From: Acidimicrobiaceae bacterium
Lineage (GTDB): Bacteria > Actinomycetota > Acidimicrobiia > Acidimicrobiales > Acidimicrobiaceae
DNA length: 64,000 bases
NCBI GenBank assembly: GCA_013044385.1
Contig: JABEUN010000071.1
Coordinates: 1 to 64,000, forward strand
Direction of reading: 5' to 3'
Shown: piece after piece, positions 1-64,000 of the stretch
Layout: every line of letters starts with the position of its first letter
Position numbering within the stretch: position 1 is the first letter of the stretch
The notes under the pieces: model-generated
Told to the model about the DNA's origin: nothing
The model's input: the letters and a program-made list of their open reading frames with translations, nothing else
The model's database searches: none
Position numbers and translations under genes: made by a program

Positions 1-392
1 CCTGACTTAACAGATGTGGTGGTTAGCTTCGGCCTAGTACAAAGCCCGTCAGTTGATAGACATCGACTCACCGAAGACAAATGAAACCACCTAACAATGC
101 CTCTGCGTCACTCAGCAAGCAGTAGTTCTGGTCTACTCAGCAACGAGTGGGCCCACGAAGATCAGAATCACAAAGTACTTTGCCAAGGCCCCGGCGCAAT
201 CAATCTCAAGCAGGGTGCCAGCAGACATCACATTTCAAGACAGCGCCATCCGTTCTTGCAAGATTTCTTGCGAAATGGCATGAACCTGCAGGAGTACAGG
301 CCAGGGCTGGTCTGGCCTCAGATTTCTAAGAGCTTTCAGCCATTCGAGAACCAATCGGATAGTGCTATCCTCGGCCGTTGACTACTGGCCAA
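1..392. other. Stretch without a supported gene, downstream of kdpD
   Basis: No convincing gene was found. On the minus strand, one frame (about 372 down to 133) reads mostly open with a single TGA and contains a hydrophobic segment, which could be a decayed reading frame, but I recognise no family in it. A 7-bp inverted repeat (AGGCCAG at 298-304, CTGGCCT at 312-318) lies downstream of the kdp operon; it has no T-run, so it is at best a weak transcript-end hairpin. Confidence 0.4.
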
Positions 393-1646
393 CTAGGGCG
401 TTGCTCGATCGCTCCCGGATCTCTCCGGGGTGTCGCCGGGATGTCGCCGTGCAATTATATGAACGTCGATTCCCTGTTCACCGGCCTGTTTCATAACCTT
501 TCGAACGATAGAGCCGCCTTTGGTCATCTCCTGCCAACGTGTTCGTTGACTCGAACCAATCACTAACTGGGTCACTTGGTTCTCTTGGGCAAATTTGATC
601 AGAGCTGTTGCGGGTTCAGTCGATGGAATCTCGGTCCAGATCGCACCCACGTTACTAGTAACCTTTCTCAGAGCCTCAAGGGTCAAAAAGTCCCGAACCG
701 GAACTCCGTCGGTGTCTGCGACGTGAACAACGTGGATTGGTGCCTTGAATCTCGCCGCCAACCTGGCCGCACGCCTTATTATCTGATCCGTCCCTGGCGC
801 CGCCGTTACTGCTACCATGATTCGTTCGGCGGTATCCCAGACTGCTTTTGCGTGGTGTCGTTGGAGATGGTCGAGCATCTCCTCTTCGGTTTCGTCGGCA
901 AGAAATCGAAGCGCCAATTCACGCAAAGCAATGAGATTATCGGTCCTAAAGAAATTCTGGAGGGCTTGGGGAACCTTCTGTGGGGGATAGATGTTGCCGT
1001 GTAACATCCGACGCCTTAACTGTTCGGGTGAGGAGTCGACCAGCTCAATCTGGTCAGCTCTCCGGACTACCCAGTCAGGAACCCTCTCTCTGACTTCTAC
1101 TCCGGTTATCTGCTCCACTGCATCTGCGATGCTCTCTAGGTGCTGAATGTTGACAGTGGTGATAACGTCAATTCCGGCCTCCAGAAGCACCAGCACATCC
1201 TGCCACCTCTTCTCATTCCGACCCGGACCTGGAACGTTGGTATGTGCGAGTTCGTCTACCAATGCGACTTTGGGATGCCTAGCCAGCACAGCGGTCAGGT
1301 CCATCTCCTCAAAGAGAGAGCCACGGTAGTTGACGACTAGACGCGGTATCAGCTCTAACCCCTTCGCTACGTCCTTCGTAGCCGGCCTACCGTGAGTTTC
1401 GACGTATGCGGCGACTACATCTGTACCTCGACCAAGGCGCCTGTGACCCTCACCAAGCATCGCAAAGGTCTTGCCCACCCCGGCTGCAGCACCCAAATAG
1501 ATTCGAAACTGGCCGGCGGGGGCTACTGCATCGGGGTTATCTTCGCCAGGGTCTGGTCTGGTACGTATGGTCCAATTCGCCTTGGCCCTTTCATGGTCGG
1601 GGGTGTTTGCAGCGTCCCGCTCCGCCTCTACGGGCTCTATGGCCAT
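393..1646 (-). CDS. kdpD: Short KdpD: N-terminal sensor and USP domains only, no histidine kinase
   Basis: This is the cytoplasmic N-terminal part of the potassium sensor KdpD. Residues about 45-255 form the KdpD ATP-binding domain, with a Walker A motif GAAAGVGKT at 52-60 and the family signature DELAHTN. Residues about 255-405 are a universal-stress-protein-like domain ending in IIARR. The protein stops at 417 residues. The four membrane segments, GAF domain and histidine kinase of full-length KdpD (about 890 residues) are absent, and no kinase fragment follows downstream. It is the last gene of the kdp operon, 67 bases after kdpC. Free-standing short KdpD proteins are known in some bacteria. 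It probably modulates another kinase or the pump itself, which is inference. No clear ribosome binding site supports the ATG at 1646. Confidence 0.9.
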   Translation of the reverse strand: MAIEPVEAERDAANTPDHERAKANWTIRTRPDPGEDNPDAVAPAGQFRIYLGAAAGVGKTFAMLGEGHRRLGRGTDVVAAYVETHGRPATKDVAKGLELIPRLVVNYRGSLFEEMDLTAVLARHPKVALVDELAHTNVPGPGRNEKRWQDVLVLLEAGIDVITTVNIQHLESIADAVEQITGVEVRERVPDWVVRRADQIELVDSSPEQLRRRMLHGNIYPPQKVPQALQNFFRTDNLIALRELALRFLADETEEEMLDHLQRHHAKAVWDTAERIMVAVTAAPGTDQIIRRAARLAARFKAPIHVVHVADTDGVPVRDFLTLEALRKVTSNVGAIWTEIPSTEPATALIKFAQENQVTQLVIGSSQRTRWQEMTKGGSIVRKVMKQAGEQGIDVHIIARRHPGDTPERSGSDRATP

Positions 1647-1713
1647 GGAAGACCACTGCCAACTGCATGGTTCACAACTTCTACAATCGAGGCCACCTTC
1701 AATTCGCCTACCA

Positions 1714-2244
1714 TCATTGGAGCCTCGAGAGCGAGATGTTGAGGGTCAAAACATTTACGTAGCTAGAGCCCAAAAAACCAAACTGTGCTAGGTGGATCTG
1801 GCTCACGACTAGGGCCCTGACCGTAGCGGGAGCAAGTCCACGCGCCTTGGCAACAGCATCGACCTGGGCAAAGGCGGACCTTGGGCTGATGTCTGGATCA
1901 ACTCCACTACCTGACGACGTGACTAGGTCTGATGTCGGAGCGATGCCCATCTTCTCTAATGCAGTGATCTGGGATTTTGTGCTCTTTACTAGTTGTTCGG
2001 ATCGTGGGCCGAGGTTACTTCCGCCGCTGGCCATGGGGTTGTCGGAGTCCGGTCTGCCTTGGAACCACCTTGGCCCGAGCCACCTCTGTCCGATCAGTGT
2101 CGACCCATATGGCGTAAGAGACCCGTTTGCGGTAGCGGAGAATGCTGCCTGTCCAATTCCTACCTCGACCAACGGATAGCCGAAACCCAGCAGGGCGAGG
2201 AAAAGAAGCGATGCAACTAGCGCTCGTCGTAGATTAATAAGCAT
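1714..2244 (-). CDS. kdpC: Potassium-transporting ATPase subunit C
   Basis: KdpC is the small membrane-anchored subunit of the KdpFABC potassium pump and helps couple KdpB to the KdpA channel-like subunit. The 176 residues start with one hydrophobic segment (about 9-31), followed by the family core GSTLIGQRWLGPRWFQGRPD and DPDISPRSAFAQVDAVA. The length is slightly under the usual 185-200. Its ATG overlaps the kdpB stop codon by one base (TGATG), so translation is probably coupled. Confidence 0.95.
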   Translation of the reverse strand: MLINLRRALVASLLFLALLGFGYPLVEVGIGQAAFSATANGSLTPYGSTLIGQRWLGPRWFQGRPDSDNPMASGGSNLGPRSEQLVKSTKSQITALEKMGIAPTSDLVTSSGSGVDPDISPRSAFAQVDAVAKARGLAPATVRALVVSQIHLAQFGFLGSSYVNVLTLNISLSRLQ

Positions 2245-4328
2245 CAGAAGGCTCCCGTGGCGGTGAGGATCAAGTCGATCAGTTTGATGAAGACGAATGG
2301 AACGATCACTCCGCCAACCCCATAGAGCAGGACATTTCGTCTAAGGATTGACGTCGCACCCTGGGGCCTGAACTTCACGCCCTTGAGAGCTAGTGGTATC
2401 AAGGCAATTATCACTAATGCATTGAAAATTACAGCGGAGAGCACCGCACTTTGAGGACTGTGGAGCTTCATAATATTCAACACCTTGAGCTGGGGGTAAC
2501 TCGCAACGAACAGGGCGGGCACGATGGCGAAGTACTTGGCGACATCGTTCGCAATGGAAAAGGTGGTCAGCGCACCACGGGTGATTAGAAGCTCCTTTCC
2601 AATCTGGACTATGTCGATCAATTTCGTGGGGTTGGAGTCAAGATCCACCATGTTGCCAGCCTCTTTAGCGGCGTTGGTGCCGGTATTCATGGCGACTCCA
2701 ACGTCTGCTTGTGCGAGTGCTGGTGCATCGTTGGTCCCATCTCCGGTCATGGCCACCAGCTTGCCACCCTGCTGCTCCGCCTTGATAAGGTCCATCTTCG
2801 CCTCAGGAGTAGCCTCTGCTAGGAAGTCGTCTACTCCTGCCTCTTGTGCGATTGCTGCGGCAGTGAGGGGATTGTCCCCGGTGATCATGACTGTCCTTAT
2901 ACCCATAGCGCGCATGTCGTCGAATCTCTCCCGAATGCCCTGCTTGACTACGTCCTTCAGCTCGATTACGCCGATAATCTCCGGTCCGTCGGCTACAACT
3001 AAGGGCGTCGAGCCGGCTCTGGACACCCGAGCTACGATCTCGTCTAGTTCATTCGGAATCGATCCGCCCTGTTCCTGCACCCATCGTTTGACGGAGTCGG
3101 ATGCTCCTTTTCGGATCCTGTGGCCATCGATATCCAGACCCGACATCCTGGTCTGAGCCGTGAAGGGGACAAAGGCGTGATCGTCTCCCACCTCGCGGCC
3201 CCGAAGATCGAATCGTTCCTTTGCCAGCACAACAATCGAGCGGCCCTCTGGGGTCTCGTCTGCTAACGAGGACAGTTGAGCTGTGTCGGCGACCTCTGCC
3301 TCGGTATGACCCGGGACCGGATAGAAGCTGGAAGCCATCCTGTTTCCCAGGGTGATTGTGCCAGTCTTGTCTAAAAGCAGCGTTTGGACGTCACCGGCGG
3401 CCTCCACTGCTCTGCCGCTCATTGCAAGTACGTTGCGTTGGACCAGGCGGTCCATTCCCGCTATCCCTATTGCAGACAAAAGCGCGCCAATGGTCGTCGG
3501 GATAAGGCAGACTAAGAGCGCGATCAACACCACTACTGAAACGGATGTGCCTGCAAAGTGTCCAAATGGCTCGAGGACTACTACGACAGGGAGAAACACA
3601 ATAGTTAGAGCCGCTAACAAGATGGTTAGTGCGATTTCGTTCGGAGTCTTCTGTCTACTGGCACCTTCGACGAGTTTGATCATGCGATCCAGGAAAGTGT
3701 GCCCCGGTTCGGCCGTAATCCTGACCATAATTCGATCCGATAGGACCTTTGTGCCGCCCGTGACTGCTGATCTGTCCCCGCCAGATTCTCGAATTACCGG
3801 TGCAGATTCACCGGTAATCGCGGATTCGTCCACCGACGCAACGCCTTCGATAATCTCTCCATCTGAAGGTATGACGTCACCGGCCTCACATACGACACAG
3901 TCGCCTTGGCGTAGCTGGGACGCTTGTATCCGAGCTTCAGTTCCATCGTCTTTGACAATTCTGGCATCGGTGTCCGACCTAAGGCGTCTCAGGGCGTCGG
4001 CTTGAGCCTTACCCCTACCTTCGGCGACCGCCTCCGCAAAGTTCGCGAACATGACGGTCAGGAAGAGCCAGACCGTGACGCTCCAAGAGAAGATCGACGG
4101 GTGTGAAATCGACTCTATAAATGTGATAATCGTCCCGATGAGCACAACGAACATCACCGGATTGCGCACCTGAATGCGTGGGTCCAATTTTTTGAAAGAT
4201 CCGTTTAGGGCTTGCAGGAGTATCTCTCGATCGAATAGTCCCCTACCTTGGGCTACTCCTCTTGCTCCCCCAGCGTTGTCGCCGGTTGAACCTTGCGGCT
4301 CGGTCCTTGGTTCCTGGCTCAGAGTCAT
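2244..4328 (-). CDS. kdpB: Potassium-transporting P-type ATPase subunit B
   Basis: KdpB is the catalytic subunit of the KdpFABC complex in the cytoplasmic membrane and hydrolyses ATP to drive potassium uptake. P-type ATPase hallmarks are present: the actuator loop TGES (about 172-175), the phosphorylated aspartate in [11 protein letters not shown] (Asp320) and the hinge motif [18 protein letters not shown]. The N-terminus has about 30 extra low-complexity polar residues before the usual start. The 694 residues match the family. One-base overlaps join it to kdpA (TAATG) and kdpC (TGATG). The serine of TGES is the site of inhibitory phosphorylation known in E. coli KdpB. Confidence 0.97.
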
Positions 4329-6028
4329 TAGAAGAACCTCCCATTAGATAGCTGCTCAACGACGGGACCAAGTGATACCGCCGGAAAGAATGTCAAGCCC
4401 CCGACGATGAGGATCACCCCGACCAGGAGTCCCGCAAACAGCGCCTTATCCGTACGGAGGGTTCCCGAAGATTCCGGCACCAAGCCTTTGGCTGCAAGTA
4501 CTCCAGAAAGAGCCAGAACGGGAATGATGATCGCAAACCTTCCCACCAGCATTGCAACGCCAGTTGTCACGTTGTAGAAGGTTGTATTAACGGACAATCC
4601 AGCAAACGCCGATCCGTTATTATTCGCCGCGGAGGTGAAGGCGTAGAGTATCTCGGAGAACCCATGAGGACCGCCGTTGGCAACCCCGACGCGTCCAGCG
4701 TGAATTGCCACGGCAATACCAGTCAAGACGAGGACCGTGATCGGCATGACCAATATGCCCAAGGCGGCGAGTTTTACCTCCTTCGCTTGGATCTTTTTGC
4801 CCAAATATTCAGGAGTGCGGCCGACCATCAGACCGCCGATAAAGACCGTGATGATGGCAAAGAGCAGCATGGTGTACAGTCCGCTTCCTACGCCCCCAGG
4901 CGAGATCTCTCCAAGCATCATCCCCGTAAGCAGGGCGAAGCCCCCCATTGGTGTGTAGGAGTCACTAGCGGAGTCAACACTTCCGGTCGAGGTCTGCGTC
5001 GATGCGACGTTGTAGAGGGCCGAAGATGTATCGCCAAAGCGGACCTCCTTGCCGACCATGTTCCCACTGGCTTGGTGGACCAGTCCCGCCTTTGCCACTG
5101 CGGGATTGGCCTGGTGCTCGGCGACTGTTCCGATACCTACCCAAGAGAAGAACAGGACCGCCATAACCGCAAGGATGGTAACTCCCTGGCGGAGACTCCC
5201 AATCATTTTGCCAAAGGTGTAGGTCAACGCTACTGGTATCGCCAACAGCAATCCGATCGACAAAAAGTTGGTGAGTCCAGTTGGATTCTCGAAGGGTGAG
5301 GCGCCATTGGCATTGAAGAATCCACCGCCGTTCGTTCCAAGCTGCTTGATGACTTCCTGCGAGGCAACCGGCCCACGGGGAATGATCTGCTTGAATCCAT
5401 TGAGAACGTCGTGCACATGGACAGCTCCTCCCAAAGTCTGAACCGCACCTTGAGCCATGAAGATCACACTCGCGACGAGCGCTATCGGCAGGAGGAGATA
5501 GATGACTCCCCGGACAAGGTCTACCCAGAAATTTCCGATGGTGGTGGAGTTTTTTCGTGAAAATCCGCGTATGAGTGCCACAGCTACTGCGATTCCCACA
5601 GAAGCACTGGTGAAGTTCTGAACAGCTAGGACTGCCATCTGGGAGAGGTAGGACATTGTGGTTTCGCCGGCGTAGGCCTGCCAGTTGGTGTTCGTGACAA
5701 ACGAAACCGCCGTATTCCATGACAGTGCTGGAGATACAGCTCCGAGGTGGTTCGGATTCAGCGGCAAGCTGCCCTGCAGTCGAAGCATCAAATAAGTGAA
5801 GAGAATTGCCACGGCCGAGTATGCCACTACCGATATTGCATAGCGTTGCCATGACTGCTCTACCTCGGGGTCGACCCCGATCAGTTTGTAGATTGGGCGC
5901 TCAACGAAGCCCAACCACTTGGTCCGGCCTTCGTAAATTGAGACCAGATAAGCGCCGAGAAATCGCCACGAAAGGCCTAGAAAAACAACTAGGGCAACGA
6001 CTGTCCAGAAGAAGCCCACTAGAACCAT
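4328..6028 (-). CDS. kdpA: Potassium-transporting ATPase subunit A
   Basis: KdpA is the potassium-binding, channel-like subunit of the KdpFABC pump. It has about ten hydrophobic segments over 566 residues and recognisable selectivity-filter loops: [42 protein letters not shown] and [11 protein letters not shown]. The N-terminal segment is followed by the conserved cytoplasmic stretch ending in [13 protein letters not shown]. The start codon lies inside the end of kdpF (10-base overlap), so the operon is tightly coupled. Confidence 0.97.
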
Positions 6029-6108
6029 TCCGCCTTAAACAGTGCGACTCCCAGGTACCCCATCACTGCAAAAGACAGCACCAAAAGCAATGCTTGTGAA
6101 AGGGTCAT
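6019..6108 (-). CDS. kdpF: Potassium-transporting ATPase subunit F (29 residues)
   Basis: KdpF is a single-span membrane peptide that stabilises the KdpFABC complex. The 29 residues consist of one hydrophobic helix followed by the family-typical ending ALFKAEWF (compare ALL-x-PE-x-F in known KdpF). The ATG at 6108 is chosen because it gives the standard length and overlaps the TGA of the upstream 27-codon ORF (ATGA). Longer readings upstream in this frame look non-coding. It overlaps kdpA by 10 bases. Confidence 0.88.
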   Translation of the reverse strand: MTLSQALLLVLSFAVMGYLGVALFKAEWF

Positions 6109-6188
6109 ATCCGCCCCAATGCCCATATGAGGCCGCGAAAGGCCGCAACGAATGCGCCCACGCTCAAAACTGCTATCAAATCCGCCAT
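6105..6188 (-). CDS. 27-residue membrane peptide heading the kdp operon
   Basis: This ATG-started frame encodes 27 residues, starting MADLIAVLSV and ending in WALGRI, with one short hydrophobic stretch. Its stop codon overlaps the kdpF start as ATGA, the same tight coupling seen along the rest of the operon. No strong ribosome binding site precedes it. Similar small hydrophobic ORFs occur before kdpF in other actinobacteria as far as I recall. It could be a further small pump subunit or only a leader that delivers ribosomes to kdpF; the sequence does not decide. Confidence 0.55.
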   Translation of the reverse strand: MADLIAVLSVGAFVAAFRGLIWALGRI

Positions 6189-6221
6189 ACATCGAGTGTG
6201 AGCGCGGCGCCGTAAACAGTG

Positions 6222-6259
6222 TGTGAACCATTTTGATTTGGCTGTGAAAAGATTGTGAA
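6222..6259 (-). promoter_or_regulatory. TGTGAA direct repeats upstream of the kdp operon (PhoP-like box)
   Basis: TGTGAA occurs at 6222-6227, 6243-6248 and 6254-6259, so start-to-start spacings are 21 and 11 bases, close to whole helical turns. In the direction of the kdp genes the two distal copies read TCACAAT, four bases, TCACAGC. That is the direct-repeat layout of the mycobacterial PhoP box and of OmpR-family regulators generally. No kdpE is present in this window. No clear -10 element could be assigned. Confidence 0.4.
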
Positions 6260-7215
6260 CGAGGCGAGCCCGAGGCAGATACGACAGTTTCAGCCCCTGC
6301 TAACTAGCCAAAAGACTGGTCACTTATGCCGATTGTTCAGAACATGTATCACCCAAAGGACAATGGTCGACCACCCAAGAAGGAGCATTTAACCTGTAGG
6401 TCGAGTTGATGCACCGAGCAAGTCGATACGGTGGGCACAGCCCTAGAGCGGTAGAAATTCGGACCAAATCTTCAAGTGCAGCTTTTACAAAAGTTCGAGC
6501 GTCCACTCATTGCATATTTGGCACAGCAGTACTCCAATACCTGAACGAAACCTGCACCACCTACCCCGGCGAGCAGGTGGTGCAGGAGGGCAAAAGTGCA
6601 ATGCGCAAATAGTCGTGATCTAGGTCCGCTGGTCAAACACACACCATGGGTGCCTTAAGGAGTTCGTTCGATTCAGGCGTAGAAGCAAAAGAAGCAACCC
6701 GGGCAGCTGCTCCACTTACGCCCATGCTCCCATCTAACCTGCAACCAGACAGAAAGAAACACAGCTAAACCAGAATATGGCGACCCATCCTTCTCGATCA
6801 CAGAGCATGACTAAGGACACAGGTCCAGCAGAACCCGTTCGTGCTTCAGAAACTAAGAGTCAGAAAAACGCAAATTCCGACTCCCCCTCGACTATGTCGA
6901 CCGAGGATTCTTCGGGAAGCTTCTTAGACCAGATCAGTCTTGGCGCAGTGATGCTTTGGCTGGATGAGTGGAGACCGACATGAACGACATCTCCTTCGCC
7001 CACATAGGAGTGTCTCTTCCGAGCGTCGCCGCCCGAGCTGCCTTCCGAGCACAAAACCCAGAGCGTGGCAGCTCCGCAGCATAAAAGTGCACAGGACCCA
7101 TCCATCCACCGACTAGGAGATCTAACTTTGGAAGTAGGTACCTCAGTCGAATAGAACTCGCATCGGAACTTCCAAATCCCCATTTATGCCCTATCTGAAG
7201 GGCGTCACTGCGAAG
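6260..7215. other. Gene-poor stretch between kdp and trxA, with a 12-bp perfect hairpin
   Basis: I see no gene with family resemblance, a good start or sustained coding character in this roughly 950-base stretch. The one clear structure is a perfect 12-bp inverted repeat, CCTGCACCACCT at 6551-6562 and AGGTGGTGCAGG at 6575-6586, with a 12-base loop. Neither side has a T-run and no gene ends nearby, so it is not an obvious terminator. An open frame at 6777-6983 is low-complexity (Ser/Thr/Lys-rich) and not convincing. Confidence 0.5.
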
Positions 7216-7611
7216 CTAGTGAGAATGCCCCTCGTGAGAGTCTGCGTGCTCGTGATCTGACTCGGCAATCTTCCTTCGCACGTCGTCCATGTCGAGCGCC
7301 TTGATCTGCTTGATTAGGTCCGCAAGCGCTGCTTCAGGAAGCGCACCAGGTTGCGAGTAAAGAAGGATCTGGTCTCTGAAGGCCATCAAGGTGGGAATCG
7401 ACATGATCCGGAAAGCGCTGGCCAACTCCTGCTGAGCCTCGGTATCCACCTTGCCAAAGACAATGTCAGGATGGAGCTCCGAAGCTTTCTCATAAACGGG
7501 CGCAAACATCTTGCACGGACCACACCAGTCGGCCCAGAAGTCAACCAGGAGCATCGGACTACTGCTTACGGTCTCATCGAAACTCGCAAGATTCAGGTTC
7601 ACAGTTGCCAT
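7216..7611 (-). CDS. trxA: Thioredoxin with a histidine-rich C-terminal tail
   Basis: This is a soluble thiol-disulfide oxidoreductase with the active site WCGPC (Cys30 and Cys33) and the conserved cis-proline region MSIPTLMAF. The fold ends near residue 115. It is followed by a 14-residue tail with five histidines alternating with acidic residues (HEHADSHEGHSH), which could bind a metal; classical thioredoxins of about 108 residues lack this. The ATG follows AAAGG at a six-base distance. The promoter carries a CsoR/CstR-like palindrome (see 7652-7670), which suggests a role in copper or reactive-sulfur stress. It appears to be transcribed alone. Confidence 0.92.
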   Translation of the reverse strand: MATVNLNLASFDETVSSSPMLLVDFWADWCGPCKMFAPVYEKASELHPDIVFGKVDTEAQQELASAFRIMSIPTLMAFRDQILLYSQPGALPEAALADLIKQIKALDMDDVRRKIAESDHEHADSHEGHSH

Positions 7612-7651
7612 ATACAGCCTTTCAGGTCATTCAGTCTCGAGAGTACAAACC

Positions 7652-7670
7652 ATTATACCCCCATGGGTAT
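7652..7670 (-). promoter_or_regulatory. trxA promoter -10 (TATAAT) overlapped by a CsoR/CstR-like palindrome
   Basis: The minus strand carries a perfect TATAAT (bases 7657 to 7652) about 40 bases before the trxA ATG. Overlapping it is the palindrome ATACCCCCATGGGTAT (7655-7670), with arms ATACCC and GGGTAT around a four-base centre. CsoR-family repressors (copper-sensing CsoR, persulfide-sensing CstR) bind G/C-tract palindromes of this form. No convincing -35 was found, which fits an activated or repressor-controlled promoter. No csoR-like gene lies in the window. Confidence 0.55.
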
Positions 7671-7875
7671 TCCAAGGTTCGTCAGACCTTGCGCACCTTA
7701 AGAGGTTGCCAAACGGCTGCACGGAGAGACGACCCGACGCACGAGCAAGATAAGTTTCGTACTGGCTGTGAATATCGTCAAGTTTGACTTTCATGAGCAC
7801 CATCAGAGGTGGGTGACCCGAACCAAAGCCACATTGACCAACCAGACAATTTCCAGAGGTTATGCCTCGCTTGGT

Positions 7876-8331
7876 TCAGCGTCGACTAGCTAGAAATACG
7901 GGTATCAACCTCGAGGCCCGCTCGGCGTACTCAGCATAAGGCGGAAAGGCTGCTACGGCCCTAGACCACCAAAGCTCCCTCTCCTCTCCAGTCAACTCCC
8001 TGACCTTTACATCGAACGGCTCGGGGCCATCCTGGATTGCTACCCTATCTGGATTTGCAACCAAGTTGTGATACCACGACGGGTGCTCCGGAGCACCCCC
8101 TTTCGAGGCGACCAAAACGTACTCCCCCCCATGCTCGACACGCATGAGAGGTGTCTTGCGAACCTTTCCCGACTTGTTGCCGACTGTCGTGACTATCACA
8201 ATGGGTAGGCCGGTATCCCTAAGCGTATTGGCCTCTTTGCCGCCCGACCTCTCGTACGTCTCGACCTGCTCGCGAACCCACTGTGCCGGGCTCGGCTCGT
8301 ATTCACCGTCTAGCGTCATTCTCCAGATCAT
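7876..8331 (-). CDS. Deazaflavin-dependent nitroreductase (Ddn) family protein
   Basis: The 151 residues match the Ddn/F420 split-barrel family of actinobacteria, whose members use reduced coenzyme F420 to reduce diverse substrates. Typical stretches are an N-terminal helix (WVREQVETYERSGG), the strand pair IVIVTTVGNKSGKVRKTPLMRVEHGGEYVLVASKGG (family hallmark G-x-x-SGK-x-RKTPL), then HPSWYHNLVANP and the C-terminal FPPYAEYAERASRLIPVF. The substrate cannot be predicted. It stands alone and its start overlaps no other gene. Confidence 0.9.
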   Translation of the reverse strand: MIWRMTLDGEYEPSPAQWVREQVETYERSGGKEANTLRDTGLPIVIVTTVGNKSGKVRKTPLMRVEHGGEYVLVASKGGAPEHPSWYHNLVANPDRVAIQDGPEPFDVKVRELTGEERELWWSRAVAAFPPYAEYAERASRLIPVFLASRR

Positions 8332-8867
8332 AGTTCAACTTCACTACAGATACATTGTTGCATTTTCCGGTCAAATCGAGCTCCAGTGCGTCGTAAGGGC
8401 TCGCAAAGGATCTTGCGCGACGACCTGGAGTTACATGCCACACTTCAGGCAGCAAATCAGGAGGGTCTGATCAAGTTCACACTGCAGCAACGCTAAAGGA
8501 GGCTCAAACAAACCCGAACAGTTGAGTTGTTCCACCAAGGAGCTGAGCACGCCCATGCATCTAAGAGATGGCCCATCTTAAAGTCTGGAAAATGTCAGGG
8601 GAAGTGAAGACCCGAAAAGGGGCCCTTGCCATTGGAGGTAACGCAGTAATCAGATTCTAGAGCTCAGAATGTGGGACTTTCACGTTGAGCTAATGCCGTT
8701 CGGTGAACTCCAAAGTTCTCAAAACCGAGGCCCATCCACAGATCCAGTGGTGCTCCAACTACTCAGACTCGCTCTGATTATTAGTCCTAGCGATACTTCA
8801 ACACGGCCTCATCGACGCTATTGCGGCTAGCAACATTTTTCATGACGTAGCCAGATTTCAGCTGGAT
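8332..8867. other. Stretch without a supported gene
   Basis: No gene could be supported on either strand. Short open pieces occur, for example one on the plus strand ending near 8659 with the residues ALAIGGNAVIR, but none has enough length or family likeness to call. An imperfect inverted repeat (CTCCAG near 8380 and CTGGAG near 8425) is visible without an evident role. Confidence 0.4.
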
Positions 8868-9416
8868 TCAGAGTCGGATTTCAAAGAAGCGCGCGCTGGG
8901 CAGGGGATTAAGTCGATATCGACCGGTCGCAACGAAACCAATTCCCTCATACAGAGAGATGGCTTCGATCATCTCAGCAACTGTGTCGAGCTTCACGGCT
9001 TCATAGCCCACCTCCCGGGCAATGCCAAGCACTCTGGTACATAGTTCTTTGGCTATGCCGGCCCCCCGGTAGTCCGGGACGACAAACATGCGCTTCAACT
9101 CGCCAATACCTAGTTCAAGTCGCCGAAGTCCAATACAGCCAACTGGCGCGGACTGAACGTATGCGACAAGTGCGACTCCACCACTGTTACGCGAATACTC
9201 ACGCTCTGGATTTGCAAGTTCCCCTTCAACATCCTGGAAGTCGAGTTCGAAAGGGAGGGAATTAAGGTACTCCGCCACCAGCATGACGAAGTCCTGGATC
9301 TCCTCCTTGGATCTCGCCTCCCTGATAATCACCGATTCGTCCAAGCTAAGAACTCTAGTGTCCAAACGAGGAGTTGGACATTTGCCGCCACCTGTCTGGC
9401 GCTCATGAACCTTCAA
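8868..9416 (-). CDS. GNAT-family N-acetyltransferase
   Basis: This protein of 182 residues or less carries the GNAT acetyl-CoA-binding fold. The core begins near residue 29 (VIIREARSKEEIQDF). The pyrophosphate-binding loop follows in RMFVVPDYRGAGIAKELC (pattern R/Q-x-x-G-x-G/A), and motif B in AISLYEGIGFVATGRY. The acceptor substrate is unknown. The first 20-25 residues look poorly conserved, so the true start may be an internal codon near residue 22-29. Confidence 0.85.
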   Translation of the reverse strand: MKVHERQTGGGKCPTPRLDTRVLSLDESVIIREARSKEEIQDFVMLVAEYLNSLPFELDFQDVEGELANPEREYSRNSGGVALVAYVQSAPVGCIGLRRLELGIGELKRMFVVPDYRGAGIAKELCTRVLGIAREVGYEAVKLDTVAEMIEAISLYEGIGFVATGRYRLNPLPSARFFEIRL

Positions 9417-10400
9417 CGAGCCCCTGCTGGTAACAAACCCGAACTTGAAAGTCGATGGAAGCCGACCAAACTCTGCTTGAAATCGAAACTACCTACCCCC
9501 CAAAGTACACCTTCCAGGTCTCTTCGAAGAAGCTTGCAGCCGTCAATTTGGAAAATTGAGATGCACCTGTCGAGTTTGGGTTCGCGATCAGATTATGCGC
9601 CATACTTGATAAACAAACCAAAAAGGAAACTCAGGCGCCACCGCTTTGTGCACACCTTCCCATGGAGTTCCAGCTATCCAATAGCAGGTGGTACCCACGG
9701 CTCAATTCCGAAAACACCATAAGAAATGGCTTGATCAAGTCTTGACTGCAACCCGCAAGGACCCCAACTCGACCTTTCGGTCAAATTTAAAGTCCCTTGA
9801 CCGGCCACGGGGCCCACAGAACTTTCGCTGCGTATCAGTAGTCATGCGACCGCGAACCTAACTTCTGACTGCTATGCAAGTACGGTACGAATCTGCGAAG
9901 TTACTGCGTGGCCCCCCGGCAAGCCAGCCGCTCCTTAGGACCGTTTCACGCCTGGCATCCAACAAAAACAGATAATGTACCAATCCCTCGCAAAAGCAAG
10001 GTGACTCTGCGGCCGGGCTGATCGGTCAAAGGGACTCGCCTGCAAGCAGTCCATCTTTACGTCTTCCCAACGGCATGGAAAAATGACACGCTCATCTGGC
10101 TCAATTCAGTTGGGCCGATCTACAAGACCTTGACCACTCCTCATTCCATCGGCAAAGGCGAAGGCGACTCGAAAAGTCTGACCGATTTTTCCAAGTAAAC
10201 GTGACACTAAGGTGGAAGCGACAAGGTTGATCGCCCCGATAGCACCTGCTCAGTTACTAAGGAGCTATTCCGATTGCTGGCGATTAATTACTGCTTGAAA
10301 CGAGAAGCTTCAACGTGAGACCAGTGGCCCAGCTGACCACCTGATTTCCTGATTTGTCGTAACATAGCCAAAGAACATAGTGAATTGACGATGAATAGGA
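9417..10400. other. Long stretch without a supported gene
   Basis: Almost 1 kb shows no gene with recognisable family signals. Open frames are short, lack start sites with ribosome binding sequences and are broken in all six frames. No repeats or strong hairpins were noticed. Like 6260-7215, it is unusually empty compared with the tightly packed rest of the window. Confidence 0.4.
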
Positions 10401-10409
10401 ATGCAGCAA

Positions 10410-11249
10410 ATGAGCGAGTTGACGACGTCTGAGGAGTCGCAAGAGTTCATCTTCGATGTCGATACAAAGGTAACGGGCGAAAATGGTGAGTACTTCGCAA
10501 TCTTGAGCCAGAACTGGAACATTGGCAAGAAACCAAATGGCGGTTACCTACTTAGTGTCATGGGCGCTGCCTTTCGGGAAGCTTCCAACCGGGACACCGC
10601 GCTTTCGATATCAGCCCACTACCTCAGGTCGCCGAATCCCGGACCCGTTCGAATCAATGTTGAACTAGTCAAGTCCGGCAGGACAATCACGAATCTACTA
10701 GGCCGAATGTACGTGGAGGACCAGCTCTGTCTCCTTGCTATCGCAACATATGGCGAGCTTGCTGCTGCAGTTGGGCCAACGAGGATCACGTCAGTGATGC
10801 CGGAGATGCCTCCTCCGCACGAATGCATACCAATGCCCTGGCCGACCACGATTAAGGGTGCGACAGAATCAACTTTCACAGACCGAATCGAACTGAGACA
10901 GGCACCGGAAAGTGATTGGCTCAAGTCAAAGGAACCTTCCAAAACTGCTCTTGTTCAATGTTGGATGCGATTTACCGATGGCCGACCGATGGACACCTCC
11001 GCTCTGACGCTCATAGTAGATGCTGCTCCTCCGGCACTTTTAGGTGTACTAGAGACTGGCTGGGTTCCAACTATCGATTTAACAGTCCACATAAAGGCAA
11101 TTCCTGATGGAGAGTGGATCTTGACGAGATTCCGGACGGAGACCTTACTGAATGGCTTCTTCGAGGAGGATGGGGAGGCCTGGGATCAGAGCGGAAGGTT
11201 GATCGCACTATCACGCCAGCAAGCCATGGTACTCATTCCGAAGGCATAG
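10410..11249 (+). CDS. Acyl-CoA thioesterase-like double-hotdog protein
   Basis: This belongs to the TesB-like/4HBT_3 thioesterase family, which hydrolyses acyl-CoA thioesters in the cytoplasm. The N-terminal hotdog shows the signature WNIGKKPNGGYLLSVMGAAF, followed by SISAHYLRSPNPGPVRINVELVKSGRTITN. The C-terminal hotdog includes LIVDAAPPALL, TIDLTVHIKA and the ending LIALSRQQAMV. The ATG at 10410 is preferred over the in-frame ATG at 10401 because AGGA at 10397-10400 lies nine bases before it. The gene is 95 bases upstream of an amidase in the same direction. Confidence 0.85.
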   Translation: MSELTTSEESQEFIFDVDTKVTGENGEYFAILSQNWNIGKKPNGGYLLSVMGAAFREASNRDTALSISAHYLRSPNPGPVRINVELVKSGRTITNLLGRMYVEDQLCLLAIATYGELAAAVGPTRITSVMPEMPPPHECIPMPWPTTIKGATESTFTDRIELRQAPESDWLKSKEPSKTALVQCWMRFTDGRPMDTSALTLIVDAAPPALLGVLETGWVPTIDLTVHIKAIPDGEWILTRFRTETLLNGFFEEDGEAWDQSGRLIALSRQQAMVLIPKA

Positions 11250-11344
11250 CTCAAATGACCATACCCACTTCGAGCAGCTTACGTAGCGCCCTAGCCTGCG
11301 AGAACCAACAAAAGTTATATTAAACGGAAGGAATCCGTACCCAA

Positions 11345-12877
11345 TTGAACCATAGTTTCGAGATATCACACGATCCTCACCCAGCCAGCCTTCCCATCGC
11401 TTCTATGTCGGCTACCGAACTCGTATCAGCATTCCGAGCTAGGGCTCTATCGCCCGTAGAGGTGCTCCGAGTTTTGATGGAGAGGATTGAAGCGGTCGAC
11501 AGGGCTGGCCCGGCGATCAATTCGATACTTCGGCTTTCGGAAAAAGCACTCGAAGAGGCAAAGAAGGCTGAATCCGCCTACCTCAAGCGGGCCGACTTCG
11601 GCAGATTGCTTGGTGTTCCGATACTTCTAAAGGACAACATAGATACCGAGGACCTCGACACCACGGCGGGCTCACTTGCATTCCGCAATATGCCTCGGCC
11701 TCGCAGGGATGCCGAAGTCACGAGGCGACTTCGAGACGCGGGCGCGATAATCCTCGGAAAGACCAATCTATCCGAATGGTCAAACATGCGTGGAAGCCGA
11801 AGTAGCAGTGGATGGAGTGCCGTAGGTGGACAGACAAAGAATCCCCACGCGCTCGATCGCAGTCCCGGCGGCTCATCCTCCGGTTCGGGTGCGGCCGTTG
11901 CTGCGATGCTATCCCCATTGGCGCTGGGAAGCGAGACCGACGGCTCGATCAACTGTCCTGCATCTGTGTGCGGAGTTGTCGGAATGAAGCCCACCGTGGG
12001 TAGAGTCTCACGCCGAGGAGTCATTCCCATCTCTTCGACTCAAGACAGTGTCGGACCACTAACCAGGTCTGTGTCCGATGCGAGGCTTCTCCTAGATGTC
12101 ATCTCGGGTCTTGATATGGAAGATCCTTCCACCATCGACTACCACAATCGCATCCAGCCGATCCGCTCGAAAAGGTCACATAGAGTTGGGGCGCTCGCTC
12201 GCGCTGCCTCTGACTTCAGTCCAAACCACTTGCGGTTGTACAATGAAACGCTCACAACACTCCGTAACGGTGGATTTCACGTCATAACGGAAGTCGACGA
12301 CTCAGATGAATACGAACTGAAGCTCTCCAGCTCTGACAGCATGACAGTGCTGATTTCTGAGCTTTCAGACACACTTGAAAATTATCTTGCCGACAGGGGG
12401 GCACCCGATGCGGACTCAATAAAGGCAATCGTCGACTTCAACCGGTCGAACCACAGAGATGAGATGCTTTTCTACGGACAGGACCACTTCGAGGCCGCGC
12501 TTCAAAGCCTTGGAATCTCATCTGATGAGTACCGGGTCAGTTTCGAGAGCAACCGGATGCTCGCCCGACAAGGGATTGACTCCATACTGCAGAGGCATGA
12601 CTTAGACGCCATCGTCGCACCATCCATGGCACCCGCCTGGTTGATTGATCAAGTCCTCGGCGACCGGTATGTGCCAGAGTGTTACTCATACGCCGCCGTA
12701 GCTGGCTATCCCAGTATGACAATACCAATGGGTGCAATATTCGGACTTCCGGTGGGTCTACTCATCTTCGGAACTGCAGGTTCTGAAGACCTGCTGCTTG
12801 ACGTAGCTGACCAGATAGAAACGCACCTCAACTACTCCGGAATCGTCTCATTTTCAAGCTCGACACAGATTCACTGA
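11345..12877 (+). CDS. Amidase-signature family amidase
   Basis: The 510-residue protein belongs to the amidase signature family, which cleaves carboxamide bonds with a Ser-cisSer-Lys triad. The lysine is in VPILLKDNI (Lys96), the glycine/serine-rich motif is SPGGSSSGSGAAVA (174-187) and the nucleophile is in ETDGSINCPASVCG (Ser201). The start is TTG at 11345, behind GGAAGGAA; an in-frame ATG at 11405 (MSATELV) is an alternative nearer the usual family start. The substrate is unknown. It converges with the DedA fusion gene, leaving only six bases between the two stop codons. Confidence 0.92.
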   Translation: MNHSFEISHDPHPASLPIASMSATELVSAFRARALSPVEVLRVLMERIEAVDRAGPAINSILRLSEKALEEAKKAESAYLKRADFGRLLGVPILLKDNIDTEDLDTTAGSLAFRNMPRPRRDAEVTRRLRDAGAIILGKTNLSEWSNMRGSRSSSGWSAVGGQTKNPHALDRSPGGSSSGSGAAVAAMLSPLALGSETDGSINCPASVCGVVGMKPTVGRVSRRGVIPISSTQDSVGPLTRSVSDARLLLDVISGLDMEDPSTIDYHNRIQPIRSKRSHRVGALARAASDFSPNHLRLYNETLTTLRNGGFHVITEVDDSDEYELKLSSSDSMTVLISELSDTLENYLADRGAPDADSIKAIVDFNRSNHRDEMLFYGQDHFEAALQSLGISSDEYRVSFESNRMLARQGIDSILQRHDLDAIVAPSMAPAWLIDQVLGDRYVPECYSYAAVAGYPSMTIPMGAIFGLPVGLLIFGTAGSEDLLLDVADQIETHLNYSGIVSFSSSTQIH

Positions 12878-12883
12878 CCCTTA

Positions 12884-14713
12884 TCAATTAGCAGTACGGC
12901 CAACCTTTGATATACCCGGCACCGCTTGAGCTGTAACAATCGCACTGCAAATTCCATTCAGTGCCTCAGCAACTGCATTCCCAGAGGAGTTGCAAAGGGC
13001 AAAAACGCCTTGTCCGGTTGATGGAGATACGACGACTGCGGCAGAAAAGCCGCCGAAATCTCCCGACTGGAACTTTAAGTCCGCCAAGGGACCCAGTGAA
13101 GTGCCCAACCAACCCAGCCCCGAATCTATGCCACCCTCTGCCGATTTCAACCATGGGAATTGAGCCGACCTAACTTCGGCGTCGCCACGAACTCCGACCT
13201 CGACCCAGTGGAGCATCTCACGGGCACTCATCGCCGCGCCTACAGCAGCATCAAGCGCGGGGGCATTCCAGAACTCGATCGGCCTTCCACGCTTATGTCC
13301 AATTATCTCTGTTCCAAGCAGATCGCGACTAGATCTACCAGCAATCTCAATATTGTAAACGTCAAATAGATGAGAGGTAAGTGAGGTGAAGTAGTCCTGA
13401 CCCGTAAGCTCTGACACTGAAATTCCCAGCAGAGCGTACCCGACTTGAGAGTATCGGTAGTTCCGCCCTTGCTGAAACGAAAGTGACCGGCGGGAAAGGC
13501 CCGTCGCCAACTCCTCAGCGGTAACGCCAGCAAATGGATCTCTTGGTGATCCAAGTGCTTTCCAAATTAGTTTCGGTGTAAGTTGCGGCAATCCTGACGA
13601 ATGGGTCGCCAAGCTCACCAATGAAAGATTGGCAATCTCTTCTACCATATCGAACCGTCGACCCATAGTGCCACCGACGGTTTCATCCACTTTGAGAATG
13701 CCATGGTGCAGTAGACTCGAAAAAAATGTGCCAGTTAGAGTCTGGGTAACTGGCCCCACTTCCCACAATTCGGCTAACAACGACTCCGGATCCGCTACAT
13801 CTCCCAGATCCTTGATGCTCCATGACCGCCCAGCTGAAGCCTTTAATTCGGATAACCAGACCGATCCGTCGTCGAAACCGCCAATGACAATCTTGGCCGC
13901 AAAAGAAGGTGACCTCAAAATGTCCGCGGGACCAGATCTCCACAAACTCTCGATCGTATCAATTGGCGCGACCCCCCAGACGTCAGAGAACTCCGGTTCA
14001 TCTGCCGCTTTCGGAATGGCTCCGGCCAAAAACGGAACCTCCAGATCAAAAATCCTGGCGGTGCGGCGCCGTCTTCGTAAGTACGCAGCTACCGCCAACG
14101 CTAATACCACAACTACGACAAGAACTTCTACATACAGTGTGATCCAATGCGCGATGTGGACTGCGGAGGCACCCAGTTCATAACCGAGGCCAACCATGAG
14201 TCCCGCATACAGTGCCGAGTCAACTAGCGAGTAGGCGACGAACCTGACCAGACTCATTCCGGACCATCCAGCGAGGGCAAAGATGACGGAATTCGGAATC
14301 GGAAGAAAGTAAGCGAATACGACTGCCAAACCACCCCACTTCCGGAAAAGCTTCTCAGCCCTCTCGGCTCGTGCCGTCCGCTTTGAACTCGACAACGCCA
14401 TTGAATCTATTAAGAAGTGTCCATAACGGCGGCCAGCCCACCAGTACGCTGGTGAGAACCTGAAAATAGCAAACGTCGGTGCCAAGATAGCAACTGGAAG
14501 CCAAACTCTATGAATGCTTGCTAGACCGCCTGCGGTAATCATCGAAAGCGTCGTACCACCAAACGCCTCCGTCCCAACGGGATGACTACCGAGGGTATAA
14601 GCGACAGAGAGGGAAGCTATCACCGACCAGAGATAGCCGAACAGGATGCTACCGATGCAGAGCAAGTCGAAAAGTCGGACTCTGCTTTCGAAACGCCTGA
14701 AGTAGCCCGTCAT
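12884..14713 (-). CDS. DedA-family membrane protein fused to an inactive beta-lactamase-like domain
   Basis: Residues 1-215 form a DedA/SNARE-associated membrane domain, with several hydrophobic segments and the core KWGGLAVVFAYFLPIPNSV followed by LAGWSGMSLVRFVAYSLVDS. The usual arginines of the DedA motif (GRF-x-P-x-R) are replaced. A basic segment RRRRRTAR (213-220) follows the last helix. Residues about 240-605 resemble serine beta-lactamase/class C esterases. However, the catalytic S-x-x-K motif reads GPVTQT (Pro321 and Gln324 in place of Ser and Lys) and Y-x-N reads YSQ (421-423). The flanking family landmarks are retained: ATHSSGLPQL and YSQVGYALLG. The domain therefore looks like a pseudoenzyme, perhaps a binding module; its side of the membrane is uncertain. 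Confidence 0.85.
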   Translation of the reverse strand: MTGYFRRFESRVRLFDLLCIGSILFGYLWSVIASLSVAYTLGSHPVGTEAFGGTTLSMITAGGLASIHRVWLPVAILAPTFAIFRFSPAYWWAGRRYGHFLIDSMALSSSKRTARAERAEKLFRKWGGLAVVFAYFLPIPNSVIFALAGWSGMSLVRFVAYSLVDSALYAGLMVGLGYELGASAVHIAHWITLYVEVLVVVVVLALAVAAYLRRRRRTARIFDLEVPFLAGAIPKAADEPEFSDVWGVAPIDTIESLWRSGPADILRSPSFAAKIVIGGFDDGSVWLSELKASAGRSWSIKDLGDVADPESLLAELWEVGPVTQTLTGTFFSSLLHHGILKVDETVGGTMGRRFDMVEEIANLSLVSLATHSSGLPQLTPKLIWKALGSPRDPFAGVTAEELATGLSRRSLSFQQGRNYRYSQVGYALLGISVSELTGQDYFTSLTSHLFDVYNIEIAGRSSRDLLGTEIIGHKRGRPIEFWNAPALDAAVGAAMSAREMLHWVEVGVRGDAEVRSAQFPWLKSAEGGIDSGLGWLGTSLGPLADLKFQSGDFGGFSAAVVVSPSTGQGVFALCNSSGNAVAEALNGICSAIVTAQAVPGISKVGRTAN

Positions 14714-14889
14714 CTCACCACCCTAACCAGTCTGTGCTCCCAACTTGGTGCCGCCCGATTGTGCCGTCTAACTCGCACTCGAAACGCAGGGTGCTCCCTG
14801 TCAGCTGTCAGTTGCTGCCTACAAGTCCCATGCCTCGAGTGGCTCTTGCCAACGCTACATTTAGCCAAATCTGCTGTGGAAATCCGTCC

Positions 14890-15528
14890 TTAGAGCTTCT
14901 TCCCGACCAACCAGCATCCTGGCCCAGCGTCTGCGCCCATACACTCGAATCCATCACCAAGACTCGCCGCGACGTCCTCTATTGGCAAGTAGATCGGCGT
15001 CCTGTCACCGTCACTGCTGGCCCACAGTAACTTTCCCCCTCTTCTAAGGACTCTTGCGTATTCGCCTGGAAACAGAAACATATTGACCACTACTAAAACG
15101 TCAACTGATGAGTCTGCCAATGGAAGACTCGAAGCGTCAGCGACTGCCCTGCTAAGGGTCTCAGGTCCGAACCTGAGCATGTTCATAGAGAGGTCAAAGC
15201 AGATCAACTGCGAGAATCTGTCAGCAAGTATCGGAGATGCTACTCCAGAACCGCAACCTACCTCGCAACAGATCTCAGCACCATCTAGGCCCCCACGGTC
15301 GAGGGCATCGAGTAGCGGGACCAATCTCTCTGGAGTTGCTCTTGTCTTCCACTCAGACGCAAGCCCATCGAAGAGTTCTTTGACCTTGGCAGCCCTCTCA
15401 GGACTCCATCCAGTCTCGGACTCCACTATCTGCTGCGTAACCTTCCTCATGGGGTGGGCGTCATCAGCCCCCTGGGACCGATTTAGCGGTTCTTCATGAA
15501 TTCTGTCGAGTCGAATCAGCCTTGTCAT
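14890..15528 (-). CDS. Class I SAM-dependent methyltransferase
   Basis: The 212 residues carry a Rossmann-type methyltransferase domain. The SAM-binding motif I is EVGCGSGVASPILADRF, preceded by a helical segment (KVKELFDGLASEWKTRATPERLVPLLDAL). Motif II follows as AVADASSLPLADSSVDVLVVVN, and the post-motif is EYARVLRRGGKLLWASS. The substrate is not evident. It starts 22 bases after the uvrB stop codon in the same direction, so it may be co-transcribed with uvrB. Confidence 0.88.
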   Translation of the reverse strand: MTRLIRLDRIHEEPLNRSQGADDAHPMRKVTQQIVESETGWSPERAAKVKELFDGLASEWKTRATPERLVPLLDALDRGGLDGAEICCEVGCGSGVASPILADRFSQLICFDLSMNMLRFGPETLSRAVADASSLPLADSSVDVLVVVNMFLFPGEYARVLRRGGKLLWASSDGDRTPIYLPIEDVAASLGDGFECMGADAGPGCWLVGKKL

Positions 15529-15550
15529 GCCGTTATACCTAAATGCATAT

Positions 15551-17560
15551 TCACGAGAGGCCAGAGATCATCTTGTTCAAATCCTTTATCTCATCCCGTA
15601 GTCGGGCAGCGGTCTCGAACCTGAGATCAGCTGATGCTTGATGCATCTCCACCTCAAGGGTCTGAATCAGACCCCGCAACTCACTTGATCCAAGGTGAAC
15701 TAAGTCCGCCTCTCGGGCTGCCACTGCCGTTTTGGACATACCACCTCTCCGACTCTTGTCGTCGGGTCGCAGCTGGGCCAGTATGTCAGTGACCGCCTTT
15801 CGCACCGTTTGAGGGGAAATTCCGTTCTCACGGTTGTATTCCGCCTGAAGTTGTCTCCTCCTCTCTGTCTCCGAAATCGCCTTCTTCATAGATGGAGTGA
15901 CTTTGTCAGCGTAGAGAATGACCTCGCCATTGACGTTCCGCGCTGCCCTACCGATCGTCTGAATCAGACTTGTCTCGCTTCTGAGGAACCCTTCCTTATC
16001 CGCATCGAGGATTGCCACCATCGATACTTCAGGTAGGTCCAAGCCCTCCCTGAGCAGATTTATGCCAACGAGTACGTCGAAGACACCTAACCGTAGGTCC
16101 CTGATGATCTCTATCCGCTCGAGCGTCTCCACATTCGAGTGCATATATCTGACTCTGAGTCCGAGTTCGAGCAGGTAATCCGTGAGATCCTCGGCCATCT
16201 TTTTAGTGAGGGTTGTTACCAGCACCCTCTCGGACATCTCGACCCGCCCATTGATCTCCTTGATAATGTCATCTATCTGACCTTTGGTCGGCCTTATCTC
16301 GACCTTGGGGTCGAGAAGGCCGGTCGGTCTAATAATCTGCTCGACGACCTGGCTCGACTGGGTCAACTCATATGGAGATGGTGTAGCTGACAAAAAGACT
16401 GCCTGGTTGATCCGATCGTAGAACTCCTCGAATCGGAGTGGTCGGTTGTCAAGCGCCGAAGGTAGTCTGAAGCCATATTCAACCAGTGTCTCTTTCCTAG
16501 ACCGGTCCCCGTGGTACTGACCATGGATCTGCGGAATCGTGACGTGCGACTCGTCAACTACCAAAAGAAAGTCCTTCGGGAAGAAGTCGATCAGAGTTGA
16601 CGGCGGCTCGCCAGCCCTTCGCCCATCTAGATGTCGCGAATAGTTCTCGATTCCGGTACAGCTACCTATCTCGGCCAGCATCTCAAGATCAAACTGGGTT
16701 CGCATCCTCAATCTCTGGGCCTCAACTAGTCTGCCGTTCGCCTCAAGAAACTGCAACCTCTCCTGAAGCTCGAGTTCGATGGATGATATAGCTGGCTTAA
16801 GCCGATCGTCACCTGCCACGTAGTGGGTGGCTGGAAAGAAGACATACTCCTCAAGCTCTTCGACAACTTCACCAGTGAGATTGTCAACCCTCAGGATCCG
16901 CTCGACCTCATCTCCAAAAAGTGCAATCCTTATCGAGTAGACGTCATAGACCGGATGAACTTCGAGCGTGTCGCCTCGCACTCTAAACCTGCCCCGCACC
17001 AGGTTCAGATCATTTCGCTGGTACTGCATATCCACCAGCTGCCTGATCGTCCTCCTGAGCTCCAACTCCCCTCCTTTGGCGACTTGGAGGATCTGTGATT
17101 TATACTCCTCCGGGGAACCGAGTCCATAGATGCAAGAAACAGACGCGACAACTATCACATCTCGCCGCGTCAACAACGCCGACGTAGCCGAATGTCGCAA
17201 ACGGTCGATCTCGTCGTTTATCGTTGAATCCTTCTCGATATAGGTATCGGAGGTCGGAACGTACGCCTCAGGCTGGTAGTAGTCGTAGTAGGAGACGAAA
17301 TACTCAACCCGATTCTCGGGGAAAAATTCTTTGAACTCATTTGCCAACTGGGCAGCGAGACTCTTATTTGGAGCTATTACGAGCGTCGGCCTCTGTACGC
17401 TCTCAATCAACCACGCTATTGTCGCAGATTTACCCGATCCAGTAATACCCAGCAGTGTCTGGAACTTATCTCCTCGCTCAAAGCCGTTGGCAAGGGAGGC
17501 GACAGCCTTCGGTTGATCGCCGGCAGGGCTGTAAAGTGCATGTACCTTGAAACTAGGCAT
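15551..17560 (-). CDS. uvrB: Excinuclease ABC subunit B
   Basis: UvrB is the damage-verifying helicase-like subunit of nucleotide excision repair and partners UvrA and UvrC. The Walker A motif is [10 protein letters not shown] (38-47), slightly altered from the usual GSGKT by Ser in place of Thr. The beta-hairpin that inserts into DNA is at [12 protein letters not shown], and helicase motifs [20 protein letters not shown] and QTIGRAARN are present. The C-terminal UVR domain (about 630-665) ends the 669 residues. No LexA box was recognised upstream. It follows coaE by 20 bases. Confidence 0.97.
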
Positions 17561-17580
17561 AAAAAGATCCTAGATCAGTA

Positions 17581-18210
17581 TCAATTGGTGTTGGACGACG
17601 CAGAATCGGTACCGCTTGTCAACGCTTGATAGGTCTCCACCGACCGGCGTCGTAAATCCTCAACGCTTCCCGAATTCGCAATTACCATGGTTGCGATTTC
17701 CAGTCTGGCCTGCCTTGACACTTGAGCGGAGAGACGGGCCCTCGCATCGGATTCCGACATACCTCGGAACCGAACGAGCCTTTGGATCGCAATCTCTGGG
17801 TCAATGTCTACTACTACGACATCGGAAAAAGGATAACGGTCCCGTCCCCCCTCAGCAAGCAGAGGAATGACCAACACCATGAGCCCATCAAACCCCGAAG
17901 CAGCGGCATCGGTGATCTGCTTCATCATCTCTTGATTAACCAAGGGATGGACTATGGCATTTAGGTCCGCAAGTGCAGCAGCGTCTCCGAAGACCAGATC
18001 CGCCAACCTCGCTCTGTCCAGTGAGCCATCTGACGTCAGAATCTCGCGTCCGAACCGACTAACAATACTTGCCAGGCCCTCAGAATCCTTCGCCACCACC
18101 TTTCTCGCAATGATGTCAGCATCTACGACCCGAGCGCCGAGTTCCTGGAAGATATCGCTGACCGACGACTTACCTGAACCGACACAACCCGTCAAACCGA
18201 CGATCTTCAA
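17581..18210 (-). CDS. coaE: Dephospho-CoA kinase
   Basis: CoaE phosphorylates dephospho-CoA in the last step of coenzyme A synthesis. The P-loop GLTGCVGSGKSSV is at the very N-terminus, followed by the family residues GARVVDADIIARKVV and the lid RFRGMSESDARARLSAQ. The TTG at 18210 is chosen because GAAAGGA lies at ideal distance upstream and the protein then begins with the family-typical K-I-V-G-L-T-G; an upstream ATG at 18252 would add 14 residues. The gene lies between the rpsA terminator and uvrB. Confidence 0.95.
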   Translation of the reverse strand: MKIVGLTGCVGSGKSSVSDIFQELGARVVDADIIARKVVAKDSEGLASIVSRFGREILTSDGSLDRARLADLVFGDAAALADLNAIVHPLVNQEMMKQITDAAASGFDGLMVLVIPLLAEGGRDRYPFSDVVVVDIDPEIAIQRLVRFRGMSESDARARLSAQVSRQARLEIATMVIANSGSVEDLRRRSVETYQALTSGTDSASSNTN

Positions 18211-18250
18211 CGGACAGTCCTTTCGACTCAGCTTTACCAAACAATGATGC

Positions 18251-18287
18251 AAAACAAAAGATGGCAGGGGCTAACGCCCCCGCCATC
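18251..18287 (-). terminator. Rho-independent terminator of rpsA
   Basis: Downstream of rpsA on its strand, GATGGC-G-GGGGC pairs with GCCCC-T-GCCATC around a short loop, with one mismatch. The stem is followed directly by TTTTGTTTT. This is a textbook intrinsic terminator separating rpsA from coaE. Confidence 0.9.
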
Positions 18288-18318
18288 ATAATTAACGATG
18301 CCCCATACCGCGGTATTG

Positions 18319-19632
18319 TTAGGCTTCGGTGTTCGACTCCTCTACGGGAGTCTCACCATGGTTCAACTGAAACTCCTCGGCCCATGCAGCCTGTGCCTCG
18401 GTCTCTGGTTCGAACTCGGTCGTGTACGCATAGGTACCCACGTAGTTTCCTTCGGCGTCATACTGATGCTCGCCAAATGCTTCCCGATACTCCGCAGCTA
18501 CTTCGCCGCCCTCTTGCGCCTGCTTGATCGAGAGGCTTATCCGACGTCGCTGCAGGTCGATATCGATTATCTTGACCCAGAGCTCGTCTCCTACTGAGAC
18601 AACCTGATCTGGAAGCTCCACATGATGGACATCCATCTCAGATATGTGAACCAGTCCCTCGATACCTTCGGCAACCTGAATGAAACAGCCAAAGGGGACG
18701 AGCTTGGTTACACGTCCGTAGACCAGTTCTCCGATCTTGTGGGCACTGGCAAAGTCCTGCCAAGGATCGCTCTGCGTCGCCTTCAACGAGAGGCTAATCC
18801 TCTCTTTGTCAAGGTCAACGTCGAGCACCCGGACCATGACCTCATCGCCGACACTCACTACTGACGATGGGTGGTCAACGTGCTTCCAGGAAAGTTCCGA
18901 TACGTGGACAAGCCCGTCCATGCCACCTAGGTCGATGAAAACGCCGAAGTTGACAATAGAGGAGACGACCCCCTTGCGAACCTCGCCCGGCTTTAGATTC
19001 TCAAGGAACTCCTCACGCTGCTCACGCTGAGTCTCCTCGAGCCAAGCGCGTCTCGACAGAACTACATTGTTCCTGTTCTTGTCGAGTTCGATGATCTTAG
19101 CCTCGACCTCTTTGCCAATGTAGGGTTGCAGATCCCGCACCCTTCTAAGCTCCACAAGCGAAGCCGGAAGGAACCCTCGCAGGCCGATATCGACGATCAG
19201 GCCGCCCTTGACTACCTCGATGACAGGCCCTTTGACCATGCCATTCTCTTCCTTGATCTTCTCGATATTTCCCCAAGCACGCTCGTATTGCGCTCGCTTC
19301 TTGGAGAGGAGAAGTCGACCCTCTTTGTCCTCCTTCTGGAGCACAAGAGCTTCGACCTCGTCACCGAGAGAAACAATCTCACTTGGATCCACATCCTGAC
19401 GGATGGAGAGCTCCCTTACGGGAATGACTCCCTCGGACTTGTAACCGATATCGAGAAGAACTTCGTCCTTGTCGACCTTGACTACTCTTCCGTGGACGAT
19501 GTCGCCATCTTCAAACTCCACAATGGTGCGCTCAATAGCGTCATCGAGCGAAATACCTTCAAGGTCATCCACTGCGATGGCTCGGGCTGTACCCTCCGAA
19601 AACTCCTCAGAGGGAACTGCGGTCTCTGACAT
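18319..19632 (-). CDS. rpsA: 30S ribosomal protein S1
   Basis: S1 binds mRNA and helps initiation on the 30S subunit. The protein holds four S1 RNA-binding domains: GDIVHGRVVKVDKDEVLLDIG, VKGPVIEVVKGGLIVDIG, RKGVVSSIVNFGVFIDLG and VYGRVTKLVPFGCFIQV mark their beginnings. Four domains and a short acidic tail are typical for actinobacteria (six in E. coli). The ATG at 19632 (MSETAV) is preferred to the ATG at 19662, because GGAAAGAAAG lies upstream of it and none lies before the longer start. Confidence 0.95.
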   Translation of the reverse strand: MSETAVPSEEFSEGTARAIAVDDLEGISLDDAIERTIVEFEDGDIVHGRVVKVDKDEVLLDIGYKSEGVIPVRELSIRQDVDPSEIVSLGDEVEALVLQKEDKEGRLLLSKKRAQYERAWGNIEKIKEENGMVKGPVIEVVKGGLIVDIGLRGFLPASLVELRRVRDLQPYIGKEVEAKIIELDKNRNNVVLSRRAWLEETQREQREEFLENLKPGEVRKGVVSSIVNFGVFIDLGGMDGLVHVSELSWKHVDHPSSVVSVGDEVMVRVLDVDLDKERISLSLKATQSDPWQDFASAHKIGELVYGRVTKLVPFGCFIQVAEGIEGLVHISEMDVHHVELPDQVVSVGDELWVKIIDIDLQRRRISLSIKQAQEGGEVAAEYREAFGEHQYDAEGNYVGTYAYTTEFEPETEAQAAWAEEFQLNHGETPVEESNTEA

Positions 19633-19837
19633 TAATCTTGTTACTTTCTTTCCGGACATCAAATCGGGCAGAACTACCGAAGAAAGTCAAAGACTCCCCC
19701 CAACTAGAACCCGAATAGATCCTAGTCCACTGTCGTGTGCGGAAGTTGCAAATTGTCCCCACAACGGCGCTGTACAGCTGATCCTTAGCCGAGGCGTAAC
19801 CTGGAATTCACCAAATTCTCCTCAGCGTTGCTCCAGA

Positions 19838-22489
19838 TCACCCTTTGGCGGAACCCCAAGTTGCACCTACAGCAATATTCACCTTCAGCGGAACAGTGAG
19901 TTCAGCTGCTCCCTCCATTGCAGCGATAACGAGATCGACTCCTGACTCGACGTCCGATTCTGGTGCTTCGAGGATAACTTCATCGTGAACCTGAAGCACT
20001 AGTCGAGTTAGGTCGGTCTCTCTGAGAACGGAATCGAGCCTTACAAGAGAGATCTTGAAGATGTCCGCCGCAAGCCCCTGTATCCCCGCATTCATAGCCT
20101 GTCTCTCGGCCGCCTGACGGACTCGCTGATCCGGAGATTGTAGTTCTGGAATGTATCGTCTTCTTCCGAACTCCGTCGCTGTGTAACCGAGCCGCTTCGC
20201 CTCGGCGACGGTCCGGTCCATATACGCTCGGACATTGGGGAGCGCACTGAAGAAGGAGTTGAGAATCTGCTCGGCTTCTTTGTTCGATATGCCGAGGCGC
20301 TGAGCCAGTCCGAAGGCCTCCATTCCGTACGCAAGACCGTACGCCACCATCTTGGCAGTAGCACGCTGCTCGTGGGTGACTTGTTCCAGCTCCACTCCAA
20401 AGACCATGGCTGCGGTTTGGGTATGGATATCTCGTCCCTCTTTGAACGCCTCGACCAGACCAGGATCACCAGAAAGGTGAGCTATGATCCGCAGCTCGAT
20501 CTGGCTGTAGTCAGCCACGATCAGCTTGTGCCCGGGAGGTGCTACGAAGACCTCCCTGAACCTCCGACCTTCTTCTGACCTGATTGGGATATTATGCATA
20601 TTCGGCCGCTCAGACGACAGCCTTCCAGTTCTCGCAACGGTCTGCTGGAAGGTAGCGTGAATTCGGCCATCTGGCTTGACTTCGGATATTAGAGTCTCGC
20701 CGTAGGTTGACCTAAGCTTCTCAAACTCACGATAACGGAGGAGCGTCTCGACGAATGGATGCTCTCCGCTCAACCTCTCGAGCGTCTGAGCATCGGTCGA
20801 GAAGCCCGTCTTGGTCTTCTTGATGGGCTTGAGGCCGAGTTCAGTAAAGAGTATCTGGGCTAGCTGTTGCGTGGAATTAGGGTTGAAGCTTCTACCAATC
20901 ATCGACTGCATCTCTGCGTAAAGCGTCCTTGTCTGTGACGCAATCCAGTCGGTCAACTCCCTTAATCTGACCACATCCACCGCAATGCCAACGTGTTCCA
21001 TCTTGGCCAGCACAGACACCAAAGGCAGTTCGACCTCCCTGTAGAGGTTTCCCATCCCAGCAGAGTCCAGTTTGGACTCGATCTCCTGGGTAGTCGAATC
21101 GATCAGGGCAATCTCAAGGACGGCAGATTCCAGTCTCTCGGCCGAAGTAGTCGTATCGAAGAGTCCGGTTCCCACTTCGCCGACTGGATTGTCACCGAAC
21201 CAGGTGGCCGATATATCGCTAGCTGAGTATCTTCCTGAGGACGGGTCGAGCAAGTACTCTGCGATACTTAGATCCGAAATAGGTGTCGGGGGCGTTCTAA
21301 GTCCAATATCCAAAAGCGCCTTCAGGATCTCCTTGGTAGCGATGCCGCGAATCTGTTTACCTTTAAGGATCGACTCCAGCGACATCGGAGCTAGGAGGTC
21401 ACCATCGACAACTTCGACACAGATCACCTCGGGACTGAGCCTCGCACCTACGACTAGTGAATTGAGTCCAGTCGCGTCAGATCCGTCCTCCAAGAATCCT
21501 TTGATCAAAAGTACCGGCGCAGATTCGAACTGTCCAGCCTGGAATGGAACCACCACCACTTCTGGTCTTAGTCGAGAAGCGAGATCTGGTGTGGACCCTA
21601 TTGATAGATCAACTCGGTCTTTAAAGGCTGACCTCAGTCGATCGAAGGAGTTGCGAAGCTCAAGAGAGTACATGAATTCGCGCGCCCTGTTTGAATTCCA
21701 AGGACCAAGCGTGAATGATTCGAGTTCCGCTTCGAGTGGCACATCTTTGACCAACATCGAGAGCGTAAGGTTTCCAACGACCCTATCGCGGGCCTCTCCA
21801 ATAGACGCGGCGAGTTTCGGAGAAAGACTGTCGAGATGATCCAGTATCTCCTGGATGGAACCGTACTCGTTCACGAGCTTCGCTGCGGTCTTCTCTCCTA
21901 CTCCAGTTACGCCGATTATGTTGTCAGAAGGATCTCCTCGAAGCGACGCTAGATGCGGGTAGAGCCACGGAACCACACCAACTTTGGCAACCACGGCGGC
22001 CTCGTCCATCGTGTCAATCTCAGACACGCCCCTTCGGTTGTATAACACCGCAATCTTCGGGTCTTTGACGAGCTGGAAGCTATCTCTATCGCCTGTAACG
22101 ATCCTTACCGTATCGCCGGCATCAGCTGCAATCTGCGCAGCTGTGGCTATCACGTCGTCTGCTTCGTATCCTGGGACCTCCAACCAAGCGACGCCAATCG
22201 CATCCATCAAGTCACGAAGGATCGGAAGCTGACTACTAAGTGCGGCTGGCGTCTGGGGCCGATGACCCTTGTATTCCGCATAAATCTCATCTCTAAATGT
22301 CTTTGCGTGCGCGTCGAAAGCAACGAGAACTCTGTCGGGTGAGTACTGCTCCACTAGCGAAGCAAACATACGCAAAAAGCCGAAGACTGCGTTGGTTGGC
22401 GTTCCTCCCTGGGTTGCCATACCCGCTGGAATGGCGAAGTACGCTCTAAAGGCAAGCGAATAAGCATCTACAAGAAGTGTTAAGGGCAC
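19838..22489 (-). CDS. polA: DNA polymerase I
   Basis: This 883-residue enzyme fills gaps and removes RNA primers in replication and repair. Residues 1-290 form the 5'-3' exonuclease (GYEADDVIATAA, GDRDSFQLV, LRGDPSDNIIGVTGVGEKTA). Residues about 480-883 form the family A polymerase, with motif A DYSQIELRIIAHLSGD, motif B RATAKMVAYGLAYGM and motif C QVHDEVI. The middle domain lacks recognisable proofreading acidic residues, so 3'-5' exonuclease activity is probably absent, as in Taq polymerase. Translation begins at GTG 22489; its ribosome binding site AGGA lies in a hairpin (see 22495-22523). Confidence 0.97.
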   Translation of the reverse strand: MPLTLLVDAYSLAFRAYFAIPAGMATQGGTPTNAVFGFLRMFASLVEQYSPDRVLVAFDAHAKTFRDEIYAEYKGHRPQTPAALSSQLPILRDLMDAIGVAWLEVPGYEADDVIATAAQIAADAGDTVRIVTGDRDSFQLVKDPKIAVLYNRRGVSEIDTMDEAAVVAKVGVVPWLYPHLASLRGDPSDNIIGVTGVGEKTAAKLVNEYGSIQEILDHLDSLSPKLAASIGEARDRVVGNLTLSMLVKDVPLEAELESFTLGPWNSNRAREFMYSLELRNSFDRLRSAFKDRVDLSIGSTPDLASRLRPEVVVVPFQAGQFESAPVLLIKGFLEDGSDATGLNSLVVGARLSPEVICVEVVDGDLLAPMSLESILKGKQIRGIATKEILKALLDIGLRTPPTPISDLSIAEYLLDPSSGRYSASDISATWFGDNPVGEVGTGLFDTTTSAERLESAVLEIALIDSTTQEIESKLDSAGMGNLYREVELPLVSVLAKMEHVGIAVDVVRLRELTDWIASQTRTLYAEMQSMIGRSFNPNSTQQLAQILFTELGLKPIKKTKTGFSTDAQTLERLSGEHPFVETLLRYREFEKLRSTYGETLISEVKPDGRIHATFQQTVARTGRLSSERPNMHNIPIRSEEGRRFREVFVAPPGHKLIVADYSQIELRIIAHLSGDPGLVEAFKEGRDIHTQTAAMVFGVELEQVTHEQRATAKMVAYGLAYGMEAFGLAQRLGISNKEAEQILNSFFSALPNVRAYMDRTVAEAKRLGYTATEFGRRRYIPELQSPDQRVRQAAERQAMNAGIQGLAADIFKISLVRLDSVLRETDLTRLVLQVHDEVILEAPESDVESGVDLVIAAMEGAAELTVPLKVNIAVGATWGSAKG

Positions 22490-22494
22490 GAATC

Positions 22495-22523
22495 GATCCT
22501 AAGGTCTCTGACCCCTAAGGATC
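22495..22523 (-). promoter_or_regulatory. Hairpin burying the polA ribosome binding site
   Basis: On the minus strand GATCCTTAGG pairs with CCTTAGGATC (ten positions, one T-T mismatch) around a nine-base loop. The 3' arm contains AGGA, the likely Shine-Dalgarno of polA, six to ten bases before its GTG. The element lies between the ANTAR regulator gene and polA. It could lower polA translation or act as a weak attenuator; there is no T-run. Confidence 0.5.
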
Positions 22524-22540
22524 TTCAACATGACGAGCCT

Positions 22541-23143
22541 TCAACTGGCCGGATTAAGTCGTCCATCGATGACCGCCTTGGCAACCTCTACCATCGACGT
22601 ACGCTGGTTCATCGCGGTACTCTGGATGAAGCGAAAGGCCTCCGCCTCCCCCATTGAGAAGCTGTCCATGAGCACACCCTTGGCTCTTTCAAGATGACGC
22701 CTCGCCTCCAACCTCGCCTCGACCTGGGCCTTTTGATCTTTCAGGTCTCCAACCTCTGCGACAAGTGCCCTTGTCTCGCTGTAGCGAGAAATGGCTAGCT
22801 CGATCGCCGGTACGAGATCCTGGGCCAGAAACGGCTTTACAAGATAGGCCATTGCCCCGGCCAACCTCGCCTGCTCGACAAGTGCACGCTGGGAAAATGC
22901 GGTTAAAATCAATACCGCACAGATCGACTCTTCCGTGATGGCGGCAGCTGCTTCTAGACCGTCCATTCCGGGCATTTGAATATCAAGAATCGCAACGTCT
23001 GGCTTCAGGCTCCGCACCGCCGAGAGCGCTTCATCGCCACGACCGTATGCTCCGACAACCTCGTAACCTTCAGACTCCAGTGTCTCTTTGAGGTCGAGCC
23101 GAATTATGGCCTCGTCCTCCGCAACTACAACTCGCGTCGCCAT
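22541..23143 (-). CDS. ANTAR-domain response regulator (PdtaR-like)
   Basis: The 200-residue protein has a receiver domain (1-120) with acidic pocket EDE, phosphoacceptor Asp54 (AILDIQMPGMDG) and the conserved lysine in YLVKPF, then a coiled linker and a C-terminal ANTAR domain (about 130-190: RRHLERAKGVLMDSFSMGEAEAFRFIQSTAM). ANTAR proteins bind two-hexaloop RNA structures and prevent transcription termination. The layout matches mycobacterial PdtaR (Rv1626), whose kinase is PdtaS. No kinase of that type is adjacent here. It lies 51 bases upstream of polA on the same strand. Confidence 0.93.
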   Translation of the reverse strand: MATRVVVAEDEAIIRLDLKETLESEGYEVVGAYGRGDEALSAVRSLKPDVAILDIQMPGMDGLEAAAAITEESICAVLILTAFSQRALVEQARLAGAMAYLVKPFLAQDLVPAIELAISRYSETRALVAEVGDLKDQKAQVEARLEARRHLERAKGVLMDSFSMGEAEAFRFIQSTAMNQRTSMVEVAKAVIDGRLNPAS

Positions 23144-23252
23144 GTCTAACTCCTCTGACGGACAATCTGGGCATCAAAACGAAGCACTGGCTGTTCGCAC
23201 TACACGATAGCGTCGAAGACACACTTTGGAGACGTTAAGGAAAGGGGCCGCA

Positions 23253-23945
23253 GTGATATTAGAACAGATTCCCCTCTGGGTTGCGACCACCAACAGCTGG
23301 ATTGTCTCGGCAGATGGCGTTGAGTGCGTAATCATCGATATACCGCCGGACCCAACTGCGGTACTTGACAGGTTGCATCGGTTAAATCTAAGACCCGTAG
23401 CAATAATCGCGACTCATGGTCACGTCGACCACGTGGGGGGAGTATCGAGTTTCTTGAAGCTCGAAGAACAGTCAAGCAAAGACCTGGGTAAACGCTCAGG
23501 TGTCGATGGAGTACACATCCACCCCGCTGACAGACACATGCTCGTCGATCCGCTGTCCGCCTCCTCAATGCTCAGGGGAATGTTGCTCGAAACCGGACTC
23601 GACTTCTCAGAACCGGAACACATCTTCGACTTGAGCGACGGAGATAGCGTCGCTGGAGCATCGATGTCATTCCGAGCCATCCACACCCCCGGACACACAA
23701 AAGGGTCTAGCTGTTTGTCACTCGCAATTGAAGGACAGCCCCCCATCTTGTTCAGCGGCGACCACCTCTTCAAGGGATCTATAGGTCGTACAGACCTACC
23801 AGGTGGTTCATTCGAGGAGTTAATTTCATCGATGAAGGAGCGAATCCTGCCGCTTCCAGACGAGACCGTGGTCCTTCCCGGCCATGGAGATTCGACCACT
23901 ATCGGCTATGAAAGGCGGACCAACCCCTTCATCTCCGGAATCTGA
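23253..23945 (+). CDS. Metallo-beta-lactamase-fold hydrolase (glyoxalase II-like)
   Basis: The protein has the zinc-binding motif THGHVDHVGG, then HTPGHTKGSSCL, FSGDHLFKGSIGRTD and LPGHGDSTTIGYE, followed by the family ending RTNPF. This is the pattern of glyoxalase II-like and persulfide-dioxygenase-like hydrolases of the cytoplasm; the actual thioester substrate is unknown. The GTG at 23253 is preferred because AAGGAAAGG precedes it; a TTG at 23226 lacks a site. It is divergent from the ANTAR regulator gene and converges with a PilZ gene. Confidence 0.9.
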   Translation: MILEQIPLWVATTNSWIVSADGVECVIIDIPPDPTAVLDRLHRLNLRPVAIIATHGHVDHVGGVSSFLKLEEQSSKDLGKRSGVDGVHIHPADRHMLVDPLSASSMLRGMLLETGLDFSEPEHIFDLSDGDSVAGASMSFRAIHTPGHTKGSSCLSLAIEGQPPILFSGDHLFKGSIGRTDLPGGSFEELISSMKERILPLPDETVVLPGHGDSTTIGYERRTNPFISGI

Positions 23946-23961
23946 GGCAAATTGTTTGCGC

Positions 23962-24636
23962 TCAGTCGCTGTTCGGAGTCTGCCGTCTAAAAATATACGA
24001 GCCGAGAGCTTCGCCGTGGTCTGCAGTCATCCATCCGAACTCGACGGCAAGTCGATCTTCTCTCGCTTCAACAACATCGACCTCGACACTCACCACACCA
24101 GAAGGAAGGGCCATAGATAGGCGATAACCGGACTCGTCGTCGGGTAAGACTGTGCCGTCAACTGTAATTGCAGCGCCGGACGAGGAGATATCGACCACTG
24201 TCGCTGCTCGGTTGATGCGCGGTCTTCGTGAATTAGACGTTATGGACGCTCGGAGGTCTGTCTGAACTCGGAATGCTCCACGACGCTGTGCCTTGGCCCA
24301 CGGAGCCAGCTGCCTAGCTTGCAGTAGCGGCCTACCGTCGGAGCTGTAAATCAACCTGCACTCGAACTCTGCGCTGAAGATTCCACAGGCATCGCGCGCC
24401 TCGACGACAAAGAAGTCAGCACCCGGATCGGCTGCGAATCCCGAGGCATCCACGAGCATCTCAGCACCGTCGAGTGCAACCACCGCGCCATTATGTTCGA
24501 TCAGGGGAAGATGGGATCCAAATCGGTAGCCGATAATCCGCACCGAGCTACCTGGCGCAAGTACAGGTCCACCGGGCCAACCCTCGAACTCCTGCGATCG
24601 ATCATTTGTAACAAAGAAGCTCGGATCTCTTCTCAC
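23962..24636 (-). CDS. PilZ-domain protein (first of a tandem pair)
   Basis: The C-terminal half is a PilZ domain, the receptor module for cyclic di-GMP. It shows the RxxxR signature in QRRGAFRV (Arg119 and Arg123) and D-x-S-x-x-G in DISSSG (149-154). The N-terminal 110 residues resemble the YcgR-type flagellar-brake barrel. No membrane segment is present. The protein is homologous along its full length to the neighbour at 24747-25418, so the pair arose by duplication. No flagellar or pilus genes are in the window, so the output is unknown. Confidence 0.85.
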   Translation of the reverse strand: MRRDPSFFVTNDRSQEFEGWPGGPVLAPGSSVRIIGYRFGSHLPLIEHNGAVVALDGAEMLVDASGFAADPGADFFVVEARDACGIFSAEFECRLIYSSDGRPLLQARQLAPWAKAQRRGAFRVQTDLRASITSNSRRPRINRAATVVDISSSGAAITVDGTVLPDDESGYRLSMALPSGVVSVEVDVVEAREDRLAVEFGWMTADHGEALGSYIFRRQTPNSD

Positions 24637-24746
24637 AATTAGAAACTATAACACGAAACGCCATCACTAACCGTGGCATTAAGCCGAAGGTTTCCCAACT
24701 GAAATGACTTTTTGGCCCCTGATTGTTGGCCACAGTTATGAGAAAC

Positions 24747-25418
24747 TTACTCGTCGTCGTCGTTTTTCGACCGTGCGACCTGCTTTTCGAACACGTATGT
24801 TCCCAAGAGTTTCGACTGCGCTAGAGGAACTGATGCGAATTCAAAACCGACGACATTACCCCGCTTCGATACGACGTCTGCGACCAACGAGACGCTACCG
24901 CTTGGCAGGACAAAGTTTAATCGATACCTGCCGGACAGCTGGTGAGCAGAGTCTCGTCCCACATCCACACCCGCTCCGGCAACTGACATATCGACTATCT
25001 TGCCCGAGTAGGTCGTAGGACGAACAATCTCCATGGTGCTAACAGTGGCTTCGAGGTCCGTCTTGACCCTAAATGCCTTGCGGCGCTGAATTCGCTTCCA
25101 ACCCGAGATCAGTCCGAGCCTCACGGTCTGTATGGAGACGGAGGGGAGCTTCTGAAAACTAGAAAGTGCCCTCCATACCCCAAATTCGTCGACCGCCTCG
25201 ACCACAAATTGCACACACGACGGATCTGGATCTAGTGGTTCTTCGCTCTCGACTATGAGCTGGGCTTCAGAATCCGTGACAAGTTGTGCTCGCAGTACTT
25301 TGTCGAGCGCGTCGTTCTCATCGAAGAAACAGTAGATCTTGATAAAGGGAACAGAGCTCAGCCGCGGAGCAACTATGAAGGAGCCCTCTTCGTCGTCTGA
25401 TCCATCGTCCCACGCCAT
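24747..25418 (-). CDS. PilZ-domain protein (second of a tandem pair)
   Basis: This 223-residue protein repeats the layout of its neighbour. It has an N-terminal YcgR-like barrel preceded by an acidic start (DDGSDDEEG), then a PilZ domain with QRRKAFRV (Arg113 and Arg117) and DMSVAG (143-148). The cyclic-di-GMP contact residues are intact. It would be transcribed first, with 110 bases between the two genes. Divergence between the copies is large, so the duplication is not recent. Confidence 0.85.
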   Translation of the reverse strand: MAWDDGSDDEEGSFIVAPRLSSVPFIKIYCFFDENDALDKVLRAQLVTDSEAQLIVESEEPLDPDPSCVQFVVEAVDEFGVWRALSSFQKLPSVSIQTVRLGLISGWKRIQRRKAFRVKTDLEATVSTMEIVRPTTYSGKIVDMSVAGAGVDVGRDSAHQLSGRYRLNFVLPSGSVSLVADVVSKRGNVVGFEFASVPLAQSKLLGTYVFEKQVARSKNDDDE

Positions 25419-25692
25419 AACCGAAAAGAATAGACGTAAGGAAGATCTGACCTTCTTCTAGCTGAAGACTTTAAGGATTGTCGCCAAAGCGCTCGCCGAC
25501 ACAGGGCAGTTGGTCGACCGCAACCAAAGAGGAAGCCCTGCAGAGAATCCCACTGCGACCATCGTTTCTGCTCTACAAGATCGGTGCAACTGTGCCTAGA
25601 AGCGGATTTACACGATCTTTAGAGACGGTCCTTAGTGCAAGGCGAGGCTTAAAAGCCCCACGCTACCAACTCAAGCCCTGAAAACATACTCG

Positions 25693-25775
25693 TACCCGGG
25701 GCGGGACTCGAACCCGCATGCCCTTTCGAGCAGAGGCTTTTGAGGCCTCCGTGTCTACCATTCCACCACCCGGGC
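25693..25775 (-). tRNA. tRNA-Leu, anticodon CAA
   Basis: A class II tRNA of about 83 bases folds on the minus strand. The acceptor GCCCGGG pairs with CCCGGGT, and the D-arm contains TGGAATGGTAGACA. The anticodon stem GAGGC/GCCTC encloses the loop CTCAAAA (anticodon CAA). A long variable arm TGCTCGAAAGGGCA and a T-arm GCGGG-TTCGAGT-CCCGC follow. The discriminator base is A and CCA is not encoded. Confidence 0.93.
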
Positions 25776-26114
25776 AAGCGCCCACCTATCTACGCCTACC
25801 AAACATAGTGCTCTCAGTAAAGGGCCGTGCGCAAGCGAAATCCTAGCGACGAAAATCTTCCAACACTTTTGTAACTATCTGGTCCGAACCAAGGTCTAAG
25901 TTCCAATGTCCAGATCCATCTGCCACGCCACGAAGAACGCGCGCTGCACTGTCCACCAGCCAATGTGCGGGCTATCTGTCGTGGGGCGAGTGGCCCCGAT
26001 ACTCTTTTGCACCAGTTCAAATCTCAAAGCGGCCAGACCAACAAAGACGTCACGCGTCGGTAGAGCATGCGACACTATCCTATTGAGACTCAGATCTAGA
26101 GCGGAGGATAAGGG
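25776..26114. other. Intergenic region between tRNA-Leu and fabD
   Basis: About 340 bases precede the fatty-acid operon. No gene is supported. The region must hold the fab operon promoter (plus strand) and the tRNA promoter (minus strand), but no convincing -35/-10 pair or FasR-type operator could be assigned by eye. A strong ribosome binding site, GGAGGATAAGGG, ends at 26114. Confidence 0.4.
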
Positions 26115-27323
26115 ATGATCTGTTTTCTATTTCCTGGCCAGGGATCCCAGAAGCCGGGCATGGGCAAAGCTTGGGTTGATCATCCGTCATGGGAACTAGT
26201 CGGCGAAGCGTCAGACGCTACCGGTCGAGATATCTCATACCTCCTGCTTGACGCGACTTCAGAGGAGTTGTCGTTCACTAGGAACACGCAACTTGCCACA
26301 TTCGTAATGTCCATGGTGGCCCTAGACTCAGTGGAAAGACTCGGAATAGTCCCACAGCTAGTGGCGGGTCACTCATTGGGCGAATACTCCGCCCTTGTCG
26401 CATCCGGAGCCGTAGCGTTCGACGCTGGTGCGCGATTGGTTTCGGAGAGGTCCGAAGCGATGGCAGTTGCCGCCGAAGAATCTCCGGGTTCTATGGCTGC
26501 ACTGCTCGGAATTGAGGACTCCGCTGCAGAAGAGGCTTGCTCTGAGGTCGATGGCGTCTGGGTGGCGAACTACAACTCTGCTGGGCAGGTTGTGATTGCC
26601 GGAACCAAAGATGGGGTTGCCGCAGCGTGCGATGTAGCAAAGACATTGGGAGCAAAGCGGGCAATGATCATCCCAGTCGGTGGCGGCTTCCACACCCCAC
26701 TGATGAACTCTGCCATTCCAAGGCTCCAGAAGGCTCTCGACTCTGTCCGGTTCTACGACTCCGAAGTTCCAGTTGTTGCAAACGTAGACGCTGCGGAACA
26801 TATGCTCGCCTCAGACTGGAGCGGATTGCTACTGCACCAACTCACGTCTCCGGTCAAGTGGAGCCAATCGCTCAAACTCATAGCCGAATACAATCCAACC
26901 GTCATGGTCGAGGTCGGCCCTGGAGCAGTACTAACTGGACTGGTCAAGAGGGCTATGCCGGATGCAACGGTGATTAGCGTCTCCACTCCAGATCAGCTCG
27001 ATGATTTAGTAGCAGCGGTATCTGCGACCGGACCACTGCATGACTTTGCCACCACTCATCACGGTGAACACCTGTTCATGCAGGAGCGGCTCGTTGTGAG
27101 TCCACTCGCTGGAATCTTCACTACCGCAGCGCAAGCGTCGTCAGGCGAACCGCTCAAAGAAGGTGCAACTATCTCAGTTGGAGATCCCATCGGTACCATC
27201 AATGGACATGAAGTCAGATCGCCCTTCGAGGGGACGCTAATGGGAATGGTCGCTGTTGATGGCGAGCGAGTTGGGTCAAGCCAACCTTTGGCTTGGCTGA
27301 GGATAGAAGGAGTGTCCAGATAG
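26115..27323 (+). CDS. fabD: Malonyl-CoA:ACP transacylase with a C-terminal biotinyl/lipoyl-like domain
   Basis: Residues 1-300 are FabD, which transfers malonyl from CoA to ACP. They include FPGQGSQKPGMG (6-17), the nucleophile elbow GHSLGEYSAL (Ser87), the histidine in GGGFHTPLM and the late-family VEVGPGAVLTGLVKR. About 95 further residues (308-402) are unusual. From about 326 they resemble a biotin-carboxyl-carrier/lipoyl barrel: VVSPLAGIFTT, EGATISVGDPIGTI, EVRSPFEGTLMGMVAVDGERVGSSQPLAWLRI. The hairpin that would hold the modified lysine (EAMKM in BCCP) is shortened to NGHE, so it cannot be biotinylated or lipoylated. It starts the fab operon behind GGAGGATAAGGG. Confidence 0.93.
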   Translation: MICFLFPGQGSQKPGMGKAWVDHPSWELVGEASDATGRDISYLLLDATSEELSFTRNTQLATFVMSMVALDSVERLGIVPQLVAGHSLGEYSALVASGAVAFDAGARLVSERSEAMAVAAEESPGSMAALLGIEDSAAEEACSEVDGVWVANYNSAGQVVIAGTKDGVAAACDVAKTLGAKRAMIIPVGGGFHTPLMNSAIPRLQKALDSVRFYDSEVPVVANVDAAEHMLASDWSGLLLHQLTSPVKWSQSLKLIAEYNPTVMVEVGPGAVLTGLVKRAMPDATVISVSTPDQLDDLVAAVSATGPLHDFATTHHGEHLFMQERLVVSPLAGIFTTAAQASSGEPLKEGATISVGDPIGTINGHEVRSPFEGTLMGMVAVDGERVGSSQPLAWLRIEGVSR

Positions 27324-28258
27324 TGGCTATAGGGGCAAAGATCACTGGATGGGGATCGGCTGTTCCCGAAAAAATCGTGAAGAACTCCGATTTCGAGGGC
27401 CGACTTGAGACATCTGACCAATGGATTGTAGAACGAACCGGAATCCGGGAGCGTCGTTGGGGGGGCACCACCACAAGCCTGGCGGTCGAGGCAGGAGCGG
27501 CCGCCATCAAGTCCGCTGGACTATCTCCGTCAGAGATTGATCTTGTGATCCTGTCCACAACGACACCGGATCAGACAACACCAGCCACATCTTCCGTGGT
27601 TTCTCACCTTATCGGAACGTCCGGCGGAGCATTTGACCTCAACGCAGCCTGCGCAGGTTACGTATACGCCATGGTGGTGGGCCATGCGATGGTCGCCACA
27701 GGTGTCAACAAGAAGGTACTGGTGATTGGATCCGACACCTTGTCAAAGATCACCGACATGGAGGATAGAGGAACTGCGATTCTCTTCGCCGATGGTGCTG
27801 GTGCAGTCGTCCTCGAGTCATCCGAACGGGATGACTTCCTAGGCAGCGAACTAGGCGTTGATGGTGCTGCACAACCGATCCTGTACTGCGACCACGGAAG
27901 CTACCTTCGCATGGAGGGTAGAGAGGTATTCAAAAAGGCGGTTCGGGTGATGGTCGAATCAGCGGAGATTGCCATGAAAAAGGCAGGGATAACGGCCGAC
28001 GACATCTCACTCTGCGTCCCGCACCAAGCGAACCTACGAATCATTGAGTCGGCGTGTAAGAGATTGGGGATTCCGATCGAAAAGGCCGCAGTTTGTCTTG
28101 ACAAGTACGGAAATACCTCCTCCGGATCCGTCCCCCTTGCACTTGCTGATGCAGCTGATAACGGAAGACTCAGCAACGGTGACCTCGTCCTGTTCTCCGG
28201 CTTCGGTGCGGGAATGACCTGGGCCAGCTCGGTAGTCCGCTGGCAGGCATCCAAATGA
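27323..28258 (+). CDS. fabH: Beta-ketoacyl-ACP synthase III
   Basis: FabH condenses an acyl-CoA primer with malonyl-ACP to start fatty-acid synthesis. The catalytic cysteine is in NAACAGYVYA, the histidine in CVPHQANLRII and the asparagine in YGNTSSGSVPL. The GTG at 27323 is chosen because it overlaps the fabD stop codon by one base (TAGTG), follows AGAAGGAG and gives the usual N-terminus (AIGAKITGWG). An upstream TTG in frame would extend into fabD. Confidence 0.96.
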   Translation: MAIGAKITGWGSAVPEKIVKNSDFEGRLETSDQWIVERTGIRERRWGGTTTSLAVEAGAAAIKSAGLSPSEIDLVILSTTTPDQTTPATSSVVSHLIGTSGGAFDLNAACAGYVYAMVVGHAMVATGVNKKVLVIGSDTLSKITDMEDRGTAILFADGAGAVVLESSERDDFLGSELGVDGAAQPILYCDHGSYLRMEGREVFKKAVRVMVESAEIAMKKAGITADDISLCVPHQANLRIIESACKRLGIPIEKAAVCLDKYGNTSSGSVPLALADAADNGRLSNGDLVLFSGFGAGMTWASSVVRWQASK

Positions 28259-28995
28259 CCTCAGGAGAGGACGTGCCTAGAAACGTCTTTGTGACCGGTG
28301 GCGCCACTGGAATCGGGCAGGCGGTGGTTCGCGCCTTTCTCGATTCGGGTGACAGGGTCACCCTCTGCTACCGTTCCAGCCAGCCACCAGAGGACCTTCT
28401 CCAGCACGAACGCGTAGCGGCCATAAAACTGGATGTCACTTCTTCGGCCGAGATCGATGCTGCTTTTGCCGAGTCCGAGGAGCGTTTTGGGCCCGTCGCT
28501 GTACTCGTAGTAAACGCTGGGGCTACCGCCGATGGCCTGATGCTCCGAATGTCCGACAACGCCTGGAACACCACCATTGAGACGAACCTAACCGCAAGCT
28601 TCCACCTGACAAAAAGAGCCACTGCGACCATGGTCAGACAACGATACGGGCGGATCATCCTCGTCTCTTCGGTAGTGGCATTCACTGGTTCAGCAGGTCA
28701 GGTCAACTACGCCGCATCAAAGGCTGGAATGGTAGGGCTCGCAAGATCGCTAGCACGGGAACTCGCTACAAGATCGATCACGGTCAACGTAGTAGCCCCA
28801 GGTGCAGTTGCGACCGAGATGGTGCTCTCACTGCCAGATGCGAGGCAGGCAGCTATCGCAAAAGAGACTCCGATGGGACGAATTGCCGAAGCAAAAGAGA
28901 TCGCTTCAGCCATCGCATTCTTGGGGTCCGATTCTGCAAGTTTCATCACGGGTGCTGTTCTGGCAGTCGACGGTGGACTCTCGATGGGCCTGTAA
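28255..28995 (+). CDS. fabG: 3-oxoacyl-ACP reductase
   Basis: FabG is the NADPH-dependent short-chain dehydrogenase of the elongation cycle. It shows the cofactor loop TGGATGIGQAV, NAGATADGLM, the catalytic serine in VSSVVAFTGSAG and YAASKAG (Tyr and Lys). The ending ITGAVLAVDGGLSMG is typical. The ATG overlaps the fabH stop codon (ATGA). A GTG at 28273 behind AGGAGAGGA is a possible alternative that gives a shorter N-terminus. Confidence 0.95.
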   Translation: MTSGEDVPRNVFVTGGATGIGQAVVRAFLDSGDRVTLCYRSSQPPEDLLQHERVAAIKLDVTSSAEIDAAFAESEERFGPVAVLVVNAGATADGLMLRMSDNAWNTTIETNLTASFHLTKRATATMVRQRYGRIILVSSVVAFTGSAGQVNYAASKAGMVGLARSLARELATRSITVNVVAPGAVATEMVLSLPDARQAAIAKETPMGRIAEAKEIASAIAFLGSDSASFITGAVLAVDGGLSMGL

Positions 28996-29075
28996 CGGGT
29001 AGGTCGAAAGGTTAAGTAATATCTTTGCGAGTCGATGGTCGGCTCGCATTTGGTGAGTCAACGAAAGGACTCGAA

Positions 29076-29318
29076 ATGGATCAGCAGGCGGCGTTTGAGA
29101 AGTTCAAGGAGTGCGCGGTCAAGGTTCTCGGAGTAACGCCGGACCAGGTCGTTCCAACCGCCCGTTTCGCAGAAGATCTGGATGCAGACAGTTTGGATCT
29201 TGTCGAGTTGGTAATGGCACTTGAGGACGAGTTCGGAGTGAGTGTCGACGAATCAGAGCTCGAAGGAGTAGAGACCGTTCAGCAGTCATTCGAATTGATA
29301 ACCGGGAAGATGGAATGA
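29076..29318 (+). CDS. acpP: Acyl carrier protein
   Basis: The 80-residue acidic protein carries the growing acyl chain on phosphopantetheine attached to the serine of DADSLDLVEL. The ATG at 29076 is preceded by GAAAGGA and gives the standard length; a longer frame upstream is not needed. Its TGA overlaps the fabF start (ATGA). Confidence 0.95.
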   Translation: MDQQAAFEKFKECAVKVLGVTPDQVVPTARFAEDLDADSLDLVELVMALEDEFGVSVDESELEGVETVQQSFELITGKME

Positions 29319-30532
29319 AATTAACGTGGGGACCTAAAGGTCCGTCAGATGGAGTCGAAGCCCCTTTCAAGGTCGCAATTGTTGGCGTTGGACTGATCAG
29401 TTGCCTCGGGCAGACCAAGGAGTCCTTCTGGAAGGGACTCTTCGGACCTGCTCTAGTGGGACTGAGGACGATCGATGACTTTGACGCGTCAAATTGGCTT
29501 GGCCCCAAAGAGATCCGTCGACACGACCGGTTCAACCAGATGGGAATTGCCGCCTCGTCGCTTGCAATGCAAGACGCTGGCGACCTCAAGATCACCGATC
29601 CAGGTCGCGCTGGCGTTCTCGTTGGCACCGGTGTAGGGGGACTAGACAGTTTGGAAACTCAGGTAATGGTCGGTAACACCAGGGGATTCGACAGGGTAAC
29701 CCCATTCCTTGTCCCGCTGATGATGGCAAATGCAGGAGCGGCATCGATATCAATGCGCTTTGGCTTCCAAGGACCATGTGAAACCACCGTCACCGCCTGC
29801 GCGGCTGGCACCCAGGCCATTGCCAACGCCGCAAGGTTGATCGCAACCGGGCGTTGCGACGTCATGCTCACAGGTGGATCTGAATGTGCAATGACCGATA
29901 CGGCAAAAGCGGGCTTCAAGAACATGACCGCAATGTCAAACGCAGGTATCTCGAGGCCATTCGACAGAGACCGCGATGGATTTATGATGGCCGAAGGCGC
30001 CGCCATTCTTGTGCTCGAAGAACTCAATCGAGCTAAGGCAAGAGGTGCGCACATCTACGCCACAATTGATGGAGCAGCCTCGAATGCAGACGCGTATCAC
30101 ATCACAGCTCCTTCTCCGCACGGCGTTGGAGCGGCTGGATGTATGCGTATTGCAATTGCCGACGCTGGTCTAACTCCTAAGGACATCGCTCATATCAATG
30201 CTCACGGTACGTCGACACCTATGAACGACCTAGCCGAGGGAGAGGCGATGAACGATGTGTTCGGATCCGTTACGCCACCTGTCACCTCGCTCAAGGGGGC
30301 GCTCGGCCATGCGTTCGGATCTGCAGGTGCACTCGAAGCAGTCGGCGCATGTCTCACCATTGAGCACGGTGTCATCCCTCCGACACTGGGCACCAAGGAG
30401 ATTGATCCAGCTATCCATGTCGACGTCGTAATGGGTGAGGGTAGGCCCTTTGTGGCTGGACCAATCCTCTCGAACTCATTCGGATTCGGTGGTCATAACG
30501 GATCAATCGTTATAAGCCCGTTGGAAAGCTGA
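29315..30532 (+). CDS. fabF: Beta-ketoacyl-ACP synthase II
   Basis: FabF performs the condensation step of chain elongation. The catalytic triad is visible as the cysteine in TACAAGTQAI and the histidines in INAHGTSTPMND and LGHAFGSAGALE. The end FGFGGHNGSIV is typical. The protein has about 18 extra N-terminal residues before VAIVGVGLIS. It is the last gene of the fab operon and is followed by a hairpin at 30550-30592. Confidence 0.95.
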   Translation: MKLTWGPKGPSDGVEAPFKVAIVGVGLISCLGQTKESFWKGLFGPALVGLRTIDDFDASNWLGPKEIRRHDRFNQMGIAASSLAMQDAGDLKITDPGRAGVLVGTGVGGLDSLETQVMVGNTRGFDRVTPFLVPLMMANAGAASISMRFGFQGPCETTVTACAAGTQAIANAARLIATGRCDVMLTGGSECAMTDTAKAGFKNMTAMSNAGISRPFDRDRDGFMMAEGAAILVLEELNRAKARGAHIYATIDGAASNADAYHITAPSPHGVGAAGCMRIAIADAGLTPKDIAHINAHGTSTPMNDLAEGEAMNDVFGSVTPPVTSLKGALGHAFGSAGALEAVGACLTIEHGVIPPTLGTKEIDPAIHVDVVMGEGRPFVAGPILSNSFGFGGHNGSIVISPLES

Positions 30533-30549
30533 CAAGTTGAGTCGAACCG

Positions 30550-30592
30550 TATCTTGCCCGGAGGCCTAACCAGAGCGTCTCTGGGCAAGATA
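30550..30592 (+). terminator. Hairpin after the fab operon (no T-run)
   Basis: TATCTTGCCC at 30550-30559 pairs perfectly with GGGCAAGATA at 30583-30592, and the stem continues to 14 pairs including one G-T wobble, with a 15-base loop. It lies 17 bases after the fabF stop codon. There is no T-run on the fab strand, so it may be a Rho-assisted or U-less transcript end. Confidence 0.55.
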
Positions 30593-30649
30593 TCGGCTAT
30601 CTCATACACGACTTCCAACTAGTGGTCAAAGGCAACTAGCGTCGTTTGC

Positions 30650-32350
30650 GTGGAACAGCGTCAAACCTTTAATGAGCGAAGCGTAACCTTGCCCGGTGAC
30701 TCGACAGTTGGATCCTTTAGTCTCACTCCCCCATGGTTGGTCGACCTAGATAAGCTCGAATGGCTCGGGCAGACTCCCAATCTACGGGTACGCACCCACG
30801 AGGAACTGCCACGATTGATCCGAAAGCGCAGAATACCGCCGCTGAGGCGATTCCTTTGGACTGGACTCATACTCGGAAATGCAATAGGCAGATGGTGGCT
30901 CATAGATCGCAGAAAGGGCACCACCGTTTCACGCGCAGGTCTGTCGCACAGACTCCGTGACGCATTTGAGGTTCTGGGGCCCACGTATATAAAACTTGGC
31001 CAGATCCTCTCCTCCGGAAACGGAATCTTCCCTGACGAGCTGGTAAATGAGTTCAAGTCCCTTCGAGACCAAGTCAAGCCAGAGAGCTTCGACAAGGTTA
31101 GAACGACTGTAGAGTCGGACCTCGGCCGAGAGCTTGAGGAGATATTCTCCGAGTTCGATTCAACACCACTCGCAGCCGCATCAATAGCCCAAGTTCATCA
31201 GGCCCGGCTCAGAAGCGGTGAGGAGGTCGTTGTCAAAGTTCAACGGCCAAGGGTGGCGGAACTCGTAAGGCGGGATCTAGCTGCAATGAGCTGGATCGCG
31301 CCCATACTGGTCGGCCGAATACCTATCGCCGCTCTGGCAAACCCCCCGGCACTTGTGGAACTCTTCGCTGAGACAATCATAGAGGAGCTAGATTTTCGAC
31401 TCGAAGCCGCCAACATGATTGACATTTCGACGATCTTGGCCAAGACGGATCAGAGGGCGCTCGTAGTCCCAAGACCACACCCGCGTTATGTAACTCGTCG
31501 AGTCTTGATCATGGAAAAACTCTCGGGATTCAACTGGGATGATATATCCGGCATGGTCGATGCCGGAATCGACACAGCCCAGGTAGTGCGTGCAGGTATG
31601 GTCGCCTTCATGGAGGGCGCTATGGTCCACGGAGTCTTTCATGGAGACCTCCACGGTGGCAATCTACTCGTGCTGTCCACAGGGGAGGTCGGATTACTCG
31701 ATTACGGCATCACGGGGCGACTAACCGAAAAGAAGAGGCTAGCTTTTCTCCGACTACTAATTGGTGGGACTATAAATGACGTCAGATTGCAGGTCGCAGC
31801 CCTAAGAGACATGGGAGCGCTGCCCGAAGATACCGACCTCGAGGCAGTCGTGAGCGAACTCGGACTGGACGGCCCTCCAATCGATCCGACTTCGTTATCA
31901 CCCGATGAACTTATATCGGAGATCAGGAATCTCACCAAAGCACTCCTCGGATTCGGCGCCAGAATGCCGAAAGAGTTGATGCTATTCGTAAAAAATATGA
32001 TCTTTCTGGACTCCTCGATGGTTTCTTTGGCGCCTGACCTCGACCTTTTCGCAGAGATTACATTCCTAGCCACCTACTTCACTTCGAAGTATGGTGACCA
32101 GATCTCCAAAGACGTGGGTGTCGACCTGGCATCCACCCCTATCGACCTAATTGGCGTAAAAGGCTCTCTAGGCATCCCATCCGATGTTGAGACGCTGACC
32201 TACAAAGAACTGGTCGAACGGAGAGAGTTGATCAGAAAGCGTATGGAGTCAAACCAGGCCGGAAGACGAGTTGACCCAAAGGATCGTTGGACCAAGAAGT
32301 TTTCAACGAGGTTATTGAGCCAAGTGAAGGATCTCACCAAGCGAAGGTAG
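30650..32350 (+). CDS. ABC1/UbiB family atypical kinase-like protein
   Basis: The 566-residue protein has the hallmark KxGQ motif (YIKLGQILSS), the alanine-rich nucleotide loop AAASIAQVHQA, a lysine strand VVVKVQRP, the catalytic-like HGDLHGGNLL and LLDYGITG. UbiB/AarF proteins support quinone synthesis or lipid handling through an ATPase activity; the role in actinobacteria is not settled. Unlike many members, no C-terminal membrane hairpin is visible and the chain ends in basic residues (QVKDLTKRR). The start is GTG at 30650. Confidence 0.9.
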   Translation: MEQRQTFNERSVTLPGDSTVGSFSLTPPWLVDLDKLEWLGQTPNLRVRTHEELPRLIRKRRIPPLRRFLWTGLILGNAIGRWWLIDRRKGTTVSRAGLSHRLRDAFEVLGPTYIKLGQILSSGNGIFPDELVNEFKSLRDQVKPESFDKVRTTVESDLGRELEEIFSEFDSTPLAAASIAQVHQARLRSGEEVVVKVQRPRVAELVRRDLAAMSWIAPILVGRIPIAALANPPALVELFAETIIEELDFRLEAANMIDISTILAKTDQRALVVPRPHPRYVTRRVLIMEKLSGFNWDDISGMVDAGIDTAQVVRAGMVAFMEGAMVHGVFHGDLHGGNLLVLSTGEVGLLDYGITGRLTEKKRLAFLRLLIGGTINDVRLQVAALRDMGALPEDTDLEAVVSELGLDGPPIDPTSLSPDELISEIRNLTKALLGFGARMPKELMLFVKNMIFLDSSMVSLAPDLDLFAEITFLATYFTSKYGDQISKDVGVDLASTPIDLIGVKGSLGIPSDVETLTYKELVERRELIRKRMESNQAGRRVDPKDRWTKKFSTRLLSQVKDLTKRR

Positions 32351-32377
32351 CCATTGCCATCTCCTGCACCCAATTGC

Positions 32378-32665
32378 TCATTGAAGCCATGTCGGCCTGG
32401 GGCGAGCATGTGCATGAAAATGGTCGGGAATCTGCCTCATAACCCTATCTATCCTGAAAGGACGTTCTCCGAAGACCAGTCTGGCAATCTCGTCTAGTCG
32501 TTGCACCATCTGTTCTACAGCAGCAGGATCCGGAAAGGCACCGTGCTTCTTCCAGACGACCATCGGAACCGAACACGACTCGCACTCCGCTACCCAGCAG
32601 AGTTCGTCATCAAAGTAGCGCGTAGTTATGGCGTCGGCCTGACACAGTTGGCAGACTACCTCCAT
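32378..32665 (-). CDS. Small Cys/His-rich protein downstream of trpA
   Basis: This 95-residue protein of unrecognised function has CQLC at 5-8 and CWVAECESC at 23-31, consistent with a zinc-binding knuckle. A central helix (EQMVQRLDEIARLVFG) and a striking DHFHAHARP near the C-terminus follow. It lies 33 bases after trpA on the same strand, so it is probably the last gene of the trp operon. It converges with the UbiB-like gene. Its size and composition look like a genuine gene; any function is unknown. Confidence 0.7.
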   Translation of the reverse strand: MEVVCQLCQADAITTRYFDDELCWVAECESCSVPMVVWKKHGAFPDPAAVEQMVQRLDEIARLVFGERPFRIDRVMRQIPDHFHAHARPRPTWLQ

Positions 32666-32698
32666 GTCGACCCGGCTTTCAAAAGATTCACCTCATAC

Positions 32699-33484
32699 TC
32701 AGAGCGCATCGACCGCCCGGCGAATCGCAGATATGAAGTCAAACGCTCCGTCCGGACCACCACCTTCTAGCAGCCTTCTAACCAACGCAGACCCAACTAC
32801 GACTCCATCGGCATCCTGGCTAGCTTCCTTGGCCTGTTCAGGAGTGGATATACCGATACCAATCAAGACCGGTTTATCAGTCATTGAGGTCAACCTACGA
32901 CTGATTGTCCTGGCCGAAGAGGCCAGCGCATTGCGTTCTCCGGTCACTCCCATGACCCCAACTGCATATACGAAGCCCTGTGACTCATCGACGAGCTTTT
33001 GCGCCCTGTCGTCAGGTGTCGTCGGAGCAACGAGTAGCACTGTTTCGATGTTCCGAGCCGCAGCACAACTCTTCCACTCCCCCATCTCTTCAACCGGCAA
33101 GTCAGGAAGAATTACACCCGATACACCCGCAGTGTCTAGCCAACCTGCGAACCGCTCTACTCCGGCATGGTGGACGATGTTGTAATAGGTCATGACTGCA
33201 AGCGGAGCGCCAAAGCTCCGCTCTGCGAGGCCGCCGAGTATCGAAGCTGGCGTGGCTCCTGAATCCAAGGCGCGTTGTGATGCCTCCTGGATGATCGGAC
33301 CATCCATAATTGGGTCAGAGAAAGGAATGCCGACCTCGACCGCGTCTGCCCCGGCAGCAATGACCGCCTCCAAGACGTCGAGCCAGTCAGTGCCTAAGCC
33401 ACCTGTTATATATGGTACTAACAGCTTTCTTCCATGCATTTTAGCTTCTGCCAGCGTGGTACCGAGGCTAAGTCCGATGCTCAT
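32699..33484 (-). CDS. trpA: Tryptophan synthase alpha subunit
   Basis: TrpA cleaves indole-3-glycerol phosphate to indole and glyceraldehyde-3-phosphate. Catalytic acidic residues lie in [22 protein letters not shown], and the phosphate-binding parts are [13 protein letters not shown] and [10 protein letters not shown]. The ATG overlaps the trpB stop codon (ATGA). Length 261 is standard. Confidence 0.96.
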
Positions 33485-34659
33485 CTGAGTCGACCTACCA
33501 AAAGCTCAGCTGCCACCGACGCGTCCTTGTCGCCCCGGCCCGACATCGTAAGCACAACCTTTGAACCGAGGGGAATTCTCTTTCCTGCCTCACTAGCAAC
33601 CCATGCAACAGCGTGAGCCGGCTCGAGAGCGGGAATTATCCCCTCCGTCTGCGAGAGCAACATGACGGCGTCCAAAACGGCGTCATCATCCACTGAATAA
33701 TACTCAGCACGGCCCGTCGAGTTTAGGTATGAGTGCTCTGGCCCGACGCCGGGGTAGTCCAATCCAGCCGACACAGAATGGGCCTCTTCCACCTGACCAA
33801 ATTCATCTTGAAGCAGCATTGATCTCATCCCGTGCACTACACCGGGTGAACCCCTCCCCACCGCAGCGCCACCCGCAGGCTCCACACCCACAAGCACCGC
33901 TGCGCAAGTATCGGCAAAACCTGCAAAAGTGCCAGCGGCATTCGAACCACCTCCCACGCAAGCAACCACAAAGTCAGGAGCACCGCCGAGTTGATCCAAC
34001 GACTGAGAGTACGCCTCCTCACCGATTATCCTCTGGAATTCGCGGACCATGTATGGATAAGGATGAGGTCCCATCACCGACCCTATGCAGTAATGGGTAG
34101 TCTCCACAGACGCAACCCACTCCCTCATCGCCTCATTGATCGCATCTTTAAGGGTCTTAGATCCAGAGCTAACTGCAACCACTTTGGCACCGAGAAGTCG
34201 CATCCTGAACACGTTGAGTTCCTGCCTTTGGATGTCGACCTCACCCATGTAGATAGTGGCATCCAGACCAAACACAGCTGCCGCAGTTGCAGTGGCCACC
34301 CCGTGTTGTCCGGCTCCGGTCTCTGCAATTATTCGACCTTTGCCCATCCTTTTTGCAAGCAGGGCCTGACCGACAACATTGTTGATCTTGTGTGAACCGG
34401 TATGGGTCAGGTCCTCCCGCTTTAGGTAGAGCTCGACACCCAACTTTTCAGATAGTCTGCCCGCATAAGTGAGCGGGGTTGGTCTGCCGGCATAGTTGGA
34501 AAGTATCTGGTAGTAGGTACTGCGGAAAGAAGCGTCAGCCCAGGCATCACTAAATCCTGCTTCGAGTTCAGAACACGCTGCGAACAACGATTCCGGAACG
34601 TAAACGCCACCAAAATCGCCGAACCTCCCCGCTTCGCTCGGGGGCCCCATGAAAGACAC
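33481..34659 (-). CDS. trpB: Tryptophan synthase beta subunit
   Basis: TrpB condenses indole with serine using PLP. The lysine is in [18 protein letters not shown], the glutamate in [14 protein letters not shown] and the phosphate loop is [12 protein letters not shown]. The GTG start at 34659 shares one base with the trpF stop codon (TAGTG); an ATG three codons in is also possible. Length 392 is normal for TrpB1. Confidence 0.96.
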
Positions 34660-35345
34660 TACTCCGACTCCTCCCAGTTATACGGAGCCCCAGACGCACC
34701 GTCACCGATCTCCTGGTGTACTCCGATTCCGAGTGAATCTCCAGTAGTTTTAGCTATTTCAATAAAAGATTTCAGCTTCCTCGGATCCTTTCTTCCAGGT
34801 TCCACTTCTACGCCCGTAGTGACATCTACCCCAAAGGGGCGAACGGTCTCCAGGGCCGTGGCAACATTACCGGGGTTCAACCCACCAGCGAGAATCATTC
34901 TGCGGTCGGGGGCCATTCCCTCGACAAGTGACCAATCGAACACCGCTCCTGATCCCGGAACAGAACCGTCCACTAGTGTCGCCCAAATCTTGTAGTTAGA
35001 CAGATTGGTTAGCTGTGAATGGCCGGCCGGAAAGCTCTTAACTACGAACCTAACGCGCTCTGAGACGAAATTTGTGACTGCTGGGCCCTCATTACCATGC
35101 AGTTGCGCACCCGACAGCCCGATACGGTTGACCACTTCAGCAACAGTCTCTGCTCGCTCATTGACAAACACTCCAAACGTCATGACAGACGGCGGGAGCT
35201 GGTGCACAATCTCGGCCACAACCTTCTCGGTCACCTGTCGCCTAGATGGAGCGAATATGAACCCGAGCGCGTCAGCACCCAGTGCAACTGAGAGGAGCGC
35301 ATCCGATTCGTTAGTAATTCCGCAGATCTTTACAAACGTCGACAA
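34659..35345 (-). CDS. trpF: Phosphoribosylanthranilate isomerase
   Basis: TrpF isomerises phosphoribosylanthranilate. The N-terminus [13 protein letters not shown] carries the catalytic cysteine, and [10 protein letters not shown] and [15 protein letters not shown] with the closing [18 protein letters not shown] are family signatures. The TTG at 35345 is chosen as it begins directly at the family start, two bases after the trpC stop codon; a longer frame would run into trpC. About 20 C-terminal residues exceed the usual end. Confidence 0.94.
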
Positions 35346-35346
35346 C

Positions 35347-36132
35347 CTAAATTCGACCCGCTTCCAGATAAATCCCCAACAGGCCAGCAGGGTCTGAAGA
35401 CCGAACCAACGACTCTCCAATCAGTACTGCATCAAATCCTGCTTCGCGAAGTGGTCCAAGCTGTTCCGGTGAAGTAATCCCTGACTCTGCAAGTCTCACT
35501 CTGTCGTCTGGAATCATCCCTGCTAGTCGAACAGCTCGGTCAGTATCAATTTCAAACGTGACAAGATCCCTCTGATTGACCCCTACAACGTCGACATCAG
35601 CCAGGTGAATCAGTTCAAGCTCGTCTTCAGAATGTACCTCTAAAATCACTTCGAGCCCGATACTGTGAGCAAGGTCACTGAACGAAGCCACTTCATCTGG
35701 TGTAAGGCCAGCCGCAATCAGAAGCACTGCATCAGCGCCGGCAAGGCGCGCGTCAACCACATCAACCGGCGACACCGTGAAGTCCTTCCGCAAAATCGGC
35801 AGTTCACATCCTGATCTCGCTGTTTTCAGGTCTGCCAGATTGCCGCCAAAATACTCCTCGTCCGTTAGAACCGAAACCGCACTGGCTCCGCCTTTTGCAT
35901 AAAGGTTGACCAGTTCCATAACAGACAACTGCTCCGCAAGCGCACCTTTGGAAGGTGAGCGTCGCTTAACCTCGGCGACTACCGACACGCCGGTGTCTGC
36001 GGTAAGTGCCCCCGACAATGATTTCACTGGCGCCAACAGTTCACACTCAACTAGCAGCGCTTTGAGATCACGACTGTCGTTCCTTGCCCGCTGCCTATGA
36101 AACTCAAGAATTCTATCCAAATAGGTAGCCAT
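35347..36132 (-). CDS. trpC: Indole-3-glycerol-phosphate synthase
   Basis: TrpC closes the indole ring. Catalytic residues are found in VVAEVKRRSPSKG, LRKDFTVSP, EVILEVHSEDEL, GVNQRDL and VRLAESGI. The ATG at 36132 gives the family-typical start (ATYLDRILEFHRQR) and 261 residues. The frame is open a further 61 codons upstream, but that part resembles no TrpC. It is the first gene of the trp operon; no clear attenuator or Trp-rich leader peptide was seen upstream. Confidence 0.95.
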   Translation of the reverse strand: MATYLDRILEFHRQRARNDSRDLKALLVECELLAPVKSLSGALTADTGVSVVAEVKRRSPSKGALAEQLSVMELVNLYAKGGASAVSVLTDEEYFGGNLADLKTARSGCELPILRKDFTVSPVDVVDARLAGADAVLLIAAGLTPDEVASFSDLAHSIGLEVILEVHSEDELELIHLADVDVVGVNQRDLVTFEIDTDRAVRLAGMIPDDRVRLAESGITSPEQLGPLREAGFDAVLIGESLVRSSDPAGLLGIYLEAGRI

Positions 36133-36385
36133 CGAATAAGATGCTAGAAGGAGTTGCTGCCCATGGCCCTTGAAAGTAGGCAACTTGAAAAAGTTGATCA
36201 GCCTGCTACGCGATCGTAACCCGCCCCACACAGCGACACTTATTTCGAAACATCGGATCCGATCAATTTCGACCGCAGCAGCGCGGGATTCGATATCATC
36301 ACAAAGACATAACAAATCTCGGACTTCGCATGCCCTAAGCTGCGGCTAGCCGATATTAACTGGCCCGGCACGTAGGAGAGAACCA

Positions 36386-37063
36386 TTGGGCGAGTCGATA
36401 AGCGTCATGGTAGTTGAGGACGACCCCTCGATAGCCGACCTGCTAAACAGCTACCTCAGCAAGGAAGGCTATCGCGTCCTTCTAGCATCCCAGGGCAAGC
36501 GTGCTCTTGAACTCTTCCGGCAAGAAAAATTATCCCTGATCGTCCTCGACGTCGGCCTACCCGGCGACCTAGACGGCCTTGAGGTATGCAAAGCTATCCG
36601 CCAAACGTCTCAGGTTCCGATCATTATGCTGACGGCAAGAGATTCCGAGATCGACAAGGTGCTAGGTCTCGAACTCGGTGCTGACGACTACGTGACCAAG
36701 CCCTTCTCGCCCCGCGAATTGACTTCACGGGTGAAGGCTATTCTCAGACGCTCCACTCAGTCAGCCGAACCATCAGCAGAACCTATCCGGCTAGGCGAGA
36801 TACAGCTTGACCTCAAAACGCGAGAGGTGTTCCTCCAGGGCGAGCCCATACCGATGACAGTGCGGGAATTTGACCTACTCAGTTACCTCTTCCGCAACCG
36901 CCGTCTGGCGCTAAACCGTCGGCAACTCTTAGACGGAGTCTGGGGCGTAGATTGGTACGGTGACGACCGAACCGTTGACGTTCACGTACGCCAACTGCGT
37001 AGAAAACTTAAAGGACACCTCCCGCTGACGACCGTTTGGGGCGTCGGTTACAGGTTGGACTGA
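36386..37063 (+). CDS. OmpR/PhoB-family response regulator
   Basis: The receiver domain (1-120) has the acidic pair EDD (11-13), phosphoacceptor Asp55 (LIVLDVGLPGDLDG) and the lysine in YVTKPFSP. The C-terminal winged helix (about 130-225) shows REFDLLSYLFRNRR, and VDVHVRQLRRKL precedes VWGVGYRLD. The TTG start at 36386 follows AGGAGAG. It is co-transcribed with the sensor kinase that begins nine bases after it. The target genes are unknown. Confidence 0.93.
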   Translation: MGESISVMVVEDDPSIADLLNSYLSKEGYRVLLASQGKRALELFRQEKLSLIVLDVGLPGDLDGLEVCKAIRQTSQVPIIMLTARDSEIDKVLGLELGADDYVTKPFSPRELTSRVKAILRRSTQSAEPSAEPIRLGEIQLDLKTREVFLQGEPIPMTVREFDLLSYLFRNRRLALNRRQLLDGVWGVDWYGDDRTVDVHVRQLRRKLKGHLPLTTVWGVGYRLD

Positions 37064-37071
37064 ACCCTCCA

Positions 37072-38424
37072 ATGAAACGCAGAATCAGACTCGCTCTAAT
37101 TTTGGCAGTTGCATTGGTTGTCATATTCGCAGGTTTTGGATTAATTCTCTTCACATATCGGGCCTCGGTCGTTCAAAGCGAGAAGCAGCTATCGAAAACA
37201 GCGATGACAATCGGTGCAGCAGAACTCGCCCACCCAGGTCTCACCGCAGTCATAATCCGGATCGCGAGAGTCGATGGTGCCTTTTTACGTGGGGTATCAC
37301 CCCAGGGCACAATAAGACCGCCTCTGCCTCTCGTCATACCCACTGGAATCGCTACTCAGGCGTTGGGGTCACCAAACAATCCAATCACATGGCATCAGGG
37401 TTCGAAAGTCATAGTCGCCCTCGATGTCCCGCTCGGCCCGGCCGTGGTCCGACCCGGCGTCAAGAGTGTGCTCGTAGTTCTGATACGGGTAGTCAAGATC
37501 CAACCAAAGTCAATCCTCTACCTACTTCTGATAGCAGGTGCAGGAATTGGCGGCGCCTCAATCGCTGCAGAGTCCATCTCATCACGCATCACACGTCCAC
37601 TCAAGGAGCTTCAGGGTGCGACCCGAAGGATCGCAAGTGGTGACCTCAGGTATCGAATACCGCTCGACAGTGAAAATTACCCAGAGATCGCCGACCTAGC
37701 CACCTCGGTAAACAAGATGGCCGAAGCTTTGGACAGATCGCGTCAACTTGAACGGCAGTTCCTGATGGCGATTTCACACGATCTGCGGACTCCTCTGACC
37801 TCCATAAGTGGCTTCAGTGAGGCAATTCTCGATGGGACAACCGATGACCCCCGGGCCGCCGCCATCGTAATCCAAAGAGAATCAAAACGGCTTGAGTCCA
37901 TGGTGCAGGACCTGCTCGAGCTGAGTAGGCTCCAGGCCCGTCATTTTTCCTTAGACATAACTCGCGTCGATGTCGCAAGTGTCGTCACCGAGGTTGCCGA
38001 AGTGTTCTCACTTCGTGCGGCCGAAGCGGGACTCGAGTTCGAATTTGAGGAACTACCGGACACCCGCATGGCAGAATTAGATCCGAACAGGCTCACCCAG
38101 ATTCTCCAAAATCTGCTGGAAAATGCCTACAAGTTCTCAAAAGGCCGGGTCTACCTAAAAGCATCCGATGGCGACGACAACGACGTAGTCGTGGTGGTCG
38201 GCGATGACGGACCAGGTATTCCCGAGAGCGACCGAGAGAAGGTTTTCATCAGCGCACATAGGAATGAAAGAATCGCCTCAAGAACTGCAGGTACTGGAGT
38301 TGGCCTACTTATTGTTGCCGAACTAGCAAACTCGATGCGGCTAAAAGTTGGCTTCAAATCCCCCATCGGTCCAGAAGGTGGGACAGAGATGGCGCTGGTC
38401 ATCCCGCTGGAGTCAACCGAGTAG
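37072..38424 (+). CDS. Membrane sensor histidine kinase
   Basis: The 450-residue kinase has a first membrane segment (about 7-28), a sensor region of about 110 residues, a second membrane segment near 145-170 and a HAMP linker (ITRPLKELQGATRRIASGDLRYRI). The phosphorylated histidine is in AISHDLRTPLTSISGFSE. The ATPase domain contains NLLENAYKFSKG, GDDGPGIPESDRE and TAGTGVGLLIV. The ligand is unknown. It forms a pair with the response regulator upstream and ends two bases before the convergent ygfZ. Confidence 0.93.
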   Translation: MKRRIRLALILAVALVVIFAGFGLILFTYRASVVQSEKQLSKTAMTIGAAELAHPGLTAVIIRIARVDGAFLRGVSPQGTIRPPLPLVIPTGIATQALGSPNNPITWHQGSKVIVALDVPLGPAVVRPGVKSVLVVLIRVVKIQPKSILYLLLIAGAGIGGASIAAESISSRITRPLKELQGATRRIASGDLRYRIPLDSENYPEIADLATSVNKMAEALDRSRQLERQFLMAISHDLRTPLTSISGFSEAILDGTTDDPRAAAIVIQRESKRLESMVQDLLELSRLQARHFSLDITRVDVASVVTEVAEVFSLRAAEAGLEFEFEELPDTRMAELDPNRLTQILQNLLENAYKFSKGRVYLKASDGDDNDVVVVVGDDGPGIPESDREKVFISAHRNERIASRTAGTGVGLLIVAELANSMRLKVGFKSPIGPEGGTEMALVIPLESTE

Positions 38425-38426
38425 CC

Positions 38427-39326
38427 TCAGCGTTGAGAACCAATGAAGGTACAGGAACCGACCTGTAGATCCCCAATCCCTACGTCGTAAACAGGTCGTT
38501 TGAGGAACTTCCTCTTTAATTTCAAGATTGCAACTGGAAATGCTGCATCGGACGAATCAAGGCGGGCAGAACTGAAAGAAGTTACTACACCCGCCAATTC
38601 ACCACTCAACTGGATCTGTGCGCCGACCAAGCTCCTATTTAAATGACTGGACGGATCATCAAGTGAGATTTTCGCTGCCCTGAAAGCAAATGGAGCGGAG
38701 GAATCCCTTGAGTCCATCCTCTCCACGAGCTCCTGTCCCACATAACAGCCCTTGGTAAAAGAAACTGCTCGATCGATGAGGTCCGGAAATGATGCAGGAA
38801 CAGAGTCCAGATCAAGTTCAGTCCCAAACTTCGGATAGCACGATGCGATCCGGTACCACTCTTGCAGAGCGAGCTCCGATTCACTCTGCAGTTCAGAAAC
38901 TGCCTCGCTAGCCAAGTCGGACACAATCAACATCTCACCAGGGTACAGATTCATAAGTGGTGGTCCAGTGGCAATCACATTGACTTGGGAAGGTAGTTCA
39001 CTTCTGTTCGTTGACTCAAGGTGAAGAACAAAAAGATCATTCCGCGTCTCAAGCGTTGCCTTTGTCCTGATCATGAACTTCCGCAGTCTCACAACAGTTG
39101 CATCCAATGCATTTGCATCTACTATCATCCAGATCCGGTCGTCCGATTCACGATACAGTCGCATTAACGACACTGTTTTGCCGTTCGGTTCGAGAAGGAA
39201 GGCCTCTGCTGATGCACCCTGGTGAAGCGCCTCTACATCTGCGGACACTTGACCTTGGAGAAACTGAACTGCCGCTGGTCCAAACAGCTCCAGAACAACA
39301 AACTCGTTAAGCGCTGATACACTCAT
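38427..39326 (-). CDS. ygfZ: YgfZ/GcvT-like tetrahydrofolate-binding iron-sulfur protein
   Basis: YgfZ-type proteins assist assembly or repair of iron-sulfur enzymes. The defining motif KGCYVGQELVERM is present, and the N-terminal region (VVLELFGPAAVQFLQGQVSADVEAL, then AFLLEPNGKTVSLMRLY) matches the family. The 299 residues are a normal length. It is transcribed alone, convergent with the histidine kinase. Confidence 0.9.
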   Translation of the reverse strand: MSVSALNEFVVLELFGPAAVQFLQGQVSADVEALHQGASAEAFLLEPNGKTVSLMRLYRESDDRIWMIVDANALDATVVRLRKFMIRTKATLETRNDLFVLHLESTNRSELPSQVNVIATGPPLMNLYPGEMLIVSDLASEAVSELQSESELALQEWYRIASCYPKFGTELDLDSVPASFPDLIDRAVSFTKGCYVGQELVERMDSRDSSAPFAFRAAKISLDDPSSHLNRSLVGAQIQLSGELAGVVTSFSSARLDSSDAAFPVAILKLKRKFLKRPVYDVGIGDLQVGSCTFIGSQR

Positions 39327-39451
39327 TCGCCTTCACCTACCACACGACACTCTGATCTAGAGATACTAGGAGGTGGCGCCGACTGTACTCAAAATTGTCG
39401 CCGGATCTGCCAAAAGAGCTCAATGTGGCGAGAACCCTAATCAGCTGATTA

Positions 39452-40594
39452 TTAAAGCCGATACGCCCTCAGTGCGTTTTCTTTTGCAAACATGGATGCA
39501 AGTCGCACCATATAGGCCTCATCTGCCAGGCGACGATCGTAGAGCATCGATAAGAAGTCAGCCACGGCGCTCCGGAATCCTAATGAACCAAGCAGGTGTA
39601 GTTCCGAGAGCGCATACGCATCGGACGAATAGAGCAGCTTGGCAAATGGTGCCAACTCCATCGCCTCCGAAAAGATCCTCGACGCAAAGGTGCCGACAAA
39701 ATTTATGGCCAGCCCGAGATCGAAGTAGACGTTCGGAAAACTATGGGCTAGGTAGGCAGCTTCCCTATGGTACGGGTAGCAGTGCAGAAGCACAATGTTT
39801 CTGCGTCGTTCATTGGCCATACGTATAAACGGAGTCAAAAGGGCAGGATTACTCCTGTCGAGCTGAAGGTCCGGATCACCGTAGCCAACGTGAAACTGAA
39901 TGGGTTTGTCCGCGACTTCTAAAGCGGTCTGCACGAGATACGAGATCAGCGGCTCAGCAGTAATCCTCGGACCCTCAGCCATCGAGTTGCCCTCGATCGT
40001 TGCTGCAACTGCATTCGAGAGTTCTGTCATTTCAACCGGCTCGCCCCTGAGTGCAAGTCCGCAACGGTAGGCAGCAATTGACTTTAAGCCGGAATGCTTG
40101 ATAGATGCATCTCGTAGAGCTTCTCCGAACTGTGCAGCAAAATCCTCCGGTCTTGAGATCTCTCGTAGAACACCTTCAGCGAACGTCTCGAGCCTCAGGA
40201 TCGGGACGACAGGGGCGCCGGAAAGCTCTGCCAACTGGTCGTTGGTCGCAAGACGAGACTCCTTGTACCCCGTATCCACTAAAAGAAGCTCGACCCCAGC
40301 CCCTCCGAAGTGCATTCGAGCCAATTCGTCAGATGCGATCTTCTGGCGCGCATTGACATATGCCTCCGGGCCAGCGCCATCTACGCCAATAAGCGGCGCG
40401 CAAAAATTTAAAAGATTGAGTCCAGCCATGCTGTCAAAAGGCGTAGTGGCGGCGCTCAAACGATCCGGCGCCTCAGTCAGGTGATCTTCGAATCCCTCTA
40501 GGTCAAAAACCGAAAGATCGATCGAATGGCAGTGGTTGTCAACCAATGACATCCCCGTTGCCAGTTCCCTCGCAAGTCCGTTGATCTGGTGCAT
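39452..40594 (-). CDS. Amidohydrolase-family protein of the glutamine-synthetase cluster
   Basis: The 380-residue TIM-barrel hydrolase resembles the amidohydrolase that is fused to or neighbours glutamine-synthetase-like enzymes (as in FluG). Likely metal ligands are in VDNHCHSIDLS, FHVGYGDPD, LLHCYPYHREAAYLA and YSSDAYALSELH. Its reaction is unknown; in this context it may release an amine or carboxylate from the pathway substrate. It is downstream of the RpiR regulator gene on the same strand with a 68-base gap. Confidence 0.82.
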   Translation of the reverse strand: MHQINGLARELATGMSLVDNHCHSIDLSVFDLEGFEDHLTEAPDRLSAATTPFDSMAGLNLLNFCAPLIGVDGAGPEAYVNARQKIASDELARMHFGGAGVELLLVDTGYKESRLATNDQLAELSGAPVVPILRLETFAEGVLREISRPEDFAAQFGEALRDASIKHSGLKSIAAYRCGLALRGEPVEMTELSNAVAATIEGNSMAEGPRITAEPLISYLVQTALEVADKPIQFHVGYGDPDLQLDRSNPALLTPFIRMANERRRNIVLLHCYPYHREAAYLAHSFPNVYFDLGLAINFVGTFASRIFSEAMELAPFAKLLYSSDAYALSELHLLGSLGFRSAVADFLSMLYDRRLADEAYMVRLASMFAKENALRAYRL

Positions 40595-40662
40595 CCTAGT
40601 CTTCGTCCCTTCAGTTATTGATTTCGACCCGAGTCGGCAACAGTCAGTTCCACATCTACGTG

Positions 40663-41559
40663 TTAGATCGTCGTGGGCGCAAAAGTATCAGTCATGCCCC
40701 CATACTCCTTAAGTCTGATTTGTCCATCTTCACCAAAACGTTGTGCCACCATTGATAGGAGGGATTCAGATAATGCCAGCGCCGGAAGCATCGAGTTCAT
40801 CTGTGCACTTCCAGCAATGGAAGCACAAAGCACGACATCGGCCTCGGCTGAAAGTGGAGAAAGATACGGATCGGTGAACACGATAAGTGCGCCTCCTTTT
40901 CGCTTCACTCTTGACCCGAACTCGACCGTGTCTCTCTGATAGCGCCGGAAATCAAAGGCCACGCAGACCACGTTCGCGTCGAGATCAAGTGAATGTGCCA
41001 AGCGGTCGCTCGGCTCTTCGCCTACGACCGTCACATCTCTACGGTAGAGCTGAAGCGAGCGACCCATATTCCTAGCCAGCAGGCTACTAAAACGTCCACC
41101 CACCAGATAGGGTCTGCACAAAGGATCGGTCAGCATGTCTGTGGCCCTATCCAGGTCGGACGGATCGATGGAGTCATACGTTCTGGAGAGTTCCGTTACG
41201 ATCCGATTCAGATGGTCTGAAAAACCGCCAAACTTGTCGTCGTGGTGTGAGTGCACGTCTACCGGGGTAGCAAGGCGCTCCGCTACCTCAGCTCTCAGCG
41301 AAGCCTTGAAATCGGCGTAGCCATCGAACCCTAACTTTGCGACAAGCCGCGTAACTGTCGGCTCGGAGACCTTCGACATTCTCGCCAGAGTGGAGATCGT
41401 CTCAAGGCCAGCCATGGGGTATTCCGAAAGTAGTGATTCGACCACGTTCAGCTCCGACGGAGAGAGCTTTGACCTCATCGCGATCATCTTCGCGGCCACC
41501 GATATCCCTGCACTCCGCATCAGTCCCCCCTTAGCTGAATTCGTCTGAGGCCACGACAA
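40663..41559 (-). CDS. RpiR/MurR-family transcriptional regulator
   Basis: The 298 residues comprise an N-terminal helix-turn-helix of the RpiR type (MSKVSEPTVTRLVAKLGFDGYADFKASL, about 60-90) and a C-terminal SIS domain (about 130-270), which usually binds a phosphosugar or related effector. It lies between the amidohydrolase and the glutamine-synthetase-like gene and most likely controls this divergent cluster. The first 20 residues may be too long; MRSAGIS at residue 14 is an alternative start. Confidence 0.88.
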   Translation of the reverse strand: MSWPQTNSAKGGLMRSAGISVAAKMIAMRSKLSPSELNVVESLLSEYPMAGLETISTLARMSKVSEPTVTRLVAKLGFDGYADFKASLRAEVAERLATPVDVHSHHDDKFGGFSDHLNRIVTELSRTYDSIDPSDLDRATDMLTDPLCRPYLVGGRFSSLLARNMGRSLQLYRRDVTVVGEEPSDRLAHSLDLDANVVCVAFDFRRYQRDTVEFGSRVKRKGGALIVFTDPYLSPLSAEADVVLCASIAGSAQMNSMLPALALSESLLSMVAQRFGEDGQIRLKEYGGMTDTFAPTTI

Positions 41560-41594
41560 GACCCCTCCGGGTCAAAAGCCTCTCGCTGTATCCC

Positions 41595-43052
41595 CTAGTA
41601 CTTCCACCTCGAAGCTGCCACGACCTCGTCCGGTTCGAGGGCGCCGTATGTCGCCAACTCCGCATCCCTTACTGCTACAAAAGCGGTGTAAAGGTCATTT
41701 CCCATAGCAGTCCTGATCACGTCCGAATGCGACAGCGCGTCCAAGGCGGCTCTAAGGTGGGTCGGCATCCTGACAACACCCGCAGCGGCAAGTGCCGCAC
41801 CGTCCAAAAGAGCAGGGTCGGTGTCTATCGGATTTGTCAGCGTCAAGCCCTTGTCGACACTGGCTGCAGCGATGGCGAGAACCGAACCAACTACGAGATA
41901 GGGGGAGGCGGCGAGATCAAAGGACTTGATCTCTGCATTGGCTGCAGTGGGAGGTACCAAGGGGCCAGATCTAACGAGTCGAAGCGCTGCTTCTCTGTTT
42001 TCTACGCCCCAACATTTGAATGCACCAGCCCAATGCTGTGGAACCAGTCGCAGATAAGATGCCACAGTCGGTGTACCGATAGCTGACAGTGCGTCCAGCT
42101 CGGAAAGCACCCCAGCGAGAATCGACTCGCCCCGTCCAGTAAGTCCGTACCGCTGATCGGGACCCGACCCAAAGAGGTACTCCTCGCCCTCGGAGAACGA
42201 AAAATGGACGTGTCCACCGTTGCCGACTCCACCAGCTACTACGCTCGGCGCGAACGACGCGCGCAATCCGTAATTATGGGAGACAGTACGAATGACGTGC
42301 TTCATGAGCACGGATTGATCAGCGGCGACAACGGGACTCGTCGGCGCCACCGAGACTTCGAACTGTCCTGCTGCATACTCCGGATGGATCTGCTCTACCT
42401 TTATACCGGCCGCCTCCAGAGCATCAAGGATCTCTAGGAGATAGTCGCCAAGTTCGACGATGCGCTCCAGACCATATGCCGGACCGACTGTGGCTGGCTC
42501 GAATCCGCCATCGGTATTACTTGAGAGGATCCATTCGATCTCGAACGACATTTTCGAAGATATCCCCATCGAGCGCAGTCGATCTACCATCTTGGTGGCG
42601 AACAGGCGATGGTCCAATGGGTGTGGCGACCTATCCTGCCGGAAACGATTGACCGGAATCCAGCCCCATCCCTCATTTGGAAGGATCGTAGCGCTGCTCA
42701 AGTCGGGGAAAAGTCTCAAATCACCCATGGGGCCGCCAGACACATCCGACGAGGTGATTGAGTCGTCTAGTAGAAATGCATCAAACACGGGAGACATACC
42801 CACTCCACCTACAAGGGCCGACTCCAATTTTGAAAGTGGAATAGCCTTCGTCCTCGAAATCCCAGAGTTCTCGACATAAGAGAGGGCGACACCTCTAATA
42901 TCCGCGGACCCGAAGGACTCCATCACCTGAGCGCTGAGCTCCAAGTTTGACGCCGTCAGCTCCGAAAGATAATCGACCAAAACTCCACCTCCGATACCGA
43001 GACAAACTATTGACTCGGAAGTCCTCTGGGCTCTCGGACCAAAATAGAACAT
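41595..43052 (-). CDS. Glutamine-synthetase-like gamma-glutamyl ligase
   Basis: This belongs to the glutamine synthetase superfamily, in the GlnT/PuuA-like branch that joins glutamate to amines rather than ammonia. Active-site landmarks are FEIEW, EYAAGQFEVSVAP, NGGHVHFSF, WGVENREAALRLV and the late loop DLAASPYLVVGSVLA. The N-terminal beta-grasp part is short. The ATG at 43052 follows AGGGTGA and is preferred over the GTG ten codons upstream. Its neighbours (permease, gamma-glutamyl hydrolase, amidohydrolase) support a gamma-glutamylation pathway. The amine is unknown. Confidence 0.87.
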   Translation of the reverse strand: MFYFGPRAQRTSESIVCLGIGGGVLVDYLSELTASNLELSAQVMESFGSADIRGVALSYVENSGISRTKAIPLSKLESALVGGVGMSPVFDAFLLDDSITSSDVSGGPMGDLRLFPDLSSATILPNEGWGWIPVNRFRQDRSPHPLDHRLFATKMVDRLRSMGISSKMSFEIEWILSSNTDGGFEPATVGPAYGLERIVELGDYLLEILDALEAAGIKVEQIHPEYAAGQFEVSVAPTSPVVAADQSVLMKHVIRTVSHNYGLRASFAPSVVAGGVGNGGHVHFSFSEGEEYLFGSGPDQRYGLTGRGESILAGVLSELDALSAIGTPTVASYLRLVPQHWAGAFKCWGVENREAALRLVRSGPLVPPTAANAEIKSFDLAASPYLVVGSVLAIAAASVDKGLTLTNPIDTDPALLDGAALAAAGVVRMPTHLRAALDALSHSDVIRTAMGNDLYTAFVAVRDAELATYGALEPDEVVAASRWKY

Positions 43053-43170
43053 ATTTAATTCACCCTGGTACCCGATTCTCACAAAAGTAACAACAATTAC
43101 CGCATTTCCAAGTCATGAAAGTGATAAAACAGAAGCTATTCAAAAACTGGAAACTCGCACAGGAGGTGAG
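43053..43170. promoter_or_regulatory. Divergent control region of the gamma-glutamyl cluster
   Basis: The 118 bases between the ligase and permease genes must hold both promoters. An inverted pair TTTC/GAAA (centre near 43115, within CATTTCC...GAAAGTG) could be an RpiR-type operator. The permease ribosome binding site AGGAGGTGAG ends at 43170. Promoter elements cannot be assigned with certainty. Confidence 0.35.
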
Positions 43171-44664
43171 ATGGCTCAGATCGAGGAGAGAAAACTCAAG
43201 AAGGGACTCTCCATTTGGCAGGTAGTTGGTCTCTCGGTTGCGCTTATGGCGCCATCGATGGCGGCAAACATCAATCCACAAGGCGCTGCTAGCGCAGCGG
43301 GCAGAGCGGTACCGCTTGCCTTTGCGTTCGCCGCCGTCGGGGTGATGTTCGTGGCTTATGTCTTCGTAAGACTCACCCAGTACTTCAACCATTCGGGATC
43401 AGTATTCGGCTTTGTCGGAGCGACAATTGGCCCAAGGGCGGGCATTCTCGCAGGCTGGTCTTTGATGGGTACCTACTTGTCGTATGCCTTAGTGACCGTT
43501 CTGGCATCGTCCATCTTCGCCACCAGCCTGCTACAAAGCATTGGCGTGTGGAACAATCCCCCCTTCTGGGCTCCCTTCGTACTCGCAGCCTTCGAACTGG
43601 TCTTGGTTTGGTACTTGGCTATCAGTCCGGCCAAGAACAGCACAAAAATACTTCTTACAGTGGAGGGCGCTACTGTCTCCCTCATCATCCTGATAACGAT
43701 CATCGTCCTAGTGAAGTTGATCGGTGGACACGGACCGCAAGGTCAGCACTTCACGATGAGCGTCTTTTCGACTTCGAAGGGTACCACGACCTCGTCGCTC
43801 TTCTTGGGAGTCGTCTTCGGATTCCTCTCCTTTGCCGGTTTTGAAGCATCTGCCACACTCGGCGAGGAAGCAAAACGTCCACGCAAGGACATTCCTAGGG
43901 CAATTCTTGGAACGGCCATCTTTGGTGGCGTCTACTTCATCGTCGTCACTGCCGTAGAGATGATGGGCTTCGGAACCTCGAACAAGGAGGTCGCAGCGTT
44001 CATCGCATCTGGCTCCCTCCTCGGCGATCTCGGAAAAATCTACGTTGCATCGTGGGTTGGCAACCTGATAACCGTCGGCACCATAATCTCCGCCTTCGGA
44101 TGCGCATTGGCATCGACGGTGGGATCAGCACGTCTTATGTATGCCATCAATCGCGACGGGGTCGGAATACCGCGCCTCACGAGGCTCTCTGAAAAGCACG
44201 ACACCCCGGTTCCGGCTACTACAACCGTCGTGGTCGGCATAGCCCTCATAGGCCTACTTTGTGCCGCCGCCTTCGGGGCCAAGCCATTTGATGAGTTCCT
44301 CTGGTTCGGTACTATCGGCACACTGATTCTTCTGGTGGTCTATCTGCTTGCAACCCTCGGGACAATACACCTACTCTTCATCTCGGGGAAGGTAAAAATA
44401 CCGAAATGGGAGATCGTCCTGCCAATCATCGCCGCGGCAATACTTGCCTACACCCTTTATAGAAACGTATCGCCGTATCCGACTGGTGTGTTTGCATGGC
44501 TACCTGTGGCAAGCGGAGCCTGGATACTCGTTGCAATCGTCGCAGTTGTTGTGCGCCCCAGGATTGCCAAGCGAGCTGGTGAGATGCTGACCCGCAACGA
44601 AGGTCTTCTCCCGGTCGAAAGTGCATATGACCTAGAGCACACCGTAGAGTCGATCAACAACTAG
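43171..44664 (+). CDS. APC-superfamily amino acid/amine permease
   Basis: The 497-residue membrane protein has about 12 hydrophobic segments and the N-terminal APC signature (KKGLSIWQVVGLSVALMAPSMAANI). FAGFEASATLGEEAKRPRKDIPRAI is diagnostic for the family. It should import the substrate of the cluster, probably an amino acid or amine with a proton. It is the first gene of the rightward half and is followed by a strong hairpin. Confidence 0.93.
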   Translation: MAQIEERKLKKGLSIWQVVGLSVALMAPSMAANINPQGAASAAGRAVPLAFAFAAVGVMFVAYVFVRLTQYFNHSGSVFGFVGATIGPRAGILAGWSLMGTYLSYALVTVLASSIFATSLLQSIGVWNNPPFWAPFVLAAFELVLVWYLAISPAKNSTKILLTVEGATVSLIILITIIVLVKLIGGHGPQGQHFTMSVFSTSKGTTTSSLFLGVVFGFLSFAGFEASATLGEEAKRPRKDIPRAILGTAIFGGVYFIVVTAVEMMGFGTSNKEVAAFIASGSLLGDLGKIYVASWVGNLITVGTIISAFGCALASTVGSARLMYAINRDGVGIPRLTRLSEKHDTPVPATTTVVVGIALIGLLCAAAFGAKPFDEFLWFGTIGTLILLVVYLLATLGTIHLLFISGKVKIPKWEIVLPIIAAAILAYTLYRNVSPYPTGVFAWLPVASGAWILVAIVAVVVRPRIAKRAGEMLTRNEGLLPVESAYDLEHTVESINN

Positions 44665-44684
44665 GGCCAAGGTGGCTGTAGGCT

Positions 44685-44717
44685 AGGTAAGGCGGACCGT
44701 AGGAGTCCGCCTTACCT
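44685..44717 (+). terminator. 13-bp perfect hairpin after the permease gene
   Basis: AGGTAAGGCGGAC (44685-44697) and GTCCGCCTTACCT (44705-44717) pair perfectly around a seven-base loop. It lies between the permease gene and the hydrolase gene. No T-run follows, so it may be a U-less terminator, an mRNA-stabilising stem that sets unequal expression, or a protein site. Confidence 0.6.
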
Positions 44718-44770
44718 GCATTCACCCGTCGTTCGACTAGGCGCAGAAGACTCTAAGGAAGGAAAGCGGT

Positions 44771-45472
44771 TTGAAAAGTATTGGTATCAGTATGGGGCTA
44801 CAGAGGTCGTACCGCTACGGGGTACACGTGGGGTACTCCGATGCGATTACCGAACTAGGTGCCGTTCCACTACACCTCTCCAGTGCCGCAATCGTCGGTC
44901 TCGTAGGGGGGCCAGATGCGATTGACCAGTACATCGACAAGGTCGTAGAAGGTTTAGACGCTGTCATTATCTCTGGTGGATGGGATGTCGCCCCCGCAAT
45001 GTACGGCGAGGAAGCGTCCGAATGGGTAGAGGAGACCGAACCGGCCAGAGATATCCTCGAATCCTCACTGATAAGGGCCGCAATCAGACAGAACAAGAGG
45101 TTGCTTGCAATTTGTCGTGGAATTCAGATCCTGAACGTGACCCTAGGCGGAACGCTCTATCAGGACCTTCCGTCCTCGGGCTTCAACAACCATTCCGACA
45201 CGGCAAAGGAGTACGAGCCGTCTCACGATTTGAGATTCGAACCAGACTCCTTGGTCTACAGCCTTACCGAAGGAGCAACCGCAGTCAATACGCTTCACCA
45301 CCAAGCGATCAAGGACCTGGCGCCTAGCCTTAAAGTGACGGCAACGGCGCCCGACGGTGTGATCGAGGCGGTAGAAGGCGAGAACATAATTGGTGTCCAG
45401 TGGCACCCAGAGCGGCTCTGGAAGAGCGACCGTAGACACCTAGGTACGTTCGCTTGGCTTGTAGGCGACTGA
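44771..45472 (+). CDS. Gamma-glutamyl-gamma-aminobutyrate hydrolase-like amidase (PuuD family)
   Basis: This 233-residue class I glutamine amidotransferase-like hydrolase has the nucleophile in LAICRGIQILNV and the His-Glu pair in GVQWHPERLW; GTLYQDL and VNTLHHQAIKDL are PuuD-family marks. PuuD removes the glutamyl group in gamma-glutamylated putrescine breakdown. The TTG start at 44771 follows AAGGAAGGAAAG. The oxidase and aldehyde dehydrogenase of the classical Puu pathway are not in the window. Confidence 0.9.
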   Translation: MKSIGISMGLQRSYRYGVHVGYSDAITELGAVPLHLSSAAIVGLVGGPDAIDQYIDKVVEGLDAVIISGGWDVAPAMYGEEASEWVEETEPARDILESSLIRAAIRQNKRLLAICRGIQILNVTLGGTLYQDLPSSGFNNHSDTAKEYEPSHDLRFEPDSLVYSLTEGATAVNTLHHQAIKDLAPSLKVTATAPDGVIEAVEGENIIGVQWHPERLWKSDRRHLGTFAWLVGD

Positions 45473-45474
45473 AC

Positions 45475-45506
45475 AATCTAGCTACGATTAAGACGTAGCT
45501 AGATTT
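45475..45506. terminator. 12-bp perfect hairpin between convergent genes
   Basis: AATCTAGCTACG (45475-45486) and CGTAGCTAGATT (45494-45505) pair perfectly with a seven-base loop, two bases after the PuuD-like gene. There are only two or three T residues on either side. Placed between convergent genes, it is probably a transcript-end structure for the rightward unit. Confidence 0.65.
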
Positions 45507-45614
45507 CAGACCGTCAGCTAAAGCCACTTATTGGCGTACAGATCGCATACTGATGTGACCCGACCCTGACAATTAGTGGATTCCTTAAAGTTTTGCCTGA
45601 GGGTGGTCACATCC

Positions 45615-46832
45615 CTAACCGTCTACCCGATCTCTCTCGGGATCGCGCACACCGGGTATGAACACTACCAAACCCGCAATTACCGTGATAGCGCCACCGA
45701 TCGCCATTACCTGGCGAACGCCTATAAGTGCAGCCATTGAGCCGGCAAAGACAATCCCGATCGGTGCCAGGCCGAGTGAAAGCAACCAATCGATGGAACT
45801 TACCCTTCCCAAAAGCTCGTTCGGGACCATCCTCTGGATGAGTGGGTTCCAAAGCGCAACCCCGTAGATCAGAAAGATGGTCTCCACAAAGACGGCTACG
45901 CCAAAGACGGCTACGCTCCCTGAAAATGCCGCCAAGAAGTCAGCTAATCCTGACAAGGACCAAGCGATCCACATTGCGGTGACATCTCTCTTTGGTGAGC
46001 CATATCGACCAACGACCAGAGCACCGATCAGGCCACCTCCACCACCGGCTGCAAGTACGAGACCGAGATCCAAGGCACTCCCTTTAAGTACCTCCTTTAC
46101 CATGAGGGGTCCAATAACTGCTGTAGGCGAGAATGCGATCGCATTGGCAACACTTGCAACCAGTGCCGTAACCCAGAGCCACCGGTTCGATCTGACGTAG
46201 TTAATCCCCTCCTTGAGCTCAGCTCGAAGTCGTGATCTCACTTCGCAAGCCTCGGGCTTAGATCCGTGGATCAACGCAAGGCAGACGCTGCTTGCTGCGA
46301 AAGTCCCGGCATCGAAAAGGAAACCAGTTCCCGTCCCGAACACCGAGACCACCAGTCCACCCAGTGCCGGCCCCGACAGTTGCGCCGTCAACTGTTGTGA
46401 CGCCGACATAAGTCCGTTTCCATTAGCCAAAGCACCCACTGGAAGTAGCTCCGGGACGATCGCATTCGACGCTGGATAGAAGAACGCGTCCGCCAGACCG
46501 AATACTGCCGAAATGGCGATCAAACTACGGAAATCAAGTCTGTGGCGAAATTCTAACCATGCAAGCAGCAGGACCATAGCGCCTCTCGTCAGGTCGGAGC
46601 CGAGCATGATAAGGCGTCTAGGGAGCCTATCGACGATCACGCCCGAAAAGAGCAATAAAATCAGCATCGGGAGGGTCCTGGCGGCAATCGCAAATGCGAG
46701 GGTGCGGGGAGTGTGATCGATACCCAAAGCCGCCAGCGCTAAGGCAACAGTAAAGACTCCGTCACCAATGAGAGAGATGCTCTGACCAACAAATAGCAGC
46801 GCGAAGTCTCGCGACTTCAATGATTCGAACAT
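45615..46832 (-). CDS. MFS transporter (enterobactin exporter EntS-like family)
   Basis: The 405-residue protein has about 12 membrane segments. The N-terminus FESLKSRDFALLFVGQSISLIGDGVF, the loop GVIVDRLPRRLIMLGSDLTRG and PASNAIVPELLPVGALANGNGLMSASQQLTAQLSGPALGG are typical of the MFS_3/EntS-like branch. The substrate is unknown; such proteins often export siderophores or drugs. It lies 68 bases downstream of trpE on the same strand and could be read through from the his operon. Confidence 0.9.
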   Translation of the reverse strand: MFESLKSRDFALLFVGQSISLIGDGVFTVALALAALGIDHTPRTLAFAIAARTLPMLILLLFSGVIVDRLPRRLIMLGSDLTRGAMVLLLAWLEFRHRLDFRSLIAISAVFGLADAFFYPASNAIVPELLPVGALANGNGLMSASQQLTAQLSGPALGGLVVSVFGTGTGFLFDAGTFAASSVCLALIHGSKPEACEVRSRLRAELKEGINYVRSNRWLWVTALVASVANAIAFSPTAVIGPLMVKEVLKGSALDLGLVLAAGGGGGLIGALVVGRYGSPKRDVTAMWIAWSLSGLADFLAAFSGSVAVFGVAVFVETIFLIYGVALWNPLIQRMVPNELLGRVSSIDWLLSLGLAPIGIVFAGSMAALIGVRQVMAIGGAITVIAGLVVFIPGVRDPERDRVDG

Positions 46833-46900
46833 TCACACCTGAGATCTAACAGCAAGACGTGCAGGACGCTTTAGCCGATCCATCGCAATTCAGATCAGCA

Positions 46901-48424
46901 CTACTTCTTAGAAAACGCCACCTCGGCCGATGCTACCACCGAAAGAATTGACTTAGCCTTATTCAGACACTCCTCATCTTCGGACTTAGGATCTGAGTCA
47001 GCAACGATTCCAGCACCTGCTTGCATGTACGCGTTCGACTCGCGGTCCACGAATAGTGTTCTTATGGCAATGGCGACGTCAAGGTTGCCTGCAAGATCGA
47101 TGTAGCCGACGACGCCTGCGTATGGTCCACGTCTAGTCTTTTCAAGCTCATCGATAATCTCCATCGCCCTCACCTTCGGCGATCCCGATACCGTTCCTGC
47201 GGGTATGGTCGCCTTCAGGACATCAAATGGTCCGAGTCCCTCCTTGAGGGTCGAAGAGACCTGAGACGTCATGTGGATCACGCTCGAGTACTTCTCGATT
47301 GTCATCAACTCATCGACCTTCTCGGTACCGAACACCGCGACGCGGCCCACGTCATTGCGAGCGAGGTCCACCAGCATGATGTGCTCGGCAATCTCTTTGG
47401 GATTCTCACCCAATTCGGCGGCGAGCCTCGCATCCTCAAACTCGTTGGCTCCCCTCGGTCGAGTTCCGGCAATCGGTCTAGTGGTGACCCGGCCGTGATC
47501 GAGTTTCACAAGCGCCTCAGGCGAAGAGCCCACTACCTCGACTGATTCAGTCCTGACGAAATACATGTAAGGGGATGGATTCGCTACCCTAAGTGCCCTA
47601 TAGAGCTCGAATGCCGGGACTTTCAATTTGAAATCGAAGCGCTGAGAAATCACTACCTGAAAGACGTCACCCGACGCGATGAACTCCTTTGCAACTTCAA
47701 CAGCACCCATGTACTCCGCCGGAGAGAAGGTTCTTGTGAACTCTGGGAGCGAGGAGGTACGTATAGGAAACTCCACCAACTCCGGGCCATTGCGATCTGA
47801 GATCGACTGGGCCATCTCATCCAGACCCACTACCGCCGCGTTATAAATCTCCCCCAAGAGATCAGGAGGTTCCGAACCAGACAGGACTACGTTCTTGATG
47901 AGGGTTAGGCTCTGTTCGAAGTGGTCGAATGCGCAAATTTCGCCAATTAGAGACATCTCGGCAATCGGAAGGTTGCGATCATCGGCTTTGGGTTTGGCTA
48001 GTTGTTCCAATTCGCGCACGGTGTCGTAGCCGAGGTATCCGACGAAGCCTGATGTAAGCGGTGGGTGTGCCTTGTGAGCTGCCACATTCAAGGAGTCCAC
48101 AATCAGCTCCAAATTAGTGAATATGCCACCTTCGGGATCGATGCTGTAAGTCGACAGCACCCCTGAGCCAGTTAATCCCGAGTCATCCAGCCGCAACGTG
48201 CCAAGATTTGAACGACCAACGAATGAGAATCGGGACCAACGTTGCCCCTGCTCGACCGACTCTAAAAGGAAGCCTTCGCCAGTGCCCACCAATTTGTGGA
48301 AAATTGTAAGCGGCGTCTCCGCGTCTGCGAGGAGTCTGGCGGACACTGGAATAACGTTGAACTCCGTCGCCAGCTCCTGGAATTCTGCTACGGAGGGTGG
48401 CCAAATTCTTTTCAACTCAGGCAT
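46901..48424 (-). CDS. trpE: Anthranilate synthase component I
   Basis: TrpE converts chorismate to anthranilate, using ammonia supplied by TrpG. The chorismate-binding core is seen in [49 protein letters not shown] and [22 protein letters not shown]. It ends the his operon, overlapping hisI by eight bases, rather than lying with trpCFBA. No trpG or trpD is in the window. Confidence 0.96.
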
Positions 48425-48797
48425 CTGTACCCGGCCTATCGGCTACCAAGTTGAAAAAGCAACTGTAAGCGCCAGTATGACAAGCACCACTTCCCTTCTG
48501 GTCGACCTCGACCAAAAGGGTGTCTAAGTCGCAGTCCGCTCTGATGTGTCGGACCAACTGCACATCGCCCGAAGTTTCACCTTTTGGCCAGAGTTCTTCC
48601 CTCGATCTCGAATAGAACCAGGTGCGACCCGAGGTGATCGTGAGTTCGAGAGACTTTCGATTCATCCAGGCCATCATCAGCACTTCACGACTAGTCGACT
48701 CGATAACAATCGCCGGAATCAGCCCAAGCTCGTTGAATCGGAGTTCGTCAATATCGAACTCCTGTGCACCTTCAGGAGGAGTTGACTCGATGCTCAT
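48417..48797 (-). CDS. hisI: Phosphoribosyl-AMP cyclohydrolase
   Basis: HisI opens the adenine ring in step three of histidine synthesis. Zinc and metal ligands lie in [14 protein letters not shown] and [12 protein letters not shown]. The domain is monofunctional (126 residues, no HisE part). Its ATG overlaps the end of the cpn10 gene (ATGA) and its stop lies inside the trpE start. Confidence 0.95.
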
Positions 48798-49183
48798 AGG
48801 TATAGGCCCGTGCCGCTTTCGGAGGGCTCAGTTGCCACCGCGTGGATGTCGCGCTCCCGCAGAATTAGATAGGTCTCCCCTGCCACCTCGACCTCGTAGC
48901 GCTCCTCGGGATCGAATAGGATTCTGTCGCCGACTTTGATCGACCTGACGTTAGGCCCAACCGCAAATACATCTGCCCAGCTCAGCCGCTTCGCCACTTG
49001 GGCTGTTGCTGGAATCAAGATACCTGACCTGGACTGGCGTTCACCTTCTGTGTTCGGCTGGGACACAAGTACACGATCGGCCAGTACACCGATGGTCAGC
49101 TTGACACCCTTGCCTGACGAGCTAGATCCTGAGGATCTTGCTAGCTGATCGGACGGGCTGTTGGAGGACATGTTGTTACTCAT
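48794..49183 (-). CDS. GroES-like Cpn10 protein inside the his operon
   Basis: The roughly 95 C-terminal residues match the Cpn10 co-chaperonin fold: [23 protein letters not shown] (mobile-loop exit), [45 protein letters not shown]. The roof-loop part is shortened compared with GroES, and a serine-rich N-terminal extension of about 35 residues precedes the domain. No groEL is nearby. The gene overlaps hisI by four bases and follows hisF by 77. Start codons at 49183 or 49171 are both possible. It may be a specialised co-chaperonin; its placement is the odd part. Confidence 0.82.
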
Positions 49184-49260
49184 TCTGCAACCATTCAACC
49201 CACTGGACCCAGGATTCCTGCCGGACGTCACCGCATTCGAAGGTTATGTCTGGCTATAGT

Positions 49261-50028
49261 TCAGGCTCCAGAGGGCCGCACAGAAACCCCAGCCGCCGCG
49301 AGTTCACGCTTCACTTCGGCAATAGAGAACTCTCCATAGTGGAATACCGACGCAGCAAGTAGTCCGGTGGCACGACCCAGTAGTGCACCTTCGACAAAAT
49401 GACTCAACTTACCCACTCCGCCGGAGGCTACTACCGGCACATTCGTTGCTGCGCATATAGCGGAGGTCAGCTCGACATCAAAGCCAGACTTTGTGCCGTC
49501 TCTGTCCATCGAGGTGACCAAGAGTTCCCCTGCGCCAAGTCCCACCACAGAACGCGCCCACTCAATTGCATCGAGTTCGGTCGGATTCCTTCCACCATGA
49601 GTAAACACAGCAAAACTCCCACTCTCATCCCGTCGGGCATCGATGGCCACCACAACACACTGACTACCGAACTCCCGAGCAAGCTCGGTGATGAGCTTTG
49701 GTCTCTGAATCGCCGAAGTGTTCACCGATACCTTGTCAGCACCTGCCCGAAGCAGGGCTCTAGCGCCTTCCACATCGGAAATACCACCTCCCACCGTTAG
49801 GGGGATGAACACCTGATCTGCGGTCCGTCGAACCAGGTCCACCATGGTCCCACGACCTTCAACCGAAGCTGAGATATCGAGAAATACTATTTCGTCAGCT
49901 CCCTCGGTGTCGTAAAACGACGCCAGTTCTACGGGATCTCCTGCATCTTTTAGGTCCACGAAGTTGACACCTTTGACAACTCGCCCTTCAGCCACATCGA
50001 GACAGGGGATGACACGGACTATCTCCAC
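49261..50028 (-). CDS. hisF: Imidazole glycerol phosphate synthase, cyclase subunit
   Basis: HisF forms the imidazole ring with ammonia from HisH. The TIM-barrel begins [19 protein letters not shown], with [16 protein letters not shown] and [13 protein letters not shown]. Asp11-equivalent and Asp130-equivalent (AIDARR) residues are present. It overlaps hisA by ten bases. Confidence 0.96.
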
Positions 50029-50759
50029 AGTTCAATAACCTCTGAAAGCTCTATTCGTCTGTCATGAATTGCCCTACCAACAACCACGGAATGGACGCCT
50101 CGTTCTAGGGTCGGGGACCGCAACTCTGCGAGCCTCTCCAGATCGGCTAAGTCAGATACACCGCCCGATGCGATCAATTCCATATCCGTTTCGTCGAGAA
50201 TCATGCAATAAGTGTCAAGGTCGGGTCCAGTCAGCATCCCATCCCGTCCGACATCGGTGGCAAGAACGTACGACGCACCCATCTCCTCCGACCGCGCCAA
50301 AGTCTCCCTTAGCGTCAAACCCGAGCCACTAGTCCAACCACGCACCTGAACCATGGGAATGCCACTTTCGACCCGGTAGTCCAGTGACACCACTACCTCA
50401 ATCTGAACTTCGGATATGACATCTGCTATAAAGCCTGGCTCTTCGACAGCTCTAGTACCCAATACCAATCTCTTGACACCGATTTCATAGAGAGCAACAG
50501 CGTTCGCCAGCGTCCTGACTCCCCCACCCACCTGAACGGAGAGCTGAGTACTCCGGACAATCTCGGCAATCTCGTCACTATTGTTTCCGTCGCCCTTTGC
50601 GGCGTTCAAATCCACCAGATGTAGCCAAGTTGCACCTGACTCAGCTATCCAGGTCGCCGCCTCCATGGGCTCGGAGTAGTCGATACGTGAGTTGAAATCA
50701 CCCATTCTCAGTCGGACACAGCGACCATCGAGAATATCTATCGCGGGAATGACCTCCAT
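50019..50759 (-). CDS. hisA: Phosphoribosylformimino-AICAR-P isomerase
   Basis: HisA isomerises ProFAR. The barrel starts [15 protein letters not shown] and contains [17 protein letters not shown] and [15 protein letters not shown], all family marks. In actinobacteria HisA can also serve as TrpF (PriA), but a separate trpF exists here, so it is called HisA. Its start shares one base with the end of hisH. Confidence 0.95.
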
Positions 50760-51379
50760 CAGCGTCGAAGAACTGAGTTGCAGAGCTCAGAAAAGTTACC
50801 CAGTATCCGGAGCCCAACGTCAGACGATTTCTCCGGGTGGAACTGGACACCGAAGAGATTACCTGTCCCCACTGAAGCCGAGAAGTCAACACCATACGTG
50901 CAGGCTGAGGTGGTCTCTGGACCTACATCGACTGCATATGAGTGGACAAAATAGACAAAGTCATTCTCTGTCAAGCCTGCAAAGAGCCGAACGTCACCAG
51001 AATGGTTGATCTGGATTCTGTTCCACTGCATCTGTGGAAGACGTACTGCACCCCTAAGCCGCCTGACTGTGCCTGGAAGAAGCGCAAGTCCGTCGATATC
51101 AGGCGACTCTTCGGAGCCCTCGTAGAGCATCTGCATGCCAACACAGATGCCCAGCGTCGGAACTCCGGCTGAGATCATCTCCCTTATCGGAGCTTCGAAA
51201 CCGGCTTCACGGAACGCTGTGATCGTTGACCCATATGCACCGACTCCTGGGATGACAACCCCGGCCGGCTGACCTAGACGGTCAGGATCAGATACCAGTC
51301 GAGCATCGGCACCAACCCGCAACAGTGCCTTCTCAGCAGATCGGAGGTTTCCGATACCGTAGTCGATCACTGCAATCAC
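50759..51379 (-). CDS. hisH: Imidazole glycerol phosphate synthase, glutaminase subunit
   Basis: HisH supplies ammonia to HisF. It shows IDYGIGNLRSAEKAL at the start, PGVGAYG, the nucleophile in LGICVGMQMLYEGSEE and the histidine-glutamate pair in GVQFHPEKS. The GTG at 51379 is preferred because it gives the standard N-terminus with AGAGGCGG upstream; a GTG at 51412 would add 11 residues. Confidence 0.95.
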   Translation of the reverse strand: MIAVIDYGIGNLRSAEKALLRVGADARLVSDPDRLGQPAGVVIPGVGAYGSTITAFREAGFEAPIREMISAGVPTLGICVGMQMLYEGSEESPDIDGLALLPGTVRRLRGAVRLPQMQWNRIQINHSGDVRLFAGLTENDFVYFVHSYAVDVGPETTSACTYGVDFSASVGTGNLFGVQFHPEKSSDVGLRILGNFSELCNSVLRR

Positions 51380-51469
51380 AGGTACAACACCGCCTCTACG
51401 TCGGTCCGACACAGCTTTGAATAAGTACCCAATATCAACATCGGTGAGGAAGTTCGAAGCTCAGTCAAC

Positions 51470-52060
51470 TTAGAGAAGTCCCTTGGTAGAGGGAACCGTG
51501 GCGTCACCGGTAACTCTTAGAGCAACTTTCAGCGCCCTTGCAAACCCCTTGAATGTCGCCTCAAGCAGATGATGGGTGTTCTTTCCCCGAACACTTTCAA
51601 TGTGCAATGTGCAGCGCGCCGCGTTTACAAAGGCACGGAAGAACTCCTCGGCGAGTTGCGGATCCATACCCGGAGCTCCAAGTGGAAGCGGATTCTCGAA
51701 CCGTACATCGTAGAAGAGGTAGGCACGCCCGGATAGGTCTAACGCCACTTTGACCAGTGCTTCATCTAGAACCAAATCCACCGAGGAGAATCGTTCGATA
51801 CCAGCTTTGTTGCCCAATGCCTCTGCGAATGCCTCTCCAAGCAGTATCCCAGTATCTTCCACCAGATGGTGTAGGTCGACATCGAGATCCCCAGTTGCAA
51901 CGACCTCCAAGTCCATCCCGCCATGTCTTGCAAGCTGTGCCAGCATGTGGTCGAAGAATGGTATCCCCGTAGCGACTTCGAAGTTTCCGCCGCCGTCCAG
52001 TGCCAAAGAGATCCTTATCCTGGTCTCTAGAGTTTCCCTCTCAAGAACTGCTCGGCGCAT
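51470..52060 (-). CDS. hisB: Imidazoleglycerol-phosphate dehydratase
   Basis: This monofunctional HisB of 196 residues shows the duplicated metal-binding motifs HHLVEDTGI and HHLLEATFKGFARAL, with GIPFFDHMLAQLARHGG near the N-terminus. There is no phosphatase domain, as in other actinobacteria. It follows hisC by 79 bases. Confidence 0.96.
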   Translation of the reverse strand: MRRAVLERETLETRIRISLALDGGGNFEVATGIPFFDHMLAQLARHGGMDLEVVATGDLDVDLHHLVEDTGILLGEAFAEALGNKAGIERFSSVDLVLDEALVKVALDLSGRAYLFYDVRFENPLPLGAPGMDPQLAEEFFRAFVNAARCTLHIESVRGKNTHHLLEATFKGFARALKVALRVTGDATVPSTKGLL

Positions 52061-52139
52061 CGATGACCTTTCGGACTTGGAATTCAGCTACGACCCTGAA
52101 CGCTTGAATAGATGACAAACTTACCCTTCCTGGCCTCCT

Positions 52140-53204
52140 CTACGAACCTACGACAACGAGCGCCCTGGACAATGCTTCGAGCAGGCGCTCATGTTCGACC
52201 TCAGTACCAGCAGTGATCCGAAGGCAATTACCCAGGCCAGGCCAGGACGTGCAGTTGCGCACGAGCACAGAAGCTGATACCAACTCCTCCCAGATCCGGT
52301 TCCCGTCGATTTCACCAAAGTCAACCAAGAGAAAGTTTGCATCTGATGGGTAGACATCGAGCCCGAGCTCGGTCATTGAGCGGGATAGTCTGTCCCGCCT
52401 AGCGATCACCTCGGCCACAGCCGACTCTGCCTGTTCGATGAAGTCAAGCGAGGTAAGAACCAACGCCTGTTTAAGCGAGTCAAGGTGGTACGGGAGCACC
52501 ACCTCATCGAGAACAGCTATCGTCTCTGGCACGGCTATGCAGTAACCAAATCGGGCACCCGCCATTGCGAAGGCCTTAGAGAACGTCCTTGTCTGCACGA
52601 CGTTTGGAAGTTCCGCTCTCGTCCATGGCTTACTCGAGAACTCAACGTACGCCTCGTCAAAAACCACCAGTCTGTCCCCACTGCTGGCGGCCACCTGAAG
52701 CAGTTCGGAGGACAAACTCTCGCCGGTTGGATTATTCGGAGAGCAAAGAAAAGTTAAGTCTGGCTGGACTTCGTCCAACATATTTCCATATTCACCCACG
52801 GTCAACTCGTGTGTGTTACGTCTAAACCTTATCTCCACATTAGCCCCTGTGTTACGGGCGATCTGGGAGTGCATTGCGTAAGTGGGCTCGATTACTAAAG
52901 CAGTGCGGCCAGACCCTGCAAATCCTAAGCAGATTGTCTGAAGTACCTCATTTGAGCCGTTTCCAGCGAACACCTCTTGCGGTGAGACACCGTCGCGTTC
53001 TGCCAGTGCCTCCCTTACCTGATGATATGAGCGGTCGGGATACCGGTTGATTTGCACCTCGCGCACTCTCTGGTTCAACCGTTGGTAGAAACCCTCTGGG
53101 AGACTTTCAGACGACTCATTGGAGTTCAGCCTCACCTCGACGTCGAGTTGAGGTGAGTAGTAGCCCGCTCTGAGTCCAAGGCCAGACCTTGGCTTCACCA
53201 TCAC
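52140..53204 (-). CDS. hisC: Histidinol-phosphate aminotransferase
   Basis: HisC is a PLP-dependent class I aminotransferase. The Schiff-base lysine is in TRTFSKAFAMAGARFGY. LNSNESSESLP, NGSNEVLQTICLGF and LCSPNNPTGE are typical. The chain of 354 residues is normal. Its ATG overlaps the hisD stop codon by four bases. Confidence 0.95.
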   Translation of the reverse strand: MMVKPRSGLGLRAGYYSPQLDVEVRLNSNESSESLPEGFYQRLNQRVREVQINRYPDRSYHQVREALAERDGVSPQEVFAGNGSNEVLQTICLGFAGSGRTALVIEPTYAMHSQIARNTGANVEIRFRRNTHELTVGEYGNMLDEVQPDLTFLCSPNNPTGESLSSELLQVAASSGDRLVVFDEAYVEFSSKPWTRAELPNVVQTRTFSKAFAMAGARFGYCIAVPETIAVLDEVVLPYHLDSLKQALVLTSLDFIEQAESAVAEVIARRDRLSRSMTELGLDVYPSDANFLLVDFGEIDGNRIWEELVSASVLVRNCTSWPGLGNCLRITAGTEVEHERLLEALSRALVVVGS

Positions 53205-54511
53205 CTACCGCCTCTGTAACTATCAGCTGCACTGCCCATTCTCATTGCAACAGACTGACCATGGGCATAAAGACCCTCGGTCTCTGCGATCCTCTCCACT
53301 GCCCAACCCGCCTCCGAGAGGCCCGCGGGAGTGACCGTGACGAAGTGGACGAACTTGAGGAAGTCGTGAACCCTAAGGGCTGACGAGAACCTTGCGGACC
53401 CGAAGGTTGGAAGTACGTGAGAAGGTCCTGCTACATAATCTCCAAAACTTGCCGGCGAGTACGGTCCGTAAAAGACAGCACCCGCGTTGACAACCAGATC
53501 TAGATCCTCCGCGGCATCGGAATAGAGGAGCTCGAGGTGCTCTGGCGCTATCTCATTCGCAATCTCAAGCGCCTGCTGGCGGTCCCTGACAAGTGCCACA
53601 TATCCGCCCTCGTCCAAAGTGGATCGAATCTGTACGCCGCGTGGTGACTCCGAGACGATCCGGTCAACCTCTTGATCAACCTCAGCTGCGTACTCTTCGT
53701 CCCACGTGATCAACCAAGCAAGACCGTCCGGACCGTGCTCTGCCTGCACCACTATGTCGACTGCAGCCCAGCTTGATGGAACGCTCCGATCAGCCACGAC
53801 AACCACCTCAGATGGTCCTGCAAAGGAGGACGGCATGGCAACCTCACCGGCTACCTCGCGCTTTGCAACGGAGACGAACACATTTCCCGGTCCGACGATT
53901 ACATCAACCTTCGGGACTGTCCCTGTCCCATAGGCGAGTCCAGCAACAGCCTGAGCGCCACCAACGGCAAAGACCCTGTCTACACCTGCGATCTTGGCAG
54001 CCGCCAAAGTGGCAGAATCAACCTTTCCGTCAGACCTGGGCGGTGTAACTAGGTACACCTCCGACACTCCAGCCACTTTCGCCGGAATTGCGGTCATCAA
54101 AACTGTGGACGGATACCTTGCCAGACCACCTGGGACATAGCAACCCGCCCTGTGCATTGGAATCGGCCTATGGGTTACCTTGATTCCGTTTGCCTCGAAC
54201 CCTTTAGCCCCTTCTAGCTCCAACCGGTGATAGCCTTCTATCGAATCTGCGGCGAGCAAAAGAGCATCCATGAGTTCCTTTGGCAGCTGACGATATGCGT
54301 CGTCTATCTCGCTCCTCGGTACCTCAATATTGGTCAAAGTGGCGCCATCGAACTTGGCCGTCAGCTCCAGTAGCGCCGCATCTCCCTCAGCCCTCACTTG
54401 GGCGATGATCGCACGGACAGCCTCCACCGGCAACTCATGGGTGATCTTCGGTCGTGGGATAAGACCCAAGTATCCCGTATGGACGTCTCTTAAATCAAGC
54501 TTCGAAAGCAA
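53201..54511 (-). CDS. hisD: Histidinol dehydrogenase
   Basis: HisD oxidises histidinol to histidine in two NAD-linked steps and needs zinc. Conserved parts are AGCYVPGGLARYPSTVLM, GPGNVFVSVAKREV, QAEHGPDGLAWLIT and GPSHVLPTFGSARFSSAL. The TTG start at 54511 follows GGAG at eight bases. It is the first gene of the his operon. Confidence 0.96.
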   Translation of the reverse strand: MLSKLDLRDVHTGYLGLIPRPKITHELPVEAVRAIIAQVRAEGDAALLELTAKFDGATLTNIEVPRSEIDDAYRQLPKELMDALLLAADSIEGYHRLELEGAKGFEANGIKVTHRPIPMHRAGCYVPGGLARYPSTVLMTAIPAKVAGVSEVYLVTPPRSDGKVDSATLAAAKIAGVDRVFAVGGAQAVAGLAYGTGTVPKVDVIVGPGNVFVSVAKREVAGEVAMPSSFAGPSEVVVVADRSVPSSWAAVDIVVQAEHGPDGLAWLITWDEEYAAEVDQEVDRIVSESPRGVQIRSTLDEGGYVALVRDRQQALEIANEIAPEHLELLYSDAAEDLDLVVNAGAVFYGPYSPASFGDYVAGPSHVLPTFGSARFSSALRVHDFLKFVHFVTVTPAGLSEAGWAVERIAETEGLYAHGQSVAMRMGSAADSYRGGR

Positions 54512-54628
54512 TGCGGCAACTCCGTGATCCTGTCAGCTACTGAGAGTCTAAAAACTACGCTCCCCGCTCAACCGGAAGAGGCCTAAATTGGTAAAGAAGT
54601 CCGCATCAAACGAAATGGTTGTCACAAC

Positions 54629-54826
54629 TTGTCAGTACCCGATATTTCTGCAGAACTGTCATCGATAGAATTTTCCCTTGTCGAGATGGCCAAGCGAATA
54701 GCCCTTCTGGGGGATCAAATGCTTAGTGCCAAAGCAGACGGGATCGCTGCCGAACTTTACCAAGCAGAGCGGTCGATCATCTCTGCGTCTAGAAGGTTGC
54801 AGAAGGCATCTACGAGGCGCTCCTAA
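54629..54826 (+). CDS. Small helical protein of unknown function
   Basis: This frame of 65 residues begins with TTG and encodes a soluble, probably all-helical protein (SSIEFSLVEMAKRIALLGDQM, then AELYQAERSIISASRRLQKAS). The heptad-like pattern and basic end look like a real small protein, but I recognise no family and the ribosome binding site is weak. It is divergent from hisD and converges with nth. Confidence 0.5.
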   Translation: MSVPDISAELSSIEFSLVEMAKRIALLGDQMLSAKADGIAAELYQAERSIISASRRLQKASTRRS

Positions 54827-54840
54827 TCCATCTCACGGCT

Positions 54841-55518
54841 TCATATCATTACTCTCGGACAGAGTTCAGCCAAAGCGCAGGCCGAACATTCCGGCCTCCT
54901 TGCGGTGCACACTCTCCTGCCATGAAGTATCAGACGAAGTCCAAACGATCCGGAATCTAAGGGGTCCAACCACGACATCAACTCCGACTCGATCTTTGAA
55001 GGATCGCTGCTAGTTGTCAGTCCAAGTCTCCTTGAGAGTCGCTGCACATGGGTGTCCACGGCTACCCCAGGCTTGCCAAACGCCACCGTCACGACCACAT
55101 TTGCTGTCTTTCGACCCACACCAGGGAGCCGTACCAACTCATCGATGGTAGAAGGAACCTGACCTGCGTACTCATCCAGCAGCCCTATTGCAAACCCGAC
55201 TATGTTTTTTGCCTTATTCCGAAAAAATCCGGTCGGCCTTATAATCTCTTCAACTTCATCAGTATTTGCAACAGCGAGCGACTGTGCATCTGGGTACTTG
55301 GAGAAGAGTCGTCTGATGACCGAGTTCACAACGACATCGGTACATTGAGCAGAGAGGATAGTTGCGACACCCAACTGGAAGGCACCGTCGAAATCGAGTT
55401 CGCAGAGATCGCTAGCCGTGCCCGGATACAAATCGTTGAGGCGTAGCTCGATCGCATGACGGCGCTTTTTCTCTGCTGGCCAGGACTCGGTCTGTGTCCC
55501 TTTGGCTCTGTCGCTCAA
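54841..55518 (-). CDS. nth: Endonuclease III
   Basis: Nth removes oxidised pyrimidines and cuts the abasic site. The helix-hairpin-helix LPGVGRKTANVV and the catalytic aspartate in VDTHVQRLSRRLGL are present, with the lysine in the hairpin. The four-cysteine iron-sulfur cluster fits CTARRPECSACALAELC. The TTG at 55518 is preferred because AGAGGTGG lies six bases upstream; the frame extends to an ATG at 55602 without family similarity. Confidence 0.95.
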   Translation of the reverse strand: MSDRAKGTQTESWPAEKKRRHAIELRLNDLYPGTASDLCELDFDGAFQLGVATILSAQCTDVVVNSVIRRLFSKYPDAQSLAVANTDEVEEIIRPTGFFRNKAKNIVGFAIGLLDEYAGQVPSTIDELVRLPGVGRKTANVVVTVAFGKPGVAVDTHVQRLSRRLGLTTSSDPSKIESELMSWLDPLDSGSFGLRLILHGRRVCTARRPECSACALAELCPRVMI

Positions 55519-55686
55519 GTTCAACCACCTCTGGCGAGTTACCGCCGCCCGTATGATCTGATGACTACATAGTGACTGACTGCGCCAAGTGTACAGCGCC
55601 AAGAACCGAGCCAGCTCAACAGCAAGCGTGCGTGAGGTCGCAAGGTCGGTGAAGCAGTACTGACGCGCCTTAGTAAGTTTGTGGGT

Positions 55687-56607
55687 ATGTCCGGTTTCGA
55701 TATTCGCAGAAGAGTCGGTGAACAGGATATCTCCGGAATCCTCACGTTAGCTCGGGAGATTGAAGTAGCCGACTCACATAAGGCCCTCGATGACCATAAT
55801 TGGATAGATCTTGTCCAGGGCGGTCGAAAGGGACTGATCGGCCTGACCGCTACTGCCATACACGGGACTCAACTAATCGGATACGCCCAGATCTCGCGAA
55901 GCCACGATCTCTGGGGCATCGAACTACTTATCCACCCCGACTTCAGGAACGTACACAGCACTCTTGGCCACGAGCTACTGAGTGCTGCAATAGATGAGAT
56001 CAGACGACAAGGTGGCGGTCATGTCCACTGCTGGATGGCGAAGCCTAACGAATACTGCGACGCACTTGCGAACAGTGTTGGGATGAGTCGTGGAAGGGAC
56101 ATTCTTCAGTTGAGGCGCCCACTACCACTTGATATTTCAAACGACCCTCCCCTATCTGTACGTTCCTTCATACCTGGAGTCGACGAGTCCGCGTGGTTGG
56201 AGGTAAACAACCGGGCTTTCGCATGGCATCCCGAACAGGGTGATTGGAGACTCGAAACATTGCTGGAGCGGGAGTCCCAGGAGTGGTTCGATCCCAGCGG
56301 CTTCCTGCTACATGAGATCGACGGTCGTTTGGCCGCTTTTTGTTGGACTAAGGTCCACTCAGATGCCAGTGGCAGGCTAGGTGAGATCTATGTGATCGCA
56401 ACGGATCCTGAGTTCGCTGGACGTGGCATCGGACGCCGGATCTGTATTGCTGCATTGGAACACCTAAGTAATGATGGTGTCACAGAAGCGATGCTCTATG
56501 TGGACGCCGACAACCACCGAGCCAGACAGATGTACGAGGATCTTGGATTCACAGTCGACCACATAGATCGGGCTTTCATCGCAGACGTCCGGTCCCACCC
56601 GCAGTGA
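55687..56607 (+). CDS. mshD: Mycothiol synthase
   Basis: MshD acetylates the cysteine of Cys-GlcN-Ins in the last step of mycothiol synthesis. It has two GNAT domains. The active C-terminal one shows VNNRAFAWHPEQGDW, FDPSGFLLHEIDG and GEIYVIATDPEFAGRGIGRR, which are MshD-specific. The N-terminal half is a degenerate GNAT. The ATG at 55687 or the GTG two codons upstream may be used. Its presence implies a mycothiol-based thiol system; mshA, mshB and mshC are not in the window. Confidence 0.93.
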   Translation: MSGFDIRRRVGEQDISGILTLAREIEVADSHKALDDHNWIDLVQGGRKGLIGLTATAIHGTQLIGYAQISRSHDLWGIELLIHPDFRNVHSTLGHELLSAAIDEIRRQGGGHVHCWMAKPNEYCDALANSVGMSRGRDILQLRRPLPLDISNDPPLSVRSFIPGVDESAWLEVNNRAFAWHPEQGDWRLETLLERESQEWFDPSGFLLHEIDGRLAAFCWTKVHSDASGRLGEIYVIATDPEFAGRGIGRRICIAALEHLSNDGVTEAMLYVDADNHRARQMYEDLGFTVDHIDRAFIADVRSHPQ

Positions 56608-56675
56608 CCACACCACTATAGGCAAACGCAGGCTTCTGGATCGAGGCGAACGAGTTCCGACACAGATGGATCAGG

Positions 56676-57287
56676 TCAATCGAACGTCGGCGGGCCGGTC
56701 CTGCCGCGCTTTATCTCATGCACAATTCCAAGATCCATGATCCCTGATACGTGCTCGAAGAGATCTGCAGCGTCTTTCCCACGCGGCGTCGACTGAATGA
56801 TGGGACCATATACAGCTGCGCCAGAATCCACCAGCTGCAGAATCGGTGATCCAACGTCAGGACCAGCCACCGATAGGGCCCTGTCATGATAAGCCCTAAC
56901 TTCTACGTCGTGATCGGCATTGTCTAATTCCGATGCCAGATCATCAAGGTGGACACTCTTCAATGCCTGATCAACCACCGCCATATGGTCCACGTTCGAC
57001 ACTCCAAAGAAACCCGATCCGAGTTCGGTATAGAAGTCGGCTATTTTCTCTCCCTTGGACTCCTTGGCGAGCAGTGCAATGACCCGAAGCGCCCTTTTGG
57101 ACGCAGCCATCGGGATCAGGAACTGTTCAGGGACTTCTCTTCCTTCGTTGAGGATACTCAGGCTCATGGGGAGCCATTCGACTGCAACCAGTCCCTGCTT
57201 TGCAAGTTCCGTAACCCAACGAGATGTGACCCACGTCCAAGGACAGATCGGATCAAAATAAAACCTAACACTCCGTGACATAACCAA
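56676..57287 (-). CDS. DsbA-like mycothiol-dependent reductase (Rv2466c family), CPWT active site
   Basis: The 203-residue protein matches the mycobacterial Rv2466c family (mycothiol-dependent nitroreductase/mycoredoxin-2): FDPICPWTWVTSRWVTELA at the start, then MSLSILNEGREVPEQ, DVGSPILQL, YGPIIQSTPRGKDAADLFE and the ending KRGRTGPPTFD. The active site reads C-P-W-T (Cys15), where Rv2466c has C-P-W-C, so the resolving cysteine is replaced by threonine. It should thus act as a monothiol enzyme with mycothiol. It is convergent with mshD, separated by 68 bases. Confidence 0.88.
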   Translation of the reverse strand: MVMSRSVRFYFDPICPWTWVTSRWVTELAKQGLVAVEWLPMSLSILNEGREVPEQFLIPMAASKRALRVIALLAKESKGEKIADFYTELGSGFFGVSNVDHMAVVDQALKSVHLDDLASELDNADHDVEVRAYHDRALSVAGPDVGSPILQLVDSGAAVYGPIIQSTPRGKDAADLFEHVSGIMDLGIVHEIKRGRTGPPTFD

Positions 57288-57372
57288 GCCTCAATATCTA
57301 ACAAGTTCCGCATCTACCATAGGGCTCAGCGACCAAATAGTGCAAAGTTGTCCACAAGGTGCTGAGTATTGT

Positions 57373-58080
57373 CTATGGGACTTTCGCCCCGACCAGATGA
57401 CCTACCAAATAGGTGACTGCCGCAGCGACACTTGAAAGCAGAACCTGCCTGACGGCACCTTTGAAGATCGACCTTCCGGTGAAATATCCCAACGCTCCAC
57501 CTACAAGTGCCGACGCAATCAGCGAGACAGCGATCGAGAGGAGAATTGCGCTGGCACCTGTGAGAAAGAACCATGCAAAGAGAGGAATTATGGCGCCGAT
57601 CGCAAATGACACGAACGAAGAGAGAGCTGCCTGGATGGGTGACCCAATCGAATCTGGGGAAACGCCCAACTCTTCCCTTGCATGGATCGAAAGTGCAACT
57701 TCCGGGTCTTTCATAAGTATGAGAGCGATCTCGTCTGCAAGTTCCTGTGGGAGGCCGCGGCTCACATACAGTCTCGCCAGCTCCCTGGTCTCAGACTCGG
57801 GTCGACTCCTTATCTCTTCGGCCTCGATTGAGATCTCCCGCTCAAATAGCTCCTTTTGTGCCTTCATGGACACGTACTCGCCGACTGCCATTGAAAACGC
57901 GCCCGCCACCAGACCGGCTAAGCCCGCAAGCTTGACTAGTGAAGCAGTCGGATGGGCCCCGGCAACACCGAGAATGAGAGAGATGTTCGTAACCAAACCA
58001 TCGGAAACGCCAAAGACGGCGGCTCTTGCGGCCCCGCCAGTGATGTCACGGTGCTCACCGTGGCTTGATATTTCGACCAT
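57373..58080 (-). CDS. VIT1/CCC1-family membrane transporter
   Basis: The protein of about 235-261 residues belongs to the vacuolar iron transporter-like family: GAARAAVFGVSDGLVTNISLILGVAGA, SMAVGEYVSMKAQKELFEREISIE and a C-terminal three-helix part (FAIGAIIPLFAWFFLTG, GGALGYFTGRSIFKGAVRQ). Such proteins move iron or manganese. The start is uncertain. ATG 58158 overlaps the rlmN start on the other strand, while ATG 58080 begins just before the conserved part and leaves 76 bases for promoters, so 58080 is chosen. Confidence 0.87.
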   Translation of the reverse strand: MVEISSHGEHRDITGGAARAAVFGVSDGLVTNISLILGVAGAHPTASLVKLAGLAGLVAGAFSMAVGEYVSMKAQKELFEREISIEAEEIRSRPESETRELARLYVSRGLPQELADEIALILMKDPEVALSIHAREELGVSPDSIGSPIQAALSSFVSFAIGAIIPLFAWFFLTGASAILLSIAVSLIASALVGGALGYFTGRSIFKGAVRQVLLSSVAAAVTYLVGHLVGAKVP

Positions 58081-58156
58081 CTTGGTCAGGTCGTCCGATG
58101 AAGGAGGTGGCGAATTACGATGTACAAGGTTACTGATCCCGAAACGAGTGGCGCTC

Positions 58157-59257
58157 ATGTCCCCCACAATACATCCGAACCGATCCATATACGACCTTGA
58201 CAGGCACGAGTGGGCAGAACTACTACAGGGCGAACCCCAATACCGAATCGAGCAGATCTGGACAGGACTCTACCGACAGTTCTCGACCCCGGCTGAACTA
58301 ACTAACCTGCCGAAGAAGCTGCGGGAAACTCTCACAGAAAAGCTACCTCCACCGCTTCTGGTCTCCCAAGAACAGACAACAGATGACCGCAAGACGATTA
58401 AGTGGCTGTTCGAACTGCCAGACGGTCAGCAGGTCGAGACCGTGTTGATGCGATATCGGACGCGCGACACGGTATGTGTATCCTCTCAAGTCGGATGTGC
58501 CATGGGCTGCGGGTTCTGCGCGACGGGACAGGCGGGGTTCTTTCGCCAGCTCACCTCTGGCGAGATCATCGAACAGGTGGCACGCGCCTCAAAGAGACTC
58601 AAACTACTCGGCGGGCCAGAAAGGGTATCTAACGTCGTCTTCATGGGAATGGGTGAACCCATGGCAAACTACGACGCAGTTACCGAGGCAATTACCCGCC
58701 TGAACAGCGAGTCCAACATAGGTGCGCGGTCTTTCACCGTTTCCACAGTAGGAATTGTCCCCGGAATCCTGAAGCTCGCCGATTTCCCCCTTCAGGTCAA
58801 CCTTGCCATATCGTTGCACGCCGCCAATAACGAACTACGTTCTGAACTGGTCCCGATAAACAAGACCTATCCGATTGAAGCACTGATGGACGCCGTCGAG
58901 CGCTATCTCGATTCCACCTCTCGCAGAGTGAGTTTCGAATGGGCGATGATGGAATCGGTGAATGACAGCGATGCCGATGCAGAGCAGCTTTCCGAGCTTG
59001 CAAGCTCCGTAGATGCACACGTCAACCTCATTCCGCTGAATCCCACCCCGGGTTGGCCAACTCGGGGATCCAGCATGCAAAGGGTAAGGGAGTTTCAGGA
59101 AGTCCTAGCCGAAAATGGAGTCAACGCCACCATCCGAGATACCCGGGGCTCAGATATCTCAGCAGCCTGTGGCCAGCTGGCGAATCGGACGGGCCAAGTT
59201 GGAAAGGGAAGGCGCAACGTCGTCGTGCCCAGCGTTTCCTCCCATTTGCCAAGCTGA
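58157..59257 (+). CDS. rlmN: 23S rRNA/tRNA adenine C2-methyltransferase RlmN
   Basis: RlmN is a radical-SAM enzyme that methylates A2503 of 23S rRNA and A37 of some tRNAs. The cluster motif reads CAMGCGFCATG. VVFMGMGEPMANYDAV, STVGIVPGILKLA, LAISLHAAN and the C-terminal catalytic cysteine in ISAACGQLA are present. The frame is open far upstream on the strand opposite the VIT-family gene, but only the part from ATG 58157 (MSPTIHPNRS) matches the family. A strong AAGGAGGTGG lies at 58101-58108 but is not in position for this ATG. Confidence 0.94.
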   Translation: MSPTIHPNRSIYDLDRHEWAELLQGEPQYRIEQIWTGLYRQFSTPAELTNLPKKLRETLTEKLPPPLLVSQEQTTDDRKTIKWLFELPDGQQVETVLMRYRTRDTVCVSSQVGCAMGCGFCATGQAGFFRQLTSGEIIEQVARASKRLKLLGGPERVSNVVFMGMGEPMANYDAVTEAITRLNSESNIGARSFTVSTVGIVPGILKLADFPLQVNLAISLHAANNELRSELVPINKTYPIEALMDAVERYLDSTSRRVSFEWAMMESVNDSDADAEQLSELASSVDAHVNLIPLNPTPGWPTRGSSMQRVREFQEVLAENGVNATIRDTRGSDISAACGQLANRTGQVGKGRRNVVVPSVSSHLPS

Positions 59258-59339
59258 AGAAGAACTAAGCGGAGATAGTTTCTAAAACTGCTCGTGGCCA
59301 ATTCTGAATCTCGCACCTAGACGTGGGTAAACTGGCACT

Positions 59340-59984
59340 ATGTACCTACCAGCCCATTTTCAGGCCAAAGAGGACGGAGACATCCTCAAGGTAATCTCCA
59401 GTGGCGGTGCCGTCGATCTGGTTTCCAACTTTTCAGGCAAACTCAACGTTTCCACACTGCCCATGCTCCATAGGCCATTTCCAAGCGCGAATGGTAACTC
59501 AATGGGAACACTGGTTGGACATCTTGCAAAGGCAAATCCACAGCTGCGCGATGGTACTGGATCAGATGCTCTGGTCATCTTCCGTGGGCCCACTGGCTAT
59601 ATCTCTCCAGCTTGGTATCCGACGAAGCTCGAACACGGCAAAGTCGTACCGACCTGGGACTACATAGCGGTTCACGTCTATGGGAAGTTGATACTTCACG
59701 ATGAGCGAGACTGGAAACTTGGGTTAGTAACAGAATTAACCAACCACCACGAATCCTCTTTTGATAAGCCGTGGTCAGTTAGTGATGCTCCGGCCGACTT
59801 CATCGAAGGCCAGCTCAAGGCGATCGTCGGCGTTGAAGTTGAGGTGGACCGGGTCGAGGCGAAATTCAAGCTGAGTCAGAACCGCTCCCGGGCAGAGATA
59901 GATGGCGTCATACTGAATCTAAGGTTGCTCGGGCACTCGGAGCTGGCAGACGCGGTCGAAGAGGCATGCTCCTCAAAAGATTGA
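59340..59984 (+). CDS. PaiB-like FMN-binding protein
   Basis: The 214-residue protein is of the PaiB/FMN-binding split-barrel family: MYLPAHFQAKED, GTLVGHLAKANPQL, ALVIFRGPTGYISPAWYPTK and VPTWDYIAVHVYGKL, then LKAIVGVEVEVDRVEAKFKLSQN. Bacillus PaiB was described as a negative regulator of sporulation and protease genes; a general biochemical role is not known. It is transcribed alone or after rlmN (82 bases). Confidence 0.9.
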   Translation: MYLPAHFQAKEDGDILKVISSGGAVDLVSNFSGKLNVSTLPMLHRPFPSANGNSMGTLVGHLAKANPQLRDGTGSDALVIFRGPTGYISPAWYPTKLEHGKVVPTWDYIAVHVYGKLILHDERDWKLGLVTELTNHHESSFDKPWSVSDAPADFIEGQLKAIVGVEVEVDRVEAKFKLSQNRSRAEIDGVILNLRLLGHSELADAVEEACSSKD

Positions 59985-60152
59985 AACAAAAAACCTTCAA
60001 GTAGAGACGACGGCTCCAGCGTTGAAGCTGGGAACCTGAGAGATCGCCCCTGCTGGCGGCCCATACCGTTTGCCGTGTACATGAATCGGATAGACTTAAA
60101 GTGGCCTGATACGAGAGTTACGTATTCAGTTTCGAAGGGGGACGCACGCCCG

Positions 60153-60518
60153 ATGAAGCGTCAATGGATAAATAAGAGTCAGCCGCAGACACTTCAGTAT
60201 GGCGTAATGCTCCTCTATTTGAACGCTGCGTTCAGCGTCATATCAGGACTACTCGGCGGTATCAGCATCTTGGCAATCATCACGATTGGACTCGCTGTAG
60301 CTGGTGGGCATGGAATCGCCAACGAGTTTCGCTGGGGATATTACGTTGGCGTACTGGCTGCTATTTTGCCACTCGCCATACTTGTCGCATTGGTCCTGTT
60401 CTACGGCATCGGCGTGATCGCGACATACGGGATAGTAAACCTCCTATTCAGGGTAGTGACGGCTGCGGTACTGCTGGCTCCAGCCAGCAGGGAGTATCAG
60501 AAGATCTGGTTTAGGTAG
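60153..60518 (+). CDS. Small membrane protein of unknown function
   Basis: This protein of 121 residues, starting at ATG 60153, has three to four hydrophobic segments (about 18-36, 42-58, 66-88 and 92-108) and a polar N-terminus (KRQWINKSQPQTLQYG). The end ASREYQKIWFR is basic/aromatic. The arrangement resembles small DUF-type actinobacterial membrane proteins, but no function can be given. A 9-bp inverted repeat (CTGCTGGCT/AGCCAGCAG, 60471-60490) lies within the coding end. Confidence 0.7.
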   Translation: MKRQWINKSQPQTLQYGVMLLYLNAAFSVISGLLGGISILAIITIGLAVAGGHGIANEFRWGYYVGVLAAILPLAILVALVLFYGIGVIATYGIVNLLFRVVTAAVLLAPASREYQKIWFR

Positions 60519-60563
60519 GTCCCTGAATAGAGTCTCGGCTAGCGAAGTGATAGAACTTTGGTT

Positions 60564-61019
60564 ATGACTACTTCGATTGACGGGATTGCTGGCCTGAAGG
60601 CCGCTGTCGGGGAGCATTTGGGTTACTCCGACTGGCACAAGGTATCACAGGAGCAGATAAATCAGTTTGCCGATGCCACTGGCGACCACCAGTGGATCCA
60701 CATCGACAAAGAGAAGGCAGCTCAGGGACCTTTCGGTACAACGATCGCCCACGGCTACCTCACCTTGAGCTTGGTACCAGTACTTTTGGGACAGGTACTC
60801 AGTGTCTCCGGCGTCTCAATGGCGATCAACTACGGCGCCAACAAGGTACGTTTCCCATCACCCGTACCATCTGGATCCAACGTGAGGCTCGGTGCAACCC
60901 TCGTCGAAATTGAGGAGTTCGCCGGCGGGGCTCAGGCTCAAGTGGACGTGACAATCGAGGTAGAAGGCTCCGCAAAACCATCGTTAGCAGCCCAAATCCT
61001 CTTCCGTTACTACAACTGA
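60564..61019 (+). CDS. MaoC-like (R)-specific enoyl-CoA hydratase
   Basis: The 151-residue hotdog protein shows the hydratase-2 motif in FADATGDHQWIHIDKEKAAQGPFGTTIAHGYLTLSL with the catalytic Asp and His, and YGANKVRFPSPVPSGSNVRLGATL. It probably hydrates a trans-2-enoyl-CoA in lipid metabolism. The ATG at 60564 is preferred over a TTG two codons upstream. Confidence 0.92.
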   Translation: MTTSIDGIAGLKAAVGEHLGYSDWHKVSQEQINQFADATGDHQWIHIDKEKAAQGPFGTTIAHGYLTLSLVPVLLGQVLSVSGVSMAINYGANKVRFPSPVPSGSNVRLGATLVEIEEFAGGAQAQVDVTIEVEGSAKPSLAAQILFRYYN

Positions 61020-61130
61020 ACCGGTAGACACCCACCGAGGCACTCTGGTCAACCTGCTTCACGGCAGCTTTCCGGGCCGATTAGCCAGAAACGAAATCAA
61101 TGGAATGGCACCCGTAAGCAGGGGGTAGAT

Positions 61131-62009
61131 ATGGCATACGCGGAGCAGGAGATGTTGGACAAGGTCTGGCTGCATCTCAAGGTGGATACGGGAAACCGAG
61201 ACATCCTCGAGGGGGGAAATCTCTTAGAGTCCAAGGATCCGGCGGCAACTCCCCTTGCCGGGCCCAAGGAGAAGTGTCTCGCCGAAATTGAGCTGCTGAG
61301 GCTGGAACTGGAACTCCTGCAGGAGAAGCTGCACGCGCAGGCAACCGACTCCCTCTTGATCGTCCTCCAGGGATTAGACGCGTCCGGGAAGGACGGCACT
61401 GTAAGGAAAGTATTTGATGGGGTCAATCCTCAGGGCGTTACGGTAGAAGGGTTCCGCGCACCTACGGAAGAGGAGCTGAAACACGACTTCCTTTGGAGAG
61501 TCCACAGCAGAACCCCGTACAAGGGCGCCATCACTATATTCAACCGAAGCCATTACGAAGACCTGATAGTTCCCTGCGCATACCGAACCCGGACCAAGGA
61601 AGAACTTCACAGGATCCGCGATGAGATCGAACACTTCGAGGCCCTGCTTCAGGCCAATGGAACCAGAATTGTGAGGATATTCCTGAACATCTCAAAACAG
61701 GAACAGACCCGACGGTTTCTTGAACGGATCGAAATTGAGAAGAAGCACTGGAAATTCTCGGCTGCAGACCTTGTCACTAGAGAGCATTGGAGCGACTTCC
61801 AACGGGCATACTCCCAGGTCATATCTGCCACTTCTGATCGACACCGACCCTGGCACATTGTACCTTCAGACCACAAATGGTATCGGGATTGGGCGATAAT
61901 GTCGCTGGTCGTAAGGGAGCTGCGAGATATGGACCCCCACTACCCCACCAAGGTGATCGACGGGGTAGAACAGCTAGCCGCACAGCTGAGAAGCGAACTG
62001 GGAACATAA
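61131..62009 (+). CDS. Polyphosphate kinase 2 family protein
   Basis: PPK2 enzymes transfer phosphate between polyphosphate and nucleotides. The 292 residues show Walker A GLDASGKDGTVRKVFDGVNPQG, Walker B FNRSHYEDLIVP and the lid module ISKQEQTRRFLERIEIEKKHWKFS, then HIVPSDHKWYRDWA. The class (I-III) and direction cannot be set by eye. The ATG follows AGGGGG. It is transcribed alone. Confidence 0.93.
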   Translation: MAYAEQEMLDKVWLHLKVDTGNRDILEGGNLLESKDPAATPLAGPKEKCLAEIELLRLELELLQEKLHAQATDSLLIVLQGLDASGKDGTVRKVFDGVNPQGVTVEGFRAPTEEELKHDFLWRVHSRTPYKGAITIFNRSHYEDLIVPCAYRTRTKEELHRIRDEIEHFEALLQANGTRIVRIFLNISKQEQTRRFLERIEIEKKHWKFSAADLVTREHWSDFQRAYSQVISATSDRHRPWHIVPSDHKWYRDWAIMSLVVRELRDMDPHYPTKVIDGVEQLAAQLRSELGT

Positions 62010-62061
62010 CTAGTCGGTTTAGATTTTCCACATCTTTGACCAAGCGGCCTAGATTTGAAGT

Positions 62062-62268
62062 GTGGTTTTAGGTCTGGCGTCTATATCGATCCTCTTCAGA
62101 GATTTCCTAGAAGGTCTATTCGTTGTAGCGGTAGGCGGCATGCTACTAAGTGCCATTCGACGCATTGCGAAAGGACAGATCAAGCCCTACCGGTGCAAAA
62201 ACTGTGAACGTCTAACCTCCCGAGCCTACGAACGGTGTCGACACTGCAACGCTGAAATTCCAATCTGA
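62062..62268 (+). CDS. Small membrane-anchored zinc-ribbon protein
   Basis: This GTG-started 68-residue protein has one N-terminal membrane segment (about 15-33) and a C-terminal zinc ribbon with CKNC (45-48) and CRHC (59-62) in a basic context. It looks like a genuine small gene, but no family role is known. It follows PPK2 by 52 bases in the same direction and may be part of its transcript. Confidence 0.65.
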   Translation: MVLGLASISILFRDFLEGLFVVAVGGMLLSAIRRIAKGQIKPYRCKNCERLTSRAYERCRHCNAEIPI

Positions 62269-62639
62269 AGAATTTCTACAGGCACTGGTAAGGAATTACC
62301 ACCTTCGGAAGGCTCATCCGATTGGCGAGAATTCTGGCAACGTGGCAGCATTTCCCTCTTCAAGTTGGACAGAGGTGTCACAACGAGTATGCAAGTGCCC
62401 GGCTCAGACAACTCAGAGATCTAGCAGGTAGAACCGGGACAATCGATAACCCCATTCTTCCGAATAGGGTCATCCAGTGGCGAATTAGTCCCATTTGATC
62501 TTTGCCTCTACGACCAGATCTGACCTCCGCCAAGTCGCAGTTTGGGGGAAATTATGAGATCCAATGGAGTCTCACCAATGACACCAGATGAAGGGGCCTA
62601 CAATTAAAGCTCCTCTATATCAAAGTCAGGACAATAAGG
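62269..62639. other. Stretch without a supported gene
   Basis: About 370 bases after the zinc-ribbon gene show no open frame with family likeness, no RNA gene and no strong hairpin. It leads into the decayed dehydrogenase. Confidence 0.4.
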
Positions 62640-63150
62640 CCCGAGACGAGTCCCCCATCAGAGCTTGCAAGCCGATGGCGATTCGGTTATCGAAGTTGAC
62701 ACGATCCCTATTTGTGGAACCGATCGGCGTATATTCAGGAGCGAGGCTCTTTTTTTATCGATTGAGGCACAAATGGTCATGAATTCGTTGGGTCCTGATA
62801 GAAGGATTGAAGCTGCAGTGGAGGACCATGCAGGTCGGGGGCTACGGGCTGGTCTACTTTATAATCGCCTGCAGAATCTGTTGTTCTAAAGTGAGGGGCA
62901 ATTCGGCCCGTGCAGACAGAGCCAAGGTTGGATTTCCTACGGCGAAATCGGCTAAATCCTGGCAGGATTCGTACGACTTCCATTCACAGAATGACCAACT
63001 GACCGATCACCAGCGGAAATGACCGAAAACAAGCTGCTTTTGCTCTTCGATTTACTTCCGAAAAATTGTGAGTTCGGCTCTGAACGGAGCCTACAGATCT
63101 GCTCATATCGTCGCCGTGTTTGGAGCCGGACCAGTTGGTCGTTGAGCCAT
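62640..63150 (+). pseudogene. Broken zinc-dependent medium-chain alcohol dehydrogenase
   Basis: Pieces of the zinc MDR (formaldehyde/alcohol dehydrogenase-like) fold appear in the right order but in alternating frames with stop codons. They are VIEVDTIPICGTDRRIFR (catalytic-zinc region, frame of 62710), IIACRICCSKVRG at 62861-62898 (like the structural-zinc cysteine loop), AGFVRLPFTE at 62962-62991 (like AEYVRVPFAD) and LNGAYRSAHIVAVFGAGPVG at 63080-63139 (Rossmann GxGxxG) followed by TGA at 63143. No intact frame or start remains. The later C-terminal half is not recognisable. The likeness is by eye and needs a translated search. Confidence 0.55.
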
Positions 63151-64000
63151 GCGGGTTTGGTGTTACTTAGCCCAACATATGTACACGCTATTTACCGATA
63201 TGGAAGCAATGAAGCCCGACACCGCATCTCTGTTCGGAGTAGTCAAGTACGTCAAGGACTCCCACGAAAGCGAACTGCGATGATGGCCATCACAAGCGGT
63301 CTCGGTGCAGGGTAGGCTATAAAAGCAGCCCGTGTGCCGATACTTTCGAGCTGGCAAACACCTTGATCGGGCTTCTTGGGTACTATGTCGAGAGCGCGGC
63401 TCTTGGCGGGCCAGTTAACCTAGATTGGATAACCATTCATGCCGAGCCGGCAACGATCGAGTCAGCACTTGTCGATACCTACTCGGTTTCTACGCTCATG
63501 AAACCACCGATACCAGATGGATCGACGCCAACCAGTCGCCCACGTCCGACATCGAGACGGACCAGATCATGAATGATCATGAAGTGATTCCGCAGGCACG
63601 GGCATGTGCGCCGAGGGTTCCGCTTGACGCCAAACTTATGATGACGGGCCGTTTGGCTAAGTGACTTAGCAGAGGAGAGCAGCGCACCATCAGCATTGCA
63701 ATGCCAATTACTCTGGCAAGTTCCCCGAATCCGATGGAACACTCAAAGCGCTTCCAGCTGCCTTGGTGTGTGTCAGCCAGTCGTATAGACAAGGTGGCTG
63801 TGGAGTTGGTCACGCCGTGACGTTCAACCCACAAAGGTAATCGCCGAGTCTCGTTGTAACGAAAGTTCGGCCGGCCCTGGAGAAGTTGATCGCGTTGCAA
63901 ATAATGAGACGAAGCACCCTCTGAGGTGCGCAAGTTAACTCACCACTGAGTACGTATTAGAACATTGCAAGTTATCACTCATATAATGGGAGCATGGTCT
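63151..64000. other. Stretch without an intact gene at the window edge
   Basis: Short open pieces (for example 63183-63290 and 63363-63572 plus, 63577-63933 minus) have some coding flavour but no recognisable family, proper start or continuity. They may continue the decayed dehydrogenase or be other gene debris. No IS ends, repeats or attachment sites were seen. Confidence 0.4.

Follow-up and report, generated by a model that had tools for sequence, protein, structure and literature searches.

A lysine-less biotinyl/lipoyl-like domain fused to, or encoded beside, FabD in Actinomycetota and its possible role in malonyl supply

The window analysed here is the whole 64,000-nucleotide stretch of contig JABEUN010000071.1 from an Acidimicrobiaceae bacterium, and its plus strand carries a fab operon. 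An ORF of 402 aa (26115-27323) encodes FabD, the malonyl-CoA:ACP transacylase. The whole protein scores 266.2 bits against TIGR00128 (cut-off 260.9), its enzyme part passes as FabD, and the catalytic residues, a serine in GHSxGE (S87, GHSLGEY), R112 and H193, are invariant in the alignment. The NCBIfam match spans residues 1-283, near the end of which an ordinary FabD stops. Ordinary enzymes have about 300-320 aa and no further domain, whereas in this protein the catalytic part and the start of a linker (26115-27035; TIGR00128, AlphaFold2) are followed by a lysine-less biotinyl/lipoyl-like barrel (27036-27323, residues 308-402), referred to as domain X in this text. Domain X proper comprises approximately residues 314-398 (about 27051-27305) and has a conserved GEHLFxxER entry motif. 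The next ORF in the operon, on the same strand, is fabH (27293-28258; the true start is uncertain and lies near 27320). Its family was assigned from a reading of the sequence, and its homologues come right after X in genomes where X is a separate gene. The ORFs of fabG (28255-28995), acpP (29025-29318; start uncertain, with an ATG at about 29076) and fabF (29315-30532) follow, also on the plus strand; they are taken from the ORF list and are syntenic in relatives. Upstream of fabD, two adjacent ORFs on the minus strand (23962-24636 and 24747-25418) carry similar RRxAFRVxTDL motifs that are reminiscent of PilZ-type domains.

An earlier note on this DNA had claimed that FabD bears an extra C-terminal barrel of the biotinyl/lipoyl type without the modifiable lysine. 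The strand motifs that it listed are present in the tail as quoted, the hairpin reads NGHE, and the claim was borne out by structure prediction, Foldseek, VIA and the hairpin alignment. AlphaFold2 on the tail (nine sequences) gave one good model with a core pLDDT of about 90 and the expected strands; the remaining four models were poor, the depth of the alignment being marginal. An independent full-length prediction placed the same strands at residues 324-396 (mean pLDDT 89.5). In full-length FabD the pLDDT was mostly above 90, falling below 50 in the linker at residues 309-318. The top Foldseek match of the X model was the BCCP of P. horikoshi (E 4e-4, TM 0.84), with BCCPs ranked first, and VIA aligned 70 residues of X with E. 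coli BCCP (Z 11.0, rmsd 2.1). The predicted fold is therefore a biotinyl/lipoyl barrel.

At the sequence level, phmmer of the single tail against the PDB yielded only matches with E 0.7-1, so profiles were needed. With a profile built from 30 diverse relatives, the PDB search found the transcarboxylase 1.3S subunit (E 1.3e-12) and E. coli BCCP (E 2e-8); thumbless BCCPs ranked first (those of the AccB type are thumbed). The tail alone reached E 4e-4 with NCBIfam PRK07051 and E 0.011 with Pfam Biotin_lipoyl (PF00364), in the latter case with 15.9 bits against a gathering cut-off of 22.1. With the AccB/BCCP model TIGR00531 it scored 12.8 against 115.2 bits, and it lacks the biotinylation motif. 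X has both the barrel fold of PF00364 and a detectable profile homology to it. Together, the AlphaFold2, Foldseek, VIA and profile matches make the homology to biotinyl domains, and the BCCP fold, firm and more than an impression from motifs. No curated family in Pfam, NCBIfam and the other libraries searched describes X. Its members match other biotinyl-type families, and domain X of the 402-aa FabD lies far below the cut-offs of these.

In an alignment to E. coli BCCP, the biotin lysine is missing from all 129 FASII-linked copies of X and present in all 10 control biotinyl domains; genuine biotinyl domains encoded nearby retain it as well. The modifiable lysine at the hairpin tip, by which PF00364 domains are recognised, is missing from X, and the (E)(A/S)MK motif is absent from the FASII-linked copies. 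Domain X is unable to carry CO2 or carboxyl groups itself. By eye, the hairpin of the separate X proteins is about as long as that of BCCP, and that of the fused Acidimicrobiales copies is four residues shorter, which makes a BCCP-like hairpin contact unlikely in the latter. In the order of G546 (L171-L186, L195), a conserved TGGRGRADEV-like sequence takes the place of the hairpin. This conservation suggests that the loop was re-purposed there and not merely lost, possibly as a new binding loop. A lone K in the hairpin alignment (L004) does not belong to X but to the genome's own genuine BCCP, encoded on contig C92 beside a carboxyltransferase gene. On that contig of the source genome (L165, 2948-4936), this 79-aa BCCP (ESMKLE) lies just upstream of the carboxyltransferase, and the two form a natural candidate partner set.

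Within the family, and in much of the order, almost every relative that has a FabD match also has the tail. Across 60 relatives it was conserved, and in six of them (G037, G038, G042, G044, G045, G049) the match fell into a separate frame. In five of the six, X is a short separate ORF directly downstream of fabD; in G042 a separate X precedes fabH, with no adjacent fabD. The X profile found matches with E <= 1e-10 in 92 of the 247 sampled genomes of the class, and also in other classes of the phylum. The statement that FabD carries an extra tail therefore holds for the fused form, seen in Acidimicrobiales, but falls short as a full picture, as X is a separable gene across much of Actinomycetota. 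Other Acidimicrobiia and several other lineages of the phylum have it as a gene of 90-120 aa between fabD and fabH, and outside the class the X-bearing loci show the order fabD-X-fabH-(fabG)-acpP-fabF. The retrieved set is redundant; it comprises 88 loci with a FabD-X fusion, 59 in which the two are neighbours and 25 that lack X. The start of X overlaps the stop codon of fabD by four bases (ATGA or GTGA) in 9 of 18 split loci, and by one base in L063, suggesting translational coupling. In two Actinomycetes MAGs (L042, L043; 5001-8564), the genes that come after the fabD-X fusion are fabG, acpP and fabF; no fabH intervenes.

FabD operons without X occur in the same class, so the domain is not generally required for FabD. 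Same-order genomes of the families f20, f23 and f27 are without X, and their FabD match is weaker or absent. These X-less genomes hint that X is lost when this type of FabD is replaced.

A tree of FabD (85 rows) demands at least three changes for the fused state, two of which are forced by starred branches. The fused state marks a clade centred on Acidimicrobiales as well as f79 and f113, of which f113 sits on a long branch. The Acidimicrobiia with a split arrangement form a clade inside the fused one, and fission and separate fusions therefore look alike there. In both cases, FabD and X have been joined or parted more than once, with at least 2-3 changes. In close pairs, the dN/dS ratio of the tail ranged from 0.02 to 0.20, in most of them slightly above that of the catalytic part, which speaks for a functional domain under purifying selection. 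It could be argued that X is a decaying, functionless remnant of accB, given that the sole catalytic residue is gone. This is very improbable: the selection data contradict it, as do the residues that are invariant across deep lineages and the conserved substitute hairpin in one order. X is an old, separable and uncharacterised family of Actinomycetota, and its family, fold and partnership with FabD are well supported.

The repeated fusion and the ATGA coupling could also mean that X serves FabD alone, as a structural domain that promotes its stability or oligomerisation and binds no other partner. We regard this as improbable, because AlphaFold2 predicts a flexible, low-confidence linker between the core and X, because X adjoins fabH or a carboxyltransferase gene without fabD in one order, and because FabD elsewhere does without such a domain.

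In split Acidimicrobiia, a gene for the carboxyltransferase (CT) of an acyl-CoA carboxylase comes after fabF (L058, L060-L064, L148, L245, L247). The complete order fabD-X-fabH-fabG-acpP-fabF-CT is seen in L060-L064 and L247, and X-fabH-acpP-fabF-CT in another order (L137, L138). In two genomes X lies directly upstream of CT, at a distance of 16 bp in L127/L177 (G546) and 90 bp in L182 (G571); fabD and fabH were not detected within the stretch retrieved around these X-CT pairs. A CT gene was not found downstream of fabF within the retrieved stretch in the examples from f67, f102, f107, f99 and f79, nor beside the fab operon of the source genome, whose CT genes are on other contigs. The mycobacterial fasII operon is not known to contain an X gene. 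That operon resembles those described here in that FASII genes are followed by a carboxyltransferase gene, accD6, which comes after kasB (PMC4014462); the proximity of CT to FASII alone is therefore not special to X.

We propose that X is a non-catalytic pseudo-BCCP that acts as an adaptor of FabD in an assembly for malonyl supply and initiation and docks on the carboxylase, a reading to which we assign a probability of roughly 40%. FabD uses malonyl-CoA and acetyl-CoA carboxylase makes it, so the simplest mechanism would be a tether to the carboxylase or to an initiation complex of FabH and ACP. What X keeps of a BCCP would be a shape that matches the surfaces of a carboxylase. Either fused to FabD or translated together with it, X would tether the enzyme by a flexible linker into the malonyl-ACP supply and initiation assembly. 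Its most likely dock would be the carboxyltransferase of the acyl-CoA carboxylase; FabH or ACP would be secondary partners. Malonyl-CoA could then be consumed at the site of its production. The earlier note had already suggested docking to acetyl-CoA carboxylase or ACP, and we keep this as a hypothesis. The repeated fusion to FabD, the ATGA overlaps, the CT-ending operons and the two X-CT genomes count in its favour as circumstantial evidence, the putative link between X and the carboxyltransferase being a genomic one only. A bacterial complex for the hand-off of malonyl-CoA, fused to FabD in Acidimicrobiales, seems to us less likely than not.

The adaptor could also be internal to FASII, uniting FabD, FabH and ACP in an initiation complex in which the carboxylase has no part. 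X stands beside fabH even where fabD is elsewhere (L058, L135, L171-L181), several lineages have the operon without CT, and work on mycobacteria proposes a FASII complex for initiation that includes both FabD and FabH (PMC4014462). Still, the fold of X is that of a carboxylase carrier, and in L127/L177 and L182 it adjoins CT, with neither fabH nor fabD detected in the retrieved stretch; we consider an arrangement confined to FASII possible, though on balance unlikely.

Docking on the carboxylase has a precedent of sorts in the plant BADC proteins, lysine-less BCCP homologues that serve as a 'glue' or assembly subunit of acetyl-CoA carboxylase (PMC11926652). X fits their definition as a BCCP homologue without a biotinylation motif (PMC11926652), and both are non-catalytic and belong to fatty acid synthesis. 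BADC is part of the eukaryotic plastid enzyme, where it binds BC and BCCP (PMC11926652), whereas X is bacterial, lies within a FASII operon and is often fused to FabD. Compared with BCCP itself (AccB, transcarboxylase 1.3S), X shares the barrel but is linked to fabD and fabH and not to a biotin carboxylase gene. The lysine-less BCCP fold would equally suit a regulator, either a ligand sensor or a BADC-like competitor that takes the BCCP site of the carboxylase and so reduces the supply of malonyl-CoA, and PMC11926652 cites a proposal that BADC is inhibitory in vivo. That paper argues against the inhibitory model, though, and a structural role agrees better with an X that is always co-expressed with the consuming enzyme or fused to it, so that a regulatory function is quite improbable.

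The open-access papers searched yielded nothing on a FabD with a biotinyl/lipoyl domain, on the FabD of Acidimicrobium or on FabD-ACC metabolons. Many relatives encode the same domain in a small gene of its own between fabD and fabH, which makes X look like a non-catalytic component of FASII that has been overlooked. It is natural to ask of FASII whether the carboxylase of bacteria passes malonyl-CoA straight to FabD, and X makes this testable. If docking on the carboxylase is true, X would be a bacterial counterpart, probably an independent one, to the BADC idea that copies of BCCP are retained as scaffolds once they have lost the lysine.

The X set used throughout consists of strong profile matches with a FASII neighbour, and matches bearing MK served as controls. 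A loose, class-wide X profile also catches true biotinyl/lipoyl proteins at weak E-values (frames of 600 and 1100 aa). X-like genes for a lysine-less BCCP fold are moreover found in a locus with nusB, a phosphodiesterase gene, pyrR and pyrB (L139 of G070, 3091-3336; L141 of G064, 2765-3001), and they were kept apart from the FASII-linked X genes because of this different context.
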